From: Propionicicella superfundia DSM 22317
Lineage (GTDB): Bacteria > Actinomycetota > Actinomycetes > Propionibacteriales > Propionibacteriaceae
NCBI RefSeq assembly: GCF_000423465.1
Contig: NZ_KE384020.1
Span: 427,671-491,670 of the forward strand
Reading direction: 5' to 3'
Length of the DNA stretch: 64,000 bases
The notes beneath the pieces were generated by a model, which was not told where the DNA came from, made no database searches, and was given only the letters and a program-made list of their open reading frames with translations. A program made the position numbers and the translations under genes. Position 1 is the stretch's first letter, and every line of letters starts with the position of its first letter. Shown here piece after piece: positions 1 through 64,000 of this stretch.

Positions 1-324
1 GCGAGACCACGGGTGCGGCTGGGCGGAGGTCCGGGTTTTCCATGCTCTCGGTGGCGTTCCCCGGGCCGCCTGATCCGGTGTCCCGTCCGTGGCTGGTCGG
101 CCCTCGACGCTCGATCACTGCCCTCCGGGCCACATGTCCGGTTCGGTGATCGGCCCGGCGACGGGGCATGCGTGTCGCCGGCGTCGGCGCGGCCACGGGT
201 GACCGGGCGATGGCGTCCCTGGGATTTGCCGCGGGCCGGTCCTAGAGTGCAGTTAAGCGGTGCGGGCGCGGCAGAGACGCTGCGCCACGGCCGTGTAGCC
301 CCGACACTTGTTCGAAGGAGAACA
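1..324. other. upstream region of the first kinase
   Basis: No gene is supported here. An open frame runs through it in phase with the kinase, but its translation is arginine- and proline-rich and unlike any sugar kinase, so I read it as non-coding. A TAGAGT box at 243-248 is a possible -10 element for the downstream gene, but no good -35 accompanies it. The promoter is therefore unresolved. Confidence 0.4.
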
Positions 325-1866
325 ATGAACGCTGTCCGCAGCGACGGTCCACTGGTCATTGCCGTCGACACCTCCACCACAGCGACCAAGGCGATCGTCG
401 TCGATCCCAGCGGCGCCGTGCTCGCGCTGGGCACGAGCGAGATCCCCCTGTACACCCCGGCCATGAACTTCTACGAGCACGACCCTCGCGACTGGTGGCG
501 AACCACCAACGAGGCGGTGGGCTCCGCGGTCGCGGAGCTCACGCCGCAGGAGAAGGAACGCGTCTCCGCGATGTGCGTGACGCCGCAGCGGCAGTCCTTC
601 GGGCTGTTCTCGGCCGACGGGACGCCGATCCGGCGGGGGCCGCTGTGGCTCGATGGCAGAGCGGTGGAGCAGGTGCAGCGATACGGTTCGGAGGACGTCC
701 ACCGGCTGTCGGGGATGCTGCCCGACGTCACACCGTCCCTCTACAAGATGGCGTGGCTGAAGGAGCACGAGCCCGAGAATCTCACGGCGGCGGACAAGGT
801 CGTCGGCGTGCACGGCTACGTGGTGTTCTGCCTCACCGGCCGCTGGCTGGACTCGACGGCGACCGCCGACAGCCTCGGTCTGTTCGACATGGCCAGGATG
901 GAGTTCTCCGACACACTGCTGGACATCGCCGGCGTGACCATCGACCAGATGGCCGGACTCGTCGGCCCGGGGGAGATCATCGCCGACATCCGCCCGGAGA
1001 TCGCGGCCGGGTGGGGGCTGCCAGGCACCATTCCGCTGGTCGCCGGCTGCGGCGACGGGCAGGCCGCCGGCCTCGGTGCGGCAGCGGTCGGGCCGGACGA
1101 GGCCTATCTCAACATGGGGACGGCGATCGTGGCCGGTGTGCACTCCCCGACCTACCGGCACGGCATGGTGTATCGCACGGATGCGGCGGGCCTGCCCGGC
1201 CACTATGTCTTGGAGGTCGTCCAGAACTCCGGCGCCTACCTCGCCGGGTGGTTCCGCGAGAACCTCGGCGACCCGGCGCTCGGCGGACGTCCCGATCCCG
1301 CTCTCGAGAAGGCGGCCGAGGAGGCGGGGATCGGCGCGGGTGGTCTGGTCACGCTGCCGTACTGGAATGCCGTCCAGAGTCCCTTCTGGGACCCGGTCGC
1401 CCGCGGCGGGATCGTGGGATTCGGCGGCGGGCACGGGCGCGGGCACGTGTACCGGTCGATCCTGGAGGGCCTCTGCCTGGAGACGGCACGTAACGTCCGC
1501 GGTATGGAGGCCGACACCGGAACACCCATCACGACCGTTCGGGTGATGGGCGGGGGCCAGCGGTCCCCGCTGTGGCGCCAGATGATGACCGATGCGATCG
1601 GTGCACCGCTGACAGGGTGCGAGGAGGAGGAGATCTCGGCCCTCGGCGCTGCGGTCATGGCCATGTCCGTGACCGGAGCCCACGGGACGATCCCGGACAT
1701 CGCGACGAGCGCCCGGGCGATGGCGCGCTTCGGAGACGTCTCCGAGCCCGACATGGCCGCACACGAGCGGTATGCCGAGATCGGCGAGATCCAGGGCGAG
1801 CTGTACGCGCGGCTGCGAGACCTGTTCCCCCGACTGGCAGCCTTCTCCGAGACGAACGGGTCCTGA
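325..1866 (+). CDS. FGGY-family carbohydrate kinase (xylulokinase-like)
   Basis: A 513-residue cytoplasmic sugar kinase of the FGGY family, predicted to phosphorylate a pentulose or similar sugar with ATP. The N-terminal phosphate-binding motif VDTSTTATKAIV lies near residue 10. The GCGDGQAAGLG stretch carries the expected catalytic aspartate. The C-terminal MGGGQRSPLWRQM and ALGAA motifs match the family nucleotide-binding lobe, and length is normal (about 500). The ATG at 325 is chosen because GAAGGAG precedes it by six bases and the protein then starts right at the first beta strand. The substrate cannot be read from sequence. It is only distantly similar to the second FGGY kinase near 26 kb, and no sugar isomerase or transporter lies beside it inside the window. 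Confidence 0.85.
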   Translation: MNAVRSDGPLVIAVDTSTTATKAIVVDPSGAVLALGTSEIPLYTPAMNFYEHDPRDWWRTTNEAVGSAVAELTPQEKERVSAMCVTPQRQSFGLFSADGTPIRRGPLWLDGRAVEQVQRYGSEDVHRLSGMLPDVTPSLYKMAWLKEHEPENLTAADKVVGVHGYVVFCLTGRWLDSTATADSLGLFDMARMEFSDTLLDIAGVTIDQMAGLVGPGEIIADIRPEIAAGWGLPGTIPLVAGCGDGQAAGLGAAAVGPDEAYLNMGTAIVAGVHSPTYRHGMVYRTDAAGLPGHYVLEVVQNSGAYLAGWFRENLGDPALGGRPDPALEKAAEEAGIGAGGLVTLPYWNAVQSPFWDPVARGGIVGFGGGHGRGHVYRSILEGLCLETARNVRGMEADTGTPITTVRVMGGGQRSPLWRQMMTDAIGAPLTGCEEEEISALGAAVMAMSVTGAHGTIPDIATSARAMARFGDVSEPDMAAHERYAEIGEIQGELYARLRDLFPRLAAFSETNGS

Positions 1867-1902
1867 TCGGTCACGACGCGGCCGGTCCCGCCCGGAGACG
1901 CG

Positions 1903-1930
1903 CGCGGCCCCGGGTCACCCCGGGGCCGCG
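1903..1930 (+). terminator. intrinsic terminator after the FGGY kinase
   Basis: A perfect 12-bp stem (CGCGGCCCCGGG with its complement) closes a TCAC loop about 37 bp after the kinase stop codon. There is no U tract, which is usual for high-GC actinobacteria. It sits between convergent genes and may stop transcription from both sides. Confidence 0.7.
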
Positions 1931-1952
1931 TCGTTGCAGAAGCTCTGTGGAG

Positions 1953-2150
1953 TCAACTGATCCTGTCGGTCTCGTCATGGATGCTGAGCGCCACCTGGCG
2001 CAGCTTGTTCTGGTGGGCACGGCCGTGGTGGGCGCAGAAGAGAAGCTCGCCACCGCTCGTCAGGGTCACCCGCAGATATGCCTGCGCGCCACACCGATCA
2101 CAGCGATCGGATGCGGTGAGTGCGGATCCTTCGATGTATGTCGCGCTCAT
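1953..2150 (-). CDS. DUF7455-type small zinc-ribbon-like protein
   Basis: A 65-residue protein with a CDRCGAQA knuckle followed by FCAHHGRAH, a Cys2/Cys-His pattern that probably binds zinc. The layout (LTASDRCDRCGAQAYLRV, then GGELLFCAHHG) matches a small conserved family of high-GC actinobacteria of unknown function (DUF7455). The start at 2150 is preferred over one 38 codons upstream because AAGGAAG lies seven bases before it and family members begin just before this motif. It faces the kinase tail to tail and is divergent from parE. No function is assigned. Confidence 0.75.
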   Translation of the reverse strand: MSATYIEGSALTASDRCDRCGAQAYLRVTLTSGGELLFCAHHGRAHQNKLRQVALSIHDETDRIS

Positions 2151-2299
2151 CACGTCTTCCTTCCCCTCGTCCCGGTTCATCCGGCTGGTACAACGCCGAT
2201 GCTTCGGGGTTTGTTCCACTTGCAGCGTAACGCGGCGCCGAAGCGGTCCATCGACGGTCGACACACTTTAACGTCCCCGTCACATTGGGCATCGCCCGG

Positions 2300-2312
2300 T
2301 AACCTGCGGGAG
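2300..2312 (+). promoter_or_regulatory. leaderless promoter of parE
   Basis: TAACCT at 2300-2305 is followed by exactly six bases and the GTG start at 2312. There is no room for a ribosome binding site, so transcription and translation probably start together. Confidence 0.55.
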
Positions 2313-4384
2313 TGAACTCTCCCGCGGCTCCCGAAGGCATGGACTACCAGGCTCGGCACCTGCTCGTGCTCGAGGGACTGGAGGCCGTGCGGAAGCGGCC
2401 CGCGATGTACATCGGGTCGACGGACACACGCGGGCTGATGCACTGCCTGTGGGAGATCATCGACAACGCCGTGGACGAAGCGCTCGCCGGTTTCGGACGC
2501 CGGATCGAGGTCACGCTCCATGACGACGGCAGCGCGTCGGTCGCCGACCATGCCCGCGGCATCCCGGTCGACACCGAGCCGCGCACCGGCCTCACCGGCG
2601 TCGAGGTCGTGTTCACGAAACTCCATGCCGGCGGGAAGTTCGGGACCGGTACCTACAACGCGGCCGGCGGGCTGCACGGCGTGGGCGCCTCCGTCGTCAA
2701 CGCCTTGTCCACCCGGCTCGACGTGGAGGTGGACCGGAACGGCACGACGTGGGCGATGAGCTTCCGCCGCGGTGTGCCAGGCGTGTTCGACGGGCCCGGT
2801 CCCGATGCGTCCTTCACACCGAAGGGCGGCCTGCGCAAGGTCGGCAAGGTCGGCAAGACGGTGACCGGCACCCGGGTCCGCTACTGGCCGGACCGGCAGA
2901 TCTTCTTCAAGGACTCGCGGTTCTCGCTCACGTCCCTGAGCGCTCGCGCCCGCCAGACGAGTTTTCTCGTTCCCGGTCTGGAGATCGTCGTCGACGACGC
3001 ACGCACCCCTGACGGTGAACAGCACTCCTTCCTGCATGCCGGCGGCATCTCGGAGTTCTGCGACTACCTGTCCCGGGGCGACGAGATCACCGATGTCCTC
3101 CGGTTGCAGGGCAGCGACGAGTTCACCGAGACCGTTCCCATGCTGGACGACTCGGGAGCCATGACGCCGACCGACGTCCAGCGGAGGCTGGACGTCGATA
3201 TCGCTGTGACGTGGACCAACGACTACGAGACCAGGGTGCAGTCGTTCGTGAACATCATCGCGACGCCGAAGGGCGGCACGCACCTGGCGGGCTTCGAACG
3301 GGGCATGCTGCGAGCCTTCTCGCGCTCCCTGGACGGCACCCGGCTGCTCAAGACGGGGGAGGAGGTGACCCGCGACGACGTCGCGGAGGGCCTGACCGCC
3401 GTCGTCACCGTCCGGCTCGCCGAGCCGCAGTTCGAGGGGCAGACCAAGGAGGTGCTGGGAACACCCCCGGTGACGCGGCTCGTCGCGAAGATCGTGGAGA
3501 ACCAGCTCACCGACTTCCTGACCACCTCGAAGCCGTCACAGCGACCCAAGGCGCGTGCGGTGATGGAGAAAGTCGTCGGAGCGGCACGGACGCGTATCGC
3601 GGCCCGGGTGCACAAGGAGGCGCAGCGACGCAAGAACGCGCTGGAATCCTCCTCGCTGCCGGCCAAGCTGTCGGACTGCCGCAGCACCGACATCGAGCGC
3701 ACCGAGTTGTTCATCGTCGAGGGCGACTCGGCCATGGGAACGGCGAAGCTGGCCCGCGACTCCGAGTTCCAGGCGTTGCTGCCCATCCGCGGCAAGATCC
3801 TCAACGTGCAGAAGGCGTCGGTCACCGACATGCTCAAGAACCTCGAATGCGCCGCGATCATCCAGGTCGTCGGCGCCGGCTCGGGGCGGACCTTCGATCT
3901 CGACGCGGCGCGCTACGGGAAGATCATCTTCATGGCCGACGCGGACTCCGACGGGGCGCACATCCGGTGCCTGCTGGCCACGCTGTTCTTCAAGTACATG
4001 CGGCCCATGGTCGAGGCCGGACGGGTGTTCACGGCTGTCCCGCCACTGCATCGGTTCGAGCTCGTCAATCCGAAGAAGGGCATGGACAAGTACCTCTACA
4101 CGTACTCCGACGCGGAGTATCACCGGAAGGTCGCCGAACTCGCGAAGAAGGGCCAGGCGTACAAGGAGCCGCAGCGCTACAAGGGGCTGGGCGAGATGGA
4201 CGCGAGCCAGCTCGCCGAGACGACGATGGACCCGAGGCGGCGCACGCTGCGACGCATCACGGTCGACGAGCTCGCCGACGCCGAGGAGGTGTTCGAGCGC
4301 CTGATGGGCAACGACGTCGCGCCGCGGAAGGAGTTCATCATCGACGGCGCGTATCAGCTCGACGCGGAGCGCATCGACGCCTGA
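2312..4384 (+). CDS. parE: DNA topoisomerase IV subunit B (type IIA, GyrB/ParE)
   Basis: A 690-residue ATPase subunit of a type IIA topoisomerase that, with ParC, decatenates and relaxes chromosomal DNA. The GHKL ATPase domain shows EIIDNAVDEALAG near residue 50 and the glycine-rich GGLHGVGASVVNAL loop. The TOPRIM domain carries EGDSA at about residue 470 and DADSDG at about 543, the Mg-binding residues. Length fits ParE rather than a longer GyrB, and parC lies 0.66 kb away on the other strand. The GTG at 2312 is chosen for its TAACCT box six bases upstream. An ATG nine codons later, close to the conserved RHLLVLEGLEAVRKRP motif, is the alternative. Confidence 0.93.
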   Translation: MNSPAAPEGMDYQARHLLVLEGLEAVRKRPAMYIGSTDTRGLMHCLWEIIDNAVDEALAGFGRRIEVTLHDDGSASVADHARGIPVDTEPRTGLTGVEVVFTKLHAGGKFGTGTYNAAGGLHGVGASVVNALSTRLDVEVDRNGTTWAMSFRRGVPGVFDGPGPDASFTPKGGLRKVGKVGKTVTGTRVRYWPDRQIFFKDSRFSLTSLSARARQTSFLVPGLEIVVDDARTPDGEQHSFLHAGGISEFCDYLSRGDEITDVLRLQGSDEFTETVPMLDDSGAMTPTDVQRRLDVDIAVTWTNDYETRVQSFVNIIATPKGGTHLAGFERGMLRAFSRSLDGTRLLKTGEEVTRDDVAEGLTAVVTVRLAEPQFEGQTKEVLGTPPVTRLVAKIVENQLTDFLTTSKPSQRPKARAVMEKVVGAARTRIAARVHKEAQRRKNALESSSLPAKLSDCRSTDIERTELFIVEGDSAMGTAKLARDSEFQALLPIRGKILNVQKASVTDMLKNLECAAIIQVVGAGSGRTFDLDAARYGKIIFMADADSDGAHIRCLLATLFFKYMRPMVEAGRVFTAVPPLHRFELVNPKKGMDKYLYTYSDAEYHRKVAELAKKGQAYKEPQRYKGLGEMDASQLAETTMDPRRRTLRRITVDELADAEEVFERLMGNDVAPRKEFIIDGAYQLDAERIDA

Positions 4385-4457
4385 GCCGGAGCACGCCGTC
4401 TCACCGTGGCGCCATCCCTTGCCTCGTTGGGCTCTCCATGCCGTATCGTCCCCACTC

Positions 4458-5009
4458 ATGAGCGCATCGGGGTGGAATCAGCAGGGCTCCGTCCCCCCTC
4501 CCGGGGGGCAGTGGGGCACGACGCAGCAGGGTGCCGACGCCGGAAGCCGGCCCGTGCCGGCGCAGGCACCCGGTTCCTGGGGACAGGCCGCCGCCACCGG
4601 GCAGTGGGGTGCGGCGCAGGCTCCTGTCGGCGCTGCGCTTCGGCTGAATCTCAAGCCGGCGCTGTGGTCGGGGTTCATGACCAGCCCGGGCGTCTCCATC
4701 AACGGCACCCCGGTCGTCGCGCAGTGGGGCGACAACGTCTACCCGGTCGCGCCGGGCCGGTACCGGCTCGAGGCCAAGGTGAACTACATCTTCCCGATGG
4801 GCCAGGTCTTCTTCGACGTCGACGTGCCGCAGGGGTCGGCCACACAGGTCTACTACGCGGGCCCGGCCGGTGTGTTCTTCTCCGGCGCGATCGGCCTCAC
4901 CCCGCAACGGTCGTCCGGCCAATGGCTGACCTGGGTGTCCCTGGGCATCGCCGGAGCCATCCTGCTCCTCATGTTCGTCGGGATCATCCTCAGCGCGATC
5001 CTCTCCTGA
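4458..5009 (+). CDS. proline/glutamine-rich protein with C-terminal membrane anchor
   Basis: A 183-residue protein of unknown function. The first 55 residues are Gly/Pro/Gln-rich and probably disordered. A middle beta-rich part (about 60-140) contains YPVAPGRYRLEAKVNY and resembles a small beta-sandwich. A single hydrophobic helix at the extreme C-terminus (about 158-183) would anchor it in the membrane with the rest in the cytoplasm. The ATG at 4458 starts the low-complexity region cleanly; a TATCGT box lies eight bases upstream and there is no Shine-Dalgarno. It follows parE by 73 bp and may be co-transcribed. Confidence 0.65.
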   Translation: MSASGWNQQGSVPPPGGQWGTTQQGADAGSRPVPAQAPGSWGQAAATGQWGAAQAPVGAALRLNLKPALWSGFMTSPGVSINGTPVVAQWGDNVYPVAPGRYRLEAKVNYIFPMGQVFFDVDVPQGSATQVYYAGPAGVFFSGAIGLTPQRSSGQWLTWVSLGIAGAILLLMFVGIILSAILS

Positions 5010-5026
5010 CCCGGCTCTGAGCCGGG
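5010..5026 (+). terminator. short bidirectional hairpin between converging genes
   Basis: CCCGGCT, loop CTG, AGCCGGG starts at the stop codon of the upstream membrane protein and lies 20 bp from the end of parC on the other strand. Confidence 0.5.
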
Positions 5027-5045
5027 CCGCCGACCGCCACCCGGC

Positions 5046-7475
5046 TCACTGCACGACGCGCGAGCCCAACGCAGAGATCGGCTGGTCGGCCGGCTGCCCG
5101 GATCCGTCCCGCCGGCCCGTGGCCGGCGGAAGATCGAGGGGTGCCCCGCTGGACGCCGCCGCGACGGCCGGGGCCGCTCCGGCCCAGGCGGTCAGCAGGA
5201 CGTCCTCGCCCTTGAGGAATCGGTGGCAGCGGACGCCGCCGGTGGCACGTCCCTTCGCGGGGTACTCCGTGAGCGGCGTCACCTTCACCGATCCGGTCGC
5301 GGTGCCGGGAAGCGCATTCGACGACCCGGCCACGGTCGCGACGACAGCCTGCCCGGACCCGACGGAACCGAACCACACGACGTTCGCGCCCGTCGCGAGC
5401 CGGACGCCCGCCATGCCGCCGGCCGGACGCCCCTGGGGCCGCACCGCCGTCGCGGGGAAACGAAGCAGGTGCGCATCGGACGTGATGAAGACGAGGTCGA
5501 CGGCGTCGGAGGCGAGCTCGACCGCGCCGACGACCTCGTCGTCCGCGTCGAGCCGGATCACGTCCCAGGAATCCTTGCCGAGCACCTCGGGGTGGACGCG
5601 CTTGACGACGCCGTTGCGGGTGCCCAGGGCGAGACCCGCGCCGTCGGCGGGCAGCGCGGACAGGGTCAGCGGGCGTTCACCCGGGTCGAGACCCACGAGG
5701 TCGTCGACGAGCGAGCCGCCCTGCAGGTGAGGCGCCGTGGCGGTGAGCGGCACCGTGGGCAGGTCGATCACCTGCGCCTTGATCACCCGGCCGCGGTTCG
5801 TGACGATGCCGAACTCGCCGCGCGCGGTCGTCCGTACGGCGCTGACGAGCAGATCGTGCTGGGCACGCGGGCCGCCGCGTGGCAACTCGGCGGCCGCGTC
5901 GGTGCGGGCCAGCAGCCCGGTCGCCGAGAGCAGCACCCAGCACGGGTCGTCGGCCACCTCGAGGGGGGCCGATGCCGTCACCTGTGCTCCGGCGGAGGCG
6001 AGCAGGACGGTGCGGCGAGGGGTGCCGAACTGCTTCGTCACGTCGTCGAGCTCGGCGGCCACGGTGCGGTGCAGTCGTGACTCGTCGGAAAGGATCTCCT
6101 GCAGGTCGGCGATGGTCTCGCGGAGCGTGTCGCGCTCGGCCTCCAGCTCGATCCGGGAGTACTTGGTGAGGCGGCGCAACTGCATGTCGAGGATGTAGTC
6201 GGCTTGGACCTGTGTGAGCTCGAAGGCCTCCATGAGCCGGGCCCGCGCGCTCGCCGTGTCGTCGCTGGAGCGGATGATGGCGATGACGTCGTCGATGTCG
6301 ACGATCGCGAGCAGCAGTCCCTCGACCAGGTGGAGCCGGTCGGTCGCCTTGCCGAGGCGGAAGGACGTGCGGCGGCGGATGACCTCGATGCGGTGGCCGA
6401 GGTACACCCGGAGCAGTTCGGGCAGGGACAGGGTCCGTGGCTGGCCGTCGACGAGCGCCACCATGTTCATCGCGAAGCCGTCCTCCAGCTTCGTGAGGCG
6501 GTACAGGTCCTCGAGCAGGACGTCGGGGTTGATCCCGTTCTTGACCTCGATGACGAGACGGGTCCCCCGGGTGAGGTCGGTGAGGTCCTTGATGTCGGCG
6601 ATGCCGCTGAGCCGCTTCGCCTGGACGAGCTTCTTGACCTGGTCGATGATCTTCTCGGGACCGACGCCGTACGGCAGTTCGGTGACGACGATGCCGCGTC
6701 GTCGCGGGGACACCTGCTCGACGCGGGCCGTGGCCCGCATGCGGAACGTTCCCCGCCCGGTCGCGTACGCGTCGCGGATGCCGTCCAGTCCGATGATCCG
6801 GCCGCCGGTGGGCAGGTCGGGGCCCGGGACGTACCGCATCAGGGTCTCCAGGTCGGCGCCGGGGTGTTTCAGGAGGTGCTTGAGCGCGGACACGACCTCG
6901 ACGAGGTTGTGCGGAGGGATGTTCGTCGCCATGCCGACGGCGATCCCGGTGCTGCCGTTGACGAGGAGGTTCGGGAACGCGGCGGGCAGGACCGTCGGCT
7001 CGCTGAACTTGCCGTCGTAGTTGAGCCGGAAGTCGACCGTGTCCTCGGCCAGGCCCGCCGTCATCGCACCGGCGGCCGCCGTCATCCGGCATTCGGTGTA
7101 GCGCATGGCGGCCGGACCGGCGTCGGGGGAGCCGAAGTTGCCGTGACCGTCGACCAGGGGCAGCCGCTGGGCCCACGGCTGCGCCATCCGCACGAGGGCG
7201 TCGTAGATCGCGCTGTCGCCGTGCGGGTGATAGAGCCCCATCACCTGTCCGACGACCCGGGCGCACTTCACGTGGGGCCGGTCGGAGCGGACGCCCATCT
7301 CGTCCATCCCGTAGAGAATCCGGCGCTGCACGGGTTTCAGCCCGTCGCGGGCGTCGGGCAGGGCCCGGGAGTAGATGACCGAGTAGGCGTACTCCAGGAA
7401 GCTCGCTTCCATCTCGTGGGTGACGTCAACGTCGACGATGTGCTCCAGGTCGTCGTCCATCGTCTTGTGGGCCAT
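5046..7475 (-). CDS. parC: DNA topoisomerase IV subunit A (type IIA, GyrA/ParC)
   Basis: An 809-residue DNA cleavage subunit of topoisomerase IV. The winged-helix domain has the catalytic tyrosine in AMRYTECRM (Tyr126). The quinolone region reads [11 protein letters not shown] with Ser88 and Asp92, the drug-sensitive arrangement. [18 protein letters not shown] is the family signature. The C-terminal domain is a six-bladed-type propeller without a recognisable GyrA box, supporting ParC over GyrA. GAGGAAG lies eight bases before the ATG at 7475. Partner parE converges on it from the left. Confidence 0.92.
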
Positions 7476-7509
7476 GCAGTTACTTCCTCACGTGGCCCCG
7501 AGGGGCCGC

Positions 7510-8553
7510 TCAGTCGGGCCGCGGAAAGTAGCGGTCCAATCCACGGATGAGACCGTACCCGGTCGGAGCCGCGATCATCGGTAGCTCGGGCGCGGCGTCG
7601 GCATCTCCCTCGTCGATGGAGCTGAACGACCCATGGGTCAGGAACTGCTGGCCCGGCGTGAGCTGCCGGATCGCGACCGCGAGCACGGCGCACTGGCAGC
7701 GTTCCGCGAACGCGGCGTAGATGGCGGGATCATGCTGACCGTCGTCCCCGACGAGGATCCAGCGGATCTGCGGGAACTCGGCGGCGAGCAGATCGAGGGA
7801 CTCCTGCTTGTGCTCCAGCCCGGAGCGGAACCAGCCGGTGTTCGTCGGCCCCCAGTCGGTGAGGAGCATCGCCCCGTCGGGGTACCCGTGCCGCCGCAGG
7901 AAGCGGCGGAGGAACGGATGGGTGTTCCATGCGCCGGTCGAGACGTAGAAGACGGGTGCGCCCGGAAACCGCTGCTGCAGATGCTCGTAGAGCTGTGCCA
8001 TACCCGGGACGGCCTCGCGCGCGGCCTCGGTGATGATGAACGAGTTCCAGGCCGCGATGAACGGCCGGGGCAGCGAGGTGGAGATGACGGTGTCGTCGAT
8101 GTCGCTGACGATGCCGACGGTGATGTCGTTGCCGATGATCTGGACGGGCAGCTCGGTCCGTTTCGACCCGGCGGTCCACACGAGGGCGGAGTGCCAGCCC
8201 GGCGGCAGACCATGGTCGCTCACGCGCACGTCGACATATCCGCCTCGTGCGGTCGTCGTCTCGACGACGCGCTCGCCGAGGCGGATCGTCACCGCGGTGC
8301 GGGAGACGGGCGTGGTGAAGAAGTTCCGCCAGCCGCGGCGCTTGAGCATGCGGCCGATGTCCTTGCCGATCGCCGTCCGCGACCAGCGCGGGGCGAGGAC
8401 GATGCGCGCGAGAATGCGGGCGCCGCCCTCGCTGCCGTAGCCGGTGTAGGGGATGACCTTCTCGCGCCACCGCAGGACATTGCGCAAGAACCGTTCGACC
8501 TGCGCGTCGATCGCATCCTCGATGCGCGCAGCCAGGAACGGTTTGGCACTCAT
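7510..8553 (-). CDS. DUF2183 (App1-like) phosphatase-domain protein
   Basis: A 347-residue protein of the DUF2183 family, related to the HAD-type phosphatidate phosphatase domain of yeast App1. The catalytic DIDDT motif (SDIDDTVISTSLPRP) lies near residue 165, followed by FYVSTGAWN and the later aspartate motif WILVGDDGQHDP. The N-terminal third (about 1-150) is the usual family companion domain. A phosphatidate or related phosphate ester substrate is inferred from the family. The ATG at 8553 is preferred because a TAAGTT box lies seven bases upstream and the preceding in-frame sequence is not conserved-looking. It diverges from the DUF5998 gene. Confidence 0.82.
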   Translation of the reverse strand: MSAKPFLAARIEDAIDAQVERFLRNVLRWREKVIPYTGYGSEGGARILARIVLAPRWSRTAIGKDIGRMLKRRGWRNFFTTPVSRTAVTIRLGERVVETTTARGGYVDVRVSDHGLPPGWHSALVWTAGSKRTELPVQIIGNDITVGIVSDIDDTVISTSLPRPFIAAWNSFIITEAAREAVPGMAQLYEHLQQRFPGAPVFYVSTGAWNTHPFLRRFLRRHGYPDGAMLLTDWGPTNTGWFRSGLEHKQESLDLLAAEFPQIRWILVGDDGQHDPAIYAAFAERCQCAVLAVAIRQLTPGQQFLTHGSFSSIDEGDADAAPELPMIAAPTGYGLIRGLDRYFPRPD

Positions 8554-8635
8554 GGTGGACAACTTACAAGGGCCGGGCCCGGGGTGCGTGCCGGGGGAAT
8601 TCGTTGGACGTCCCCGGAGGTGACAGACTGGCCGG

Positions 8636-9217
8636 GTGATTCCTGCGGCCTCCTCCGGAAGTGCGCTGCGCGAGGACATCGACGCGTGCGGCTACTTCCC
8701 TGACCTCGTCGCCGATATCGTGGCGGCGGCCCTCGGCGACGAGGCCATCGTCGCCCATCTCGTCCATCACGAGGCGACGTTCGACCGCGATCAGGTGCAC
8801 CGGCATCTCACCGTGCTGGTCCTGACCGAGACGCGCTTCCTCGTGACCCACACCGATGAGGCCGAGCAGAACACATCCGGGCGGATCGAGGCGGCCACCA
8901 CGAGCGAGGTCGTTCCCCTGACGCAACTCGGAACGGTGAGCATCGCGACCGTCGTCCAGGATCCCGAGAACCACGCCCTCGGCCGGTCGTCGCTGGGGGA
9001 GGTGTGGCTGACCGTGAACTGGGGGACGCTGCGCCAGATCGACCTGAAGCCGGCCGGTTGCGACAACCCCGACTGCGAGGCCGATCACGGGTACACGGGG
9101 ACCGCGGCCGGCGAGGATCTGGTGATCCGGATGTCCGCCGCAGCCGACGGAACGGAGAACCTGGGCCGGATGGTCCGGTTCGCGACGCTGCTCCAGCATC
9201 GCGCCGGGCGGCGATGA
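8636..9217 (+). CDS. DUF5998 family protein
   Basis: A 193-residue protein matching a conserved actinobacterial family of unknown function that is usually found next to an alkaline-phosphatase-like gene, as here. A predicted alpha/beta core contains HHEATFDRDQVHRHLTVLVL and the cysteine-bearing CDNPDCEADHG near residue 142, which could bind a metal. The GTG at 8636 lacks a good ribosome binding site; CAGACT six bases upstream may be the -10 of a leaderless message. Its TGA overlaps the start of the next gene, so the two are translationally coupled. Confidence 0.78.
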   Translation: MIPAASSGSALREDIDACGYFPDLVADIVAAALGDEAIVAHLVHHEATFDRDQVHRHLTVLVLTETRFLVTHTDEAEQNTSGRIEAATTSEVVPLTQLGTVSIATVVQDPENHALGRSSLGEVWLTVNWGTLRQIDLKPAGCDNPDCEADHGYTGTAAGEDLVIRMSAAADGTENLGRMVRFATLLQHRAGRR

Positions 9218-10341
9218 CGGTCCTCACCGGCGGTGGTGCGCCCGTCCTCCCCGCCTATGGTTCGGGGACGCTGTCCGACCTGCTGCCCAGCGTTCGCCAC
9301 CACCTGATCGGACGGAGCGGGGATCGGCTCGGGGTGCCGGCCGCCCAGCGTTACGTCGTGCTCCTCGTCGACGGTCTCGGGGACGTCCTGCTGAGCGCCA
9401 ACGAGACCTCCGCCCCTTTCCTGGCGGCTCACCGGACGCGGCGGCTCACCAGCGGCGTCCCGAGCACGACCGTCACCTCGGTCACCAGCCTCGGCACCGG
9501 TCTCGTGCCGGGTCAGCACGGCATGGTCGGGTACTCGTTCCGCGAACCCGGGGGCCGGATCCTCAACGCCCTCATGTGGGACGTCGACGTGAACCCGTTC
9601 GACCTGCAGCCGCAGGCCACCGAGCTCGAGCGGCTCGCCTCGGCCGGCGTGACGGTCGCGAATGTGTCGCCGTCCCGGTTCGACCGCAGCGGACTCACCA
9701 ACGTGGCGCTGCGCGGCGGATCGTTCCTCGGCGTTCCCGACGAATCCGACGAGGACCTTCGGATCGCCCTCGCCGTGCAGGCTGCGACGGCCGGGGCCCG
9801 CACGCTCGTGTACTGCTACGAACGCCATCTCGACCACACCGGGCACGGGCTCGGCTGCGCCTCGGCGGAGTGGCGCGAGCAGCTTCTCCGCATCGACGGC
9901 TTCGCCGAGCGGCTGCGGGACGCGCTGCCCGACGACGTCGTGCTCCTGGTCACGGGGGATCACGGCATGGTCGATGTTCCGCGTGGGCGGTTCCTGACCG
10001 TCGAGGACGAGCCGGACCTGATGCGCGATGTCGCCCTGTTCGGCGGCGAGGGGCGGCTGCGACAGCTCTATGTTCGAGACGGCGCCGCGGCCGCCGTCCG
10101 GGATCGGTGGGCCGAGAGGCTCGGCGTCGAGGCGTGGGTCCGCACGCGGGACGAGGCGCGGCAGGAGGGCTGGTTCGGCGAGGTGGGGGAGCGCAACGCC
10201 CCGCGCATCGGCGACGTCCTCGTGGCGATGGCCGGCGACGGCGCTGTCATGACCCGGACGCTCAGCCATGAGTACGGGCTGGTCGGGATGCACGGCTCCC
10301 TCACCGAAGCCGAGATGACCGTTCCGCTGATCGCGGTCTGA
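9214..10341 (+). CDS. alkaline phosphatase superfamily phosphodiesterase (nucleotide pyrophosphatase-like)
   Basis: A 375-residue enzyme of the type I phosphodiesterase/nucleotide pyrophosphatase family. The metal-site aspartate is in LLVDGLGDVLL (about residue 50). The nucleophile is a threonine in PSTTVTSVTSLGTG (about 85). Further metal ligands appear in RHLDHTGHGLG and VTGDHGMVDVP. No signal peptide is visible, so it should act in the cytoplasm. The ATG at 9214 overlaps the stop codon of the DUF5998 gene (ATGA). The substrate is unknown, and the fixed neighbourhood suggests the two proteins work together. Confidence 0.85.
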   Translation: MTVLTGGGAPVLPAYGSGTLSDLLPSVRHHLIGRSGDRLGVPAAQRYVVLLVDGLGDVLLSANETSAPFLAAHRTRRLTSGVPSTTVTSVTSLGTGLVPGQHGMVGYSFREPGGRILNALMWDVDVNPFDLQPQATELERLASAGVTVANVSPSRFDRSGLTNVALRGGSFLGVPDESDEDLRIALAVQAATAGARTLVYCYERHLDHTGHGLGCASAEWREQLLRIDGFAERLRDALPDDVVLLVTGDHGMVDVPRGRFLTVEDEPDLMRDVALFGGEGRLRQLYVRDGAAAAVRDRWAERLGVEAWVRTRDEARQEGWFGEVGERNAPRIGDVLVAMAGDGAVMTRTLSHEYGLVGMHGSLTEAEMTVPLIAV

Positions 10342-10370
10342 CGGGGCTGCCGGTGGCGCAGGAGGGCCGT

Positions 10371-11138
10371 GTGGGGTTGAATCGGGCCGTGCCCGAGCTC
10401 ATCTTCTTCACCGGACCCATGGAATGCGGCAAGTCGACCCTGGCCCTGCAGGTCGACTACACGCAGACCCAGGCCGGCAGGGCGGGGCGGGTGTTCACGT
10501 GTCGGGACCGTAGCGGCGAGGCGCGGATCGCCTCGCGCATCGGACTGTCGCGGCCGGCGATCGAGGTGTCGGTCGCGTTCGACTTCTGGGCCTACGTCCT
10601 CGACCAGCTCGTCACCGGGCACCGCGTCGACTACCTCGTGTGCGACGAGGCGCAGTTCTTCACGGCCGATCAGATCGACCAGCTCGCCCGGATCGTGGAC
10701 GAACTGCGCCTCGACGTGTTCTGCTTCGGCATCCTCACCGACTTCCGGACGCGGTTGTTCCCGGGATCGGCGCGGCTGGTCGAGCTGTGCGACCGGATGG
10801 AACTCCTTCAGGTGAAGCCGCTGTGCTGGTGCGGCCGCCCGGCGACGCACAACGCCCGGACGATCGGCGGTGAGATGGTGACGGACGGCGAGCAGGTCGA
10901 GGTGGGGGACACCTCCGGCGAGGGGCCGGTGCGTTACGAGGTGCTGTGCCGGCGCCACCACCGCTCGCGCGTGACCGCGGCGCGAGCGCAGGCGGGCCCG
11001 ACACCCGATCCGCTCCCACTGGAGGTCGAGGAGGACGCCATGGCCTACGGAGGCGACGGCGGCACGCCCATGGATGCCGACGACGGTGATCTCGGCCTCT
11101 CCGAGGACCGCGACGACGACGACCCGGGTGTCGTCTGA
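10371..11138 (+). CDS. tdk: thymidine kinase-like P-loop protein
   Basis: A 255-residue type II thymidine kinase homologue, which would salvage deoxythymidine to dTMP. The Walker A loop GPMECGKSTL is near the N-terminus, Walker B is YLVCDEAQFF, and the C-terminal lasso has CWCGRPATHN and LCRRHH, consistent with a structural zinc. A 55-residue acidic tail extends beyond the family domain. The start is uncertain: AGGAGG sits five bases before the GTG at 10371, while a GTG at 10389 gives the family's usual beginning (PELIFFTG). It follows the phosphodiesterase by about 30 bp, so the three genes form an operon. Confidence 0.85.
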   Translation: MGLNRAVPELIFFTGPMECGKSTLALQVDYTQTQAGRAGRVFTCRDRSGEARIASRIGLSRPAIEVSVAFDFWAYVLDQLVTGHRVDYLVCDEAQFFTADQIDQLARIVDELRLDVFCFGILTDFRTRLFPGSARLVELCDRMELLQVKPLCWCGRPATHNARTIGGEMVTDGEQVEVGDTSGEGPVRYEVLCRRHHRSRVTAARAQAGPTPDPLPLEVEEDAMAYGGDGGTPMDADDGDLGLSEDRDDDDPGVV

Positions 11139-11165
11139 CGCGCGGCCGGAGCTTCGCGTCCGGTC

Positions 11166-11843
11166 TCAGACGTCCTGCAGCAGGGCGAGCACGGCGAGCA
11201 CGCGGCGATGGTCGGACGGCGACTCGGTCAGTCCCAGCTTGACGAAGATCGAGCTGACATGCTTCTCGACGGCACCGGTCCCGACGGTCAGCCGCTCCGC
11301 GATGCTCGCGTTGCTGCGACCTTCGGCTATGAGGTCGAGCACCTCGCGCTCGCGCGGCGTGAGGGTGGCCAGCGGGTGTCGCGCGGCGGCGAGGAGTCGG
11401 CCGGCCACCAGCGGGTCGAGGACGGTGCCGCCGGCTGTGACGCGCCGCACCGACTCGGTGAACTCGGCGAGCGACGACACCCTGTCCTTCAACAGGTAGC
11501 CGACGCCCCCGCGGGCGTCGGCGAGCAGTTCGCGGGCATAGACGGTCTCGACGTACTGACTCAGGACGAGCACCGCCACCCCGGGCGTCTGGCGCCGCAG
11601 CTCCAGCGCGCCCCGGATGCCCTCGTCGCGAAACGTGGGCGGGAGCCGGACGTCGAGGATCACGATGTCGGGCTTCGCCGCTCGGACGCGGTCGACGAGC
11701 CCGCGGGCGTCCTCGAACGCGCCCACGGTGAGATACCCGGCCTCGTCGAACAGCCGCACCAGCCCTTCCCGCAGCAGCACGGAGTCCTCGACGAGAAGCA
11801 CGCGCAGCGGCGCGTCGTGGGTGGCCGGGTCGATGCTGTTCAC
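11166..11843 (-). CDS. NarL/LuxR-family response regulator
   Basis: A 225-residue two-component regulator. The receiver domain has the acidic pair at Glu19-Asp20, the phospho-acceptor Asp64 in IVILDVRLPP and Lys in YLLKDRV. The C-terminal LuxR-type helix-turn-helix starts TLTPREREVLDLIAEG and ends VEKHVSSIFVKLGL. It lies 30 bp downstream of its histidine kinase on the same strand and is presumably phosphorylated by it. Target genes and signal are unknown. Confidence 0.92.
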   Translation of the reverse strand: MNSIDPATHDAPLRVLLVEDSVLLREGLVRLFDEAGYLTVGAFEDARGLVDRVRAAKPDIVILDVRLPPTFRDEGIRGALELRRQTPGVAVLVLSQYVETVYARELLADARGGVGYLLKDRVSSLAEFTESVRRVTAGGTVLDPLVAGRLLAAARHPLATLTPREREVLDLIAEGRSNASIAERLTVGTGAVEKHVSSIFVKLGLTESPSDHRRVLAVLALLQDV

Positions 11844-11873
11844 CCGGTCAGCCTAATGAGACGGGCGCGCCGC

Positions 11874-13247
11874 TCATCCGGAGAAGGGGGTTCCCGGCGA
11901 CGCGTCGGCGGAGGCGGGAACGACCGCGTCGATCCGGGTGGGGCCACCGGGCGGGCTCTCGACGGTCAACGACCCGCGCAGGCCGCGCAGGCGCTCCTGC
12001 AGCCCGGACAGGCCGTGCCCGGGAAGGAATGCCGCTCCGCCCCGGCCGTCGTCGGCGATGCCGATCCGAAGCCGCGGCGCGGCACCACCGGTGACCTCGG
12101 CCGTCACCTCCGCCCGGGACGCTCCGGCATGCTTCGCCGTATTGGTGAGCACCTCGGCCACGATGAAGTAGACCGCTCGCGCGACATCGGGTGCGACGAC
12201 CTCGTCGATGGCCGGATCGAGCCGGACGGCGACGGGCAGCGGGCTGTCGTCGGCCAGTGCCGCGAGCGCTGCGGTCAGGCCGCGGTCGGCCAGCAGGGGC
12301 GGCGCGACCCCCCGGGAGAGGGCACGCAGTTCCTCGACGGCGGCGCCGGCCTGGACCCGTGCCTCCCGCGCGAGCGCTGCCGCTGCCGCGGTGTCGCCGG
12401 CGTCGGCTCTGCGCTCGGCGGCGGCCAGATCGAGCTGGAGACGGACGAGTCGCTGCTGCGGGCCGTCGTGCAGATCGCGTTCGAGACGGCGCATCGCGGC
12501 GTCCTCGGCATGCACGGCGGCGGCCCGCGCGGCGGCCTCGTCGCGCGCGAGAGCCGCGAGTTCGTCGCTCGGCCAGCGTCCCAGCATGGCTCCGGCGACG
12601 GCGTGGTGCGCCCGCCCGAGTCCGCCGACGACCACGGGCAGGGTGATCGCGAAGAACGCCCCTCCCACCAGGTACAGCACGGTCTCGACCCCGCGTGAGC
12701 TCCACCCGGCGAGCAACGGCCAGTGTTCGGCGATCCACCGCGGCCAGTCGGCGTCCGGATCCTTGTCGGGCAGGAATCCCTGCCAGACCCAGAAGGTGAG
12801 TCCGCCGAGGGTGACGGACCACCAGATGACCGTGAGAGAGAAGCTGACGATGCTCAGGATCGGGCCGACGAGCATCTGGTGGATCAGGTAGACCCAGCGA
12901 CGGCCGGAGCGCAGCGGAGCGAGCAGGCGCGTCACCCAGTGCGTGCCGGACGCCGTGGACGGCCATTCGGGGGCGGGGATGTCCGGCAGGCCGGTCCAGC
13001 GCAGCATGTGGCGCTCGGCGGTTCCGAAGCCCTGTGCGGTGAGCAGCGCGATGCTGACCAGGGGGAGTCCGACGACGAGCACCAGCGTGCCGGCGCCGGT
13101 GGCGAGCAGAGTCACGAGAATCGTGAGCGCGACCATGGCGAACGGGAACAGCGCGAGCAGGTATCCGGTCGTCCCGAGGACCCGGCGTCCCCCGAGCAGG
13201 CTCCGCTTCCTCGGTTCCGGCGTCGCACCCTCACTCAGATCCGCCAC
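11874..13247 (-). CDS. membrane sensor histidine kinase (HisKA_3 type)
   Basis: A 457-residue sensor kinase. Residues about 20-230 form a membrane sensor module with two hydrophobic pairs, resembling the putative-sensor domain found in actinobacterial LuxR-linked kinases. The dimerisation domain carries the phospho-accepting His260 in RDLHDGPQQR. The HATPase domain shows LTNTAKHAGA (N box) and GIADDGRGG (G1 box). A GTG start at 13247 is supported by GAGGAGG seven bases upstream. It is transcribed ahead of the response regulator. No periplasmic binding domain is visible, so the signal may be sensed within the membrane. Confidence 0.9.
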   Translation of the reverse strand: MADLSEGATPEPRKRSLLGGRRVLGTTGYLLALFPFAMVALTILVTLLATGAGTLVLVVGLPLVSIALLTAQGFGTAERHMLRWTGLPDIPAPEWPSTASGTHWVTRLLAPLRSGRRWVYLIHQMLVGPILSIVSFSLTVIWWSVTLGGLTFWVWQGFLPDKDPDADWPRWIAEHWPLLAGWSSRGVETVLYLVGGAFFAITLPVVVGGLGRAHHAVAGAMLGRWPSDELAALARDEAAARAAAVHAEDAAMRRLERDLHDGPQQRLVRLQLDLAAAERRADAGDTAAAAALAREARVQAGAAVEELRALSRGVAPPLLADRGLTAALAALADDSPLPVAVRLDPAIDEVVAPDVARAVYFIVAEVLTNTAKHAGASRAEVTAEVTGGAAPRLRIGIADDGRGGAAFLPGHGLSGLQERLRGLRGSLTVESPPGGPTRIDAVVPASADASPGTPFSG

Positions 13248-13344
13248 GGCATCCTCCTCGACTGTGGGACGGGTTCGCGACCGGACGGCATCCCGACCAC
13301 GTCACCACGCTACGAAAGGGGGCGTCGCCGAAACCACCGGGCCC

Positions 13345-13366
13345 GCCCCCGGATCGACCCGGGGGC
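13345..13366 (-). terminator. hairpin downstream of sepH
   Basis: GCCCCCGG, six-base loop, CCGGGGGC, about 117 bp past the sepH stop codon and before the sensor-kinase start. The 235-bp gap around it holds no convincing gene. Confidence 0.5.
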
Positions 13367-13482
13367 TGTCCCCACCTCCGGGATTCGGCGGTGGTTCAGG
13401 CTTCTGCGACGCGTCGGGTTCCGCGGGCGAGATGGCGGTCGCTCATGGGCCCACAGATCGCGGGGCCGACCCGTGCCACGGC

Positions 13483-14667
13483 TCAGCGCTGGTCGTCGGG
13501 CTGGGTCGGTGAGCCGAACATGATCTCGTCCCAGCTCGGCACGGATGCACGTCGGCGCGACCGGCGTGCCGACGTCTTCGGCTGCGGACGCGCGGCCGAC
13601 GTCGTGTCGTCGAGGGTCGGCTGTTCGGGCTCTGCCGGGACCGGACGCGGTCGACGGCGCCGCCGCGCGGGTGCCGGCTCGTCCGGCGGGGCATCGGCCA
13701 CAGGCGACTCTCCGGACGCGAGAACGACGTCTCCCGCCTCCTGCGCCACGGGCGCGCCCGTGGCGCCCGCCTCGGCACGGGGGCTGTCCTCGGCCGGTGT
13801 CGCACCTGTCTCGACCTCGACGGAGGGCTCGGCGCGGGAGGGCTCGGCATCAGCCTCCGGCGTGCGGGGGAGCTCAGCGGCGTCCGGCTCCGTCCCGGGC
13901 GCGGCGTCGGGCTCCGTCGCCTCGGTGTGGTCGGCATCGGCGACGTCGTCGTCGACGACGACAGGCTGCGTGAGGCCGCGGTAGATCTGGACCGAGTCCT
14001 CGTTGAAGGTCGCGAGCATGTCGTACAGGACGTCCATGTCGGTCTTCGGCGGCACGATGTCGTAGACGCCGTCGACCTCGGCGAGGTCACCGGGGGTGTA
14101 GGCGTCGCCGGTCTCGCTCGGATCGTCGTACGGGTCGCGCTCGACGTTGACCGCCCGCACGAGGGCGAGTTCGTCGTCGAGGTCGAGCGTCGGCTCGGAG
14201 TCGGGGTCGTCTCCGCGTGGCTTCTCGCCGGGCCGGCTTCGTGCCGACATGTCGTCGGCGATGAGCCAGCGGGCGTCCTTGTTCGTCGCGACACTGAACC
14301 GACCGTCGAGATCGAAGGCGAAGGTCGCGTGATGCTCGGTGGACCCGGCCCGGTAGTCGGCCTGGATGTGCCACCGGCGCCCGTCGAGCTTCCACGAGTC
14401 CCAGATCACGTCGCCGCGCTCGATGCCGCGCGCGGACAACTGCTCGGTGACGGCGTCGATGAGCGTCCGCGTACTGGTGGCTTCGCCTTGGCGGCGCACG
14501 TGTGCCTCCTGCGCGAGGCCCGCGATGTAGGCGCGCTCGGCCAGAACCGGGCCCGCGAACGGGGCGATGCGCTCGATCGGCACGCCGGCGACCTCCGCGA
14601 CCTCCTCCAGGGATTCACCCGCCCGCACGCGTGCCTGGATCTCACGCGGGCGAAGTGCGCTTTCCAT
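13483..14667 (-). CDS. sepH: septation protein SepH (short form)
   Basis: A 394-residue DUF3071/SepH protein, an activator of FtsZ assembly in actinobacterial cell division. The conserved helix-turn-helix-like segment RPREIQARVRAGESLEEVAEVAG begins at residue 6, followed by GPVLAERAYIAGLA and the WDSWKLDGRRWHIQADY stretch near residue 90. The rest, from about residue 150, is acidic, Pro/Ala-rich linker ending in a basic RRSRRRA patch and SWDEIMFG. GGAG six bases before the ATG at 14667 supports this start. Compared with SepH proteins I remember from Streptomyces, about 55 N-terminal residues are absent, and the upstream DNA does not encode them. Confidence 0.88.
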   Translation of the reverse strand: MESALRPREIQARVRAGESLEEVAEVAGVPIERIAPFAGPVLAERAYIAGLAQEAHVRRQGEATSTRTLIDAVTEQLSARGIERGDVIWDSWKLDGRRWHIQADYRAGSTEHHATFAFDLDGRFSVATNKDARWLIADDMSARSRPGEKPRGDDPDSEPTLDLDDELALVRAVNVERDPYDDPSETGDAYTPGDLAEVDGVYDIVPPKTDMDVLYDMLATFNEDSVQIYRGLTQPVVVDDDVADADHTEATEPDAAPGTEPDAAELPRTPEADAEPSRAEPSVEVETGATPAEDSPRAEAGATGAPVAQEAGDVVLASGESPVADAPPDEPAPARRRRRPRPVPAEPEQPTLDDTTSAARPQPKTSARRSRRRASVPSWDEIMFGSPTQPDDQR

Positions 14668-14723
14668 ATCGTTCTCCAGTCACCCTCGGCGGGGCGGTCG
14701 TGCGGATGCAGGCGCGAGACGGC

Positions 14724-14741
14724 GTTACTGCAGGTAACCTA
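14724..14741. promoter_or_regulatory. palindrome over the sepH promoter
   Basis: GTTAC-TGCAG-GTAAC (14724-14738) overlaps a TAGGTT box on the minus strand (14736-14741) that fits a sepH -10 element, with transcription starting about 60 bp before the sepH ATG. The 316-bp intergenic region also holds a plus-strand TACGGT box near 14929 for the DUF4193 gene. No regulator is identified. Confidence 0.35.
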
Positions 14742-14983
14742 TCCGGGCGAGAGCTCGGCTTCGAACAGGCTACCCGGCGGGGGCTTGATCTGAGGTGCAG
14801 ACTGGGCCTGCCGCAGGTCTGCCCGTGAAGCGGGTATGCGTTTTCCCGCAACCCGCGGCCGGAGGGTCGCCGATATGGTATGCATTCCCTCGGACTGAGG
14901 CGGGGAATGATCCCTGGCCGGTAGGTGTTACGGTGCGGTCCCCGCAACATGGGGACTTCGACATTGGAGGATTGGTTTCAGGC

Positions 14984-15277
14984 ATGGCGACCGACTACGA
15001 CGCTCCCCGCAAGACCGACGAGGAGAGCGAAGACAGCATCGAGGAGCTCAAGTCCCGGCGCAACGACAAGAACTCGGGCAAGGTCGACGAGGACGAGGTC
15101 GAGGCGGCCGAGAGCTTCGAGCTGCCGGGCGCCGATCTGTCGCACGAGGAGCTCACGGTGCGCGTCCTGCCGCGGCAGGCCGACGAGTTCACCTGCGCGG
15201 GCTGCTTCCTGCTGAAGCACCGGAGCCAACTGGCTGCGACGCGCAACGGCTCGATGTTCTGCGTGGACTGCGCCTGA
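14984..15277 (+). CDS. DUF4193 family protein
   Basis: A 97-residue acidic protein found almost universally in Actinomycetota next to sepH. The N-terminal 60 residues are charged. The C-terminus holds a CAGCFLLKHRSQLA / MFCVDCA zinc-ribbon-like Cys4 motif. A GGAGG lies 13 bases before the ATG at 14984. It is divergent from sepH. Function is unknown; the zinc knuckle suggests contact with RNA, RNA polymerase or protein. Confidence 0.85.
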   Translation: MATDYDAPRKTDEESEDSIEELKSRRNDKNSGKVDEDEVEAAESFELPGADLSHEELTVRVLPRQADEFTCAGCFLLKHRSQLAATRNGSMFCVDCA

Positions 15278-15374
15278 CGCCCGTGCCGCGCTCACGGCCG
15301 GCGGGCGTTGCGCTGCGCCGCGGTGCATCGCGCCCCGGAGCGGCCCAGTGGGGTCCGGACGGCCGCCGGTGACC

Positions 15375-15638
15375 TCAGACCGGGTCGGAGAGCGCGCGCA
15401 GGCGGCGCTGCGTGAACCGGGCCGTCAGGAGTTGAGCGGCGCCGAGACCGATGCCGCTGGCGAGTGCCCACAGCAGGGCCTGCCGCAGCGGCGTGTCGGG
15501 GTCGTGGGGATCGGGCGTCGCGTCATCGCCCGTGGCGGCTTTCCATGCCACCGTGAGAGCCCGCTGGGCTACCAGGGTCACAGCGGCGCTGATCACGCCG
15601 GTGTACACCTTCACCAGGACCGTCTTCGTCATGCTCAT
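15375..15638 (-). CDS. DUF4235 membrane protein
   Basis: An 87-residue protein with two hydrophobic helices (about 5-27 and 52-70) separated by an Asp/Pro-rich loop (DDATPDPHDPDTP). It matches the small DUF4235 family of actinobacterial membrane proteins; function unknown. AAGGG lies nine bases before the ATG at 15638. It is divergent from the DUF3093 gene. Confidence 0.75.
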   Translation of the reverse strand: MSMTKTVLVKVYTGVISAAVTLVAQRALTVAWKAATGDDATPDPHDPDTPLRQALLWALASGIGLGAAQLLTARFTQRRLRALSDPV

Positions 15639-15697
15639 GTGGCCAACCCTTCGTCGCCGACATCCTATGTCGGCACCGGGAAGAGGCGGGCAGTCGG

Positions 15698-15710
15698 TAC
15701 GGTGGTGCGG
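15698..15710 (+). promoter_or_regulatory. leaderless promoter of the DUF3093 gene
   Basis: TACGGT at 15698-15703, six bases, then the GTG at 15710. Confidence 0.55.
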
Positions 15711-16165
15711 TGAGCTACGTCGAGCGCCTGAGGGTCCCCGTGGGGTACTGGCTGATCGCCGTCGCTTTCGGGCTCACCTTCATCATCGCGATCGGGGGGT
15801 ACTTCCCGCCGCTGTGGTTCGCGCTCGTCGCCGTGCTCGGAACGGCGCTCATCGTCGGGACTCTCGTGGTGTACGGAGGGGTCGTCGTGCGCGTGGACGA
15901 CGCCGGCATCCGGGTGGGGCGGAGCCTGCTCGAGTGGGAGTACGTCGCCGGCGCGGTCGCGCTCGACGCAGAGGGACTGCGCCACCGTCTCGGGCCCGGG
16001 GCCGATGCCCGGGCCAACCTGTGGGTTCGACCGTATCTGCGCCACGGCGTGGAGATCGCGCTCGACGATCCCGCCGACCCGCATCCGTACTGGCTCGTGG
16101 GCAGCAGGCATCCCGAGCGCCTGGCCGCGGCCATCACCGCCCACCTGCCCGCCGCCGGCGGCTGA
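15710..16165 (+). CDS. DUF3093 membrane protein
   Basis: A 151-residue protein with two N-terminal membrane helices (about 12-30 and 36-58) and a cytoplasmic C-terminal domain containing LWVRPYLRHGVEIALDDPADPHPYWLVGSRHPE, the hallmark of DUF3093. In many actinobacteria this gene sits beside dut (dUTPase); here dut is absent from the position and the next gene is DUF3710. Function is unknown. Confidence 0.85.
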   Translation: MSYVERLRVPVGYWLIAVAFGLTFIIAIGGYFPPLWFALVAVLGTALIVGTLVVYGGVVVRVDDAGIRVGRSLLEWEYVAGAVALDAEGLRHRLGPGADARANLWVRPYLRHGVEIALDDPADPHPYWLVGSRHPERLAAAITAHLPAAGG

Positions 16166-16234
16166 TCCCGGCGTGAATCGGTACGGTTCCGGGGGTAACG
16201 TCGTTATCGCACCACAGACCTGCGAGGAGAGACC

Positions 16235-17068
16235 GTGATCTTTGGCCGCAAGCGCCGCGCCGCCCGCGAGAGCGAGGAGTCCGCCGACGCATCGCCCGAT
16301 TCGCCGGTCGACGAGTCCGACGACGTCGAGCACGACGACCTCGGTGAGGACGGTCTCGACGAGGAGGGCACCGTCGACGACGAGGACTCCGACGACGAGG
16401 ACTCCGACGACGAAGACTCCGAGGACGACGAGGACGACGAGGAGGACGAGGACTCCGACGACGAGGACTCCGCGGACCAGGACTCCGACGAGGGTGCGGT
16501 TTCCGACGTCCTGCGCGAGGACGGACCCTTCGACCTGGAGGAAGTCGACCTCGATGCCGACGACGTGGCCCGTATCGACTTCGGAGCGCTCGTGGTGACG
16601 CCGATCGAAGGCATGGAGCTGCAACTCCAGGTCGAGGAGAAGAGCCAGACGATCCAGTCCGCACTCGTGGTGCACGAAGGGGCTGCGATCGAGGTCGCGC
16701 TGTTCGCGTCGCCGGTTCGCGGCGGTCTCGCGAAGGAGGTGCTGGACGAACTCGTCGCGCTCACCGAGGCGTCGGGTGGCACCGCCTCCGTGGAGGAGGG
16801 GCCGTTCGGTCCGCAACTGTTCCGGGAGGTCGAGGTCACGACGCCCGAAGGCCAGCGCGGAGTACACCGCTCCCGCATCTGGCTCGTCGAGGGACCGCGG
16901 TGGATGCTGCGCGCCGTTCTCATGGGGGCGGCGCTGGACGACGGGACGTCCGGGCGAGAGCTCATGGAGGACTTCTTCCGCAATCTCGTCGTGAAGCGCG
17001 GAACCGAACCGCGCGCCCCCGGAGACCTCATCCCCCTCACGATCCCGAAGAACCTGGCCGCTCAGTAG
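16235..17068 (+). CDS. DUF3710 family protein with long acidic N-terminal tract
   Basis: A 277-residue conserved actinobacterial protein of unknown function. Residues about 10-90 are almost entirely Asp, Glu and Ser, with near-repeats of DDEDSDDEDS. The folded part (about 100-270) contains GPFDLEEVDLDADDVARIDFG, IWLVEGPRWMLRAVLMG and ELMEDFFRNLVVKRG, typical of DUF3710. GAGGAG precedes the GTG at 16235 by eight bases. It overlaps no neighbour and is followed eight bases later by the OB-fold gene, so the two are co-transcribed. Confidence 0.88.
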   Translation: MIFGRKRRAARESEESADASPDSPVDESDDVEHDDLGEDGLDEEGTVDDEDSDDEDSDDEDSEDDEDDEEDEDSDDEDSADQDSDEGAVSDVLREDGPFDLEEVDLDADDVARIDFGALVVTPIEGMELQLQVEEKSQTIQSALVVHEGAAIEVALFASPVRGGLAKEVLDELVALTEASGGTASVEEGPFGPQLFREVEVTTPEGQRGVHRSRIWLVEGPRWMLRAVLMGAALDDGTSGRELMEDFFRNLVVKRGTEPRAPGDLIPLTIPKNLAAQ

Positions 17069-17076
17069 GAGGTCCG

Positions 17077-17442
17077 ATGTCGAAGGGTTCACTGGCGCGT
17101 GCCTGGCGGCGCCTCACGGCGTCGCAGGACGACGTGTACAACAGGGAGCTTCAGACGACGGCGCAGAAGTCGGGAGCCAACAGCATCGGATCCTGTGCCG
17201 ACCGCCAGCTCGTCCGGCTGCGCGGGACCATCACGTCGGTCACCCTCGCCCCGCGCAAGGGTGCCCCGTGGCTGCAGGTCGTGATGGAGGACGGCTCCGG
17301 CACGGTGACACTGGTGTGGATGGGCCGTCACGCGATCCCCGGCGTGGCCGCGGGCACCGAGATCGTGGTCGAGGGACGCATCTCGTGTGTCGACGGCGAG
17401 CGCCGCGTGTACAACCCCAAATACGAGCTCGTCGCCCCCTGA
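17077..17442 (+). CDS. OB-fold nucleic acid-binding protein
   Basis: A 121-residue protein with a RecG-wedge-like OB domain at about 45-121: LVRLRGTITSVTLAPRKGAPWLQVVMEDG and VTLVWMGRHAIPG. The N-terminal helix (SLARAWRRLTASQDDVYNREL) is conserved in this family, which follows DUF3710 in many actinobacteria. A perfect AGGAGG lies six bases before the ATG at 17077. It may bind single-stranded DNA or RNA; this is inferred only from the fold. Confidence 0.82.
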   Translation: MSKGSLARAWRRLTASQDDVYNRELQTTAQKSGANSIGSCADRQLVRLRGTITSVTLAPRKGAPWLQVVMEDGSGTVTLVWMGRHAIPGVAAGTEIVVEGRISCVDGERRVYNPKYELVAP

Positions 17443-17451
17443 CGGGCCGAT

Positions 17452-18156
17452 CTACAGCGAGGTCTCCTCGTCCGGCTCGCGGGCGGGGACACGGACCGTG
17501 TTGGGCGCGAGGTAGTTCGCCAGCTCGACCTCGTTGGAGGGGTCGACGATGAACAGCAGTTCGTCGCTGTACTCGAGCGCGGCGTCACGATCCGGAGGCC
17601 TGGCCGCCCCGTCGCGGATGATGGCGACGAGCACGGCTTCGCCCGGCAGGCTGAGTTCGCCGATGCGCCGTCCTTCCATCGGCGAACCGGCCGGCAGCGT
17701 CATCTCGACCAGGTTGGACTTCCCGCCCCGGAACGAGAACAGGCGCACGAGGTCGCCGACCGTCACGGCCTCCTCGACCAGGGCGCACATGAGGCGCGGT
17801 GTCGACACGGCCACGTCCACACCCCACAGCTCGTCGAACATCCACTCGTTCGACGGGTGATTCACGCGGGCGACTGTTCGGGGCACACCGAACTCCGTCT
17901 TGGCCAGCAGGGAGTGCACCAGGTTCACCTTGTCGTCGCCCGTGGCGGCGATGGCGACGTCCACCGTCTCGAGGTCGGCCTCCTCCAGTGAGCTCATCTC
18001 GCACGCATCGGCCAGCAGCCACTCGGCCTCGGGGACGCTGTCGGGCTTGATCGCGCCGGGGGAACGGTCGATGAGCAGGATCTCGTGCCCGTTGGCGATG
18101 AGTTCGCGGGCGATCGACCGGCCCACGTTGCCGGCTCCTGCAATCGTGACACGCAT
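17452..18156 (-). CDS. TrkA-type potassium uptake regulator (second of a pair)
   Basis: A 234-residue cytoplasmic protein with an N-terminal RCK/Rossmann domain (GAGNVGRSIARELIANGHEI, dinucleotide fold) and a C-terminal RCK_C domain from about residue 140. Such proteins gate Trk/Ktr potassium channels in response to NAD(H) or ATP/ADP. It lies 10 bp downstream of a second TrkA gene and is co-transcribed with it. No channel subunit lies in the pair; the divergent APC permease is the nearest transporter. Confidence 0.88.
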   Translation of the reverse strand: MRVTIAGAGNVGRSIARELIANGHEILLIDRSPGAIKPDSVPEAEWLLADACEMSSLEEADLETVDVAIAATGDDKVNLVHSLLAKTEFGVPRTVARVNHPSNEWMFDELWGVDVAVSTPRLMCALVEEAVTVGDLVRLFSFRGGKSNLVEMTLPAGSPMEGRRIGELSLPGEAVLVAIIRDGAARPPDRDAALEYSDELLFIVDPSNEVELANYLAPNTVRVPAREPDEETSL

Positions 18157-18166
18157 GGCTCTCCGT

Positions 18167-18832
18167 TCAGTGCTTCATGGGAGGCTGACCGAGGACCGCC
18201 TCGACATCGCTCTGCCGATCGTTCTCGACGGCGGCGAACACGAGGTCTCCGTCCTGGAACACCGTCTTGGCCTCGGGGATCATCCCGATCCCGAAACGGG
18301 TCAGGAACGGGATGGGCGTGTGCGCGACGGCGGAGAGATGCTCGATCGTCCGGCCCACCCAGCCCGGATTCACATACACCTGCACGAGCCGGACCGAACC
18401 GCTGGGGTCACGCCACTGCGGCACGGCACCGCCGGGCAGCAGCCGGCGCATCACCTGGTCGGCGGCCCAGCGCACCGTCGCGACCGACGGAATGCCGAGC
18501 CGCTCGTACACCTCGGCGCGGCCGGAATCGTAGATGCGGGCGACGACGTTCTCGACGCCGAAGGTCTCGCGGACGACACGGGCGGCAAGGATGTTGGAGT
18601 TGTCACCGCTCGACACGGCCGCAAAGCCGTCTGCCGACTTGATGCCGGCCCGAATCAGCACTCCCCGGTCGAAGCCGACGCCCTTGACCGTGAGCCCCTT
18701 GAAGTCGGCACCCAGCCTGCGGAAGGAGTCGGAGTCGATGTCGATGATCGCGATCGTGTGGCCACGCTTCTCCAAGCCGCGTGCCAACGTCGCGCCCACA
18801 CGCCCGCAGCCCATTATGACGATGTGCACCAT
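18167..18832 (-). CDS. TrkA-type potassium uptake regulator (first of a pair)
   Basis: A 221-residue RCK_N/RCK_C protein. The dinucleotide-binding loop is GCGRVGATLARGLEKRGHTI with the ribose-binding acidic end IIDID. RCK_C follows from about residue 140. GGAAGGGG just upstream supports the ATG at 18832 over a start nine codons earlier. With the next gene it resembles the CeoB/CeoC pair of mycobacteria, which lies near the same conserved block. The two proteins probably form a hetero-oligomer. Confidence 0.88.
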   Translation of the reverse strand: MVHIVIMGCGRVGATLARGLEKRGHTIAIIDIDSDSFRRLGADFKGLTVKGVGFDRGVLIRAGIKSADGFAAVSSGDNSNILAARVVRETFGVENVVARIYDSGRAEVYERLGIPSVATVRWAADQVMRRLLPGGAVPQWRDPSGSVRLVQVYVNPGWVGRTIEHLSAVAHTPIPFLTRFGIGMIPEAKTVFQDGDLVFAAVENDRQSDVEAVLGQPPMKH

Positions 18833-18946
18833 GCCCCTTCCGGCCCGTGACGAATGCAAAGTACCAAATCGGGATGGGCACCGTCATCGCCACGGCACGA
18901 ACGGATCGGGCACTGTCCACCGTCCGCACTGCAGGCGCCGGAAGAC

Positions 18947-18959
18947 TATTGTTCCTCCG
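18947..18959 (+). promoter_or_regulatory. leaderless promoter of the APC permease
   Basis: TATTGT at 18947-18952, six bases, then the GTG at 18959. The box decides the start: the open frame extends 35 codons further upstream without conserved-looking sequence. Confidence 0.55.
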
Positions 18960-21028
18960 TGAGTATCGGCGATGCCGTGAAGCGGGTCCTGGTGGGCCGG
19001 AAGCTGGCGAGCAGCCAACTGGGGGACACGCTGCTGCCCAAGCGCATCGCGCTACCCGTTTTCGCGTCCGACGCGTTGAGTTCCGTCGCCTATGCACCCG
19101 ATGAGATCCTGCTCACGCTGTCGTTGGCGGGCATGGCCGGTTTCGCCTTCTCGTGGGAGATCGGCCTGGCCGTCGGCTTCGTGATGTTCATCGTCGTGCT
19201 CAGCTACCGGCAGGTCGTCCACGCCTACCCCTCGGGCGGCGGCGATTTCGAGGTGGCCACAGTGAACCTGGGGCCGAATGCGGGTCTGACCGTCGCGTCC
19301 GCCCTCCTCGTCGACTACGTCCTGACCGTCGCCGTGTCGGTGTCCTCGGGCGTGCAGAACGTGGAGGCCCTGATCCCGCAGATCGCGGGGCACGAGGGAT
19401 GGGTCGCCGCCGGATGCATCGTTCTTCTCACCGCGCTCAACCTGCGCGGTGCCCGCGAGTCGGGAACCCTCTTCGCCATCCCGACGTACTGCTTCATGGT
19501 CGGCGTCCTCGGCATGATCGGATGGGGCCTGTTCCAGATCCTCGTGCTGGACATCCCGTTGCGGGCGTCCACCGCCGGGTACGAGGTCGTGGGCGACCCG
19601 TTCTACCTGCAGATGAACGCCTTTGCGATGGTCGCGCTGCTGGCGCGGGCGTTCTCGTCCGGCTGCGCCGCGCTGACCGGTGTCGAGGCCATCGCCAACG
19701 GCGTTCCGGCGTTCCGGCGGCCGAAGTCCAAGAACGCGGCCGCGACGCTCGCCCTCCTCGGAACGATCGCGATCTCGATGATGCTCGGCATCATCGCGCT
19801 GGCGAACCTCACGGGGCTCAAGCTCATCGACCCGCACGGCGGCAGCCACTTCGAGGTGGACGGGCAGCGGGTCGACGCGGATCTGACGGCCATCGGCCAA
19901 CTCGCCGACATGATCTTCCGCGACTTCCCGCCGGGCTTCTACTTCGTGATCACGGCGACGTTCGTGATCCTGTTCCTCGCGGCCAACACCGCGTTCAACG
20001 GCTTCCCCGTGCTGGCCAGCATCCTGGCGCGATCGGAGTACCTGCCGCGGGCGCTGTACACGCGCGGGGACCGGCTCGCCTACAGCAACGGCATCATCGC
20101 GCTGGCGACCCCGGCGATCATTCTCGTCCTCGTGTTCAACGCGTCGGTGACCGCTCTCATCCAGTTGTACGTCGTCGGCGTCTTCGTGTCGTTCACGGTC
20201 AGCCAGCTCGGCATGGTCCGTCACTGGACGCGACATCTGCGGGTCGAGACCGACGCCAGGGCGCGCGCCCGCATGCAGCGCAGCCGGATCATCAACGCGG
20301 TGGGCCTGTCCTGCACCGGGACCGTCCTGGTGATCGTGCTCGTCTCCAAGTTCGTGTACGGCGCGTACATCGCCGTCATCGCGATGGTGGCCGTCTTCGC
20401 CGTCATGAAGTCGATCCACCGGCACTACGCGAAGGTGATCGCCGAGACGGCCCCGTCGCCCGACGACGTGCGGACACTGCCCAGCCGGGTGCGTGCGGTC
20501 GTCCTCGTGTTCGACGTGTCCAAGCCCAGCATGCGCGCCCTCAACTTCGCGAAGGCGATCCGGCCCAGTTCGCTGGCGTGCATCACCGTCGCCGCCGAGG
20601 AGCAGGAGACGAGAGCGGTGTTGGAGGCGTGGGAGCGGGAGGACCTCGACGTGCCGCTCACCGTGCTGGCGTCGCCCTATCGCGAGGTCACCCGTCCCGT
20701 GCTGGAGTATGTGAACTCGCTGCGATCGGCCAATCCGCGGGACGTTGTGTGCGTGTTCATCCCCGAACTCGTCGTCGGCCACTGGTGGGAGCAGTTGCTG
20801 CACAACCAGAGTGCCCTGATCCTGCGGGCCCGGTTGTTCTTCATGCCGGGCGTGATGGTGACGAGCGTCCCCTACCGGCTGGCGTCGTCCCAGGCCGCGC
20901 TCGACCGCGCCAAACGCGGCGACGCCCAGGTGGCGGCGTGGCGGCGATCCGGATCGGGGCTCGTCCGTGCCCCGTCGATCGAAGGCGAACCGCCCGAGTC
21001 GAAGCATGCCGATGCCGGCCGTCGGTGA
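18959..21028 (+). CDS. APC-superfamily permease
   Basis: A 689-residue integral membrane protein of the amino acid/polyamine/organocation superfamily. About 12 hydrophobic segments fill residues 45-470, including FASDALSSVAYAPDEIL and the conserved FSSGCAALTGVEAIANGVPAF. The last 200 residues are cytoplasmic and contain an alpha/beta segment (VRAVVLVFDVSKPSMRAL) that may be regulatory. This long form resembles the permeases linked to the TrkA pair in actinobacteria, so a role in potassium or amino acid uptake is possible. The substrate is unknown. Confidence 0.82.
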   Translation: MSIGDAVKRVLVGRKLASSQLGDTLLPKRIALPVFASDALSSVAYAPDEILLTLSLAGMAGFAFSWEIGLAVGFVMFIVVLSYRQVVHAYPSGGGDFEVATVNLGPNAGLTVASALLVDYVLTVAVSVSSGVQNVEALIPQIAGHEGWVAAGCIVLLTALNLRGARESGTLFAIPTYCFMVGVLGMIGWGLFQILVLDIPLRASTAGYEVVGDPFYLQMNAFAMVALLARAFSSGCAALTGVEAIANGVPAFRRPKSKNAAATLALLGTIAISMMLGIIALANLTGLKLIDPHGGSHFEVDGQRVDADLTAIGQLADMIFRDFPPGFYFVITATFVILFLAANTAFNGFPVLASILARSEYLPRALYTRGDRLAYSNGIIALATPAIILVLVFNASVTALIQLYVVGVFVSFTVSQLGMVRHWTRHLRVETDARARARMQRSRIINAVGLSCTGTVLVIVLVSKFVYGAYIAVIAMVAVFAVMKSIHRHYAKVIAETAPSPDDVRTLPSRVRAVVLVFDVSKPSMRALNFAKAIRPSSLACITVAAEEQETRAVLEAWEREDLDVPLTVLASPYREVTRPVLEYVNSLRSANPRDVVCVFIPELVVGHWWEQLLHNQSALILRARLFFMPGVMVTSVPYRLASSQAALDRAKRGDAQVAAWRRSGSGLVRAPSIEGEPPESKHADAGRR

Positions 21029-22187
21029 CGTGGTGGGGCCGCTGGACGTCGGCCCTGTCGCCCACGGCGGCCACTTCGTCGCCCATCACGACGGTCGGGT
21101 GCTGTTCGTCCGTCACGCATTGCCCGGTGAGCGGGTCACCGTGCGCCTCACCCAGGTCAACGCGTCCGTGCTCCGCGGCGACGCCATCGAGATCCAGCAT
21201 GCGGCCGACGACCGCGTCGAGCCGCCGTGCACGGCCTTCGGGCCCGGGGGATGCGGCGGCTGCGACTTCCAGCACATCGCCGTCGCGCGGCAGCGGGAAC
21301 TGAAGGCGGACGTCCTGCGGGACCAGTTGCGGCGACTCGCCCGGCTGGAGTGGGACGGCGAGGTGGAGGCCGTTCCGGGCGACGACGGGGGACTGGGGTG
21401 GCGGACCCGTGCACGCTACCTCGTGAGCGCCGGCCGACTGGGAATGCGGGCACACAGATCGCATCGCTTCGTCGCGCTCCCCGCGGAGGGCTGCCTGCTC
21501 GCCGTGCCGGCGTTGCGACGGCCCGCGTTGGCGGACGGACGGCTCGAGCGGGTGCGCGAATCCCGCGGGCGAGGCGGTCGCGGCCAGACGCGGGAGCGGG
21601 AGCTCGTCGTGATGGCCGGGCCCGACGGTCGCCCGCTCGCACGGGGTGCGGCGACGACGCTGCGGGTGGGGGAGCGGCCCTTCCGGCTCACGGGCGAGAG
21701 CTTCTGGCAGGTCCATCCGGGTGCCGCCGCGGCGCTCGCGGAGGCCGTCGTCACCGGACTGGCGCCTGCACCGGGTGAGACCGCCCTGGATCTGTATTGC
21801 GGCGCCGGGCTGTTCGTCGGCGTCCTGGCCGAGCGGGGCGTTGCGGTGGCCGGAGTCGAAGGCAACAGCGCCGCCGTGGCGCTGGCGCGGCGGAATGTCC
21901 CGGAGGCGTCCTTCGCCGTCGGCGACGTCGCGCGGGCGCTCGTCGAGGCCCACGCCACCGACCTCGTCGTGCTCGACCCGCCGCGCGTCGGCGCAGGCCG
22001 TGCCGTGATGGCGGCGATCCTGGCACGCGCTCCGCGCGCCGTCGCCTATGTCGCATGCGACCCGGCTGCGCTGGCCCGCGACCTGGCGGATCTGCCGCCC
22101 GAGTACGCCGTGACGTCGATCCGCGCCTTCGACCTGTTCCCCATGACACAGCACGTCGAAACGGTCGCGATCCTGTCACGCCGCTGA
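21006..22187 (+). CDS. TRAM-domain RNA (uracil-5-)-methyltransferase, TrmA/RumA family
   Basis: A 393-residue class I SAM-dependent RNA methyltransferase. The N-terminal TRAM domain (about 5-55) is followed by PGGCGGCDFQH, part of an Fe-S-type cysteine cluster. The Rossmann domain has the SAM loop LDLYCGAGLFVG (about 262), the DPPRVGAG motif and the catalytic cysteine in VAYVACDPAAL, with MTQHVETVAIL at the end. It should methylate uracil C5 in tRNA or 23S rRNA. The ATG at 21006 overlaps the end of the permease gene by 23 bp, implying translational coupling. Confidence 0.85.
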   Translation: MPMPAVGDVVGPLDVGPVAHGGHFVAHHDGRVLFVRHALPGERVTVRLTQVNASVLRGDAIEIQHAADDRVEPPCTAFGPGGCGGCDFQHIAVARQRELKADVLRDQLRRLARLEWDGEVEAVPGDDGGLGWRTRARYLVSAGRLGMRAHRSHRFVALPAEGCLLAVPALRRPALADGRLERVRESRGRGGRGQTRERELVVMAGPDGRPLARGAATTLRVGERPFRLTGESFWQVHPGAAAALAEAVVTGLAPAPGETALDLYCGAGLFVGVLAERGVAVAGVEGNSAAVALARRNVPEASFAVGDVARALVEAHATDLVVLDPPRVGAGRAVMAAILARAPRAVAYVACDPAALARDLADLPPEYAVTSIRAFDLFPMTQHVETVAILSRR

Positions 22188-22329
22188 CCGCATGCGCCGA
22201 TCGATCGGCTTTCCGGACAGGCCCGGTGTGCAGGTCTAGGATCCGACTGAACGCTGTGACGCGGCCCAGATTCGCGCCCTCCGGCCCTGGGCGACGACAT
22301 GCGGCTGCTCGGCTGAAGAGAGTCCGGAG

Positions 22330-23820
22330 ATGCCAGGCAGTCGACCGATCGCAACCGCGGTGCTGGGGCGAACCCTTCGCCACCGCGAGGTCTGGGTGGG
22401 CTTCGGGGCCTGTGTCGTGGTGGCCGTGACCTCGGTCACGGTGCGGCAGAGTCCGCTGTTCGATCTCCCCGCTGCGCTGGCGGCCGTGCGCGATGCCATC
22501 GCGGGGCAGGCAGAGCAGGTGGTCCTGCTGGCGGCGACCGCGGCCCTGATCGCGGCGTGGCTGCGACTCCGGCCCCGGCGCGAGGCGGGAGCCGTGTCCC
22601 CCGAGACGGTCGTCGTGGTGTGGAGCGCGCCGCTGCTGGTCGCCCTGCCGAGCTTCACCGACGACCCCTGGGCCTACTTCGATCAAGGATGGCAGCTCTC
22701 CCGTGGCATCGATCCGTATGTCGTGGGGCTGACGGACGCCGGTGGCCCGTTCGCGCCCTTCGTCGACCCCTCCTGGGCGCATACGGCGACCGCCTACCCG
22801 CCCGTGGCGCTCCGGCTGAGTCAGGCGGTCGTGCTGGCCGCGGACGCGCATCCGCTGGCATCGCTGCTCGTCCTGCGGCTCGTCGCACTCGCGGCCCTGC
22901 TCGCGTGCGGCTGGAGCATCCGGAGGCTGGCACCGCTCGCGGGCGTCCGCGGGGACGTGGCGTGCTGGGCGGTGGTCGCGAACCCCTTCCTGCTGCTGGA
23001 GGGCGTGTTCAACGCGCATACGGAACTGCTGATGGTCGCCGTCGTGCTGGTCGCGTTCACCGTCGCCCGCGGCCGGTTCGGGGTCGTTCTCGGGGCGGCC
23101 TTCCTCGCGGTGGCCGCGGCTCTCAAGCAGCCGGCGATCGTGTTCGCACCGGCCTTGGCGCTGTTCACGGTGCCGCCCGCCGTGCGGGCGCGGGGCCGAT
23201 CGCGGGTGTGGGTGTCCGCGGCGTCCCGACTTCTCCTGGTCGGCCTCGTCGGCAGCGCGGTGTTCCTGCTGATCTCCTGGGCGAGCGGGCTGGGGACCGG
23301 CTGGATCGCGAACACGGGAACGCCCTCGCGGAACTGGTCGCCCTCGGCGGCCCACCTGCTGCGCCCGGTGATCAACGCCGTGGCGCGCACTGCGGGAGCG
23401 GACACGCCCGTCGTCTCGTTCGCCGTGGTGGCCGGCTCCCTCACCGTCGCCGGGCTCGTCGCCATGGCTGTCGCGGCGGTGATCACCGTCCCGACATGGT
23501 CGTGGGCGCGGCTCGCGTGGGTGAGCGCTCTGGTCTACCTCCTGATGTCCGCGAGTCTGTGGCCCTGGTACGCGGTGCCTCTGGTCGTGTTCCTCGCGCT
23601 CGACGGCGACAGCCCCCGGGCGCCCCGCACGGCCGTCTGCGCGACGGTGGTCCTCACCGTCTGGTCGGCCGCGGGCGGTGACGTCCTGACGCCTTCCCAC
23701 GCCCTGCTCGCCGCGGTCCTGCTGGCGCTGCTGGTCTTCCGCTATGCCCCTGACCTGCCCGAGCTGGCACGGCGGGCACCGCGGTACGCGCACCCCGCCG
23801 GATGGGATGAGCACTCGTGA
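22330..23820 (+). CDS. GT-C-like polytopic glycosyltransferase (alpha-mannosyltransferase-like)
   Basis: A 496-residue membrane protein with about 12 hydrophobic helices. The first extracytoplasmic loop contains DDPWAYFDQGWQLSRGIDPY, which resembles the acidic catalytic loop of polyprenol-phosphomannose-dependent alpha-1,6-mannosyltransferases (MptA/MptB group). TAYPPVALRLSQ and LKQPAIVFAPAL are also typical of these GT-C enzymes. It would transfer a sugar from a lipid carrier on the outer membrane face; donor and acceptor are inferred. A TAGGAT box at about 22238 may be its -10. Its stop overlaps the next membrane gene. Confidence 0.68.
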   Translation: MPGSRPIATAVLGRTLRHREVWVGFGACVVVAVTSVTVRQSPLFDLPAALAAVRDAIAGQAEQVVLLAATAALIAAWLRLRPRREAGAVSPETVVVVWSAPLLVALPSFTDDPWAYFDQGWQLSRGIDPYVVGLTDAGGPFAPFVDPSWAHTATAYPPVALRLSQAVVLAADAHPLASLLVLRLVALAALLACGWSIRRLAPLAGVRGDVACWAVVANPFLLLEGVFNAHTELLMVAVVLVAFTVARGRFGVVLGAAFLAVAAALKQPAIVFAPALALFTVPPAVRARGRSRVWVSAASRLLLVGLVGSAVFLLISWASGLGTGWIANTGTPSRNWSPSAAHLLRPVINAVARTAGADTPVVSFAVVAGSLTVAGLVAMAVAAVITVPTWSWARLAWVSALVYLLMSASLWPWYAVPLVVFLALDGDSPRAPRTAVCATVVLTVWSAAGGDVLTPSHALLAAVLLALLVFRYAPDLPELARRAPRYAHPAGWDEHS

Positions 23821-25283
23821 CCGCTCCGCAGCGCGTGTTCCGCGGCCCGGGGAGCACCGCCGGTGAACGTCACCCGGGTGCCGGTCCCCGGCGGCAGCAG
23901 GATCCTGCGCGGGGAACGCCCGCGGCGAGGCGTGCCGGGTCGACTCGCCCACGACGGGCCGTTCCTGCACACCCGCCCGGACGGAGAGCGACCCGCTGGG
24001 TGTTCGCCGGGCTGGCACTGGTGGGGCTGTTCACGGTGCTGCCGATGGCGGTGGGCTACAACGACAAGACACGCATGGCGACGATCCAGGCGATCGTGGA
24101 GCAGGGACGGCTCACGATCGATCACACCGCTTTCGCCGACACGATGGACAAGGTCTGCATCCTCGGCCAGTACTTCTCCGACAAGCCCGTCACCCCGCAG
24201 CTTCTCGGCGCCCTCGTGTACGCGCCGATCCATGCACTCGGCATTCCGTTGCACGAGGACTGGAGCCTGGCGTACTACCTCATCACGCTCCTCACGGTGA
24301 AGCTCTTCTGGTGGCTGTCGCTGATCGCGTTCCACAAGGCGCTCGCGTACACGGGCCTTCCGGTGGGACGCCGACTGCTGCTCACGGTCGCCCTCGGGGT
24401 CGGGACGCTGGTGTTCTCCTGGTCGGCCACGTTCAACAACCACTCCCTGGCGGCGTCGTGGGTGACCATCGGGTTCTGGCTCCTGCTCCGGGCTCGGCAC
24501 GACGGTGCCCTCGTCCCGAACCTGGCGCTGAGCGGCCTGTTCTTCGGCCTCGCCGGTGGTTCGGACGTGCCGACGCTGGCGTTCCCCGCGGCGTTCGGCG
24601 CGTACCTGTTGTCCGATCGTCGGTTGCGCCGTGGGGCGTGGGCCTACGCGGGGGCGCTGCTGGTGGCGCTTGCTCCGGGGGTCGCCGTCAACGTCGCGAT
24701 CTCGGGCAGCGTCGTCCCGGTGCAGCTCGTCCCAAGGTACTTCGCGTTCCCGGGCTCACCGTGGACGACGGCCGACCTCACCGGCGCGGGCGTCAACAGC
24801 GGGATATCCCTGCTCCGCTACGCCACGACGATGCTGGTGGGGGAGCGCGGATTCCTCGTGTACAACCCGTTCAGTCTGCTCGCGATCCCCCTGATGGTCG
24901 CCGAGTTCGTACGCCGGCGCCGGTTCGCCCGGGAAGCGCTCGTCGTGACGGCGATGTCGGTCGTCATCGTGGCGTTCTACGCCCTCACCTCGACCAACTA
25001 CGGCGGATACAGCTACAGCATCCGATGGTTCGTGCCGATGCTGCCGTTGTGGATGTTCTTCCTCTACCCCCTGCTGGAGAGGCCGGGGCGCCGTCCGTGG
25101 GCCGTGTTCGTCGCGCTTCTGGCGGTATCGGTGCCCATCGCGGTCATCGGCACCTGGAACCCCTGGACCTATATCTCGCTCGACCCTGTGCCTCTTCGCG
25201 CCAATCTTCTCTCGCTGCCGGAGTTGGCCCGCTCCTTGTATGACGCGATCCTGTCGGCCATGGGTGGTTCCCGCCCGGGGTAG
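23817..25283 (+). CDS. polytopic membrane protein, PMT/GT39-like
   Basis: A 488-residue protein with a 60-residue Arg/Pro-rich cytoplasmic head and about 11 membrane helices. The first outside loop, GYNDKTRMATIQAIVEQGRLTIDHT then FSDKPVTPQLLGALVY, resembles protein O-mannosyltransferase-like GT-C enzymes. The GTG start at 23817 overlaps the upstream glycosyltransferase by four bases, so both are made together and probably act in the same cell-envelope glycan or glycoprotein pathway. No catalytic residue is proven. Confidence 0.62.
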   Translation: MTAPQRVFRGPGSTAGERHPGAGPRRQQDPARGTPAARRAGSTRPRRAVPAHPPGRRATRWVFAGLALVGLFTVLPMAVGYNDKTRMATIQAIVEQGRLTIDHTAFADTMDKVCILGQYFSDKPVTPQLLGALVYAPIHALGIPLHEDWSLAYYLITLLTVKLFWWLSLIAFHKALAYTGLPVGRRLLLTVALGVGTLVFSWSATFNNHSLAASWVTIGFWLLLRARHDGALVPNLALSGLFFGLAGGSDVPTLAFPAAFGAYLLSDRRLRRGAWAYAGALLVALAPGVAVNVAISGSVVPVQLVPRYFAFPGSPWTTADLTGAGVNSGISLLRYATTMLVGERGFLVYNPFSLLAIPLMVAEFVRRRRFAREALVVTAMSVVIVAFYALTSTNYGGYSYSIRWFVPMLPLWMFFLYPLLERPGRRPWAVFVALLAVSVPIAVIGTWNPWTYISLDPVPLRANLLSLPELARSLYDAILSAMGGSRPG

Positions 25284-25293
25284 GGCGGACGAA

Positions 25294-25321
25294 GGGGGCG
25301 GATCCAACCGGATCCGCCCCC
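25294..25321. terminator. bidirectional intrinsic terminator
   Basis: A perfect 12-bp stem (GGGGGCGGATCC, loop AACC, complement) extended by one A-T pair, between the convergent membrane gene and the FGGY kinase. Confidence 0.8.
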
Positions 25322-25333
25322 TCGCCGCGTCGA

Positions 25334-26854
25334 TCAGACGAAGATCGTCGGCTCGAGCGCCTCGTAGACGGCGACGAACCGGGCGAATGCGGCGTCGTAC
25401 GCCGCCGCGTTCTCGGGCTTCGGCTCGTAGCGCTTGGTGACCTTCACGGCGCGCTTCACGGCGGCCTGCGCGTCAGGGTACAGCCCGATGCCGATGCCGG
25501 AGTAGAGAGCGGCGCCGAGGCATCCGGTCTCGGACGTCTGCAGCAGGTCGATCGGGCACTGGAAGATATCGGCGAGCATCTGGCACCACAGGGGCGACTT
25601 CGCCGCGCCACCGGTCAACCGGATGGACGTGACCTCGATGCCGGCCTGCTTCTGCGCCTCGACGATCTCCCGCATCTCGAAGCAGATGCCCTCGAGGACC
25701 GCACGGGCCATGTCCGCCTTGGTGGTGCCGAGGGACATACCGATGAAGGTGGCCTGCGCCTTGCCGTTCTGCCGGGACCCGGCCGCACCCTGCAGGTAGG
25801 GCAGGAAGGTCACGCCGTTGGCGCCCGGAGGCACCTGTGCGACGGACTCGGTGATGACGTCGTAGGGATCGCGACCGGACTCGGCGGCGACCGACCTCTC
25901 CATGTCGGCGAGGGTGTCGCGGTACCAGCGGAACGCGGAGGCCGAGGTGAGGGAGAACGCCTCGATCGTCCAGTTGCCGACGCCGTGGTTGGGCTTGACC
26001 ACCAGCTTGCCGGCCGGATCGCGGTTGGGCTCGCCCAGCACGACGAAGCACGAGCCGAACGTGCCGATGACCATCACGGTCTCGCCGGGGTTCACGGCCC
26101 CGCCGCCGAACGTGGAGCAGTTCTGGTCGTGCGCCGCGACGCACAGCGCGGTGCCCTCGGCGAGCCCTGTCTGCGCGGCCACCTCAGCGGTGATGTGGCC
26201 CACGACCTTGCCGGGCTCCAGCGCGATCTTCGCCCGCTTCTCGATCGGGATGCCGAGGATGTCGTGCGTGACCGGATCCCAGTCGAAGGTGTCGGTGATG
26301 AGGGTGCCCTCGCGGGACGCCGAGGAGAGGTCGGTCCAGTAGTCCTCGGCGCCGAACGCGCGCAGGAAGTAGTCCTGGTTGGTCGAGAACAGCGCGGTCT
26401 TCGCCCAGTTCTCCGGCTCGTTCTCGCGCAGCCATTCGAGCTTCGAGTACGACCAGGTGGAGCCCAGCGGATTCCCGGTGATCTTGTAGTAGGTGTCCTT
26501 GTCGAGCTTCTCCCCGAGCTGCGCGAGGGTCTCCTCGCCGCGCAGATCCTGCCAGCCGACGAACGGCCGGATCAGCTTTCCGTCCTCGTCGAGCAGGCCG
26601 ATGACCGAGCCCTGGGAGGAGATGCCCATCGCCTTGATATCGGCCGGGTCGACCCCGGACGCCTCGACGGCGGCCTTGACGCTGGCGTAGAGGGCCGGCG
26701 TGATGTCCTCCGGGATCTGCTCCACCCAGCCCTTCTGCGGGTAGTAGCACGGGTATTCGCGGTAGTCGGAGGCGATGACGTTACCGTCGAGGTCGAAGAC
26801 ACAGGCCTTGCAGCCGGTCGTGCCCTCGTCGAGTCCAAGCAGATATTCCGCCAT
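25334..26854 (-). CDS. FGGY-family sugar kinase of the twin-DeoC cluster
   Basis: A 506-residue FGGY kinase. The phosphate-binding loop GLDEGTTGCKACVFDLDG is at the N-terminus, the catalytic aspartate is in CVAAHDQNCSTFG near residue 235, and LTGGAAKSPLWCQM plus CLGAALYSGIG form the C-terminal nucleotide lobe. AAAGGA lies before the ATG at 26854. It is transcribed after one DeoC-like gene, with a hairpin between them, and a second DeoC-like gene runs divergently. The kinase probably phosphorylates a free sugar that the aldolases then cleave. Xylulokinase is the nearest textbook name, but the partners argue for another substrate. Confidence 0.85.
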   Translation of the reverse strand: MAEYLLGLDEGTTGCKACVFDLDGNVIASDYREYPCYYPQKGWVEQIPEDITPALYASVKAAVEASGVDPADIKAMGISSQGSVIGLLDEDGKLIRPFVGWQDLRGEETLAQLGEKLDKDTYYKITGNPLGSTWSYSKLEWLRENEPENWAKTALFSTNQDYFLRAFGAEDYWTDLSSASREGTLITDTFDWDPVTHDILGIPIEKRAKIALEPGKVVGHITAEVAAQTGLAEGTALCVAAHDQNCSTFGGGAVNPGETVMVIGTFGSCFVVLGEPNRDPAGKLVVKPNHGVGNWTIEAFSLTSASAFRWYRDTLADMERSVAAESGRDPYDVITESVAQVPPGANGVTFLPYLQGAAGSRQNGKAQATFIGMSLGTTKADMARAVLEGICFEMREIVEAQKQAGIEVTSIRLTGGAAKSPLWCQMLADIFQCPIDLLQTSETGCLGAALYSGIGIGLYPDAQAAVKRAVKVTKRYEPKPENAAAYDAAFARFVAVYEALEPTIFV

Positions 26855-26934
26855 TGGAATGTCCTTTCGTTTTCTGTCCGTATGGACGATCGGTTGTCGT
26901 CCGTCGGGCTGCGGCCGTCGGCCGAGCCCACGAG

Positions 26935-26960
26935 TGCGGTGTGGCCGCAGCCGCACCGCA
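26935..26960 (-). terminator. intercistronic hairpin between deoC-like gene and kinase
   Basis: TGCGGTGTGGC, loop CGCA, GCCGCACCGCA (one G-U pair), in the 149-bp gap between two co-directional genes. It may terminate or protect part of the transcript and so set the aldolase to kinase ratio. Confidence 0.4.
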
Positions 26961-27003
26961 CTGCAAGCGCCGTCGCCCGTGACGGCGGGGATTTTCGGGC
27001 AGA

Positions 27004-27726
27004 TTACGCCCCGGCGTAGGCCGGGACGAGTCCGATCTTGCGCAACTGGTCCAACGCGTCGATGATGCGCGGGGCGTCCCGCGTACCGATGAGGTCCACG
27101 CCGGCGAGCAGGAACGCGTAGGCGTTCTGCGGACGGGGGAACTTGACCCCGGCGACCTTCACCTTCGTGTCGGTGCCCTTGCAGGCATCGATCATGAGGA
27201 GAACCTGTTCCATCGAAGGGCCTTCGAACTGGCCGGACGAGCTCTTCGCGTAGTCGATCCCGGCCTCGATGATCAGGTCGCAGCCGCGACGGATCTCGTC
27301 GTCGGTGAGGAAGTTGGTCTCGAGGATCATCTTCGTGATGTTGCCCTGGGCGGCGTCGACGAACGCCTTGCACTCCTCGCGGACGTCCGCGTCGTGGCCG
27401 CTCTTCAGCGCGCCGATGTTCATGACGCAGTCGAGGGCCTTGGCTCCTCGTGCCACCGCTTCCGTGGCCTCGGCCACCTTGGCCGCCGTCGTCGCCGCAC
27501 CGAACGGGAAGGCGATCGCCGCAGCGGGCAGCACGTCGGATCCTGCCAACTCCTCGACGATCACGGGCGTCCAGTACGCGGCGGAGCTGTAGAACGCCGC
27601 ACAGTTGTACTTCACGGCGAGGCGGCATCCCTCGCGGATGTCGGTCTCTGTGGAGTTCTTCGGAAGTACGGATTGGTCGAAGCACTTACCCAACTCCCAT
27701 GCGGTCACGCGGGAGAGGTCAACCAT
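27004..27726 (-). CDS. DeoC-like class I aldolase A
   Basis: A 240-residue TIM-barrel protein of the deoxyribose-phosphate aldolase family. It keeps the general-acid aspartate context (ALDCVMNIGALKSG, about residue 100), the Schiff-base lysine in YAKSSSG (about 165) and the second lysine in KVKVAG (about 192). The phosphate-binding segment differs from canonical DeoC: GGIRT is replaced by GVKFPRP, and the last loop reads LIGTRDAPRI. A shifted substrate is therefore likely. AGGAGG lies seven bases before the ATG at 27726. It is followed by the FGGY kinase and is divergent from a second, different DeoC-like gene. Confidence 0.82.
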   Translation of the reverse strand: MVDLSRVTAWELGKCFDQSVLPKNSTETDIREGCRLAVKYNCAAFYSSAAYWTPVIVEELAGSDVLPAAAIAFPFGAATTAAKVAEATEAVARGAKALDCVMNIGALKSGHDADVREECKAFVDAAQGNITKMILETNFLTDDEIRRGCDLIIEAGIDYAKSSSGQFEGPSMEQVLLMIDACKGTDTKVKVAGVKFPRPQNAYAFLLAGVDLIGTRDAPRIIDALDQLRKIGLVPAYAGA

Positions 27727-27745
27727 GATCAAGCCTCCTTGCTGA

Positions 27746-27797
27746 TTGGTACCTTGGGATACGTCTCGTTGGTACTTGTAGGATATACAGGTATAGA
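27746..27797. promoter_or_regulatory. divergent promoter region with duplicated operator
   Basis: Two copies of a TTGGTAC-TTG-GGATA element start at 27746 and 27769, 23 bp apart or about two helical turns. The second copy contains TTGGTA (27769-27774), which with TATAGA (27792-27797) makes a 17-bp-spaced promoter for the plus-strand aldolase. The first copy lies 19 bp before the start of the minus-strand aldolase. A single sugar-responsive repressor binding both copies would control both arms. Its gene is not in the window. Confidence 0.5.
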
Positions 27798-27852
27798 CAA
27801 GCTGTGCTGCTGTTCGCCAGCGAAACCGACAAATGCCGAAGGAGACGCATCG

Positions 27853-28545
27853 ATGCGTACTGTCGCCGAGTTTGCCAAGCACTTCGACCTCGCCCTGCAC
27901 AAGCAGGACGTCACCCGTTCGGTGATCGAGGAGTACTGCGCGGTGGCCCGTGAGAAGAAGGTGTCCGCCTTCTACACCAACCCGTACTGGTCTCCCCTGG
28001 TCGCCCGGGAGCTGGAGGGGAGCGGCGTGCGTGCCGGCGGTGCCCTCGGGTTCCCGTTCGGCGCCTACCTGACCGAGACGAAGCTGATGGAGACCGAGCG
28101 CCTCCTGGAGGCCGGGTGCCGGACCATGGACATGGTCGTGAACATCGGCGAGCTCAAGGACGGCAACTGGAAGATGGTCGCCGACGAGATCGGGGCCTTC
28201 ACCACGCTGTGTCACGACGCGGACGCGTGGGCGAAGATCATCTTCGAGGTGTGCTTCCTCACGCAGGACGAGATCGCACGGCTCACGAAGGTCTGCTGCG
28301 ACGCCGGTGTCGAGTTCGTGAAGACGGCAACGGGTCAGGAGGGCTTCCCCGACCTGCAGGACGTCCAGACGATGCAGGCGAACCTGTCGGGCGACACGAA
28401 GATCAAGGTGTCGGGCGTGCCCCGGACGTTCACTCTGGCCACGGCTCTGTTCCTGTTCGACAACTTCGACGTGAAGCTGATCGGCACCCGGAGCGCCGGC
28501 AAGATCGTCGACCAGTACGCGGAGTACCTCCGGACGCATTCCTGA
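27853..28545 (+). CDS. DeoC-like class I aldolase B
   Basis: A 230-residue member of the same family, only moderately similar to its divergent neighbour. Aspartate context TMDMVVNIGELKDG, Schiff-base lysine in FVKTATG (about 158) and second lysine in KIKVSG are all present. The phosphate loop is altered to GVPRTFT and the end reads LIGTRSAGKIV. AAGGAG supports the ATG at 27853. Shared control with aldolase A and the kinase suggests the two aldolases serve one pathway, either as a hetero-oligomer or on two substrates. An ordinary deoxynucleoside role is less likely, because no nucleoside phosphorylase or phosphopentomutase is adjacent. Confidence 0.82.
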   Translation: MRTVAEFAKHFDLALHKQDVTRSVIEEYCAVAREKKVSAFYTNPYWSPLVARELEGSGVRAGGALGFPFGAYLTETKLMETERLLEAGCRTMDMVVNIGELKDGNWKMVADEIGAFTTLCHDADAWAKIIFEVCFLTQDEIARLTKVCCDAGVEFVKTATGQEGFPDLQDVQTMQANLSGDTKIKVSGVPRTFTLATALFLFDNFDVKLIGTRSAGKIVDQYAEYLRTHS

Positions 28546-28649
28546 ACAGCACGAGTCCTGGCCGGGTCGGCGGAGCGGGGTCGTCCTCGGCGCCGGACGC
28601 GGGTGCGGGGCGCCGGGGTGGACGTGTCGCCGCGTGGCGGGCGGCAGGC

Positions 28650-28662
28650 GATAATGGGCCTG
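28650..28662 (+). promoter_or_regulatory. leaderless promoter of the small Cys-rich protein
   Basis: GATAAT at 28650-28655, six bases, then the GTG at 28662. Confidence 0.5.
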
Positions 28663-28847
28663 TGGCCGGTCATCGCTCGGATCCCCGCTGTCCCTTGCGT
28701 CCTGACGATGCGTGCAGTCTGTGTCAGGTCAACGTGACGGGACCGCACGACTGTGGGCTCGTCTATCTCATGATGAACGACGAGGAGTTGCGGGAGATCC
28801 GGCGCGAGATGTTGCGCGAAGCCCGTGCTGGCAGGGGCGCAGCGTGA
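28662..28847 (+). CDS. small Cys-rich protein (DUF6767-like)
   Basis: A 61-residue protein with CPLRPDDACSLCQVNVTGPHDCGLVYL, four cysteines that could hold a metal, then a charged helix (DEELREIRREMLREAR). The GPHDCGLVYLVM-type signature recalls a conserved short actinobacterial family of unknown function. The start is set by the promoter box six bases upstream. An 18-bp palindrome begins directly at its stop codon and belongs to acnA. Confidence 0.65.
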   Translation: MAGHRSDPRCPLRPDDACSLCQVNVTGPHDCGLVYLMMNDEELREIRREMLREARAGRGAA

Positions 28848-28865
28848 TATCTTGACATCAAGATA
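28848..28865. promoter_or_regulatory. 18-bp perfect palindrome, candidate TamR/MarR operator of acnA
   Basis: TATCTTGA-CA-TCAAGATA is perfectly symmetric, with 8-bp arms, and ends 23 bp before the acnA start. Its size and symmetry fit a MarR-family dimer site. In Streptomyces the MarR protein TamR, which responds to citrate and aconitate, controls aconitase and other citric-acid-cycle genes from palindromes of this kind. The match is from memory and the regulator is not in the window. Confidence 0.55.
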
Positions 28866-28888
28866 AATCCCAGAGAGACGGAGTCGTC

Positions 28889-31561
28889 GTGAGCATCAAC
28901 TCATTCGGGGCGCGGTCCCCGCTACAGGTGGGGGACACCTCCTACGAGATCTTCCGGATAGATGCCGTGGACGGGTCGGAGACCTTGCCCTTCAGCCTCA
29001 AGGTGCTGCTGGAGAACCTGCTGCGCACCGAGGACGGGGCCAATGTCACCGCCGAGGAGATCACGGCCCTCGGATCCTGGGATCCCGGCGCCGATCCGTC
29101 CAAGGAGATCCAGTTCACCCCGGCCCGGGTGATCATGCAGGACTTCACGGGCGTGCCCTGCGTGGTCGACCTCGCGACGATGCGGGAGGCGGTGGAGGAC
29201 CTGGGTGGCGACCCGTCCGTCATCAACCCCCTGTCTCCGGCCGAGATGGTCATCGACCACTCCGTCATCGCCGATCTCTTCGGCACCCCGAACGCGTTCG
29301 AGCGCAACGTCGAGCTGGAGTACGAGCGCAACCGCGAGCGCTACCAGTTCCTCCGGTGGGGGCAGACCGCGTTCCACGACTTCGTCGTCGTCCCCCCGGG
29401 CACCGGCATCGTCCATCAGGTCAACATCGAGCACCTGGCCCGTGTCGTCTTTCCACGGGTCGTCGACGGGGTGCTGCAGGCCTACCCCGACACGTGCGTC
29501 GGCACCGACTCGCACACCACGATGGTCAACGGACTCGGTGTCCTCGGTTGGGGAGTGGGCGGCATCGAGGCCGAGGCGGCCATGCTCGGCCAGCCGGTCT
29601 CGATGCTCATCCCGCGGGTCGTCGGGTTCAAGCTGACCGGTGAACTGCCCGAGGGCGCGACCGCGACCGACCTGGTCCTCACCATCACCGACATGCTGCG
29701 CCGGCACAAGGTCGTCGGCAAGTTCGTCGAGTTCTACGGGACCGGCGTGGGGCAGGTGCCGCTGGCCAACAGGGCGACGATCGGCAACATGAGCCCCGAG
29801 TACGGTTCCACGATCGCGATCTTCCCGATCGACGACCTGACGACCGATTACCTGCGGCTGACGGGCCGCACCGAGGAGCAGATCGCCCTCACCGAGGCGT
29901 ACGCCAAGGAGCAGGGCCTGTGGCACGATCCGTCGATCGAGCCGCGCTTCTCCGAGTACCTCGAGCTCGACCTCGCGACGGTCGTCCCCAGCATCGCCGG
30001 ACCGAAGCGTCCGCAGGACCGCATCCTGCTGTCGTCGGCCAAGGAGGCGTTCCTGGAGGCCGTCAAGGACTACGCGACCGACAAGTCCGTGCCGGCGACG
30101 GTGTCGCTGCCCGACGGAGAGACGTTCGAACTGGGCAACGGCGCGGTCACGATCGCCGCGATCACGTCGTGCACGAACACCTCCAACCCGTCGGTCATGG
30201 TCGGCGCCGGGCTGCTGGCCAAGAAGGCCGTCGAGGCCGGTCTGCGGCGGCGGCCCTGGGTGAAGACGTCGCTCGCGCCGGGCTCGAAGGTCGTCACGGA
30301 CTACTACCACGCCTCCGGGCTCGACCAGTATCTCCAGGCGCTCGACTTCGACCTCGTCGGGTACGGCTGCACGACCTGCATCGGCAACTCCGGGCCGCTC
30401 ATCCCCGAGGTGTCCGCCGCGGTGAACGCGAACGACCTGGCGGTGACCGCGGTGCTGTCGGGCAACCGGAATTTCGAGGGGCGAATCAATCCCGACGTGA
30501 AGATGAACTACCTCGCCAGCCCTCCCCTGGTGGTGGCGTACGCCTTGGCCGGCCGCATGGACATCGACCTCGCCCACGAGCCGCTCGGACAGGGCACCGA
30601 CGGCAAGGACGTGTACCTGCGCGACATCTGGCCGACGCCGACCGAGATCGAGGAGATCGTCGGCAGTTCCATCAACTCCGAGATGTTCACGTCGCGCTAT
30701 GCGGACGTCTTCCACGGCGACGAGCGGTGGCGTTCGCTGCCGACCCCCGAGGGTGACCTGTTCGCCTGGGCCGACGACTCCACGTACATCCGCAAGCCGA
30801 GCTACTTCGAGGACATGCCGGCCGAGCCGCGGCCGGTCGGGGACATCTCCGGCGCGCGTGTGCTGCTTCGACTCGGCGACTCCGTGACGACCGACCACAT
30901 CTCGCCGGCCGGCTCCATCAAGGCCGATACGCCCGCGGGCCGGTATCTCACCGAGCACGGGGTGGAGCGCAAGGACTTCAACTCGTACGGGTCGCGTCGC
31001 GGCAACCACGAGGTGATGGTGCGCGGCACGTTCGCCAATATCCGGCTCCGCAACCAGCTCGCGCCGGGTACCGAAGGGGGTTTCACCCGGGACTTCACCG
31101 TCGCAGATGCCCCCGTGACCACGGTCTACGAGGCGGCGCAGCAGTACGCGGCCGCGGGGACTCCGCTGGTCGTGCTCGCCGGCAAGGAGTACGGCTCCGG
31201 GTCGTCGCGCGACTGGGCGGCGAAGGGCACGGCCCTGCTGGGTGTCCGGGCGGTGATCGCGGAGAGCTACGAGCGCATCCATCGTTCGAACCTGATCGGC
31301 ATGGGCGTGCTGCCGTTGCAGTTCCCCGAGGGTGAGAACGCCGACTCGCTCGGGCTGAGCGGTGAGGAGACCTTCGAGATCGCCGGCATCACGGGGCTGA
31401 ACGAGGGCGTCACGCCCGAGACGGTGACGGTGACGGCGACGCAGGGCGGGCACACGATCACCTTCCAGGCGCGGGTGCGGATCGACACCCCGGGGGAGGC
31501 CGATTACTACCGGCACGGCGGCATCCTGCAGTACGTGCTTCGGCAGCTTGTCGGTAGCTGA
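28889..31561 (+). CDS. acnA: aconitate hydratase A
   Basis: An 890-residue aconitase that interconverts citrate and isocitrate in the citric acid cycle. The [4Fe-4S] ligands are in [13 protein letters not shown] (about residue 430) and [14 protein letters not shown]. The swivel domain contains [16 protein letters not shown] (about 770) and [19 protein letters not shown]. Length equals the AcnA family. GGAG lies five bases before the GTG at 28889. It is transcribed alone: a palindromic operator lies upstream and a strong terminator 75 bp downstream. Confidence 0.96.
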
Positions 31562-31635
31562 GCCGATCGGCTCGGGTACGAGGCGATCCGGCATCCGACA
31601 CGCCCGGCCATGTCTGCCTCAGAGTCTCAGGCGCA

Positions 31636-31665
31636 CGCCCCGTCAGGCTTCGGCCTGGCGGGGCG
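31636..31665 (+). terminator. UUCG-loop terminator of acnA
   Basis: A 13-bp stem (CGCCCCGTCAGGC and its complement with one G-U pair) closed by a TTCG tetraloop. The rest of the 282-bp gap up to the HIT gene shows no coding or regulatory feature I can support. Confidence 0.75.
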
Positions 31666-31843
31666 CGCCGGCACCCGTGCCGAACGACGCCAAGCCTGGG
31701 TGGCGCGAAGCCGGCCCTGCGTCGAGAAGGACGCCCGGGCGGCGTCGATGAGGTCACGGGGGAGTCGGCTGCAACCACGCCACCCATCGCCTTCGGAACG
31801 TGTTCGGAAGTCCCGGTTGTTGGTCTGTGCGCTCCGTCGACTT

Positions 31844-32257
31844 TCAGGCTCCCGCGATCGCCGCGCGAAGCCGCCCTGCGTAGGCCGCCCGTTCGCCGTC
31901 CGCGTATGCCTGACGGGGCCAGAAGAAGCCACGGAGGCCGTCGCCCTTCGTCCTGGGAACCACGTGAACGTGCAGGTGGGGGACCGACTGACTGACGACG
32001 TTGTTCACGGCGACGAAGCTGCCCTCGGCCCCGAAGGCCGATGCCATCGCGGCCGCGACGGACTGGACGGCGGCGAGGAGGGGGGCGGCGCCGTCCGGCG
32101 GCAGGTCCAGCAGCGTCCGGGCGTGGGCGACGGGGCACACGAGGGCGTGTCCCTTGAACAGCGGCCGCCGGTCGAGGAACGCGATCACGTCGTCGGTGCG
32201 CAGGACGATGTCGGCGGCGAGGTCTCCGCGCGCGATCTGGCACACGATGTCGGGCAT
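31844..32257 (-). CDS. HIT-family nucleotide hydrolase/transferase
   Basis: A 137-residue histidine-triad protein with the catalytic HLHVHVVPR near residue 103 and the CQIARGD start typical of Hint-like proteins. It probably hydrolyses nucleoside phosphoramidates or dinucleotides in the cytoplasm. GAGGATGG before the ATG at 32257 supports the start. The tail after the triad (GDGLRGFFWPRQAYADGE) is the usual Hint-type C-terminus. It faces away from the next membrane gene. Confidence 0.88.
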   Translation of the reverse strand: MPDIVCQIARGDLAADIVLRTDDVIAFLDRRPLFKGHALVCPVAHARTLLDLPPDGAAPLLAAVQSVAAAMASAFGAEGSFVAVNNVVSQSVPHLHVHVVPRTKGDGLRGFFWPRQAYADGERAAYAGRLRAAIAGA

Positions 32258-32356
32258 GGGTCCATCCTCGCCCACGACGGGCGACCCTCCGCGCGCTGTC
32301 CGGCAGGTGCCGAGCGGCGCGTCGGCACACCCCAGGGTCCTCACATGCGTGCGGGC

Positions 32357-32369
32357 TAGGCTGACCGGA
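32357..32369 (+). promoter_or_regulatory. leaderless promoter
   Basis: TAGGCT at 32357-32362, six bases, then the ATG at 32369. Confidence 0.5.
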
Positions 32370-32851
32370 TGAGGCCCGAGCGTGAGCGTCCGCGGTGGAG
32401 GCGCCCGACGCCGCCGGGCGGGCTTCGCCGCATTCCGTGGGGCTACCTGGCGGCCTTCATCGCGCTCGTCGTGGCACCCCTGTTCCTCCTGCTGCTGCCG
32501 GTCGTGCGGACGCCGGCCTGCGGCGTCGACGCCGACATCGGATGCACGCTGAGCGTGGGCCTGCTGCTCTGGGGTGGCGGGTCCCTCGCCGGGATCGTGT
32601 TCGCCGCCTGGCTCCTGCGGCTCGGCTGGCTGTTCGCGCTGGCTCACATCGCGGCGGTCGCCGGCGTGTTCCGTTTCGCCGACGGTGTGCAGAACCTGCT
32701 GACCGTCGGTCTCGTCCTGCTCATCCCGGGTGTGGCGGCCCTGGCGTCGATCCCGTGGAGGACGCCGTGGTACAAGTCCTGGCAGGCATGGGCGGCCGCG
32801 GTCGCGTCGGTGGCGCTGATCGTGTGGGTCGGGCTGTGGATCTACGGCTGA
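32369..32851 (+). CDS. four-helix membrane protein of unknown function
   Basis: A 160-residue protein: a basic, Pro-rich cytoplasmic N-terminus of about 24 residues, then four hydrophobic helices (about 25-46, 60-82, 88-106 and 108-124) and a last helix at the C-terminus (about 138-158). A pair of cysteines in ACGVDADIGCTL lies in the first external loop and could form a disulfide. I do not recognise the family. It ends 24 bp from the convergent oxidoreductase. Confidence 0.6.
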   Translation: MRPERERPRWRRPTPPGGLRRIPWGYLAAFIALVVAPLFLLLLPVVRTPACGVDADIGCTLSVGLLLWGGGSLAGIVFAAWLLRLGWLFALAHIAAVAGVFRFADGVQNLLTVGLVLLIPGVAALASIPWRTPWYKSWQAWAAAVASVALIVWVGLWIYG

Positions 32852-32875
32852 CGCCGGCCCGCGTGTGACGCGAGC

Positions 32876-33844
32876 TCAGTCGCGCACCTGTACGACGACC
32901 TTGCCGATCTGCTCCCCGGCGGCGAGGCGGCGCAGTGCCGAGCCCGCGTCGGCGAGCGCGTAGGTCGAATCGATCACGGGGCGGACTCCGGTGCGTGCGA
33001 GGAAGGCCAGCAGGTTCTCCAGGTCCTGCTTGGTGCCCATCGTCACGCCGAGAATGCTGATCTCGAGAAAGAAGAGGCGCTGCATCTCGGTGCGGGACGG
33101 TTCCCCGGTGGTGGCGCCGGCGACGACCACCGTCCCGCCGGGGCGGACGGCCTTCATCGAATGCGACCAGGTGGCGGCGCCGACGGTTTCGACGACGAGG
33201 TCCATTCGTGCCGGAAGGCGCTCGCCCGGGGCGACGGCGCCGGTCGCGCCCATCGTGAGCGCGAGCTCGCGCTTGGCGGCGGATCGGCTCGTGGCCCACA
33301 CCTCGCAGCCCGCGGCAGCGGCGAGGGAGATGGCCGCCGATGCGACACCGCCGCCGGCGCCCTGCACGAGTACGCGCTGGCCGGGCAGGGCGCGACCGAC
33401 CGGGAACAGCATCCGGTATGCGGTGAGCCAGGCCGTCGGGATGCACGCCGCCTCCGCCCAGGAGAGCTCGGCGGGTTTGGGCACGAGGTTCCAGGTGGGC
33501 ACGCTCACCTGTTCGGCGAGCGTGCCGGGGTAGCGCTCCGAGAGGAGGGAGCGGGGCTCCGCGGGCCCCACGCCGTGCCCTGTCGCGCCGCCGATGACGG
33601 CGTGCAGGACGACCTCGGTGCCGTCCGGCGCGGTACCCGCGCCGTCGGTCCCGAGGATCATCGGCAACTGTTCGGCACGCAGTCCGACGCCGCGCAACGA
33701 CCACAGGTCGTGCTGGTTGAGGGCGGCGGCCCGGAGGTCGACGGTGGTCCAGTTCTCGCGGGGTGTCGGCTCGGGCACCTGCCCGATGTCAAGACCCGCG
33801 ACGGGGTCCTCCGGATCGAAACGAGAGACGGTGGCCGCAAGCAT
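32876..33844 (-). CDS. zinc-binding-type alcohol dehydrogenase/quinone oxidoreductase
   Basis: A 322-residue medium-chain dehydrogenase/reductase. The GroES-like domain covers about 1-115, and the NADP-binding Rossmann domain has VLVQGAGGGVASAAISLAAA near residue 145. The usual cysteine and histidine zinc ligands are absent, which points to the zinc-free quinone oxidoreductase branch. TAAGCT lies exactly six bases before the ATG at 33844, so the message is probably leaderless. Substrate unknown. Confidence 0.85.
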   Translation of the reverse strand: MLAATVSRFDPEDPVAGLDIGQVPEPTPRENWTTVDLRAAALNQHDLWSLRGVGLRAEQLPMILGTDGAGTAPDGTEVVLHAVIGGATGHGVGPAEPRSLLSERYPGTLAEQVSVPTWNLVPKPAELSWAEAACIPTAWLTAYRMLFPVGRALPGQRVLVQGAGGGVASAAISLAAAAGCEVWATSRSAAKRELALTMGATGAVAPGERLPARMDLVVETVGAATWSHSMKAVRPGGTVVVAGATTGEPSRTEMQRLFFLEISILGVTMGTKQDLENLLAFLARTGVRPVIDSTYALADAGSALRRLAAGEQIGKVVVQVRD

Positions 33845-33992
33845 GACCTCAGCTTATGGGGTGCACGCGGATCCGGGCTGTTCCTCGGAGTCCGCGACGA
33901 TGCCGGACACCGCGAAGCCCGCGGCCGGTCACGGCTGCGGAGAATCCGTCGGCGGACGCGAGCCGTCCACTGCCCCGGCGTCCGCCGACAGG

Positions 33993-34151
33993 TCAGGCGT
34001 GGAGAACCTTCGCCACCTCGCGGCGCCAGAGGCGGCGCAGTGTCAGGTGCTCCGTGGGGCGGTCCGCAGGGCGGAGGTCGAATTGACGCGCCTGATCGAG
34101 TTCCTGCATCAGGCGCTCACGATCGCGGTCGACGACCTTGGTTCCCATCAT
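33993..34151 (-). CDS. possible 52-residue basic protein
   Basis: A short open frame beginning MMGTKVVDRDRERLMQELDQ and ending LWRREVAKVLHA, with mostly G/C third codon positions as in real genes here and a GAGG about ten bases before the first ATG. It is highly charged and probably helical. It fills the gap between the oxidoreductase and the LysR gene and reads divergently from the latter. No family is recognised; it could be chance. Confidence 0.4.
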   Translation of the reverse strand: MMGTKVVDRDRERLMQELDQARQFDLRPADRPTEHLTLRRLWRREVAKVLHA

Positions 34152-34233
34152 GCGTCCAGCCTCGTGCATCGATTAATTCGAGACAAGCAGATATTTCCGA
34201 ACGATCATTCGATGATGCCGTATGTTTGGTGCC

Positions 34234-35157
34234 ATGCTGGATCTCAATCGACTGCGCATCCTCCGGGCTGTCGTCGCGAGCGGTTCGGTGACCGACACCG
34301 CCAGGCAGCTCGGCTACACCCCGTCCACGATCAGCCAGCACGTCCACACGCTCGAACGGGAGGTGGGGTTCTCGGTCGTCGAGCGCTCCGGCCGCGGCAT
34401 CGTGCCGACCGCGGCGGGGATCGCGCTCGCCGAGGCCAGCGGGGAGGTCCTGGTGGCGCTGTCGCACCTGGACGCCACGGCGCGGGATCTGCGCGGACAG
34501 ACCAGCGGACGACTGTCGATCCGGACCTTCGCCTCCGCGGCCTACACCTGGATGCCCGGGATCGCCCGCGCGCTGCGCCGCGAGTTCCCCGGGCTGACGC
34601 TGGAACTCTCGCTCGACATGGACGCGCCGGACGACTTCGTGGGCGATATCGAGGTTCTCAGCGAGGTTCCCTTCGACGCACCGACCGTCGTCCCGGGCTA
34701 CACGCGGCGCGAACTCGGCAGCGACGACTTCCTGCTCGCTGTCCCGCCCGAGCATCCGGCCGCCGCGCGGGGGACGGCGCCGCTGGCGGACTTCGCGGGT
34801 GAGGACTGGGTGCAGTACGACTTCCGCGACAAGCTGAGTGCGCGGATCGTAGGGCAGGCCTGCGCGGCCGCCGGCTTCACGCCCCGGTATGTCGCACGGT
34901 CCCAGGATCACGTGACCGGTCTGGCGCTCGTCGCGGCCGGGGTGGGTGTCGCCATCGTCCCCCGCCTGGCGCTGGACTGGTCGCACTTCGAGGTCGCGTC
35001 GGTGCGGGTCACGAACCCCGTTCCGCAGCGACGCATCGTCGTCCTGTGGCGCACCGGCGTGCGCGCCAATCCCGCCGCTCAGCGCACCCTCGCGCTCCTG
35101 GCGGGACTCGCGGCAACCCTCGATGCTCCCGGCTCAGGCGCCGCACGCTCGCGCTGA
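34234..35157 (+). CDS. LysR-family transcriptional regulator
   Basis: A 307-residue regulator. The N-terminal winged helix has VVASGSVTDTARQLGYTPSTISQHVHTLE (about 12-40), followed by the linker helix and a periplasmic-binding-protein-like effector domain from about residue 90. TATGTT seven bases before the ATG at 34234 favours this start over one four codons upstream. The 80-bp upstream region is AT-rich for this genome and contains the divergent gene's start, so self-control and control of that small gene are plausible. Effector unknown. Confidence 0.87.
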   Translation: MLDLNRLRILRAVVASGSVTDTARQLGYTPSTISQHVHTLEREVGFSVVERSGRGIVPTAAGIALAEASGEVLVALSHLDATARDLRGQTSGRLSIRTFASAAYTWMPGIARALRREFPGLTLELSLDMDAPDDFVGDIEVLSEVPFDAPTVVPGYTRRELGSDDFLLAVPPEHPAAARGTAPLADFAGEDWVQYDFRDKLSARIVGQACAAAGFTPRYVARSQDHVTGLALVAAGVGVAIVPRLALDWSHFEVASVRVTNPVPQRRIVVLWRTGVRANPAAQRTLALLAGLAATLDAPGSGAARSR

Positions 35158-35193
35158 GGGCGGCGCGCCTCGGACCGGGTGTGTCGATCCCCC

Positions 35194-35237
35194 TGGACAG
35201 CCGCCGGCGGGCGCCCTAGAATCGAACACACGTTCGA
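35194..35237 (+). promoter_or_regulatory. SOS promoter with perfect LexA box
   Basis: TGGACA (35194-35199), 17 bp, TAGAAT (35217-35222), overlapped by TCGAACACACGTTCGA (35222-35237). The last is an exact match to the actinobacterial LexA consensus TCGAAC-N4-GTTCGA. It covers the -10 end and the start site, so LexA would block transcription until DNA damage. Confidence 0.82.
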
Positions 35238-35251
35238 CGACAGGGGGAGCG

Positions 35252-35668
35252 ATGACAATGACGATGACACGGTCGCGACCGACCGACGCCTTCGCCGGCA
35301 CAGCCATCTACGTTCCACCGGGATGGCCCGAGGCGGTGCGCCCGCCCGGCACCCCCGACTGGGAGGACACGGCGGCGGCGTTCCTGCTCGACTGCTGTCC
35401 GGCCGACTACCGGGCGTATCCAGTACTGCGACGGCACCCCGTCGTCCTCGCGCGCTTCGCTGCGGACTTCGTGGAGTCGCAGATCCGGGCGAGCCGGGAC
35501 TCACTGGGCGGGTTGCGCGCCGGGCTGCAGGGCTATGTGGATCCCCGGGTCGTCCAGTCCGCAGCCGACGCATGTCAGGAGCAGGAGGCCTCCCTGGTGA
35601 GGACGCGACGCGCGGTCGCGCTCATCGAAGAGGCACTGCGCGGAAAGGTGTTCCTGCGGCGGCTGTGA
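35252..35668 (+). CDS. LexA-controlled protein of unknown function
   Basis: A 138-residue soluble, mostly helical protein. Residues 20-35 read [19 protein letters not shown], followed by [31 protein letters not shown] and a C-terminal helix ending [14 protein letters not shown] recall similar unnamed proteins in other actinobacteria but no function. Three in-frame ATGs (35252, 35258, 35264) follow GGGGAG; the second has the best spacing. Its promoter carries a perfect LexA box, so it should be induced by DNA damage. The next gene, dxs, has its own promoter. Confidence 0.75.
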
Positions 35669-35711
35669 GCCTGCCGGAACCGGGCTGCGTGGGGCGCAGC
35701 GGCCGACCACC

Positions 35712-35724
35712 TACACTGACAGGG
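35712..35724 (+). promoter_or_regulatory. leaderless promoter of dxs
   Basis: TACACT at 35712-35717, six bases, then the GTG at 35724. Confidence 0.55.
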
Positions 35725-37664
35725 TGTTCGTGCTCGATGGAATCCATGGCCCGGCCGACCTGCGCCGGCTCGACAGGGAAGAGCTCGACGCACTCGCGTC
35801 CGAGATCCGCTCCTTCCTCGTCTCGACGGTGTCGCGGACCGGCGGGCACCTGGGGCCGAATCTGGGCGTGGTCGAGCTGACCGTCGCGCTCCACCGGGTG
35901 TTCGACTCCCCGCAGGACGCGATCATCTTCGACACCGGCCACCAGAGCTACGTTCACAAGATCCTCACCGGGCGCAAGGACGGCTTCGCGACGCTGCGCC
36001 AGGCAGGGGGGCTGTCGGGTTACCCGAGTCGCGACGAGTCCGCGCACGACATCGTCGAGAACTCGCACGCGTCGACCTCCCTGTCGTGGGCCGAGGGGCT
36101 GGCGAAGGCCCGGCGGCTCACCCGGGCCGGCGGCGTGGTCGTCGCGGTCATCGGCGACGGAGCGCTCACGGGCGGCATGCCGTGGGAAGCGCTCAACAAC
36201 ATCGCGGTCCAGCGCGACCTCGGGCTGGTGATCATCGTCAACGACAACGGTCGCTCCTACACGCCGACCGTGGGCGGTCTCGCGACCCGCCTCACCGCGT
36301 TGCGCACCGATCCGCGCTACGAACTGACCCTGCGCCGCATCAAGGAGGACCTGCCCAAGGCACCCGTGATCGGCAAGCCCGCCTACGATCTGCTGCACGC
36401 CATCAAGACCGGCGTGAAGGACATCACGGCGACGCAGGGGCTGTTCTCCGACCTCGGCATCAAGTACGTCGGTCCGGTCGACGGGCACGACGTCCTCGCT
36501 CTCGAACACGCGCTGACGGCGGCGAAGAACTTCGGCGAGCCGGTCATCGTCCACTGCATCACCCAGAAGGGGCGCGGCTACAAGGCCGCCGAAGAGAACA
36601 CCGAGGACCACTTCCACGCGGTCGGCAAGATCGACGAGGCGACGGGAGTCCCGCTCGCCGGTGCAGTCCGACCCACGTGGACCGACGCCTTCGGCGACGA
36701 ACTGGTGCGGATCGGGACGCAGCGGTCCGATGTCGTCGCGATCACCGCCGCGATGCTCCACCCGACGGGCCTGGGTCGATTCCGCTCCCTGTTCCCCGAC
36801 CGCACCTTCGACGTCGGCATCGCCGAGCAGCATGCGGTCGCCTCCGCGGCCGGGCTCGCCCAGGGCGGGTTGCATCCCGTCGTGGCGGTGTACGCCACAT
36901 TCCTCAACCGCGCCTTCGACCAGGTCCTCATGGATGTCGCGCTGCACCGACTCGGTGTCACCTTCGTCCTCGACAGGGCCGGCGTCACCGGTCCCGACGG
37001 AGCGAGCCACAACGGCATGTGGGACCTCTCGATCCTTCAGGTCGTGCCGAACATCGCGATCGCGGCCCCGCGCGACACCCCGACCCTGCGAGCGGCGTTG
37101 CGGCGGGCCGTCGAGATCGCCGACGGGCCCAGCGTCGTGCGGTTCCCGAAACAGGAGGCCACGGAGCCGATCCCGGCCGAGCGGCAGGAGGGTCCCACGG
37201 ACATCCTCCTCACCAGCGACGAGCCGGCGATCCTGGTCGTGGGGTACGGCCCGATGGCCGCCACCGCGATCCGGGTGGGCAAGCGGCTCCGGCAGCACGG
37301 TCTGGGCGCCACCGTCGTCGATCCGGTCTGGGCACTCCCGGTCGCCCCCGAACTCGTCGCGTTGTGCGCCCGCCACGAGCTCGTCGTCACCATCGAGGAC
37401 AACAGCGTCGTCGGCGGGGCCGGTGCGCGGCTCATGGTCGAACTCGCCGAGGCGGGGGTCCGGACGCCGGTCCTGCCGTTCGGCCTGGCTCCGGAGTTCC
37501 TGCCGCACGGCGACCGTGCCGACCTCCTGGCCCGGGCCCGGCTCACGCCGCAACCCATCGCTCTGGCGGCCACCGAGGCGCTGCTGTCGATTCGCGAAGG
37601 CGAGCCGACCGGGCGGGCCGTGGATGCCGGCGAGGGGACGATCCGCACGCCGACCGCGGAGTAG
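35724..37664 (+). CDS. dxs: 1-deoxy-D-xylulose-5-phosphate synthase
   Basis: A 646-residue thiamine diphosphate enzyme that condenses pyruvate and glyceraldehyde 3-phosphate, the first step of the MEP isoprenoid pathway. The ThDP motif runs from [16 protein letters not shown] to VNDNG (about 150-175). The active-site histidine is in [10 protein letters not shown] near 75, and the transketolase pyrimidine domain has [11 protein letters not shown] and [15 protein letters not shown]. Full length. It converges on the next gene with 16 bp between and no evident terminator. Confidence 0.95.
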
Positions 37665-37680
37665 GCGGGGCGCGGCGCGC

Positions 37681-39492
37681 TCAGGCACCCCGGCGGGTCG
37701 GCGGACGCGCCGACAGCGTCACGACGGCGCCGCCGCCGAGCGCGTCGGACATCGAGATGACCTTCGCCTGACGAGGCACGAAGACGGTGGCGAACGTGCT
37801 CAGGATGAGCGTCAGGAACAGCGGGGTCCCGAGGTAGGTGTCGCCCGCCTGCTGGAAGGGAGCGAGATCCGCGAAGCTCCCGCTCTCCGGTCGTGCGAGG
37901 CCCATGAACGCCAGGGCGAGCACGCCGAACAGGGAGTTGGCCCAGAACAGGAGCACACGTGTGGTGCTGGGCAGGGCCGTCGACGTCCCGCGGGTGACGT
38001 GACCGTCGGTGAGGACACGCCACAGCAGACCGGCGAGGATCGCCGCTCCACCGGCGAAGCCCAGCAGCGCGGTCGTGGGATCGTCCAGCAGTTCGCGGAA
38101 GCCGTACAGGATGCAGGCGCCCAGCAAGGCGACCACAGCGAGCAGGGGCGTCGGGTGCCGGAACCGGTGGATCGCACACCAGGCCAGGCCCACGACGGCG
38201 CCGACGGTCGCGAGGAGGGCGAGGCCGTCGGGCGTCGCCCGCACCCGGAGAACGCCGGACAACGCGTCCGAGGACAAGGCGGTGAGCAGGTCGTGAACGG
38301 TGATCGCGGTGAAGCATGCCAGCGTCGTCGCGAGAAGCATGCGTCCGCGGCGAGCGAGCAGAAGCGCCCAGGCGAGCGCGGCCAGACCGACGACGACGCG
38401 TACCCCGTGCGCACCGGCCGACGACGTCACCACATCGGTGACGCCTCCCAGCGCGACGATGAGGCTCCTGTCCTGGAGCAGCGTCGCCACCACGAGCACC
38501 GTGCTCAGGGGGATCATCAGCAAGGGCACGAAGGAGAGTCCCAGAGCGAGCGGGTAGAGGGCCCGGCCCCAGGTCTCCGACGACTCGCCGGGACCGATGA
38601 AGGCGCGTCGCGAGCGCCGGCCGGCGAACCACACGAGCGCGACCACGGCGGCGGCGAGGACGAGCTGCACCGCCGCGCCGACGGGTGACGGCGCGTCCGG
38701 GTCCGTCAGGTGGTACGCGAGCTGAACCCCGCGCACGACCAGCGCGACACCGATGGCCGCGAAGAGGACCCAGCGCCGTGCGACGTCCCGGATCACCGAC
38801 GCCACCGCCTCGGCGGTCGTGATGGCCACCTGCGCCAGCGCCGCACCGGATGCCATGAGCGCCGGGAGGGACAGCGCCAGCAGGTACGACAGCAGGCCGA
38901 ACAGCAATCCCGGACGGAAGTCGTAGCCGAACTGGAGCGATGTCCGCCCGCCCACGATCTGCGGGACCATCGTGCCGACGGAGATCAGCATCGAGACGAC
39001 GAGGATGTCGATCGCGTGGAACCGGCTGCGCCGGCGCACGATCGTGTACACGACGAGTCCGGCGAACGAGAGGAGGCCGACGAGGGCGGCGGGAACGGAC
39101 CCGGAGCCGCCGAACACGGTGAACTGGGAGATCACCATCAGCGTGACGAGGAGGCCGCCGACCTTGAGCGACCAGTGTGCGGCGAGCACCGCCGCCTGGA
39201 GCAGGCAGATGCACCACAGCGAGAGCATCGTCAGGACGGGAACGGCGACGACCGGGACGACCTGACTTCCGGTCCCGACGACGAGCTGCTGGGAGTCGCG
39301 GATCGGCGTGGCGAACAGCACCAGCAACGCTGTCGCGATGTACATCGCGACGCTGACGAGGCTGACGGCGCGCAACCCTGGCGACCACCCCGCCCAGTCC
39401 AGCCGGCCGTCGCGGAGAGGCTTGCCGAGGACGAGTCGTGGCAGTTCCATGAGTGCGACGGACAGCCGCCGCTGCGGCGCGGGACCGGTCAC
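37681..39492 (-). CDS. large polytopic membrane protein, unknown
   Basis: A 603-residue protein with roughly 14 hydrophobic helices. The cytoplasmic N-terminus begins TGPAPQRRLSVALMELPRLV. The GTG start at 39492 overlaps the stop codon of the beta-propeller gene upstream (GTGA), so the two are translationally coupled and probably form one membrane assembly. An ATG 14 codons later is the alternative start. No transporter or enzyme signature is recognised. Confidence 0.68.
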   Translation of the reverse strand: MTGPAPQRRLSVALMELPRLVLGKPLRDGRLDWAGWSPGLRAVSLVSVAMYIATALLVLFATPIRDSQQLVVGTGSQVVPVVAVPVLTMLSLWCICLLQAAVLAAHWSLKVGGLLVTLMVISQFTVFGGSGSVPAALVGLLSFAGLVVYTIVRRRSRFHAIDILVVSMLISVGTMVPQIVGGRTSLQFGYDFRPGLLFGLLSYLLALSLPALMASGAALAQVAITTAEAVASVIRDVARRWVLFAAIGVALVVRGVQLAYHLTDPDAPSPVGAAVQLVLAAAVVALVWFAGRRSRRAFIGPGESSETWGRALYPLALGLSFVPLLMIPLSTVLVVATLLQDRSLIVALGGVTDVVTSSAGAHGVRVVVGLAALAWALLLARRGRMLLATTLACFTAITVHDLLTALSSDALSGVLRVRATPDGLALLATVGAVVGLAWCAIHRFRHPTPLLAVVALLGACILYGFRELLDDPTTALLGFAGGAAILAGLLWRVLTDGHVTRGTSTALPSTTRVLLFWANSLFGVLALAFMGLARPESGSFADLAPFQQAGDTYLGTPLFLTLILSTFATVFVPRQAKVISMSDALGGGAVVTLSARPPTRRGA

Positions 39493-41294
39493 GGCGGCGT
39501 CCCGACCGCCAGCGCCCCGGTGGAGTCGAGGACGACGAAGCACGTCTCGCCCGCGGCCAGCCCCACGTCGGCGGCGGCGGGATCGAGCGACACCGGCCAG
39601 CGTCCGACGGCGGTTCCCGTCGTGTCCAGGGCGATGAGCGTGTCCCCCGACACGACGAGCGCGGCCCCGCCGTAGGCGAGCAGGGGTGCCCGGGATGGAT
39701 ACGCGGCGGTCCATACCTTGCGCCCCTGCGCCGAGATGGCGACGACCTCCGTCTCCGCGCCGAGGACGGTCTGGTCTTCCAGACAGGTCATGCTGTCGAC
39801 GGAACCCGGTTGATAGTGGGACCAGGCGGTGGCCCCTGTGTGCGCATCCAGCGCCGTGATCCGGGGATTGAAGGCGTCGCCGGTGATGATGAGCCCGCCG
39901 CACGCGACAACCTGCGCCGGGGGATCGGGAAGGCTCCTCGCCCAGCGCTCGACCCCCGTCGCGGCGTCGAGGGCGACGGCGGCACCAGACGTGTCGACCG
40001 CGAACACCGTTGCGGCCGTGACGACGGGCGGGTGCCAGATCTGCGCGGGAAGGGCGGCACGCCAGAGCTGGCGCCCGGTGGCGATGTCGTACGCGGCGAC
40101 GGTGCCGTCGAGGAAGGCGGCGACGAACGTCCGGTCGTCGACGCGGGCGAGATCGGTCGGGGCCACGTCCGGCGTGGCAGCGTCCCACAGGCGCAGCCCG
40201 CTCGTGGTGTAGGCGGCGAGCCGTCGCCGGCTCGTCGTGACGACGGTGACCTCACCGAACTGCGCCGTGGTGAGCAGGGTTCCGCCGGGATGGCCGCGCC
40301 ACAGGATCTGCGTGCCGCCGCTCTCGGGGACGGCCAGGGCGACGAGGTCGTCGGTGTTGGCGGAGCCGTAGAGGTACAGATTGCGCACCACCATGGTGGG
40401 CGTGGTGCGCGGTTGCGTGCCGTACTGGGCGGACTGGCGGTGCGATTGCACGTGCCATCCCCGGAGGGTCGCGGGTTCGGTGAATCCCTCCGTGCCGACC
40501 GAGGAGCGCGGGTCGGCGTCGCTCGGCCAGTCGGTCACGCCTGTGAGAGTCTCGCCGCCGCGCTGCTGGGCGACGATGCCTCGCCCGCGGCACCACGTCG
40601 TGCTGCTCGTGCGCGTGGTGTCCCCCTCGATGCTCTGCCGCTCGGTGACGACGAGGCAGCCGCTGTCGTCCGTCTCGGCCTCGGCCAGGGTCAGGTAGCT
40701 CGTGGTGCGGATCTCGCCGTCGGCCGCGCGGATGCGCAGCGTCCCCGTCGACTGCCAGGCGGACCCGGCCGCGACGCCCAGCGGCAGGGCGGTCTCGGCA
40801 TCGTCGTAGTAGTAGGTCGTCCCGTCGCGCATCTCGACGACACGGTGCAGTCCCCGCTCGTCGTTCTCCAGCAAGGTGTCGTCGGGACGCTGGAAGGTGG
40901 CCGCCGGGTACGTCTGGTAGGTGAGGCGCACGTAGTGGGCCCCGGTGAGACCGGCGTAGTCGATGGCGGCGTCGAGGAACTCGGCGGGGCCGCTTGCGAG
41001 GGCTCTGGGACCCTGCAGGCGAGCCCATTCGGCCGAGCGCACGGTCGCGGTCGCGGCGAGCAGTTCGCGGTGCCCGTCCTCGGGGATGTAGTCGCCCGCC
41101 CTGGTGAGGGGCGCTGTTGCGAGCGGACGGCTGGCGTAGACGGTGAGACCCGTCAGCAGGGCCAGCGACAGGCCCGCCAGCAGCAACGCGACCCAGGACG
41201 ACTCCCGGCGTAGCCGGGGAGGCGCGACCGGCGGTGGCGCCCCGGGCAGCGGACCGGGCGCCTGCGCGGATCCGGGCCAGATCGGCGGCTGCAC
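39489..41294 (-). CDS. membrane-anchored PQQ-like beta-propeller protein
   Basis: A 601-residue protein: a Pro-rich cytoplasmic head (1-30), one membrane helix (about 33-53), then a large extracytoplasmic region. The C-terminal half holds PQQ-enzyme-like propeller repeats such as VAAYDIATGRQLWRAALP, VALDAATGVERWARSLP and ITALDAHTGATAW. The residues that bind PQQ are not evident, so a scaffold role like that of BamB is as likely as catalysis. TAGGAT lies six bases before the GTG at 41294, a leaderless start. It is coupled to the polytopic protein downstream. Confidence 0.78.
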   Translation of the reverse strand: MQPPIWPGSAQAPGPLPGAPPPVAPPRLRRESSWVALLLAGLSLALLTGLTVYASRPLATAPLTRAGDYIPEDGHRELLAATATVRSAEWARLQGPRALASGPAEFLDAAIDYAGLTGAHYVRLTYQTYPAATFQRPDDTLLENDERGLHRVVEMRDGTTYYYDDAETALPLGVAAGSAWQSTGTLRIRAADGEIRTTSYLTLAEAETDDSGCLVVTERQSIEGDTTRTSSTTWCRGRGIVAQQRGGETLTGVTDWPSDADPRSSVGTEGFTEPATLRGWHVQSHRQSAQYGTQPRTTPTMVVRNLYLYGSANTDDLVALAVPESGGTQILWRGHPGGTLLTTAQFGEVTVVTTSRRRLAAYTTSGLRLWDAATPDVAPTDLARVDDRTFVAAFLDGTVAAYDIATGRQLWRAALPAQIWHPPVVTAATVFAVDTSGAAVALDAATGVERWARSLPDPPAQVVACGGLIITGDAFNPRITALDAHTGATAWSHYQPGSVDSMTCLEDQTVLGAETEVVAISAQGRKVWTAAYPSRAPLLAYGGAALVVSGDTLIALDTTGTAVGRWPVSLDPAAADVGLAAGETCFVVLDSTGALAVGTPP

Positions 41295-41426
41295 AGGGTC
41301 ATCCTAGGACCGGGGGCGGCGGCCCGCCGTCCCGAATTCGACCGGCTGGCGCGGGTTTTCTCGGCCGGCTCGGGGAGCTGCCGCGGACCGAGCGGACCCG
41401 AGGTCTGTGCCTGGAAGAATGGGCGG

Positions 41427-42434
41427 GTGCAGTCGAAGTCGGGCGTCCCCGGAGTGTCCGCGTTGCCGCGGACGGGTGTCGGGATCCTCATCGGGCTGGT
41501 GGCGTCCCTGGCCTTTGCGGCGTCCGGACCCTTCGTGCGCTCTCTGTTCGCGGTCGGCTGGTCGCCCGGGGCAGCCGTGTTCTGGCGGATCGCCTGCGCG
41601 GCTGTGGTGCTGGTGCCGGTCGCGCTGTGGATGCTGCGCGGCCGGCTGTCCGACCTCGTCCGCGAGTGGCGAGCCGTGCTTGCCTTCGGTCTCGCGGCCG
41701 TCGCGACGCCGCAGTTGATGTACTTCGCGGCGGTGTCCCGCATGTCGGTGAGCATCGCGTTGCTCATCGAGTACATGGCGCCGGTGCTGCTGGTGCTCGT
41801 CGCATGGGCGCGGACGCGGCGGTTGCCGAGGCGGGCCGTCCTTTTCGGCGCGATCGTGAGCGTGGTCGGCCTGCTGTGCGTGCTGGACCTCGCCGGGGCG
41901 TCCCCGGATGCCCTCGGCGTGCTGTTCTCGTTCGGCGCGATGTTCGGAGCCGCGTCCTACTTCGTCCTGTCGGCGCGGCCGACTCGCCTGCACCCCGTCG
42001 TCCTGGCGGCGTTCGGCCTCGCAGTGGGTGCTGCGGTGCTCGGGCTGGCGATCTGTGCGGGCGTGCTCCCGTACGCCGCGCCGCTGGTGGACACCGCGCT
42101 GTTCGGCCGGATCGCTCCCTGGTGGGTGCCGCTGTCGGTGATCGCCCTGGTCGCGACGGCGCTGGCGTACGGCCTCGGGATCGCCGGCGTGTCCCTCATG
42201 GGGGAGCGGCTGGCGTCGTTCGTGGGCCTGTCCGAGGTGCTCTTCGCCACCGTTCTCGCCGCGTTGATGCTGGGGGAGGTGCCGAGCCTCGTGCAGGTGG
42301 TCGGCGCGGCACTGATCATCACCGGGGTTGTGCTCGTCCGCTTCGGTACGGGTGCCGGGACGCCGTCCGATACATCCGGTGCAGCGGCCGGTTGTGCCAC
42401 GCCGGCCCGGTGTCGTAGACGCGATCCTCGGTGA
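41427..42434 (+). CDS. EamA/DMT-family transporter
   Basis: A 335-residue exporter with ten membrane helices in two EamA repeats (about 20-150 and 160-305), including FWRIACAAVVLVPVAL and the second-repeat LSEVLFATVLAALMLGEVP. Such proteins export amino acids, drugs or metabolites. The last 30 residues are hydrophilic and Ala/Arg-rich. The last 116 bp overlap the convergent GNAT gene. The GTG at 41427 has an AAGAAT box six bases upstream and no clear ribosome binding site. Confidence 0.82.
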   Translation: MQSKSGVPGVSALPRTGVGILIGLVASLAFAASGPFVRSLFAVGWSPGAAVFWRIACAAVVLVPVALWMLRGRLSDLVREWRAVLAFGLAAVATPQLMYFAAVSRMSVSIALLIEYMAPVLLVLVAWARTRRLPRRAVLFGAIVSVVGLLCVLDLAGASPDALGVLFSFGAMFGAASYFVLSARPTRLHPVVLAAFGLAVGAAVLGLAICAGVLPYAAPLVDTALFGRIAPWWVPLSVIALVATALAYGLGIAGVSLMGERLASFVGLSEVLFATVLAALMLGEVPSLVQVVGAALIITGVVLVRFGTGAGTPSDTSGAAAGCATPARCRRRDPR

Positions 42435-42954
42435 CGAACCCCTGCCGGGCGTAGAACCGCTGCGCACGGACGTTGCCGCCGACGAGCCACAGATAGGCGG
42501 GCAGTCCGCCGGGGAGGGCGAGGTCGAACAGTACCTGCCCGAGCCCTGTGCCGTGGGCGTCCGGTCGGGTGTAGAGATGGCTGAGCTGGTACGTGATGCC
42601 CTCCAGGGATGTCGGCGCGTCGGGTTGGGCCTCCCACCATTGCGGGAACGCCGACGACACGGCGATCCCGACGATCCGGCCGCCGTGTTCGGCGATCCAG
42701 GTGCGCTGCATGGGCTCCTCGCCGCGTCGCTCCGCGGCCAGGCTCTCGGCGAATCGCCGCGTGCACCGGGCCGTCTCCGCCGGGACGGCCGCCAGCAGTT
42801 CCCCGGCGAACTCCGGCGGCATCGTGTAGCTGTAGGTGTCGGCCACCATCTCCGCATCCGCCCGGCAGTATGCGGGGGCGTCCGCCTCGGTGGCGCGGCG
42901 GATTCGCAGCGAGCCGAACGCGACCTCGGTGTCGGGTGACAGGAACTCAGGCAT
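42319..42954 (-). CDS. GNAT-family N-acetyltransferase
   Basis: A 211-residue protein with the GNAT acetyl-CoA motif RPDAHGTGLGQVLFD near residue 133 and a following NVRAQRFYARQGF, typical of motif B. Substrate unknown. Its ATG at 42954 overlaps the 3' end of the RNase D gene by 8 bp, so it ends a DUF3000-RNase D-GNAT operon. Its 3' end lies within the exporter gene on the opposite strand. Confidence 0.85.
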   Translation of the reverse strand: MPEFLSPDTEVAFGSLRIRRATEADAPAYCRADAEMVADTYSYTMPPEFAGELLAAVPAETARCTRRFAESLAAERRGEEPMQRTWIAEHGGRIVGIAVSSAFPQWWEAQPDAPTSLEGITYQLSHLYTRPDAHGTGLGQVLFDLALPGGLPAYLWLVGGNVRAQRFYARQGFVTEDRVYDTGPAWHNRPLHRMYRTASRHPYRSGRAQPR

Positions 42955-44197
42955 GGTCCCCGGCGGCGGCGGTGAGCACCGGAGCCACGAGGGACGTCTG
43001 CCACGGACGTGCGCCGAGGGTGCGCAGCGCGTCGGCCCAGTCGCCGTCGCCGGGCGGGTCGTTCCACAAGACCCGGCGCAGGGTGTCGGGGGTGATCAGG
43101 TTCTCGACCGGCAGACTCAGATCGGCAGCGAGCGCAACGACGGCGGGTCGGGCGGTGTCCCAGCGGGCGGCCGCCTCCGGGTTCCGCGCCTCCCAGGAGC
43201 GCACGGGAGGCGGTCCGTCCTGCGGCAGGCTGCGCGGCGGCAGATCGGCACGCGGAAGGGACATCGCACGGCCGACGGCATCCAGCCAGTTGGGGAGGTG
43301 GCGCTGGTACTGACGCCGGCGCATTCCCGGCAGGGAGAGGACGTCGGCGCGGCCGATCTTCTGGACGCCGGGTTTCGCCAGGCCGGCGATCTCGACGACG
43401 ACCCTGTCGGGAAGCAGCCGGGACGGCGCTTTGTCCATGCTGCGCGCGAGGATGTCCCGCGTCGCCCACAGCTCGGCCACGACGGCCAGAGCGCGTTCGG
43501 AGCGGAGGTGATGGATGCCGGACGTGCGACGCCAGGGATCGGTTCGCGGCACCGGAGGGGCGGTGTACGTGGTGAGGACGTGCGCGAACTCCTGGCGGGC
43601 CCACTCGTCCTTGCCTGCCGCCTCGAGACGCGTGGTGAGCCACTGCTTGAGGTCTCCGAGGAGTTCGACGTCGAGCGCCGCGTACACCAGCCACTCGGCG
43701 GGCAGCGGGCGCGACGACCAGTCGACGGCCGAGTACTCCTTGAGAAGCCGCACGCCGAGCGCCTCCTCCACGAGGGCGCCGAGGCCGACGCGGGGGAGCC
43801 CCAGGAGCCGGCCCGCGAGCTCGGTGTCGAACAGTTCGGACGGGATCATCCCGACTTCGGTGAGGCACGGGAGGTCTTGGGATGCGGCGTGCAGCACCCA
43901 GACGTCGTCCAGTGCCGCGGTGAGTTCGGCCAGGTCGGCGCGGGGCGAGCCGTTCTCGAGGGAGGCCGGATCGACGAGCCAGGTGCCGGCGCCCTCGCGC
44001 CGAACCTGGATCAGGTAGGCCTTGGCGGAGTACCGGAAGGTCTGGGCGCGTTCGGTGTCGATGGAGATCGGGCCGGTGCCGTCGCGTAGCGCCGCGATGC
44101 ACTCGCCGAGGGCGGCAGGGTCGTCCACCACGGGCCGCAGCGAGTCCGCGGGGCCCGCGAGGATGGGCAGGCTCTCGTCGACAGTGGTGTCGGTCAC
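42947..44197 (-). CDS. rnd: ribonuclease D (DEDD 3'-5' exonuclease with HRDC domain)
   Basis: A 416-residue RNA exonuclease. The DEDD ligands are visible: ISIDTERAQ (about 45), HAASQDLPCL (about 105) and YAALDVELL (about 175). The HRDC domain follows at about 215-295 (ATRDILARSMDKAPSRLLPD). It should trim tRNA and other RNA 3' ends. The GTG at 44197 overlaps the stop of the DUF3000 gene by four bases. Confidence 0.9.
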   Translation of the reverse strand: MTDTTVDESLPILAGPADSLRPVVDDPAALGECIAALRDGTGPISIDTERAQTFRYSAKAYLIQVRREGAGTWLVDPASLENGSPRADLAELTAALDDVWVLHAASQDLPCLTEVGMIPSELFDTELAGRLLGLPRVGLGALVEEALGVRLLKEYSAVDWSSRPLPAEWLVYAALDVELLGDLKQWLTTRLEAAGKDEWARQEFAHVLTTYTAPPVPRTDPWRRTSGIHHLRSERALAVVAELWATRDILARSMDKAPSRLLPDRVVVEIAGLAKPGVQKIGRADVLSLPGMRRRQYQRHLPNWLDAVGRAMSLPRADLPPRSLPQDGPPPVRSWEARNPEAAARWDTARPAVVALAADLSLPVENLITPDTLRRVLWNDPPGDGDWADALRTLGARPWQTSLVAPVLTAAAGDHA

Positions 44198-44790
44198 CGG
44201 CGGCGCGGCGGGGTCCGGCGCGCGGGCATCATGACGACGCCCGTGGGCAGTGGTGGCAGCCCTGCGGTGGTGCACAGCAGCTCGGACCAGGCCATGAGGT
44301 GCGGCGTGATGCGAGGCACGGTGTCGAGGACGGGCGTCCAGGACGCGCGGATCTCGACCTCGGCGCGTCGTGGCTCTGCCGACATGGAACCGAACGAAGT
44401 GCTTTGCACGGCCGTCACGGTACCGCCCGGGGCCACGTAATCACAGCCCTGCCGGTCGAGAGACTCGGTCAGCCACGACCAGGCGACCTCTGCGAGGAGC
44501 GGATCGGTCGCCATCTCCGCGTCGACCTCGGCGTGCGCGTACGTCACGAACCGGAAGGCGCCCTCCCAGCTCGCGTTGCCCGCGGGATCGTGGAGGAGGA
44601 TCAACCGGCCGGAGGCGAGTTCCTCGTCGGAGACCACGACGTCGGCGCTGACGGCCGTCGCGAACGGCGCGATCTTCTGCGGGGCGGGGAGGGGGCCGAT
44701 GACCATCTCGGGCCGCCACGGCGCATCCGCCAGTTCCGCGAGGGCGCTCGTGAACGCCTCGGGGGTCAGGGACGTCGTGTGGGCGCTCAT
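44194..44790 (-). CDS. DUF3000 family protein
   Basis: A 198-residue conserved actinobacterial protein that typically precedes the RNase D gene, as here. It contains WRPEMVIGPLPAPQKIAPFA, HDPAGNASWEGAFRFVTYA and a C-terminal SWTPVLDT...HLMAWSELLC. The fold is probably alpha/beta; function unknown. TACTGT lies exactly six bases before the ATG at 44790, so the operon message is probably leaderless. Confidence 0.86.
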   Translation of the reverse strand: MSAHTTSLTPEAFTSALAELADAPWRPEMVIGPLPAPQKIAPFATAVSADVVVSDEELASGRLILLHDPAGNASWEGAFRFVTYAHAEVDAEMATDPLLAEVAWSWLTESLDRQGCDYVAPGGTVTAVQSTSFGSMSAEPRRAEVEIRASWTPVLDTVPRITPHLMAWSELLCTTAGLPPLPTGVVMMPARRTPPRRR

Positions 44791-44838
44791 AGGGGAACAG
44801 TAATCAAACTGACCGGCAAGTCCGGGACGGCCACGCCG

Positions 44839-45288
44839 TCACCCCTTGTGCGAGCCGAGCTCGGCCTGCGTATCGGGATCGTCGGGTGCGAGCGTCAGCG
44901 AGACCGAGTTGATGCAGTAGCGCAGGTCGGTCGGCGTCGGGTATCCCTCGCCTTCGAAGACGTGGCCCAGGTGCGAGTCGCAGGCCGCGCAGCGGACCTC
45001 GGTGCGGGTCATGCCGAGCGAGTCGTCCGTGATGTAGCGGACGCGGTCCTCGGCCAGCGGTGCGTAGAACGACGGCCAGCCGCAGTGGGCGGAGAACTTC
45101 GTCGTGCTGCGGAACAGCTCGGCGCCGCAGGCCCGGCACCGATACACGCCTGGCGCGGTGGTCTCGACGTACTCGCCCGTCCAGGGGCGCTCGGTGCCGG
45201 CTTCGCGCAGGACGTGATACTCCAACGCGGAGAGTTCCTGCTTCCACTCTTCGGGCGTCTTGATGACGCGCAGGTGCGGGTCGGTCAT
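44839..45288 (-). CDS. msrB: peptide-methionine (R)-S-oxide reductase
   Basis: A 149-residue MsrB that repairs oxidised methionine. Zinc-binding pairs CRAC and CAAC and the catalytic cysteine in RYCINSVSL (about 130) are present, with HCGWPSFYAPL as the substrate loop. AGGAG before the ATG at 45288 supports the start. It is transcribed alone and is divergent from the LigD-like gene. Confidence 0.94.
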   Translation of the reverse strand: MTDPHLRVIKTPEEWKQELSALEYHVLREAGTERPWTGEYVETTAPGVYRCRACGAELFRSTTKFSAHCGWPSFYAPLAEDRVRYITDDSLGMTRTEVRCAACDSHLGHVFEGEGYPTPTDLRYCINSVSLTLAPDDPDTQAELGSHKG

Positions 45289-45336
45289 GGAGGACTCCTC
45301 TCGTGCTGACGTCTCAACGCACCTAGCATGTGCGCT

Positions 45337-46383
45337 ATGCCCGAGAAGGCCGTGGAATTCCAGGTGGGGGAGCGGGTCGTTCGTCTGTCGAGTCCCGACA
45401 AGGTGTACTTCGCCGAGCTCGGACTGACGAAACGGCAGGTGGCGGAGTACTTCCTGAGCGTCGGTCCCGGCATCCTCGCCGCGTTGCGGGACCGGCCGAC
45501 GACGATGGAGCGCTGGCCCGGGGGCGTGCGCGAGGACGTCGTGGTGGCCACGCGCGCGGACCGGCGGGGCGAGGCGTTCTATCAGAAGCGCGCCCCGGCC
45601 AGTGTGCCGGACTGGGTGCAGACCGGGACGGTGACGTTTCCGTCGGGGCGGACGGCCGAGCAGGTGTGCCCGGCCGATCTCGCGACGATCCTGTGGATGG
45701 TCAACCTGGGGACGCTGCGCTTCCACCCGTGGCCCGTTCGGCTGCCCGACCTGGACGCCGTCGATGAGTTGCGGATCGACCTCGACCCTCAGCCGGGGAC
45801 CGGATTCGGGGAGGCCGCGCAGGCCGCCGTCGTGCTGCGGGAGATTCTTGCGGAGGCCGGGCTGACCGGCTTCCCGAAGACGAGCGGCGGCCGGGGCCTG
45901 CACGTCTTCTGCCGGATCGGGCCGGCGACGTTCGTCGATGCGCGGCACGCGGTCATCGCCCTCGGGCGGGAACTGGCCCGGCGCGTCCCCGACCTGGTGA
46001 CCATGAGCTGGTGGAAGGAGGAGCGCGGCGAGCGGGTGTTCGTGGACTTCAACCAGCTCGCCCGCGACCGCCTGATGACGTCGGCGTACTCGATCCGGCC
46101 GACGATCAGAGGGCATGTCTCGGCTCCGTTGGAGTGGGACGAGGTTGCCGGGACAGATCCCGCCGACCATACGATCCTCACGATGCCGCAGCGCTTTGCC
46201 GACCGCGGCGACGTGTGGGCGCCCTTCTACGCGCAGCCGCTCGGATCTCTCGACGTCGCGCTGGCCTGGTACGAACGTGACGCCGCTGCAGGCGAGGGGG
46301 AGATGCCATATCCACCCGAGTACCCGAAGATGCCGGGCGAGCCGCCGCGGGTGCAGCCTTCCCGGAAGAAGCGCGTTGGCTAG
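45337..46383 (+). CDS. stand-alone LigD polymerase/primase domain
   Basis: A 348-residue archaeo-eukaryotic primase-type polymerase matching the polymerase domain of LigD in bacterial non-homologous end joining. The metal-binding DLD is in ELRIDLDPQPGTGF (about residue 148), followed by KTSGGRGLHVFC and the third acidic residue in RVFVDFNQL. No ligase or 3'-phosphoesterase domain is attached and no ku gene is near. TAGCAT lies seven bases before the ATG at 45337. It probably inserts ribonucleotides during DNA gap or end repair. Confidence 0.88.
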   Translation: MPEKAVEFQVGERVVRLSSPDKVYFAELGLTKRQVAEYFLSVGPGILAALRDRPTTMERWPGGVREDVVVATRADRRGEAFYQKRAPASVPDWVQTGTVTFPSGRTAEQVCPADLATILWMVNLGTLRFHPWPVRLPDLDAVDELRIDLDPQPGTGFGEAAQAAVVLREILAEAGLTGFPKTSGGRGLHVFCRIGPATFVDARHAVIALGRELARRVPDLVTMSWWKEERGERVFVDFNQLARDRLMTSAYSIRPTIRGHVSAPLEWDEVAGTDPADHTILTMPQRFADRGDVWAPFYAQPLGSLDVALAWYERDAAAGEGEMPYPPEYPKMPGEPPRVQPSRKKRVG

Positions 46384-46889
46384 GGCGTTCGGTGTTCAGA
46401 TGCGGTCGTTGCCGGTCGTTGTGTGGATGGCATGGTGCGTACTCTCCTGATGACCTGTAGGCGTGGTGGAGAGACTCGAAGATCTCGGCGCGTCGTTCGT
46501 GCGCGAGCTGCGCGCCGAGAAGCGCTCGCCCGCCACCATCCGGCTGTACACGCAGTCTGTCCGACTCTTCGCCGAGTGGCTTACCGTCCAGGCGCCAGTG
46601 CTGCCGCCGCGCGGGCCAAGGCCGCCGCGCAACGGCTGGACAGAGGCGATCGGGTCTGATGGTGAAGACATGACAGAGCGGGTTCTGGCAGAAGCTCGGT
46701 GCGAGCGCCGCGGGCACCTGCTTGCGCGGTTGTTGCAGAGAGCTCGGGTGCCGACCGCATCGGCAAGTTCACCGTCGGGAGCTGACCAATGTGTGTGGGG
46801 CGTCAACGCCGCCCGTGCCCGACCTGGGAACGTTGGACCGATGGGCAGAACAGGGGACCCCTCCCCCCATGGCCTCCCTCATCGGGGGG
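46384..46889. other. gene-poor accessory segment
   Basis: About 500 bp without an intact gene. It holds one integrase remnant (described separately) and, near 46848-46884, a GC-rich imperfect hairpin that could end the antitoxin-toxin transcript coming from the right. Confidence 0.5.
46463..46582 (+). pseudogene. remnant of a tyrosine recombinase N-terminal domain
   Basis: The frame from 46463 gives VERLEDLGASFVRELRAEKR and SPATIRLYTQSVRLFAEWL, a good match to the SAM-like core-binding domain of phage-type integrases. After about 40 residues the reading dissolves into Arg/Pro-rich nonsense, and no catalytic domain is found. It marks an old, decayed insertion. Confidence 0.6.
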
Positions 46890-47132
46890 TCAGGCGGAGG
46901 TCGGTGTGCTCCGCTCGAACGGTACAGGGTCGGGGTCGAGACGGGAACGCAGCACGCTCACCTCATCCTCCAGATCCTCGATCCGAGCGAGGGCTGCCTC
47001 ATAGGCGTCCACGGACAGCAGCACCCCGGCCGGCCGTCCGTGCCGCAGGATGTAGATCTCATGCTCGACCGCCTCGGTGAGCAGGTCACCAAGGCCAGCG
47101 CGAGCCTCACTGATGGGCACTATCCGGTCCAT
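46890..47132 (-). CDS. Phd/YefM-type antitoxin
   Basis: An 80-residue antitoxin. The Phd fold is recognisable from IVPISEARAGLGDLLTEAVE and HGRPAGVLLSVDAYEAALARIEDLE; the acidic C-terminal helix would bind the toxin. GGAGG lies inside the end of the toxin gene, six bases before the ATG at 47132. It follows the toxin by one base, the reverse of the usual antitoxin-first order. Confidence 0.85.
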   Translation of the reverse strand: MDRIVPISEARAGLGDLLTEAVEHEIYILRHGRPAGVLLSVDAYEAALARIEDLEDEVSVLRSRLDPDPVPFERSTPTSA

Positions 47133-47133
47133 C

Positions 47134-47397
47134 TCACACCTCCCGGTAGATCGATCTGCGGTGGCCGACATTCGTGACGGTCACCACACGCACCGCATCG
47201 GGCACGGTGTAGACGACGCGCCAATCTCCGACGCGGACCCGGTAGGCGTCCACACCGGTGAGGTGGATCGCACCGTGCGGGCGAGGATCGTCCGCGAGAG
47301 CGTCGATGGCATCCTCGATCCGGCGCCGGTCGCGGCGCTCCGCTCGGGCCAGCGCCTTCGCTGCTGACCGCTCGATCGTCACCGTGTACCGCGTCAT
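47134..47397 (-). CDS. RelE/ParE-type toxin
   Basis: An 87-residue RelE-superfamily protein, probably a ribosome-dependent mRNA endonuclease: YTVTIERSAAKALARAERRD at the start, then HLTGVDAYRVRVGDWRVVYTV and VTNVGHRRSIYREV. It is transcribed before its antitoxin. The start at 47397 lies in AT-rich DNA with a short palindrome TAACA-A-TGTTA (47397-47407) over the initiation codon, a likely site for autoregulation. The base composition suggests acquisition by transfer. Confidence 0.85.
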   Translation of the reverse strand: MTRYTVTIERSAAKALARAERRDRRRIEDAIDALADDPRPHGAIHLTGVDAYRVRVGDWRVVYTVPDAVRVVTVTNVGHRRSIYREV

Positions 47398-47589
47398 AAC
47401 AATGTTACTACATGAATTTGGTACAAAACTCAATACAATGTGGGAGGAGTCTTGCCCAGGGTTCTTGGCAGCGGAACTCCGAGGACACGCCAACCAGGTG
47501 GTTCGTCGAGCCCGCACATGTGCACCAGCGGCTTGGCGTCCCTGAGCGCCTACTCCCACTCCTGATCGGTGATCATGTCGCTCATGTGT

Positions 47590-47740
47590 CACGACCTGGC
47601 GAGCACGGCTGCCTGCGACGCCACAGCGCTCATCGAGCGCGTCCCGGACAATGTCGGACTGCCTGCGTCCTGGCGTCGCGCGAGTGCATCGAGGCGAATC
47701 TTGGTGTCCTCGGACACGCGCAGGTTGAGCGCCGGGGACC
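47590..47740 (-). pseudogene. frameshifted ribbon-helix-helix antitoxin remnant
   Basis: One minus-strand frame reads LNLRVSEDTKIRLDALARRQ and a neighbouring frame continues RRQSDIVRDALDER, together the typical RHH (CopG/Arc-like) antitoxin pattern. A frameshift separates the halves, near 47670. No intact toxin follows. The surrounding 440 bp between the RelE gene and ppk2 holds no other gene I can support. Confidence 0.5.
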
Positions 47741-47839
47741 GCCTTCCGGACGGTGACGAGCTGGGGGACGCTGTCGAAGCTGCCGCGGCGGATGGCCTGG
47801 GTGCTGCGCGGTGATACCGGTTGGGTACAGACTGTGGAG

Positions 47840-48712
47840 ATGGCGAAGGCGATCACGATCACCCCGAAGACCCCGCTGTCCAAGGTGCTGCGGCTGCCTC
47901 CCGGCCCGGTGTCGCTCGAGGATCTCGATCCGCGCGCCCGTCACGGCTATCCCGGTGAGGGGAAGGACGATGCGCCGGCCCTCACCGAGGCTCTGGAACC
48001 GGAGCTCTCGGCGCTGCAGGAGCAGTTGTACGCGAACAGCGCGGGCGACGACGACTTCACCAAGCGGATCCTGCTGGTGCTTCAGGGGATGGACACGTCC
48101 GGCAAGGGCGGTGTGATCCGTCATGTCGTCGGCATGGTCGAGCCGCAGGGTGTCCAACTGGCGTCGTTCAAGACGCCCACCGCCGAGGAGCGGGCGCATC
48201 ACTACCTGTGGCGGATCGAGAAGGCCGTGCCGGGGCCGGGCAGGATCGGTGTGTTCGATCGCTCCCACTACGAGGATGTGCTCATCGTCCGGGTGGAGAA
48301 CCTCGTGCCCGTTTCCGAGTGGGGCTCGCGGTACGACGAGATCAACGACTTCGAGGCCAGGCTCGTGGCGGACGGGGTCACGATCGTCAAGTGCTTCCTC
48401 AACATCTCCTTCGAGGAGCAGAAGGCCCGCCTCGCCGAGAGGCTCTCCCGTCCGGACAAGTACTGGAAGTTCAACCCGGGCGACGTGGACGCTCGCCGGA
48501 AGTGGCCCGCGTACCAGGAGGCGTACAGGGACGCCCTCGAACGGTGCAACACCGAGCATGCCCCATGGTTCGTGATCCCGTCGGACCGCAAGTGGTACCG
48601 AAACTGGGCCATCGCGCAACTGCTGCGGGAGCACCTGATCGGGCTGGACCTCTCGTGGCCCGAGGCGGCGTTCGACGTGGCCGAGCAGAAGGCACGCGTG
48701 GCGGCGTCCTGA
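47840..48712 (+). CDS. ppk2: PPK2-family polyphosphate kinase
   Basis: A 290-residue polyphosphate:nucleotide phosphotransferase. The Walker A region is LQGMDTSGKGGVIRH (about residue 80), Walker B is FDRSHYEDVLI (about 140), and the lid region has RPDKYWKFNPGD followed by KWPAYQEAYRDAL. It probably forms ADP/ATP or GTP from polyphosphate. The ATG at 47840 has CAGACT six bases upstream and GGAG adjacent. It is transcribed alone. Confidence 0.88.
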   Translation: MAKAITITPKTPLSKVLRLPPGPVSLEDLDPRARHGYPGEGKDDAPALTEALEPELSALQEQLYANSAGDDDFTKRILLVLQGMDTSGKGGVIRHVVGMVEPQGVQLASFKTPTAEERAHHYLWRIEKAVPGPGRIGVFDRSHYEDVLIVRVENLVPVSEWGSRYDEINDFEARLVADGVTIVKCFLNISFEEQKARLAERLSRPDKYWKFNPGDVDARRKWPAYQEAYRDALERCNTEHAPWFVIPSDRKWYRNWAIAQLLREHLIGLDLSWPEAAFDVAEQKARVAAS

Positions 48713-48807
48713 GTCGCCGCATTCCGGTGTGCCCGTGGGGAGTGACGACGCGAACGGGCGGCGCCCGTGGAGGGAGCCACCCGTTCGTGCGACCTGTCGC
48801 GGTGGGG

Positions 48808-49593
48808 TCAGCCGACCGTCCGGAGCGGTGGCGCCTGGACGTCCTCGCCCTCGAACTCAAGGAGCTCCATGGCGGCGAACGCGTAACGGGCGAGTGCGAT
48901 GTCGAGCACGTCGGCGTGGGCGCCCAGGGGGGCGCTGACAGCGACCGCACCGAACCGGTAGGCCAGCTCGGCCTGCCGGTGGTATGCCTCGTCGGCGGTC
49001 AGGAAGAACGACCCGACCGCGATGTGGCGACGTCCCTGCGAGCGCAGGCTCTGAATGGCCTGGGCGCAGCTCGCGCCGGTTCCGTCGGCGACGGCGGTGA
49101 GACAGGGCAGCTTGTGGTGGGTGGACCACTGGCGGGCGCGCCGGGCGATGAGGGCATTTCCCCGCACATCGCCGCATCCCTCGCTGGACAGCACCAGGCC
49201 GTCCAGTTCGAGGGCCCGCGCGAGCCGCAGCGCTTCCCGCAGCCGCTCGTCGAGAATGTTCAAGAACGTGACCTCGGGGCCGAGAGGGCGGGACACCACG
49301 AAGCGCGCGGACGGATGCGCCGCGCGGACGCGACGCAACATCGCCTCCACATCGGGCCCGGCCTCGACGGCCTGGGTCAGTTGCAGCGGGACGAAGACGA
49401 ACTCCTCGACCGACTGCCTGACCAACTGGCTTATCACCTGCGGCCCGCTGGGGGGGCAGTGGTCCAGGAACGCCGCGTTGATCGTGAACTCGGGACGCAT
49501 CGCCTGCAAGCGCTGCCGCATGACGTGAACGACCTGAGCGACCTCTGGGTCGGGGCTTCCGCCTGCGACCATCACGAGGGCTGGAGCTGTCAT
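48808..49593 (-). CDS. CbiX/sirohydrochlorin chelatase-like protein
   Basis: A 261-residue double-domain chelatase-like protein. Each half has a CbiX-type core: VMVAGGSPDPEV and VFVPLQLTQA in the first, LVLSSEGCGDVRGN and IAVGSFFLTADEAYHR in the second. Such enzymes insert Fe, Co or Ni into sirohydrochlorin for siroheme or cobalamin. The usual N-terminal histidine of the metal site (GHG) is AGG here, so activity is uncertain. GAGGAAGG supports the ATG at 49593. Confidence 0.78.
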   Translation of the reverse strand: MTAPALVMVAGGSPDPEVAQVVHVMRQRLQAMRPEFTINAAFLDHCPPSGPQVISQLVRQSVEEFVFVPLQLTQAVEAGPDVEAMLRRVRAAHPSARFVVSRPLGPEVTFLNILDERLREALRLARALELDGLVLSSEGCGDVRGNALIARRARQWSTHHKLPCLTAVADGTGASCAQAIQSLRSQGRRHIAVGSFFLTADEAYHRQAELAYRFGAVAVSAPLGAHADVLDIALARYAFAAMELLEFEGEDVQAPPLRTVG

Positions 49594-49640
49594 CCGCCTT
49601 GCCTTCCTCTGGACGAAACCGGCTCCCTTGCCGTATTTGT

Positions 49641-49716
49641 TGCTGAGGCTGATATTCCTCTCAGCATGCGGACGAGCGCAAGTCCTTTTCGCTATCTGAG
49701 ACGAAAGCTCAGCATG
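49641..49716 (-). promoter_or_regulatory. paired inverted repeats upstream of the chelatase gene
   Basis: TGCTGAG ... CTCAGCA (49641-49666) and CTGAG ... CTCAG (49696-49712). Both right arms are the identical CTCAGCATG (49660 and 49708, 48 bp apart). They sit 48-123 bp before the chelatase start and look like two copies of one operator. No riboswitch consensus is seen. Confidence 0.35.
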
Positions 49717-49875
49717 TGGGACGATGGTCGCGCATCTGTGCAAATTGGCTCCTGACAAGGGCAAAGACATCTCTGGCGTGGCATGGACCCGCCCCACCTC
49801 AGGGCTGCCGTACCTCGATTGGCGCCACTCCTGACCTTCGGCTATGGTGGACCGCGCACCTGATCGAGGTCGGTT

Positions 49876-49948
49876 GCGGACGTGGCTCAGTTGGTAGAGC
49901 ATCACCTTGCCAAGGTGAGGGTCGCGGGTTCGAATCCCGTCGTCCGCT
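49876..49948 (+). tRNA. tRNA-Gly (GCC)
   Basis: Acceptor stem GCGGACG/CGTCCGC, D-loop GGCTCAGTTGGTAGAGC, anticodon arm CACCTTGCCAAGGTG with anticodon GCC, and T arm GCGGGTTCGAATCCCGT. CCA is not encoded. First of three clustered tRNA genes. Confidence 0.95.
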
Positions 49949-49990
49949 CGGAGAGGCTCTCGCCGCATCCACAGGCGGAGTTTCCCGTTC

Positions 49991-50061
49991 GGTGGAGTGG
50001 CCGAGAGGCGAGGCAACGGACTGCAAATCCGTCTACGCAGGTTCAAATCCTGTCTCCACCT
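49991..50061 (+). tRNA. tRNA-Cys (GCA)
   Basis: Acceptor stem GGTGGAG/CTCCACC, anticodon arm CGGACTGCAAATCCG with anticodon GCA, and T arm CAGGTTCAAATCCTG. CCA is not encoded. Middle gene of the cluster. Confidence 0.95.
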
Positions 50062-50062
50062 C

Positions 50063-50137
50063 GGGCGGTTGGCGCAGTGGGAGCGCGCTTCCCTGACACG
50101 GAAGAGGTCACTGGTTCAAACCCAGTATCGCCCACCA
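50063..50137 (+). tRNA. tRNA-Val (GAC), integration target
   Basis: Acceptor stem GGGCGGT/ATCGCCC, anticodon arm CTTCCCTGACACGGAAG with anticodon GAC, T arm CTGGTTCAAACCCAG. CCA is encoded, unlike the other tRNAs here. Everything from the anticodon stem onwards is repeated at 53494, marking it as the attachment site of the adjacent element. Confidence 0.95.
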
Positions 50138-50171
50138 GTGAAGCCCCTTAGAGATAAGGGGCTTCAGTGTT
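50089..50171. repeat. attL (83-bp direct repeat, left copy)
   Basis: Starts TTCCCTGACACGG in the tRNA anticodon arm and ends after the tRNA terminator. It differs from the right copy at one base (T at 50139). Confidence 0.9.
50140..50165 (+). terminator. terminator of the tRNA cluster
   Basis: GAAGCCCCTTA, loop GAGA, TAAGGGGCTTC, directly after tRNA-Val. The same hairpin is duplicated at 53545-53570 in attR. Confidence 0.8.
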
Positions 50172-50196
50172 CTTGAGTGGACGCCTGGTCGCCGCA

Positions 50197-50216
50197 TGGA
50201 GCAAACATGGAGCAGC
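50197..50216. repeat. integrase arm-type site, left
   Basis: TGGAGCAAACATGGAGCAGC, itself a tandem of TGGAGCA. The same 20-mer with one change lies at 53350. Just after it GCTACG-type repeats follow (50222-50246), also echoed near the right end (53449, 53478). Confidence 0.7.
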
Positions 50217-50313
50217 CGTCAGCTACGCGGCGCTACGTGAGACTACGAGAGTCACCAGACGATCCCTCGCGAATGTCCCCTAAATGTAGGACATCCCCTT
50301 CCCTCTGAAAGAG

Positions 50314-50342
50314 TTGTCACTGACAATAGTTTCAGCTAGACT
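50314..50342 (+). promoter_or_regulatory. promoter and operator of the HicA-like gene
   Basis: TTGTCA (50314-50319), 17 bp, TAGACT (50337-50342). The -35 box is half of a palindrome TTGTCA-C-TGACAA (50314-50326), a likely repressor site. Confidence 0.6.
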
Positions 50343-50370
50343 GGTGTCACAACTTAAGAGAGGAGGAAGC

Positions 50371-50565
50371 TTGGCTAGCGACCTGAAGAAGCTGTTCAGA
50401 TCGCTCGAAGCGCAAGGGGCGCGGATCGAAACCGCCAAGAAGGGGTGGCTGATCTACCCGCCGGATAGATCACGGAGCATCGTGAGTATCCACAAGACGC
50501 CATCGGACCGCAGATCATGGGCCAACATGGTCGCGGAACTGAGGCGGAGCGGCTTCGAGGTCTGA
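50371..50565 (+). CDS. HicA-like small protein
   Basis: A 64-residue protein with the double-stranded-RNA-binding-like HicA topology: SDLKKLFRSLEAQGARIE, then KKGWLIYPPD, SIVSIHKTPSD and WANMVAELRRSGF. The catalytic histidine of HicA toxins is not clearly conserved and no hicB follows, so it may not be an mRNA-cleaving toxin. Similar solitary proteins occur in actinobacterial phages and integrative elements. A strong GAGGAGG lies eight bases before the TTG at 50371, and a good promoter is upstream. Confidence 0.65.
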   Translation: MASDLKKLFRSLEAQGARIETAKKGWLIYPPDRSRSIVSIHKTPSDRRSWANMVAELRRSGFEV

Positions 50566-50667
50566 GCAGCGGCTAGGGTGGGGGGCCCGATCAGCACCCC
50601 ACCCTAGCCCAGCCCGACGGTCGGAACCAACCCCCTCCCTCTCTCGACATGATGAGGAGGCGACATA

Positions 50668-51153
50668 GTGACAACGTGGCACGCCCGGGTGACCTTCGCC
50701 CGGACCGGAGTCATCACCCCCGAGATCCTGGCCGATGCGCTGGAGAGGCTGGACAGGCTCTCTCCTGCCGGGTCGGTCGACCCCGACGGCGGTCAGGGAA
50801 GCGTGGGCGTATTCGTCGAGGCCACCGATCCGGTGGCGGCTGCGGCCGCGGCTGCGGAGCTGGTATCCGAGGCGGTCGACGGCGACGTGACGGTGACGGG
50901 TCTTGAGGTCGCGACCGAGGCGGCGTTCCTGACGGCCCTGTCGCGGCCGCGGTTCCCCGAGGTCGTCGGCTATGCCGAGATCGCGGACATGGCCGGCGTG
51001 TCGCGTCAGCGGGCGCGCGCCTTCGCCGGCATGCCTGGATTCCCGCCTGCGGTGATCGAGACCCGGCAGGGTCCGCTGATGGACAGGGCGGCGGTGGCGG
51101 CCTGGGTCGCGAGGCGCAACACGAGCACCGGCCGCCCGCGTCGGGCCGGCTGA
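50668..51153 (+). CDS. element-encoded HTH protein (excisionase-like C-terminus)
   Basis: A 161-residue protein. The first 90 residues form an alpha/beta region of unknown role (HARVTFARTGVITPEILADAL, SVGVFVEATDPVAAAAAA). The last 65 residues are a MerR/AlpA-like helix-turn-helix: YAEIADMAGVSRQRARAFAGMPGFPPAV, then PLMDRAAVAAWVARRN. This type of domain is common in excisionases and phage regulators. GAGGAGG precedes the GTG at 50668. It may direct excision or regulate the element. Confidence 0.7.
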   Translation: MTTWHARVTFARTGVITPEILADALERLDRLSPAGSVDPDGGQGSVGVFVEATDPVAAAAAAAELVSEAVDGDVTVTGLEVATEAAFLTALSRPRFPEVVGYAEIADMAGVSRQRARAFAGMPGFPPAVIETRQGPLMDRAAVAAWVARRNTSTGRPRRAG

Positions 51154-51195
51154 GGGAAGGAGGGTTCCCGCCGCAGGTGGTGGCTCGCGATGGGG

Positions 51196-51275
51196 TAAAC
51201 TAAAAGGTGCGTTAATCGCAGATGTCCGGGCGGGTGCCCGGCGAGTCCTAAGGCCTCCTTCGGGAGGCCTTAGTG
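51196..51275 (+). ncRNA. possible short structured RNA of the element
   Basis: TAAACT (51196-51201) looks like a -10 box. About seven bases later begins a segment with no open frame, containing CCGGGC-GGGT-GCCCGG (51226-51241) and then a perfect 11-bp TTCG-loop terminator, CTAAGGCCTCC and its complement (51248-51273). A transcript of about 65 nt with two stem-loops is possible. Alternatively the second hairpin is only the terminator of the upstream HTH gene. Confidence 0.4.
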
Positions 51276-51356
51276 GTATGACAAGTAAAGGGGCAGCCGT
51301 TGCAGCGGCTGCCCCTCGGTTCCCCTGGCTCATGCCCGCGTCAGGGTCGCAACAGT

Positions 51357-51563
51357 CTAGATTCCCTCCACCGATCCTGTCCAGACGTCGAGCACGCCGG
51401 CGATGGCGAGCAGCTCGCGCATCGTGAGTGCGGCCAGGCCATCGCTGCTCGCCAGCTTGCGCCGGAGCGTCGAGTAGGAGATCCCGGACGCAAGAGCGAG
51501 TCCGTTGATCGAGAGCCCGGCGGCGTCTACTCGGCCACCGAGTGTGGTTTGCGCGTTAGCCAT
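51357..51563 (-). CDS. HTH regulator of the element (leftward)
   Basis: A 68-residue single-domain helix-turn-helix protein: LSINGLALASGISYSTLRRKLASSDGLAALTMRELLAIAGVL. It diverges from a second HTH regulator. TAAGCT (51570-51575) lies six bases before its ATG, and a perfect TTGACA (51592-51597) lies 16 bp further up. Two TTAGCCAT operators cover this promoter and its start codon. It is probably one side of a Cro/repressor-like switch. Confidence 0.7.
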   Translation of the reverse strand: MANAQTTLGGRVDAAGLSINGLALASGISYSTLRRKLASSDGLAALTMRELLAIAGVLDVWTGSVEGI

Positions 51564-51632
51564 ATAGCTAGCTTAGCCATATGGCTAACGTTGTCAAGCG
51601 CAATCCAGCTATCTTCTTAGCCATTTTGGCGA
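51556..51632. promoter_or_regulatory. three-copy operator of the divergent regulator switch
   Basis: Op2, TTAGCCATATGGCTAA (51573-51588), is a perfect 16-bp palindrome within the leftward promoter. Op1 (51556-51571, TTAGCCATATAGCTAG) covers the leftward start codon and transcription start. Op3 (51617-51632, TTAGCCATTTTGGCGA) abuts the rightward TATGCT -10 box at 51633. One protein binding the three with different affinity would switch between the two promoters, as in lambda OR. Confidence 0.7.
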
Positions 51633-51644
51633 TATGCTGAGCGG

Positions 51645-52010
51645 GTGGATAACGACAGGGGCCGAGAGTTTTCGCGCCTAGTGGCGATCGAACTCGTCGC
51701 CGAGGGCAAGCGGAAGGGCGTGACGCAGCGCCAACTGGCGGCCGCCATGGGTGTGGGTGCGCCGCAACTGACCTACTACGTCACGGGAAAGAGGGGGAGC
51801 GTGACCATGGCTCACCTTCTCGGTGCCGCGGAGCGACTCGGCATCGATCCCGAGGTCATCGTCGAGCGTGCCTACGACGCGCTCGGTGCGTGGGGGGACG
51901 ACCACGACGAGATACGGGTGATCGAGGTGGACGTCGAGGAGGTCAGGCCACGACCCCGATCGCACGCGCGAAGGCCTGATCCATCGTCACCGCCCGATCC
52001 TCGTCACTGA
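51645..52010 (+). CDS. XRE-like HTH regulator of the element (rightward)
   Basis: A 121-residue protein with an N-terminal lambda-repressor-like helix-turn-helix (KRKGVTQRQLAAAMGVGAPQLTYYVTGKRGSVTMAHLLGAAERLG, about 23-68) and a charged tail. TATGCT lies exactly six bases before the GTG at 51645, so its message is probably leaderless. Operator 3 abuts the promoter. It is a candidate maintenance repressor of the element. Confidence 0.75.
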   Translation: MDNDRGREFSRLVAIELVAEGKRKGVTQRQLAAAMGVGAPQLTYYVTGKRGSVTMAHLLGAAERLGIDPEVIVERAYDALGAWGDDHDEIRVIEVDVEEVRPRPRSHARRPDPSSPPDPRH

Positions 52011-52128
52011 GGCACGAGTCGATGAGCAGGATCTGGTACCGCCGGATCATGATCCCCGGCGCGGGGAGATCGGGCGCCTCGATCACGCGCCAGCCTGCGA
52101 CGTCCAGCAGAGCAACTCCATCGTCCAT
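51943..52128 (-). CDS. small protein of unknown function in the element
   Basis: A 61-residue open frame, DGVALLDVAGWRVIEAPDLP then IMIRRYQILLIDSCLSDEDRAV, with plausible protein composition. Its 3' end overlaps the tail of the rightward HTH gene by 68 bp on the opposite strand, and one of the two tails may be non-essential. No clear ribosome binding site. Moderate doubt whether it is expressed. Confidence 0.45.
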   Translation of the reverse strand: MDDGVALLDVAGWRVIEAPDLPAPGIMIRRYQILLIDSCLSDEDRAVTMDQAFARAIGVVA

Positions 52129-52214
52129 ACCTGTAGCGCAGCGGCGCCGGCCGGCGCGCGTGGCGGGTGCGTGTCCCCGGAATCAGCGACACCCGGCCGG
52201 GGGAGGGCATCGAC

Positions 52215-53342
52215 ATGGCGTGGACTGAGCAGCTACCGTCCGGCCGGTACCGCGGCGGATACCGCCTACCCACCGGCGAGATCCGATACACGCCGGTCTC
52301 CGACCACAAGGAGCCGGCGCGTCGCGCCGCCGTCGACGCCGAGGCCAAGACGCATGCGCCGGGATGGGTGGATCCCCGCCGAGGCGAGATCACATGGGGG
52401 AGCTGGCACGCGGTCTGGTGGCCGGCCCGCAGGATCGAGCCGGCGACCCGCCGGAACGAGGCCTCGATGGTCGAGACCTGGATCATGCCCCGATGGGGAG
52501 AGGTGCCGCTGGCCGCGATCGACAATTGGTCGGTCCAGGCCTGGGCGACCGGTATCGCCGATGAGCGGAAGCCGGCGACGGCCAGGCGGGTGCTGACGAT
52601 CCTCGTCAGCTCGCTGTCGGCCGCGGTGCGCGCGCAGGTCCTGCCGGCGAATCCCGCGCTCGGGGTCACGCTCGAGCGGATCGTGCCCAAGGATCCCGTC
52701 TTCCTGGATCGCGAGCAGTACGCAGCGCTCGCCGCGCGGGTGGGCACTGGTCCGAGTCGTGGGCTGCTGGACTTCCTGGTGGGCACCGGCGCCCGCTGGG
52801 GCGAGGCTGCCGGCTTCCATGCGCACCGCCTCGATCTCGTCCACGCGCAGGCTCGGATCGCGGAGGTCCTGTCGGACGACGGCCGTGAGGTCAAGCCGTA
52901 CCCGAAGGGCGGACGGCGGCGGACCGTGCCGCTGCTGCAGTGGGTCGTCGAGCATGTCGAGATCCCGGAGGCCGAACGATGCGGCATTCCGCACCGGCGC
53001 GAGACGTGCCGCTCGGGCCTGCTGTTCCCGGCCCCGCGGGGCGGCGCGTGGGACGACCGGAATTTCAGCCGGCGGGTGCTGCAGCCGGCCGCGAAGGCCG
53101 CCGGCCTCGGCTCGCTCGGGCTCGGCCTGCATGACCTGCGCCACACCTACGCATCCTGGCTGGTCGCCGACGGCGTCCCGCTGAGCCGCGTCGCCGAGCT
53201 GCTCGGCCACGCCAGCGCCAAGACGACCGAGATCTACACGCACTTCGCGCCCGCGAGGGCGGCGGACGTGGCTTCGGCTTTGCGGGAGCCGGCCATCGCG
53301 GAGGCGCCCCGCGGGCGCCCGCAGTTGCGCGTCGTCAAGTGA
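52215..53342 (+). CDS. int: tyrosine recombinase (element integrase)
   Basis: A 375-residue site-specific recombinase. The N-terminal arm-binding domain (about 1-60) precedes a SAM-like core-binding domain (about 60-150). The catalytic domain shows the first arginine in GTGARWGEAAGF, HDLRHTYASWLV (H-x-x-R), LLGHASAKTTEIYTHF with the second His and the nucleophilic tyrosine. GGAGGG precedes the ATG at 52215. It lies 150 bp from attR and should insert and excise the element at tRNA-Val. Confidence 0.92.
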   Translation: MAWTEQLPSGRYRGGYRLPTGEIRYTPVSDHKEPARRAAVDAEAKTHAPGWVDPRRGEITWGSWHAVWWPARRIEPATRRNEASMVETWIMPRWGEVPLAAIDNWSVQAWATGIADERKPATARRVLTILVSSLSAAVRAQVLPANPALGVTLERIVPKDPVFLDREQYAALAARVGTGPSRGLLDFLVGTGARWGEAAGFHAHRLDLVHAQARIAEVLSDDGREVKPYPKGGRRRTVPLLQWVVEHVEIPEAERCGIPHRRETCRSGLLFPAPRGGAWDDRNFSRRVLQPAAKAAGLGSLGLGLHDLRHTYASWLVADGVPLSRVAELLGHASAKTTEIYTHFAPARAADVASALREPAIAEAPRGRPQLRVVK

Positions 53343-53349
53343 CCGGGCG

Positions 53350-53369
53350 TGGAGCAGACATGGAGCAGC
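53350..53369. repeat. integrase arm-type site, right
   Basis: TGGAGCAGACATGGAGCAGC, the counterpart of the site at 50197 with one difference, eight bases after the integrase stop codon. The 124 bp between here and attR contain further GCTACG repeats and no gene. Confidence 0.7.
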
Positions 53370-53493
53370 ACGCTACTACTTGACGCTGCGTCAAGTTATG
53401 TCGTGTCACGCGCAAAACTCCACCTGGTAAGGGGTTGCGCATGCCTTGCTACGCGAGGCTATGCCGTCTCATGTGGCGCTACGGGACGTGATT

Positions 53494-53576
53494 TTCCCTG
53501 ACACGGAAGAGGTCACTGGTTCAAACCCAGTATCGCCCACCAGCGAAGCCCCTTAGAGATAAGGGGCTTCAGTGTT
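53494..53576. repeat. attR (83-bp direct repeat, right copy)
   Basis: Identical to the left copy except C at 53544. It includes the 3' half of tRNA-Val and its terminator hairpin but no 5' half, so it is not a functional tRNA. Confidence 0.9.
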
Positions 53577-53972
53577 ATGAGGGCCGCGTCTGCCCTGCCG
53601 CCGTGTGTGGCGACCCACCACCGAACTGGCCGAACTGCGAGGGCCGTGCCCCGTTGAGGCTCTCGCACACGGGGGGAATGCGCGCGAGAGCCTCAATCGC
53701 GACGGACGACAAGGGGGATCGTCGTCGCGAGATGGAACCCTGCGTCTCAAACTACGTGCGTACGAGGGATCCAACAGGGCTTTCGGAAGATCTCGTGTGT
53801 CCTGTCTTCGGGTGACGCACGAACCGCCGGGTTGCGGGCGGTGATCAGGCACATGGTGGGACGTCCGCGTGGTCGACGACCGGGTGTGATCCGCCACCGC
53901 CTCAGGAGCGGGGTGTCTATCGACAATATTTTCCATATGGACCCCGTGAGTTTCGGTTGATAGACAGGAGCC
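53577..53972. other. non-coding segment with a long inverted repeat
   Basis: No gene is supported. TTGAGGCTCTCGC (53654-53666) and its perfect complement (53684-53696) form a 13-bp stem with a 17-base loop, either a terminator-like structure or a protein-binding site. DNA near 53920-53950 is AT-rich and may hold the promoter of the next small gene. Confidence 0.5.
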
Positions 53973-54182
53973 ATGACATACACAATCACTGTCACAGATC
54001 AGGAGAAGTCGGCGATGGAAGATGCCCTGGAGCACGCCGGGCGGATTTATCGGAAGTGCGCGGACGATTTCCGCACGAGTGGGAGGGCCGCGTTGGCGGA
54101 GAGCTATCAGGTCGACGCACAGCGCATCGACCGCGTCCTCGCCGGCCTCAAGCGGAGCCAACCGGAGCGGCTCGCGAGCTAG
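53973..54182 (+). CDS. small helical protein of unknown function
   Basis: A 69-residue protein, probably two or three helices: TVTDQEKSAMEDALEHAGRI, then YQVDAQRIDRVLAGLKRSQ. CAGGAG lies before the ATG at 53973. No family is recognised. It stands alone just outside the integrative element in accessory DNA and may be strain-specific. Confidence 0.6.
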   Translation: MTYTITVTDQEKSAMEDALEHAGRIYRKCADDFRTSGRAALAESYQVDAQRIDRVLAGLKRSQPERLAS

Positions 54183-54736
54183 CCCACCGTCCCGGATGCC
54201 CATGAGCGCTGCCTGCTGGGACTTCTCCGGGGCGGCGGGGCTTCCCGGGATCGGCGGCGGGACCGAGACGGAGTCCCATGCCGCCCGAGTGCAGGTCCTC
54301 CGTCACGATGTCGCGTGCGCCCCTTCCGCCCCCCGGTATCGACTGTCGTGTTCCGCCGAGATGCCGACGTATTCTGCGAACGTGACGTCCGGGTGAAGTG
54401 AAATCGAGTCCATCGGTTTCTGAAGGATATATTCCCGATTCGGTTCGAATTGCACGTGCGCCACGCCGCCCCTTGTTTATTGCACAGATGCCCAGGATTC
54501 GCTGTGGGATGGCGGTCCCAGCGATGGGGTAGGGCTGGGGAGACCGCCGTCTCGCGATGCGGATGCCGAGGCGCGCGGGGCCATGGCTTGAGGGACATCG
54601 CGTTCGCGGGAGGCCCGCGTCCGATTCCGGCCGGTCCGGCGACGCGGAACGCTCGGCCCATCCGCGCGGGGCGACCGGGTCCGCGGTCTTCGGGAATCGC
54701 GACGCGTGACCCGAAAGTTCGGGTAGCTTAACTTCC
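54183..54736. other. 554-bp gene-less region upstream of mntH
   Basis: Open frames here have Arg/Pro-rich, non-protein-like translations on both strands. Composition is mixed, with AT-rich stretches near 54400-54480. The only clear site is the mntH operator at its right end. Confidence 0.5.
54709..54729 (+). promoter_or_regulatory. mntH promoter with candidate MntR operator
   Basis: ACCCGAA-AG-TTCGGGT (54709-54724) is a perfect inverted repeat whose last base is the first base of TAGCTT (54724-54729), the probable -10 box seven bases before the mntH ATG. A DtxR-family dimer bound there would block transcription when manganese is plentiful. Confidence 0.55.
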
Positions 54737-56005
54737 ATGGACAGGGGTGTGGCTCCCGGGGCCGAGAACCCCACGACGACGGAGGTGACGGCGCCACGGC
54801 CGCGCCACCGGCTCTCCTGGTTGTGGGGGCCCGCCTTCGTCGCGGCGATCGCCTACGTCGACCCCGGAAACGTGGCGGCGAACCTCACGGCAGGGTCGCG
54901 CTACGGATACCTCCTCGTCTGGGTCCTCGTGCTGGCGAACGCGATGGCCGTCCTCGTGCAGTACCTCTCGGCGAAGGTCGGTCTCGTCACGGGACACAGC
55001 CTGCCCGAGATCCTCGGCGACCGGCTGCGCCGCGGGCCTCGCATCGCCTACTGGCTGCAGGCGGAGGTCGTGGCCGCAGCCACCGATCTTGCCGAGGTCA
55101 TCGGTGGGGCGATCGCGCTGCAGATCCTGTTCGGACTCCCGCTGGTCGTGGGCGGGATCGTGATCGGGGTCGTCTCGATGGCGTTGCTGTCCATCCAGAC
55201 CCGCCGGGGGCAGCGGCCGTTCGAGTTCGTCGTCATGGGCCTGCTGCTCGTTGTCACGATCGGTTTCATGACCGGGCTGTTCTTCAGCGACGTCTCGTGG
55301 GGGGAGGCCGGCGCCGGGTTGCTGCCCCGGTTCGCCGGAGCCGACTCGGTGCTCATCGCGGCAGGAATGCTCGGCGCGACGGTGATGCCGCACGCGATCT
55401 ACGTGCACTCGGCGCTGGCGCGGGACCGCCACGGCGGAGGAGGAACCGACCTCGGACGGCTGCTGCGCGCCACGCGCTGGGATGTCGTCGTGTCGATGGT
55501 GGTCGCCGGCGCCGTGAACATCGCGATGCTGCTGCTGGCGGCGGCAAGTCTCCAGGGCGTCGGCGGCACCGACTCGATCCAGGGCGCCCACGCGGCGATC
55601 TCCACCGCGCTGGGCCCCGCGGTCGGCGTCCTGTTCGGGATCGGACTGCTGGCATCCGGCCTCGCGTCGACATCCGTGGGCTGCTACGCCGGCGCAGCGA
55701 TCATGTCGGGGCTGCTGCGGATTCGCGTCCCGATGGTCGTCCGCAGGGCCGTGACCTTGATCCCCGCCCTGCTCATCCTCGGTTCGGGAGTGAACCCGAC
55801 CTGGGCCCTCGTGCTCAGCCAGGTCCTCCTCAGCGTGGGCATCCCCTTCGCGCTCGCGCCCCTTGTCTGGCTCACCGGTCGGCCCACGGTCATGGGGCGG
55901 TTTGCGAACTCGCTCGCGCTGCGCGTCGTCGCGTGGGTGGTCGTGGGCCTGATCGTGGCGCTGAACCTGGTTCTCGTCTGGCTCACGATGACGGGGGAGT
56001 CGTGA
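54737..56005 (+). CDS. mntH: Nramp-family manganese/divalent metal transporter
   Basis: A 422-residue proton-coupled Mn(II) importer with 11 membrane helices. Helix 1 carries the metal-binding DPGN (AYVDPGNVAAN, about residue 42) and helix 6 the MPH motif (GATVMPHAIYVHS, about 217). A hydrophilic 30-residue head precedes helix 1. The stop codon overlaps the start of the DtxR-like regulator, giving one operon controlled by its own product. Confidence 0.94.
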   Translation: MDRGVAPGAENPTTTEVTAPRPRHRLSWLWGPAFVAAIAYVDPGNVAANLTAGSRYGYLLVWVLVLANAMAVLVQYLSAKVGLVTGHSLPEILGDRLRRGPRIAYWLQAEVVAAATDLAEVIGGAIALQILFGLPLVVGGIVIGVVSMALLSIQTRRGQRPFEFVVMGLLLVVTIGFMTGLFFSDVSWGEAGAGLLPRFAGADSVLIAAGMLGATVMPHAIYVHSALARDRHGGGGTDLGRLLRATRWDVVVSMVVAGAVNIAMLLLAAASLQGVGGTDSIQGAHAAISTALGPAVGVLFGIGLLASGLASTSVGCYAGAAIMSGLLRIRVPMVVRRAVTLIPALLILGSGVNPTWALVLSQVLLSVGIPFALAPLVWLTGRPTVMGRFANSLALRVVAWVVVGLIVALNLVLVWLTMTGES

Positions 56006-56679
56006 TGGACGCTGTCGAGGCGCTGACGCCGGTCGTGCAGGACTACCTGAAGGTGATCTGGTCGGCGACCGAATGGGGCGATCCTCCCATCACGACGAAA
56101 CGACTCGCGGAGCGGTTCGCCACGACGCAGGCCAACGTGTCCGACACGATGCGTCGCCTTCAGGCGCAGGGCCTCGTCGAGTACACGCCGTACCGGCCGG
56201 TGAGGCTGACCCCGCTCGGCGCGGAACTGGCGATCGCGATGGTGCGACGGCACCGGCTCATCGAGACCTTCCTCGCCGAGACGCTCGGGTATGCCTGGGA
56301 CGAGGTCCACGACGAAGCGGAGCGGCTGGAGCACGCGGCGTCCGCCTCCTTCCTGGACCGGATCGATCGCCTGCTCGGACACCCTCGTTACGACCCTCAC
56401 GGAGACCAGATACCGGGGCCCGCGGGGGAGTGGGTCCCGCCGACCGGCGTCGAGCGTCTGTCGGACGCCGCACCGGGGCGGTACCGGATCATCCGCGTCG
56501 CCGACTCCGACCCGGAGCGGCTGGCGCGTTTCGCTCGCCACGGCCTCGTGCCGCACCAGCCGGTGGAGGTGCTGTCCTCACCCGGCGCCTCGAAAGAGGT
56601 CGCCGTGGCCGGGCAGCGCATCGCGCTGCAACCGGAGGACTGTGACGTGGTGCGGGTCCGCGCCGAGCGTGCAGGCTGA
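56005..56679 (+). CDS. mntR: DtxR/MntR-family metal-dependent regulator
   Basis: A 224-residue repressor. Winged helix at about 8-65 (ITTKRLAERFATTQANVSDTMRRLQAQGLVEY), dimerisation and metal-binding domain at about 66-140 (RRHRLIETFLAETLGYAWDEVHDEAERLEH), and a C-terminal SH3/FeoA-like domain (RYRIIRVADSD ... VAVAGQRIALQPEDCDVVRV). GGGGGAG lies before the ATG at 56005, which overlaps the mntH stop (TGATG). It should bind Mn(II) or Fe(II) and repress mntH. Confidence 0.92.
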   Translation: MDAVEALTPVVQDYLKVIWSATEWGDPPITTKRLAERFATTQANVSDTMRRLQAQGLVEYTPYRPVRLTPLGAELAIAMVRRHRLIETFLAETLGYAWDEVHDEAERLEHAASASFLDRIDRLLGHPRYDPHGDQIPGPAGEWVPPTGVERLSDAAPGRYRIIRVADSDPERLARFARHGLVPHQPVEVLSSPGASKEVAVAGQRIALQPEDCDVVRVRAERAG

Positions 56680-56763
56680 CCCGCCGCGTCGATCGGCCGT
56701 CATTCACAGAAATCTGCAACAATCGGCCAGCACCCCGCGACGGTGGGGCGCGGGAAGGGAGCT

Positions 56764-59195
56764 ATGCCGGCTCGTCGGTTGACGCGCTGGCTGCCGGGCG
56801 TCGTGGTCGCGGTGGCCTGCGTGGTGGTGTTGAAACTGACGGGCACACCGCTGAGAGCGACGGCCCTGTACGCGGTGGGGTCGGTGTGGTCGGTGCTCCT
56901 GCCCGGGATGCTCGTGTCGCGGGCACTGCGCTCCCGGCCGCGCACCCTTGTCGCCGATCTGTCGCTCGGCTTCGTCACCGGACTCGCCCTGCAACTCGCC
57001 GCGTGGTTCGTCTTCACAGGGCTGGGCGCCGGGGGTTTTCTCGTGCTCTGGCCGATCCCGGTCGTCGTCCTGTGCGTCGCCGTGGGGCCGCTGCGCCGCC
57101 GGGTGTGGAGCCTGGCACCCTACGAGCGCCGACTGCACCCGGCCACCGCGTGGGCGAGCGTCGCCGCCTTCGCTGCGGCGATGGTTCCGCTTGTGAACAC
57201 CTTCGGCGCCACCGGGCTGCCGCCCAGCCGGTGGTATCCGGACATGTACTGGCATCTCGGGAACACCCACGAGCTGATGCGGACAGTCGCGCCCCTCGCG
57301 CCCCAGGTGGCCGGCGAATCCCTCACCTACCACTGGTTCGCCAACGCCCACTTCGCGGCGATGTCGCTCACGACGGGGATCGATCCCATTCTCGTCGTCG
57401 GCAGACTGTGGATGCCCGTCATCGCGGTCGTGACCCTCGGCATGCTGCTGGCCGCCGCCGACACGCTGGTCGGACGCTCGTGGCCGGGCGTGGTCGCGGC
57501 CGCCTTGACGTTCCCAGCGCCCAGATCCAGGTGGCGCAGTGGTTCCGCATGCCCGGGCTGGAGTCGATGGCATTCCTCAGCCCCTCCCACCAGTACGCGG
57601 CGCCGCTGATGGTCTTCGCGATCGAGGCGCTCGTTCCCGCAGTACGCGGGCAGGCGATGCGCGGACGGTGGGCGACAGCCGCGATAGGTCTCGCGGTGCT
57701 GGGCGGTGCGAAGTCCTCGGCCCTGCCGGTCATGGTCTGCGGTGCGGCGCTCGTGATCGCGGTGGCCCTCGTGCGCCGGCGCGCCGTCCGGGCGCAGATC
57801 GTGACCCTCGGCCTGACGCTGCTCGGGGTCGTGTGCGTGTCGATTCCCCTGGCCAGCACGGGCGGCGCCGGCTCGACCGTGCAACTCCTGGCGACCATGG
57901 GCAGGACGAAGCCCTGGGAGGTGCAGTTCGGCTCTCCTGGCATCGACGCCTTCCACGACCCGATCCTCCCCGGCCTGGACAGCCCTGCGGGGCTGCTGTT
58001 CGTCGGTCTGCTGCTGATCCTGTACGCGATCGCGCTGGCCTGGGTCGTCCTCGCCGGGCCGCGCCTGCGGGCGGGCGACGGTGCCGCCTGGTTCCTCCTC
58101 GGGATCGGCATCGCCGGGTTCGCGGCGATGATGATCATCAGCCAGGCGAGCCTGTCGCAGGTCTATTTCATGCGCGGGGCGATGGTCGCGCTCAACCTGC
58201 TGGCCGCGATCGGGATCGCCGACCTGATGCGAGGTCGAGTCGCCGCCGTCTCGCCCTGGCGCCGCTGGTGCGTCGTCCTGGCGGGGGCGGGATGGGGCGG
58301 TGCGGTCGCCTTCGCCGCGCAATGGGCAGGGGGCCCGCGACCCGATCACGGAGAGGCGCTCGGCAGCCTGGGGCGCTCGATGGGCGTCTTCGCGGCCCTG
58401 ACAGTCGTCTCCGTCGTCGGCGGGGTGATCGCGCAGCGCCGCGGACACCGATGGGCCGTGTTCGCCGGCGCGGGCGCCGTACTGGGCGCGGCGGTCCTGC
58501 CGTCGCTGCAGGGGCCGGCCCACCCTCTGCTGAGCGGTGCCCATGGGCTCCTCGTGGCGCTCCTCGTGGCCGCGGTCGGGGCCGGCCTGGCGGTCTGGTC
58601 CGGGCCGACACGGCTGCCCGCTCGGCGCCCCGTGCGTGCGGCGATCGCCCTGGTGGCGGCTTGCGCGGCCACCGTCGCGCTGCTCCTCCCGGTCGTCGGG
58701 TACGCCGACAGGCTGGACACGGCGCGCGCCAGGTCGAAGAGCACCCTCACCGACGCCGAACTCGGGGCGGCGCGGTGGATCGCGGCGAACGTCGCCGAGT
58801 TCGACCTCGTCGCCACGAACGCGCATTGCCTACAGGTGAAGACGACGCCATCGTGCGACGCGCGGTCCTTCTGGGTCTCCGGCCTCGGGGGGCGGCGCGT
58901 CCTGGTCGAGGGATGGCCCTACACCGTTGCGGGGCGCGAGGCGCACGGCCGCGGAGGACACGGCTACTTCACGGCGGACTTCTCGGATCCGGCCCTGCTC
59001 GCGCTGAACGATGCGGCGTTCACCGAGCCGACCCGGGATCGCCTCGATGAGTTGTACGGGAAGGGCGTCCGCTACCTTCTGGCCGATCAGCGGGCGTCAG
59101 AGGTCGACTGGCGCGCCTTGGACGCGCTCGCCGAGCGCACGTATGGCGATCCCAGCCGGGGGGCTCTGGTCTACCGGTTGCGGACGCCGGCCTAG
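56764..59195 (+). pseudogene. large GT-C-like membrane protein, frameshifted
   Basis: About 810 residues if restored. The first frame (from the ATG at 56764, behind GGAAGGGAG) gives a membrane protein with RWYPDMYWHLGNTHELM and SLTYHWFANAHFAAMS in an outside loop. It loses sense at about codon 250. The adjacent frame resumes at AQIQVAQWFRMPGLESMAFLSP and runs through eight or more further helices to a soluble tail ending YGDPSRGALVYRLRTPA. The break is in TTCCCAGCG (57511-57519): one missing C in a C run explains it. It is either a real mutation, a phase-variable tract or an assembly error. Confidence 0.75.
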
Positions 59196-59202
59196 AAGCC
59201 AC

Positions 59203-60300
59203 CTAGCGCGGGCTGTGCCCACGCAGCGTGGAGGTCACGAGGTCCACGTCGGCGGGCGTGTTCCAGACGTGGAACGCCAGGCGGAGCCGTCCCGCTCTGC
59301 CGGACGCGCGGACTCCGACCGCCTGCAGGCGCTGGAGCAGGGAGCCGTCGGGGTCGTCCACCGTGACGATCGCACGGTGCTGCTCGGAAACGTGGAGTTC
59401 CCTGCAGACGGCATCGCCCAGAGCGGATGCATGCTTCCAGAGAGCTTCGACATCTGCTCGGGCGAACAGGGCGAGGGACTGCTCCGCCCCCACGAACGCC
59501 TGCCAGGCCGGCGACACGTCGAAGCGGCGCGCATCGTCGGCCAGCACCATGCCGGGGCCGTAGCAGCGAGCCCACGGATCGTCCCCGGCGTACCATCCGG
59601 CGGAGATCGGCAGGAGACGGTCCTGGGCCTCGGAGCGGACGGTCAGGAAGGCGACGCCGCGCGGGGCGCACAGCCATTTGTACGCATGGCACACGGTCAC
59701 GTCGAACAGGTTCGCGTCGATCGGCAGGACACCCGCGGCCTGTGTGAGATCCGCGAGCGTCAGGGCTCCGTGTCGCGTCGCGGTCGCCGCGATCGCTGCG
59801 GCGTCGGCGACCTCGCCGGTGGCGGATTGGACCACCGAGTACGAGACGAGGGCGGTGCGACCGGTGATCGCGTCGGCCAGGGCGGGCAGCGGTGCCGAGC
59901 GCACCGTCAGCCCCCTCGCGAGGAACGGGTAGATGACGGACGTGAAGTCCTCGTCCGGGACGAGCACCTCGGCGCCGGCGGGCAGGGCGGCGGCGACCGC
60001 CGCCACCAGCGACGAGGTCTGCGACCCGATCGCCACCCGGGCGGCGGGCATGCCGACAAGCCTGGCGTAGTGGGATCGAGCGGCGCTGACGGGCGCGTCG
60101 TAGCCGGCGGCGTCCACGCGCCCGTGGCGCCACCGGTCGAGGTCGGCCGCGAGCGCGTCGGCGGCGCGGCGCGGGGCGATACCGCATGTGGCCGCGGCGA
60201 GGTATCCGCGATCGGCCTCGAACTCGGCGGCAAGGGAGGGGACAGTCAGCAGGTCGGCGACAGACACACGTCGAGCATCCTCGACGAGCACATATGACAC
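59203..60300 (-). CDS. class V aminotransferase-like PLP enzyme
   Basis: A 365-residue fold-type I PLP enzyme related to class V aminotransferases and cysteine desulfurase/kynureninase-like proteins. The PLP lysine is in CHAYKWLCAPRGVAFL (about residue 209), preceded by the aspartate in LTLADLTQAAG (about 186). SQTSSLVAAVAAAL near 95 is the phosphate-binding region. The start may be GTG at 60300 or 60291. It diverges from a LysR gene 37 bp away, which probably regulates it. Substrate unknown. Confidence 0.82.
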   Translation of the reverse strand: MSYVLVEDARRVSVADLLTVPSLAAEFEADRGYLAAATCGIAPRRAADALAADLDRWRHGRVDAAGYDAPVSAARSHYARLVGMPAARVAIGSQTSSLVAAVAAALPAGAEVLVPDEDFTSVIYPFLARGLTVRSAPLPALADAITGRTALVSYSVVQSATGEVADAAAIAATATRHGALTLADLTQAAGVLPIDANLFDVTVCHAYKWLCAPRGVAFLTVRSEAQDRLLPISAGWYAGDDPWARCYGPGMVLADDARRFDVSPAWQAFVGAEQSLALFARADVEALWKHASALGDAVCRELHVSEQHRAIVTVDDPDGSLLQRLQAVGVRASGRAGRLRLAFHVWNTPADVDLVTSTLRGHSPR

Positions 60301-60303
60301 CAG

Positions 60304-60331
60304 TGCATGTTTCGTCTCGTATGCATAACAT
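60304..60331. promoter_or_regulatory. divergent LysR-type control region
   Basis: TGCAT (60304-60308), 12 bp, ATGCA (60321-60325) is an inverted repeat of LysR-site size. TAACAT (60326-60331) lies six bases before the LysR ATG, a leaderless start. Confidence 0.45.
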
Positions 60332-60337
60332 CAGGGC

Positions 60338-61273
60338 ATGAACGCCGAGACTCCGATCGACCTGCACACGCTGCGCGTCACGCGCGCGATCGCCGACCAC
60401 GGATCGGTGACGGCGGCAGCGGCCGCCCTCGGCTACAGCCAGCCGGCGGTGAGTCAGCATCTGCGCCGCGCCGAGCGACGACTCGGAACGCCTCTGGTGC
60501 TGCGCGACGGACGCGGAGTGCGACTCACCGAGCCCGGACAGGTGCTGGCGCGGCACGCCAGGACGATCCTGGCCGGGCTGGAGGCCGCGGCGGACGAGTT
60601 GTCGCGGATGGTCGACCGGGCCGCTGGGACGGTCCGGGTCGCAGGCTTCCCGAGCGTGTCGTCGACGATCGTGCCGCGGTTCATGGCCCGCCTTGCCGGG
60701 GAATGCCCCGACGTCCAGATCGCCTACACGGAGGCGGAGCCGCCCGAGGCGCTGGAGATGCTCGCCGACGGCCGGATCGACCTGGCGATCACCTTCCGCT
60801 ACCCAGGAGACGGGTCCGACCCCCACACGGGCCTGACCGGCATGGCGACCCTCGCCCTGTTCGACGATCCTGTCGTCGTGGCGCTGCCCCGAACGCACCC
60901 GCTCGACGGCCGGGACGCGGTGGCGCTCGACGAGCTCAGCGAGGCGAGGTGGATCGCCGGATGCCCGCTGTGCCGGGGGCATCTGCTGGCCGCCTGCACC
61001 GCATCCGGTTTCACCCCGCACGTCGCGCACGCCACGGACAACGTCGTCGCCGTGCTGGGGCTCGTGCAGGCCGGTCTCGGCGTGGCGCTCCTGCCCGATC
61101 TCGCACTGCTCCCGCTGGACGTGCCGCCTGGGGTCGGCGTCCATCCGACCCGGCCGGCGGAGAGCCGGCAGGTGAATCTGATCCACCGCGCGGGCGCCGA
61201 CCAGGTCCCGGCCGTGCGGGAGGCCGTGCGCGTGCTGGTGGCCGCGGCGCAGGCACGACGCGCTCGGCGCTGA
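60338..61273 (+). CDS. LysR-family transcriptional regulator
   Basis: A 311-residue regulator with an N-terminal winged helix (IADHGSVTAAAAALGYSQPAVSQHLRRAERRLG, about 15-47) and an effector-binding domain from about residue 92. A cysteine pair in GCPLCRGH (about 208) is unusual and might sense redox state or metal. It probably controls the divergent PLP enzyme and itself. Confidence 0.88.
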   Translation: MNAETPIDLHTLRVTRAIADHGSVTAAAAALGYSQPAVSQHLRRAERRLGTPLVLRDGRGVRLTEPGQVLARHARTILAGLEAAADELSRMVDRAAGTVRVAGFPSVSSTIVPRFMARLAGECPDVQIAYTEAEPPEALEMLADGRIDLAITFRYPGDGSDPHTGLTGMATLALFDDPVVVALPRTHPLDGRDAVALDELSEARWIAGCPLCRGHLLAACTASGFTPHVAHATDNVVAVLGLVQAGLGVALLPDLALLPLDVPPGVGVHPTRPAESRQVNLIHRAGADQVPAVREAVRVLVAAAQARRARR

Positions 61274-61332
61274 GCGACGCGGCCGCCGGGTCGGCCGGGG
61301 CACTACCCTGAGCCGTCAGGGAGGTCCCGCCC

Positions 61333-63021
61333 ATGAACATTCACAAGCCCGAATGGCTTGAGTCGGTACTCGAACGCCTGAGTCCGACCGGCCTCACCTT
61401 CTCGCTGTGGCTGCTGTGGGTGGCTCTGGCGCCGAGCCTCATCGCGCGCGAGTGGTGGATGACGATGGCGAACGTCGCCCTCTGCATGAGCTACGGCTAT
61501 CTGCTCGGCGTGATCGTGGAGCGCGTGGCCCTGGCGGCCGGGCGGTGGGCGGGATTCAGGATCACCCTCCGGCCCGGACTCGCCAAGCGGATCGAGTTCC
61601 TCTGGAACCTGACACTCGCGATCATCACGCTCGTCGTGGTGGTGCAGAGCGTCCTCCAGCAGCAGGAGACCGCGCGGCTCGTCGGGATGACGTTGAACAT
61701 CCCCGTCGAGAGCACCATCGGCACGATTGCCGGGGTCGTCCTGTTCGTCGTTCTGCTCGGCTTCGGGCGTCTCGTGGCGCGCCTGTGGGGTCGCCTCGTG
61801 AAACTCGGCGGCCGGTACATCTCGCCCGCGTCGGCCGCCATCGTGGGGACGCTCCTCATCACCCTCGTCCTGGCGCTGTCGGCCGGCGGTGCGGTCTCAG
61901 CCGGGCTCCAGCTCGTGTTCCGGCAGGCGCAGATCGCGAACGAGGAGACGCTGCCGGGCCGGTCGCAACCGACCGAGCCCGAGCGTTCCGGGTCGCCCGA
62001 CTCGCCGGAGCACTGGAGCGGTCTGGGTGCTCAGGGCCAGGCCGTCGTGTCGGACGGGCCACGCGCCGCCGACATCACGGCCGTCACCGGAGCACCGGCG
62101 AAGACGCCGATCCGTGTGTACGCCGGCCTGGTCAACCACAACGACAGCCTGGAGGAGACCGCAGCCGCGGTCGTCGCCGAGCTGTACCGGACGAAGGCGT
62201 TCGACCGCGCGGTGCTCGCCGTGATGACCGGGGCGGGCAAGGGGTGGATCCAGGAATGGAACGTCGCGTCGGTGGAGTACCTGACGAACGGGGACTGCGC
62301 GACCGCGTCCATGCAGTACAGCTACACGCTGAGCCCGTTCACCTACGTGTCCGATCCCGAAAAGCCGAAGGAGGCAGGCAAGCTGCTGTTCGACAAGGTG
62401 TACGCCGAGTGGCTGAAGCTGCCTGTCGACCAACGCCCGAAGCTCGTCGTCGGTGGCGAGTCGCTGGGCGCCTACGGCGGAACCGCCGCGTTCGAGTCCC
62501 TGGAAGACATGACGTCGAAGGTGGACGGCGCGGTGTGGGTGGGGACGCCCAGCTTCACGGCGCTGTGGCAGGACCTGACGGCCAAGCGGCGCACGGGGAG
62601 TCCTGAGATCGCACCCGTGATCGACAACGGTCGGGTCGTGCGGTTCGTGAACGACGCCTCGCAACTGAGTCACGACATCTACGGTGCGCCCTACGACGAC
62701 TGGGGGAGCAAACGGGTGATCTTCGTGCAGCACCCGTCGGACCCCATCGTGTGGTGGAGCTGGGACCTGCTGTGGAGGGAGCCCGACTGGCTGCGGGAAC
62801 CGCTCGGGTCGGACGTCGTCCCGGCCATGTCGTGGCGATCCTGGGCGAGTTTCTGGCAGCTCGCCGCCGACATGGCCATCGCGCAGAACGCCGCGCCCGG
62901 CCACGGGCATACCTACCACGAGGATCTCGTGCCGGTCTGGGCGGCGGCGCTGGGGCAGGACTTCACGAGGGACTTCTCGGCGATCGAGGCGGCGATCCGT
63001 GCCAAGAACCTGCCGCGGTAG
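61333..63021 (+). CDS. membrane alpha/beta-hydrolase (Abhydrolase_9 type)
   Basis: A 562-residue protein. The N-terminal half is a membrane domain with about four or five helices (residues 20-200). The C-terminal part, from about residue 255, is an alpha/beta hydrolase with the nucleophile elbow GGESLGAYGG (serine near 377) and later FVQHPSDPIVWWSW and HGHTYHEDLVP, giving aspartate and histidine candidates. This two-part layout matches an actinobacterial lipase/esterase-like family. GGGAGG lies eight bases before the ATG. Substrate unknown, possibly envelope lipids. Confidence 0.85.
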   Translation: MNIHKPEWLESVLERLSPTGLTFSLWLLWVALAPSLIAREWWMTMANVALCMSYGYLLGVIVERVALAAGRWAGFRITLRPGLAKRIEFLWNLTLAIITLVVVVQSVLQQQETARLVGMTLNIPVESTIGTIAGVVLFVVLLGFGRLVARLWGRLVKLGGRYISPASAAIVGTLLITLVLALSAGGAVSAGLQLVFRQAQIANEETLPGRSQPTEPERSGSPDSPEHWSGLGAQGQAVVSDGPRAADITAVTGAPAKTPIRVYAGLVNHNDSLEETAAAVVAELYRTKAFDRAVLAVMTGAGKGWIQEWNVASVEYLTNGDCATASMQYSYTLSPFTYVSDPEKPKEAGKLLFDKVYAEWLKLPVDQRPKLVVGGESLGAYGGTAAFESLEDMTSKVDGAVWVGTPSFTALWQDLTAKRRTGSPEIAPVIDNGRVVRFVNDASQLSHDIYGAPYDDWGSKRVIFVQHPSDPIVWWSWDLLWREPDWLREPLGSDVVPAMSWRSWASFWQLAADMAIAQNAAPGHGHTYHEDLVPVWAAALGQDFTRDFSAIEAAIRAKNLPR

Positions 63022-63104
63022 CCGCCGGGGCACACGGCACCGGCCCTCGCGAGCGTCCTGATGTGACGCGAGCGATGCGGTTCGGCTACAGTGGGGCGTC
63101 GCCC

Positions 63105-63176
63105 GGGCGATTGGCGCAGTGGTAGCGCGCTTCGTTCACACCGAAGAGGTCACTGGTTCGAACCCAGTATCGCCCA
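63105..63176 (+). tRNA. tRNA-Val (CAC)
   Basis: Acceptor stem GGGCGAT/ATCGCCC, anticodon arm CTTCGTTCACACCGAAG with anticodon CAC, T arm CTGGTTCGAACCCAG. CCA is not encoded. From GAAGAGG onwards the 3' half nearly equals that of tRNA-Val(GAC), the element's attachment site. Confidence 0.95.
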
Positions 63177-63181
63177 CCCGT

Positions 63182-63207
63182 GAGACCCCTTAGGAATAAG
63201 GGGTCTC
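63182..63207 (+). terminator. terminator of tRNA-Val (CAC)
   Basis: GAGACCCCTTA, loop GGAA, TAAGGGGTCTC, six bases after the tRNA. The 258 bp that follow hold no gene I can support. Confidence 0.8.
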
Positions 63208-63465
63208 AGCGTTTCCGGGGAATGTTCGCCGGGTGTCGTGGGGCCTGCGTGGGACTCGTGCCGGGGGTCCGGATGGCTCGGGAGTGGTTGTGTGCGACCG
63301 AGGTCGCCGTCTCGGGCGGGCGTCGTCCCGTGGGGACATGTGCGTCCCCGTATCCCGTTATCAGCACATCCCATGTCTGCCGCCACCCGTGACACGGGGA
63401 TCTGCTGCGCGCCTTCTCGTCGGACGAGGTGTGCGCGTTGAGCGTAGTGAACGAAGGGACGACCA

Positions 63466-63827
63466 GTGGGCAATATGAACTCTCCGGCCGACAACGGGTC
63501 AGATCGTGAGAAACAACTCCGGCTTGCGAAGCGGGACTTCATCCGGGAGATGGCCGTTGAGGCGGAGCTGCAGTACAACGATGCCGAGCGCGCCTACAAC
63601 GCGTTCATCACGACGGTGCTCGTGTCCGTGACGGGTATCGCGTCAAGCTGACGGGTTTCGGTACGTTCGAGCGACGGATGCGCGAGGGCCATGTGTCCCG
63701 GTTCAGCAAGAAGGGCACCGTCGAGGACTACGCGGTCCTGGCCTTCAAGGCCACGCGGGCGAGCAGCGAGTTCATCGCCCTGGGTGACGACAAGGTCGAG
63801 GGCGCGAAGGTGCCCGGGATCCGGTGA
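63466..63827 (+). pseudogene. HU-like DNA-binding protein, frameshifted
   Basis: The first frame (GTG at 63466, behind GAAGGG) reads LAKRDFIREMAVEAELQYND and AERAYNAFITTV, like the helical half of HU/IHF. It stops at 63649. Near 63625 a shift to the next frame restores DGYRVKLTGFGTFERR, the HU beta-arm signature, and continues to an unusual tail (DYAVLAFKATRASSEFIALGDDKVEG) ending at 63827. The canonical HU arm and C-terminal helix are poorly matched, suggesting a divergent HU relative. It may be a true pseudogene, a programmed frameshift or an error. Confidence 0.6.
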
Positions 63828-63959
63828 CGGATCGCTGCTGCGGGGTCGTACCGCATCTCTCGTTGCGCTGTCGGTGCTCGTAGAGTGCGCGATGCCTGCG
63901 CAGCCAGCGACGGCGTGCCGCCCGATTGCCGATCTGTTCGTGCGGACACAGACAGAGAA

Positions 63960-63983
63960 ACCCGGCAGCGGTGGCTGCCGGGT
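63960..63983 (-). terminator. terminator of a gene beyond the right edge
   Basis: ACCCGGCAGC, loop GGTG, GCTGCCGGGT, followed in the leftward direction by TTTC. It probably ends a minus-strand gene that starts outside the window. Confidence 0.6.
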
Positions 63984-64000
63984 CCTGAAGCGGTGTGCAC

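Follow-up and report, generated by a model that had tools for sequence, protein, structure and literature searches.

The promoter, LexA box, and neighborhood of gene X

The window, by which we mean the whole 64-kb stretch of DNA that was analyzed, contains an orphan open reading frame (ORF) of 138 amino acids, to which we gave the label gene X. It is preceded by a sigma-70-like promoter and a LexA box, and it lies between genes encoding a LysR-family regulator and 1-deoxy-D-xylulose-5-phosphate synthase. The relevant features are as follows:

28889..31561, + strand: presumably acnA (aconitase), named by sequence recognition rather than by a family search; apparently the ancestral 5′ neighbor of gene X in many families
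34222..35157, + strand: LysR-family regulator, the 5′ neighbor; its position beside gene X is not conserved
35194..35199, + strand: −35 hexamer TGGACA (sequence; sigma-70-like site scan)
35217..35222, + strand: −10 hexamer TAGAAT, after a 17-bp spacer (sequence; sigma-70-like site scan)
35222..35237, no strand assigned: LexA (SOS) box TCGAACACACGTTCGA, an exact palindrome immediately 3′ of the −10 hexamer (sequence, motif count, orthologues)
35242..35249, + strand: Shine-Dalgarno-like AGGGGGAG (by eye)
35252..35668, + strand: gene X, encoding a 138-amino-acid, predicted soluble helical protein (ORF, orthologues, predicted fold)
35712..35717, + strand: TACACT, a possible separate −10 element of dxs (by eye, inference)
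35724..37664, + strand: dxs (1-deoxy-D-xylulose-5-phosphate synthase), the 3′ neighbor

The LexA box and the −10 hexamer share a single base, position 35222. A TGGACA-N17-TAGAAT promoter overlapped by an exact SOS box had been proposed from the sequence alone, and this proposal is correct to the base. The same sequence-only reading rightly placed the box in front of the 138-residue ORF, but its gap of 15 bp is in fact 14 bp when measured to the ATG at 35252. The stop codon ends at 35668, and in-frame ATGs at 35258 and 35264 offer alternative starts. An exact TCGAACN4GTTCGA occurs only once in the 64-kb window, at 35222-35237 (0.004 occurrences of the 12-base exact palindrome expected by chance from the base count). 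Similarly, a scan of both strands between 34900 and 36200 found no sigma-70-like site other than the gene X promoter (0.0 expected from shuffles). A sequence with two mismatches from the LexA box, CCGAACGATCATTCGA, is situated at 34197-34212, directly 5′ of the LysR gene, and is more likely to be a LysR operator than a LexA site.

Gene X and dxs are on a common strand and are separated by 55 bp. The dxs start codon is a GTG at 35724, and TACACT ends 6 bases 5′ of it; the dxs message appears to be leaderless, beginning at this GTG.

Gene X is conserved among actinomycetes, and its LexA box is found in some lineages

Orthologues of gene X are present in 68 of 147 relatives and in 157 of 394 genomes of the class, with identities of about 30 to 72%. 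Because of this distribution, the ORF is, as judged by sequence conservation, a real gene. Searches of 396 genomes of the phylum outside the class members returned a single weak partial match (E = 8e−4, 46 residues); by these searches, the gene X family is confined to the actinomycete class, bar that one match.

To score the box, we searched the 250 nucleotides upstream of the conserved domain for their closest match to TCGAACN4GTTCGA at 159 distinct loci, which comprise the orthologues from the 147 relatives and the 394 class genomes with one duplicate locus excluded; start codons of the orthologues were assigned by rule. The box was exact at 56 loci and carried one mismatch at 21 and two mismatches at 15, while the corresponding numbers in a downstream control of equal length were 0, 0, and 9 (9 loci in total). 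In a named set of 80 loci that overlaps the 159-locus set, 33, 26, and 8 loci (67/80) had such boxes upstream, and 0, 0, and 4 had them downstream.

The boxes with up to two mismatches are unevenly distributed among families. They precede gene X at 43 of 50 loci in Propionibacteriaceae, all 18 loci in Nocardioidaceae, 26 of 32 loci in Streptosporangiaceae, 4 of 6 in family f31, and in the one genome of family f45 (the names of families f1, f3, f18, and f20 were inferred from named relatives). None was found upstream of gene X in about 23 further families, Streptomyces included (0 of 8 loci). The sequence-only reading had made its case depend on boxes at orthologues, which are present in five families (92/159 loci) and missing in about 23 others. 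Given this absence, SOS control would belong to certain lineages and not to the whole protein family. Genomes of the box-less families have exact LexA boxes at other genes in 8 of 9 cases checked, which argues that in these families gene X itself is outside the regulon. The protein tree of the gene X family tracks bacterial families, pointing to mainly vertical inheritance, and box presence switched at least 11 times by a fewest-changes count.

The LexA box belongs to gene X and not to its neighbors

The gene order acnA-X-dxs is widespread, box-less families included, and looks ancestral. In box-less families, gene X often lies right behind acnA and before dxs, in some of them with operon-like spacing. 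Loci that have the acnA-X linkage and no box include L053, L056, L058, L063, L122, L124, L163, and L168, among others.

It could be argued that the box chiefly controls dxs and that gene X is a passenger in an X-dxs operon, since the co-oriented dxs begins 55 bp past gene X here and is arranged likewise at most Propionibacteriaceae loci. We consider this very improbable. At the boxed loci of Nocardioidaceae (18) and Streptosporangiaceae (26), dxs never adjoins gene X, and in the window dxs has the leaderless-promoter-like TACACT of its own at 35712. We thus rejected control of dxs as the main role of the box. Because gene X in these two families has retained the box with neither acnA nor dxs adjoining, the box is, on comparative grounds, best assigned to gene X.

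LexA boxes elsewhere in the genome

Matches to named organisms assign the window to the Propionibacteriaceae. Genome-wide, there are five exact boxes, where base composition predicts about 0.2, and 40 one-mismatch sites, compared to 4 for a reversed control pattern. Besides gene X, the exact boxes are found at an HEPN_SAV_6107 gene (G000:C1:192744; L031); at a gene without a Pfam match that lies about 2.4 kb 5′ of dnaE2, on the dnaE2 strand and in the position of imuA′; at a 110-amino-acid gene that is divergent from lexA and appears to encode a single transmembrane segment; and at a DUF222 gene (G000:C3:366257; L035 462-1529), where the box is right at the gene start. The last of these suggests damage control of a member of DUF222, an abundant family of unknown function. 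One-mismatch boxes are located upstream of lexA (G000:C1:388917) and at recA. Since lexA, recA, the gene on the dnaE2 side, and others carry the box, the motif is used in this genome, and gene X keeps core SOS company.

Eight genomes, picked for a boxed gene X, have 3 to 6 exact boxes each, one of them always at gene X. LexA is present in every relative that has gene X. One Propionibacteriaceae genus (g4; G003, G026, G046, G062, and G076) has no detectable LexA DNA-binding domain, and gene X is also absent from it. In two relatives, we observed a boxed operon of DUF6504, HEPN, and DnaE-like (PHP) genes (L317 1509-3014 and L320 1-1490); this arrangement resembles a cassette for an SOS polymerase other than DnaE2.

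With the box retained in front of orthologous genes in five families and tracking gene X, with LexA encoded, and with lexA and recA boxed, the LexA control claimed by the sequence-only reading is strongly upheld by comparative sequence evidence, and we regard it as highly likely.

A second damage-associated motif at some gene X loci

We also searched for a PafBC (RecA-NDp)-like motif, TTGTCRGTG-N8-YANNNT. With up to two mismatches, it occurs upstream of gene X at 17 of 159 loci (1.9 expected from shuffles) and at none downstream. In two Propionibacteriaceae genera, g17 (L090, L097, and L106) and g27 (L028 and L109), it lies 5 to 8 bp before the LexA box, which makes these loci candidates for dual control by both damage pathways. 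In one genome of family f9, the motif is upstream of a gene X that has no LexA box. Genomes bearing the motif at gene X are enriched in it (35 matches versus 3 for the reversed control). The motif adds to the link between the gene X family and DNA damage, but it is not decisive.

Gene X is predicted to encode a soluble helical-hairpin protein

The protein has no match in Pfam, NCBIfam, PHROG, PADLOC, or PDB sequences, and our literature search found no paper on the gene. This lack of family or structure matches bears out the assertion that gene X does not belong to the known genes for repair, mutagenesis, or division. An AlphaFold2 model, built from a 124-row alignment (pLDDT 92.9, pTM 0.80), has helices at residues 37-48, 63-92, and 98-129. 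The predicted fold consists of an extended conserved N-terminal segment (PPGWP...PP), short helices, and a long antiparallel hairpin formed by helices 63-92 and 98-129. No transmembrane segment is evident in the model, from which we confidently predict a soluble helical-hairpin protein. Foldseek comparisons to PDB and viral structures gave nothing below E = 0.4, and the hits were generic antiparallel coiled coils only.

The nearly invariant residues (W25, P26, L45, P50, R54, L66, and R89) are mostly of a structural kind, and no catalytic residue set stands out in the family alignment. The net charge of the family is near zero (median, +1), which argues against plain DNA coating. Taken together, these properties lead us to infer that the product is a protein-binding factor.

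Other affiliations were considered and dismissed. A phage origin was rejected because there is no relative on viral contigs, no PHROG match, and only chance-level phage matches. A defense system was ruled out by the absence of a PADLOC match, and a relationship to HEPN received an hhalign probability of 0.3 percent.

Proposed role of gene X in the DNA damage response

We propose the following model on the basis of the LexA box, its placement, and its retention among orthologues. In an undamaged cell, a LexA dimer on 35222-35237 would cover the region just 3′ of the −10 hexamer and block transcription; upon DNA damage, RecA-stimulated cleavage of LexA would open the promoter. The product, made in response to damage, would then most likely bind another protein in the cytoplasm and serve as an adaptor in, or a modulator of, replication, recombination, or repair. 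Because the LexA site has been retained beside the gene in five families, gene X is very probably a new, uncharacterized part of the actinomycete DNA damage response. The full explanation, a LexA-repressed SOS gene encoding a small soluble protein-binding damage factor, stands in our view at an even balance, and the case for the product acting in repair, replication, or recombination as a binding factor induced by damage is about evenly balanced at best.

A more specific possibility is that gene X encodes a soluble SOS cell-division inhibitor that, like SulA, restrains FtsZ or the divisome during repair. Like many division inhibitors, gene X is small, LexA-controlled, and an orphan, and its predicted fold is soluble; moreover, Streptomyces, as described in one study (PMC9380542), has no clear counterparts of the established SOS division inhibitors, which leads one to expect an unknown inhibitor in this group. 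On the other hand, gene X matches no division-inhibitor model in Pfam or NCBIfam, its Streptomyces members are boxless, and the usual actinobacterial place of a division inhibitor, beside lexA, is already occupied by the boxed 110-amino-acid gene with its apparent transmembrane stretch. The gene X family is also strongly conserved throughout the class, while division inhibitors usually diverge fast. We therefore find such a role unlikely, and the product is probably not a membrane division inhibitor.

The lack of a box in about 23 families, Streptomyces included, implies that gene X has or had a role outside SOS, and the frequent acnA-X-dxs adjacency could reflect a metabolic link. Hence, an old helper of central metabolism, belonging to the aconitase or isoprenoid neighborhood or to general oxidative stress and recruited to SOS in some families only, is a serious rival, even if an unlikely one. 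It is favored by the acnA-X-dxs order in many box-less families, sometimes with operon-like spacing, and by box-less genomes that mostly use the same LexA motif at other genes. Against it, gene X of Nocardioidaceae and Streptosporangiaceae lost its acnA and dxs neighbors yet retained the box, and certain members that lack a LexA box have the PafBC-like motif, a hint of damage control in these as well.

Least credible is a DnaE2 accessory, or a part of an ImuA′-ImuB-DnaE2 mutasome, even though gene X and the gene 5′ of dnaE2 both carry a LexA box in this genome. DnaE2 falls below the cutoff in 36 of 51 Propionibacteriaceae genomes with gene X and is present in 17 of 36 without it (raw counts, kinship ignored). 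Because gene X and DnaE2 do not track each other, we rejected a DnaE2 partnership. Finally, a bolder version of the damage-factor reading, in which gene X represents a new damage-response class with a new small fold, under LexA and PafBC in some lineages, and supplies Propionibacteriales and Streptosporangiaceae with their missing soluble factor for a checkpoint or for fork protection, seems to us rather improbable.

Comparison to known damage-response systems

The LexA regulon of the checked actinomycetes looks very small, and one of its rare places is held by the family-less protein X. Retention of its LexA control across several families makes gene X a strong single candidate for a repair or checkpoint factor not described before; many antibiotic producers belong to these bacteria.

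As in the Actinomycetota LexA regulon described for Streptomyces venezuelae in PMC9380542, the TCGAACN4GTTCGA box of gene X is located at a sigma-70 promoter, and LexA is encoded here with recA and lexA boxed too. In contrast, gene X is not among the core targets in Table 1 of that study, as far as the descriptions given there allow a judgment, and the Streptomyces members of its family have no box. Unlike the window, which has no PafBC-like (RecA-NDp-like) motif, the g17 and g27 loci carry this motif before the LexA box and thereby resemble mycobacterial genes for which joint control by LexA and PafBC is reported (PMC6789036, PMC8223512).

HEPN_SAV_6107 (PF18726) is another small LexA-boxed protein of this genome, found in 27 of 51 Propionibacteriaceae genomes with gene X and in 2 of 36 without it (raw counts, kinship ignored). 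Protein X differs from it in matching no PF18726 profile, and HEPN_SAV_6107 sits in the DUF6504-HEPN-DnaE-like operon in relatives, whereas gene X does not. The division inhibitors SulA, YneA, DivS, ChiZ, and SidA are small, LexA-controlled, and poorly conserved between groups. Gene X is likewise small and, by its box, probably LexA-controlled, but no homology of its product to these proteins was found, and the product has no evident transmembrane or LysM domain and is conserved throughout the class.
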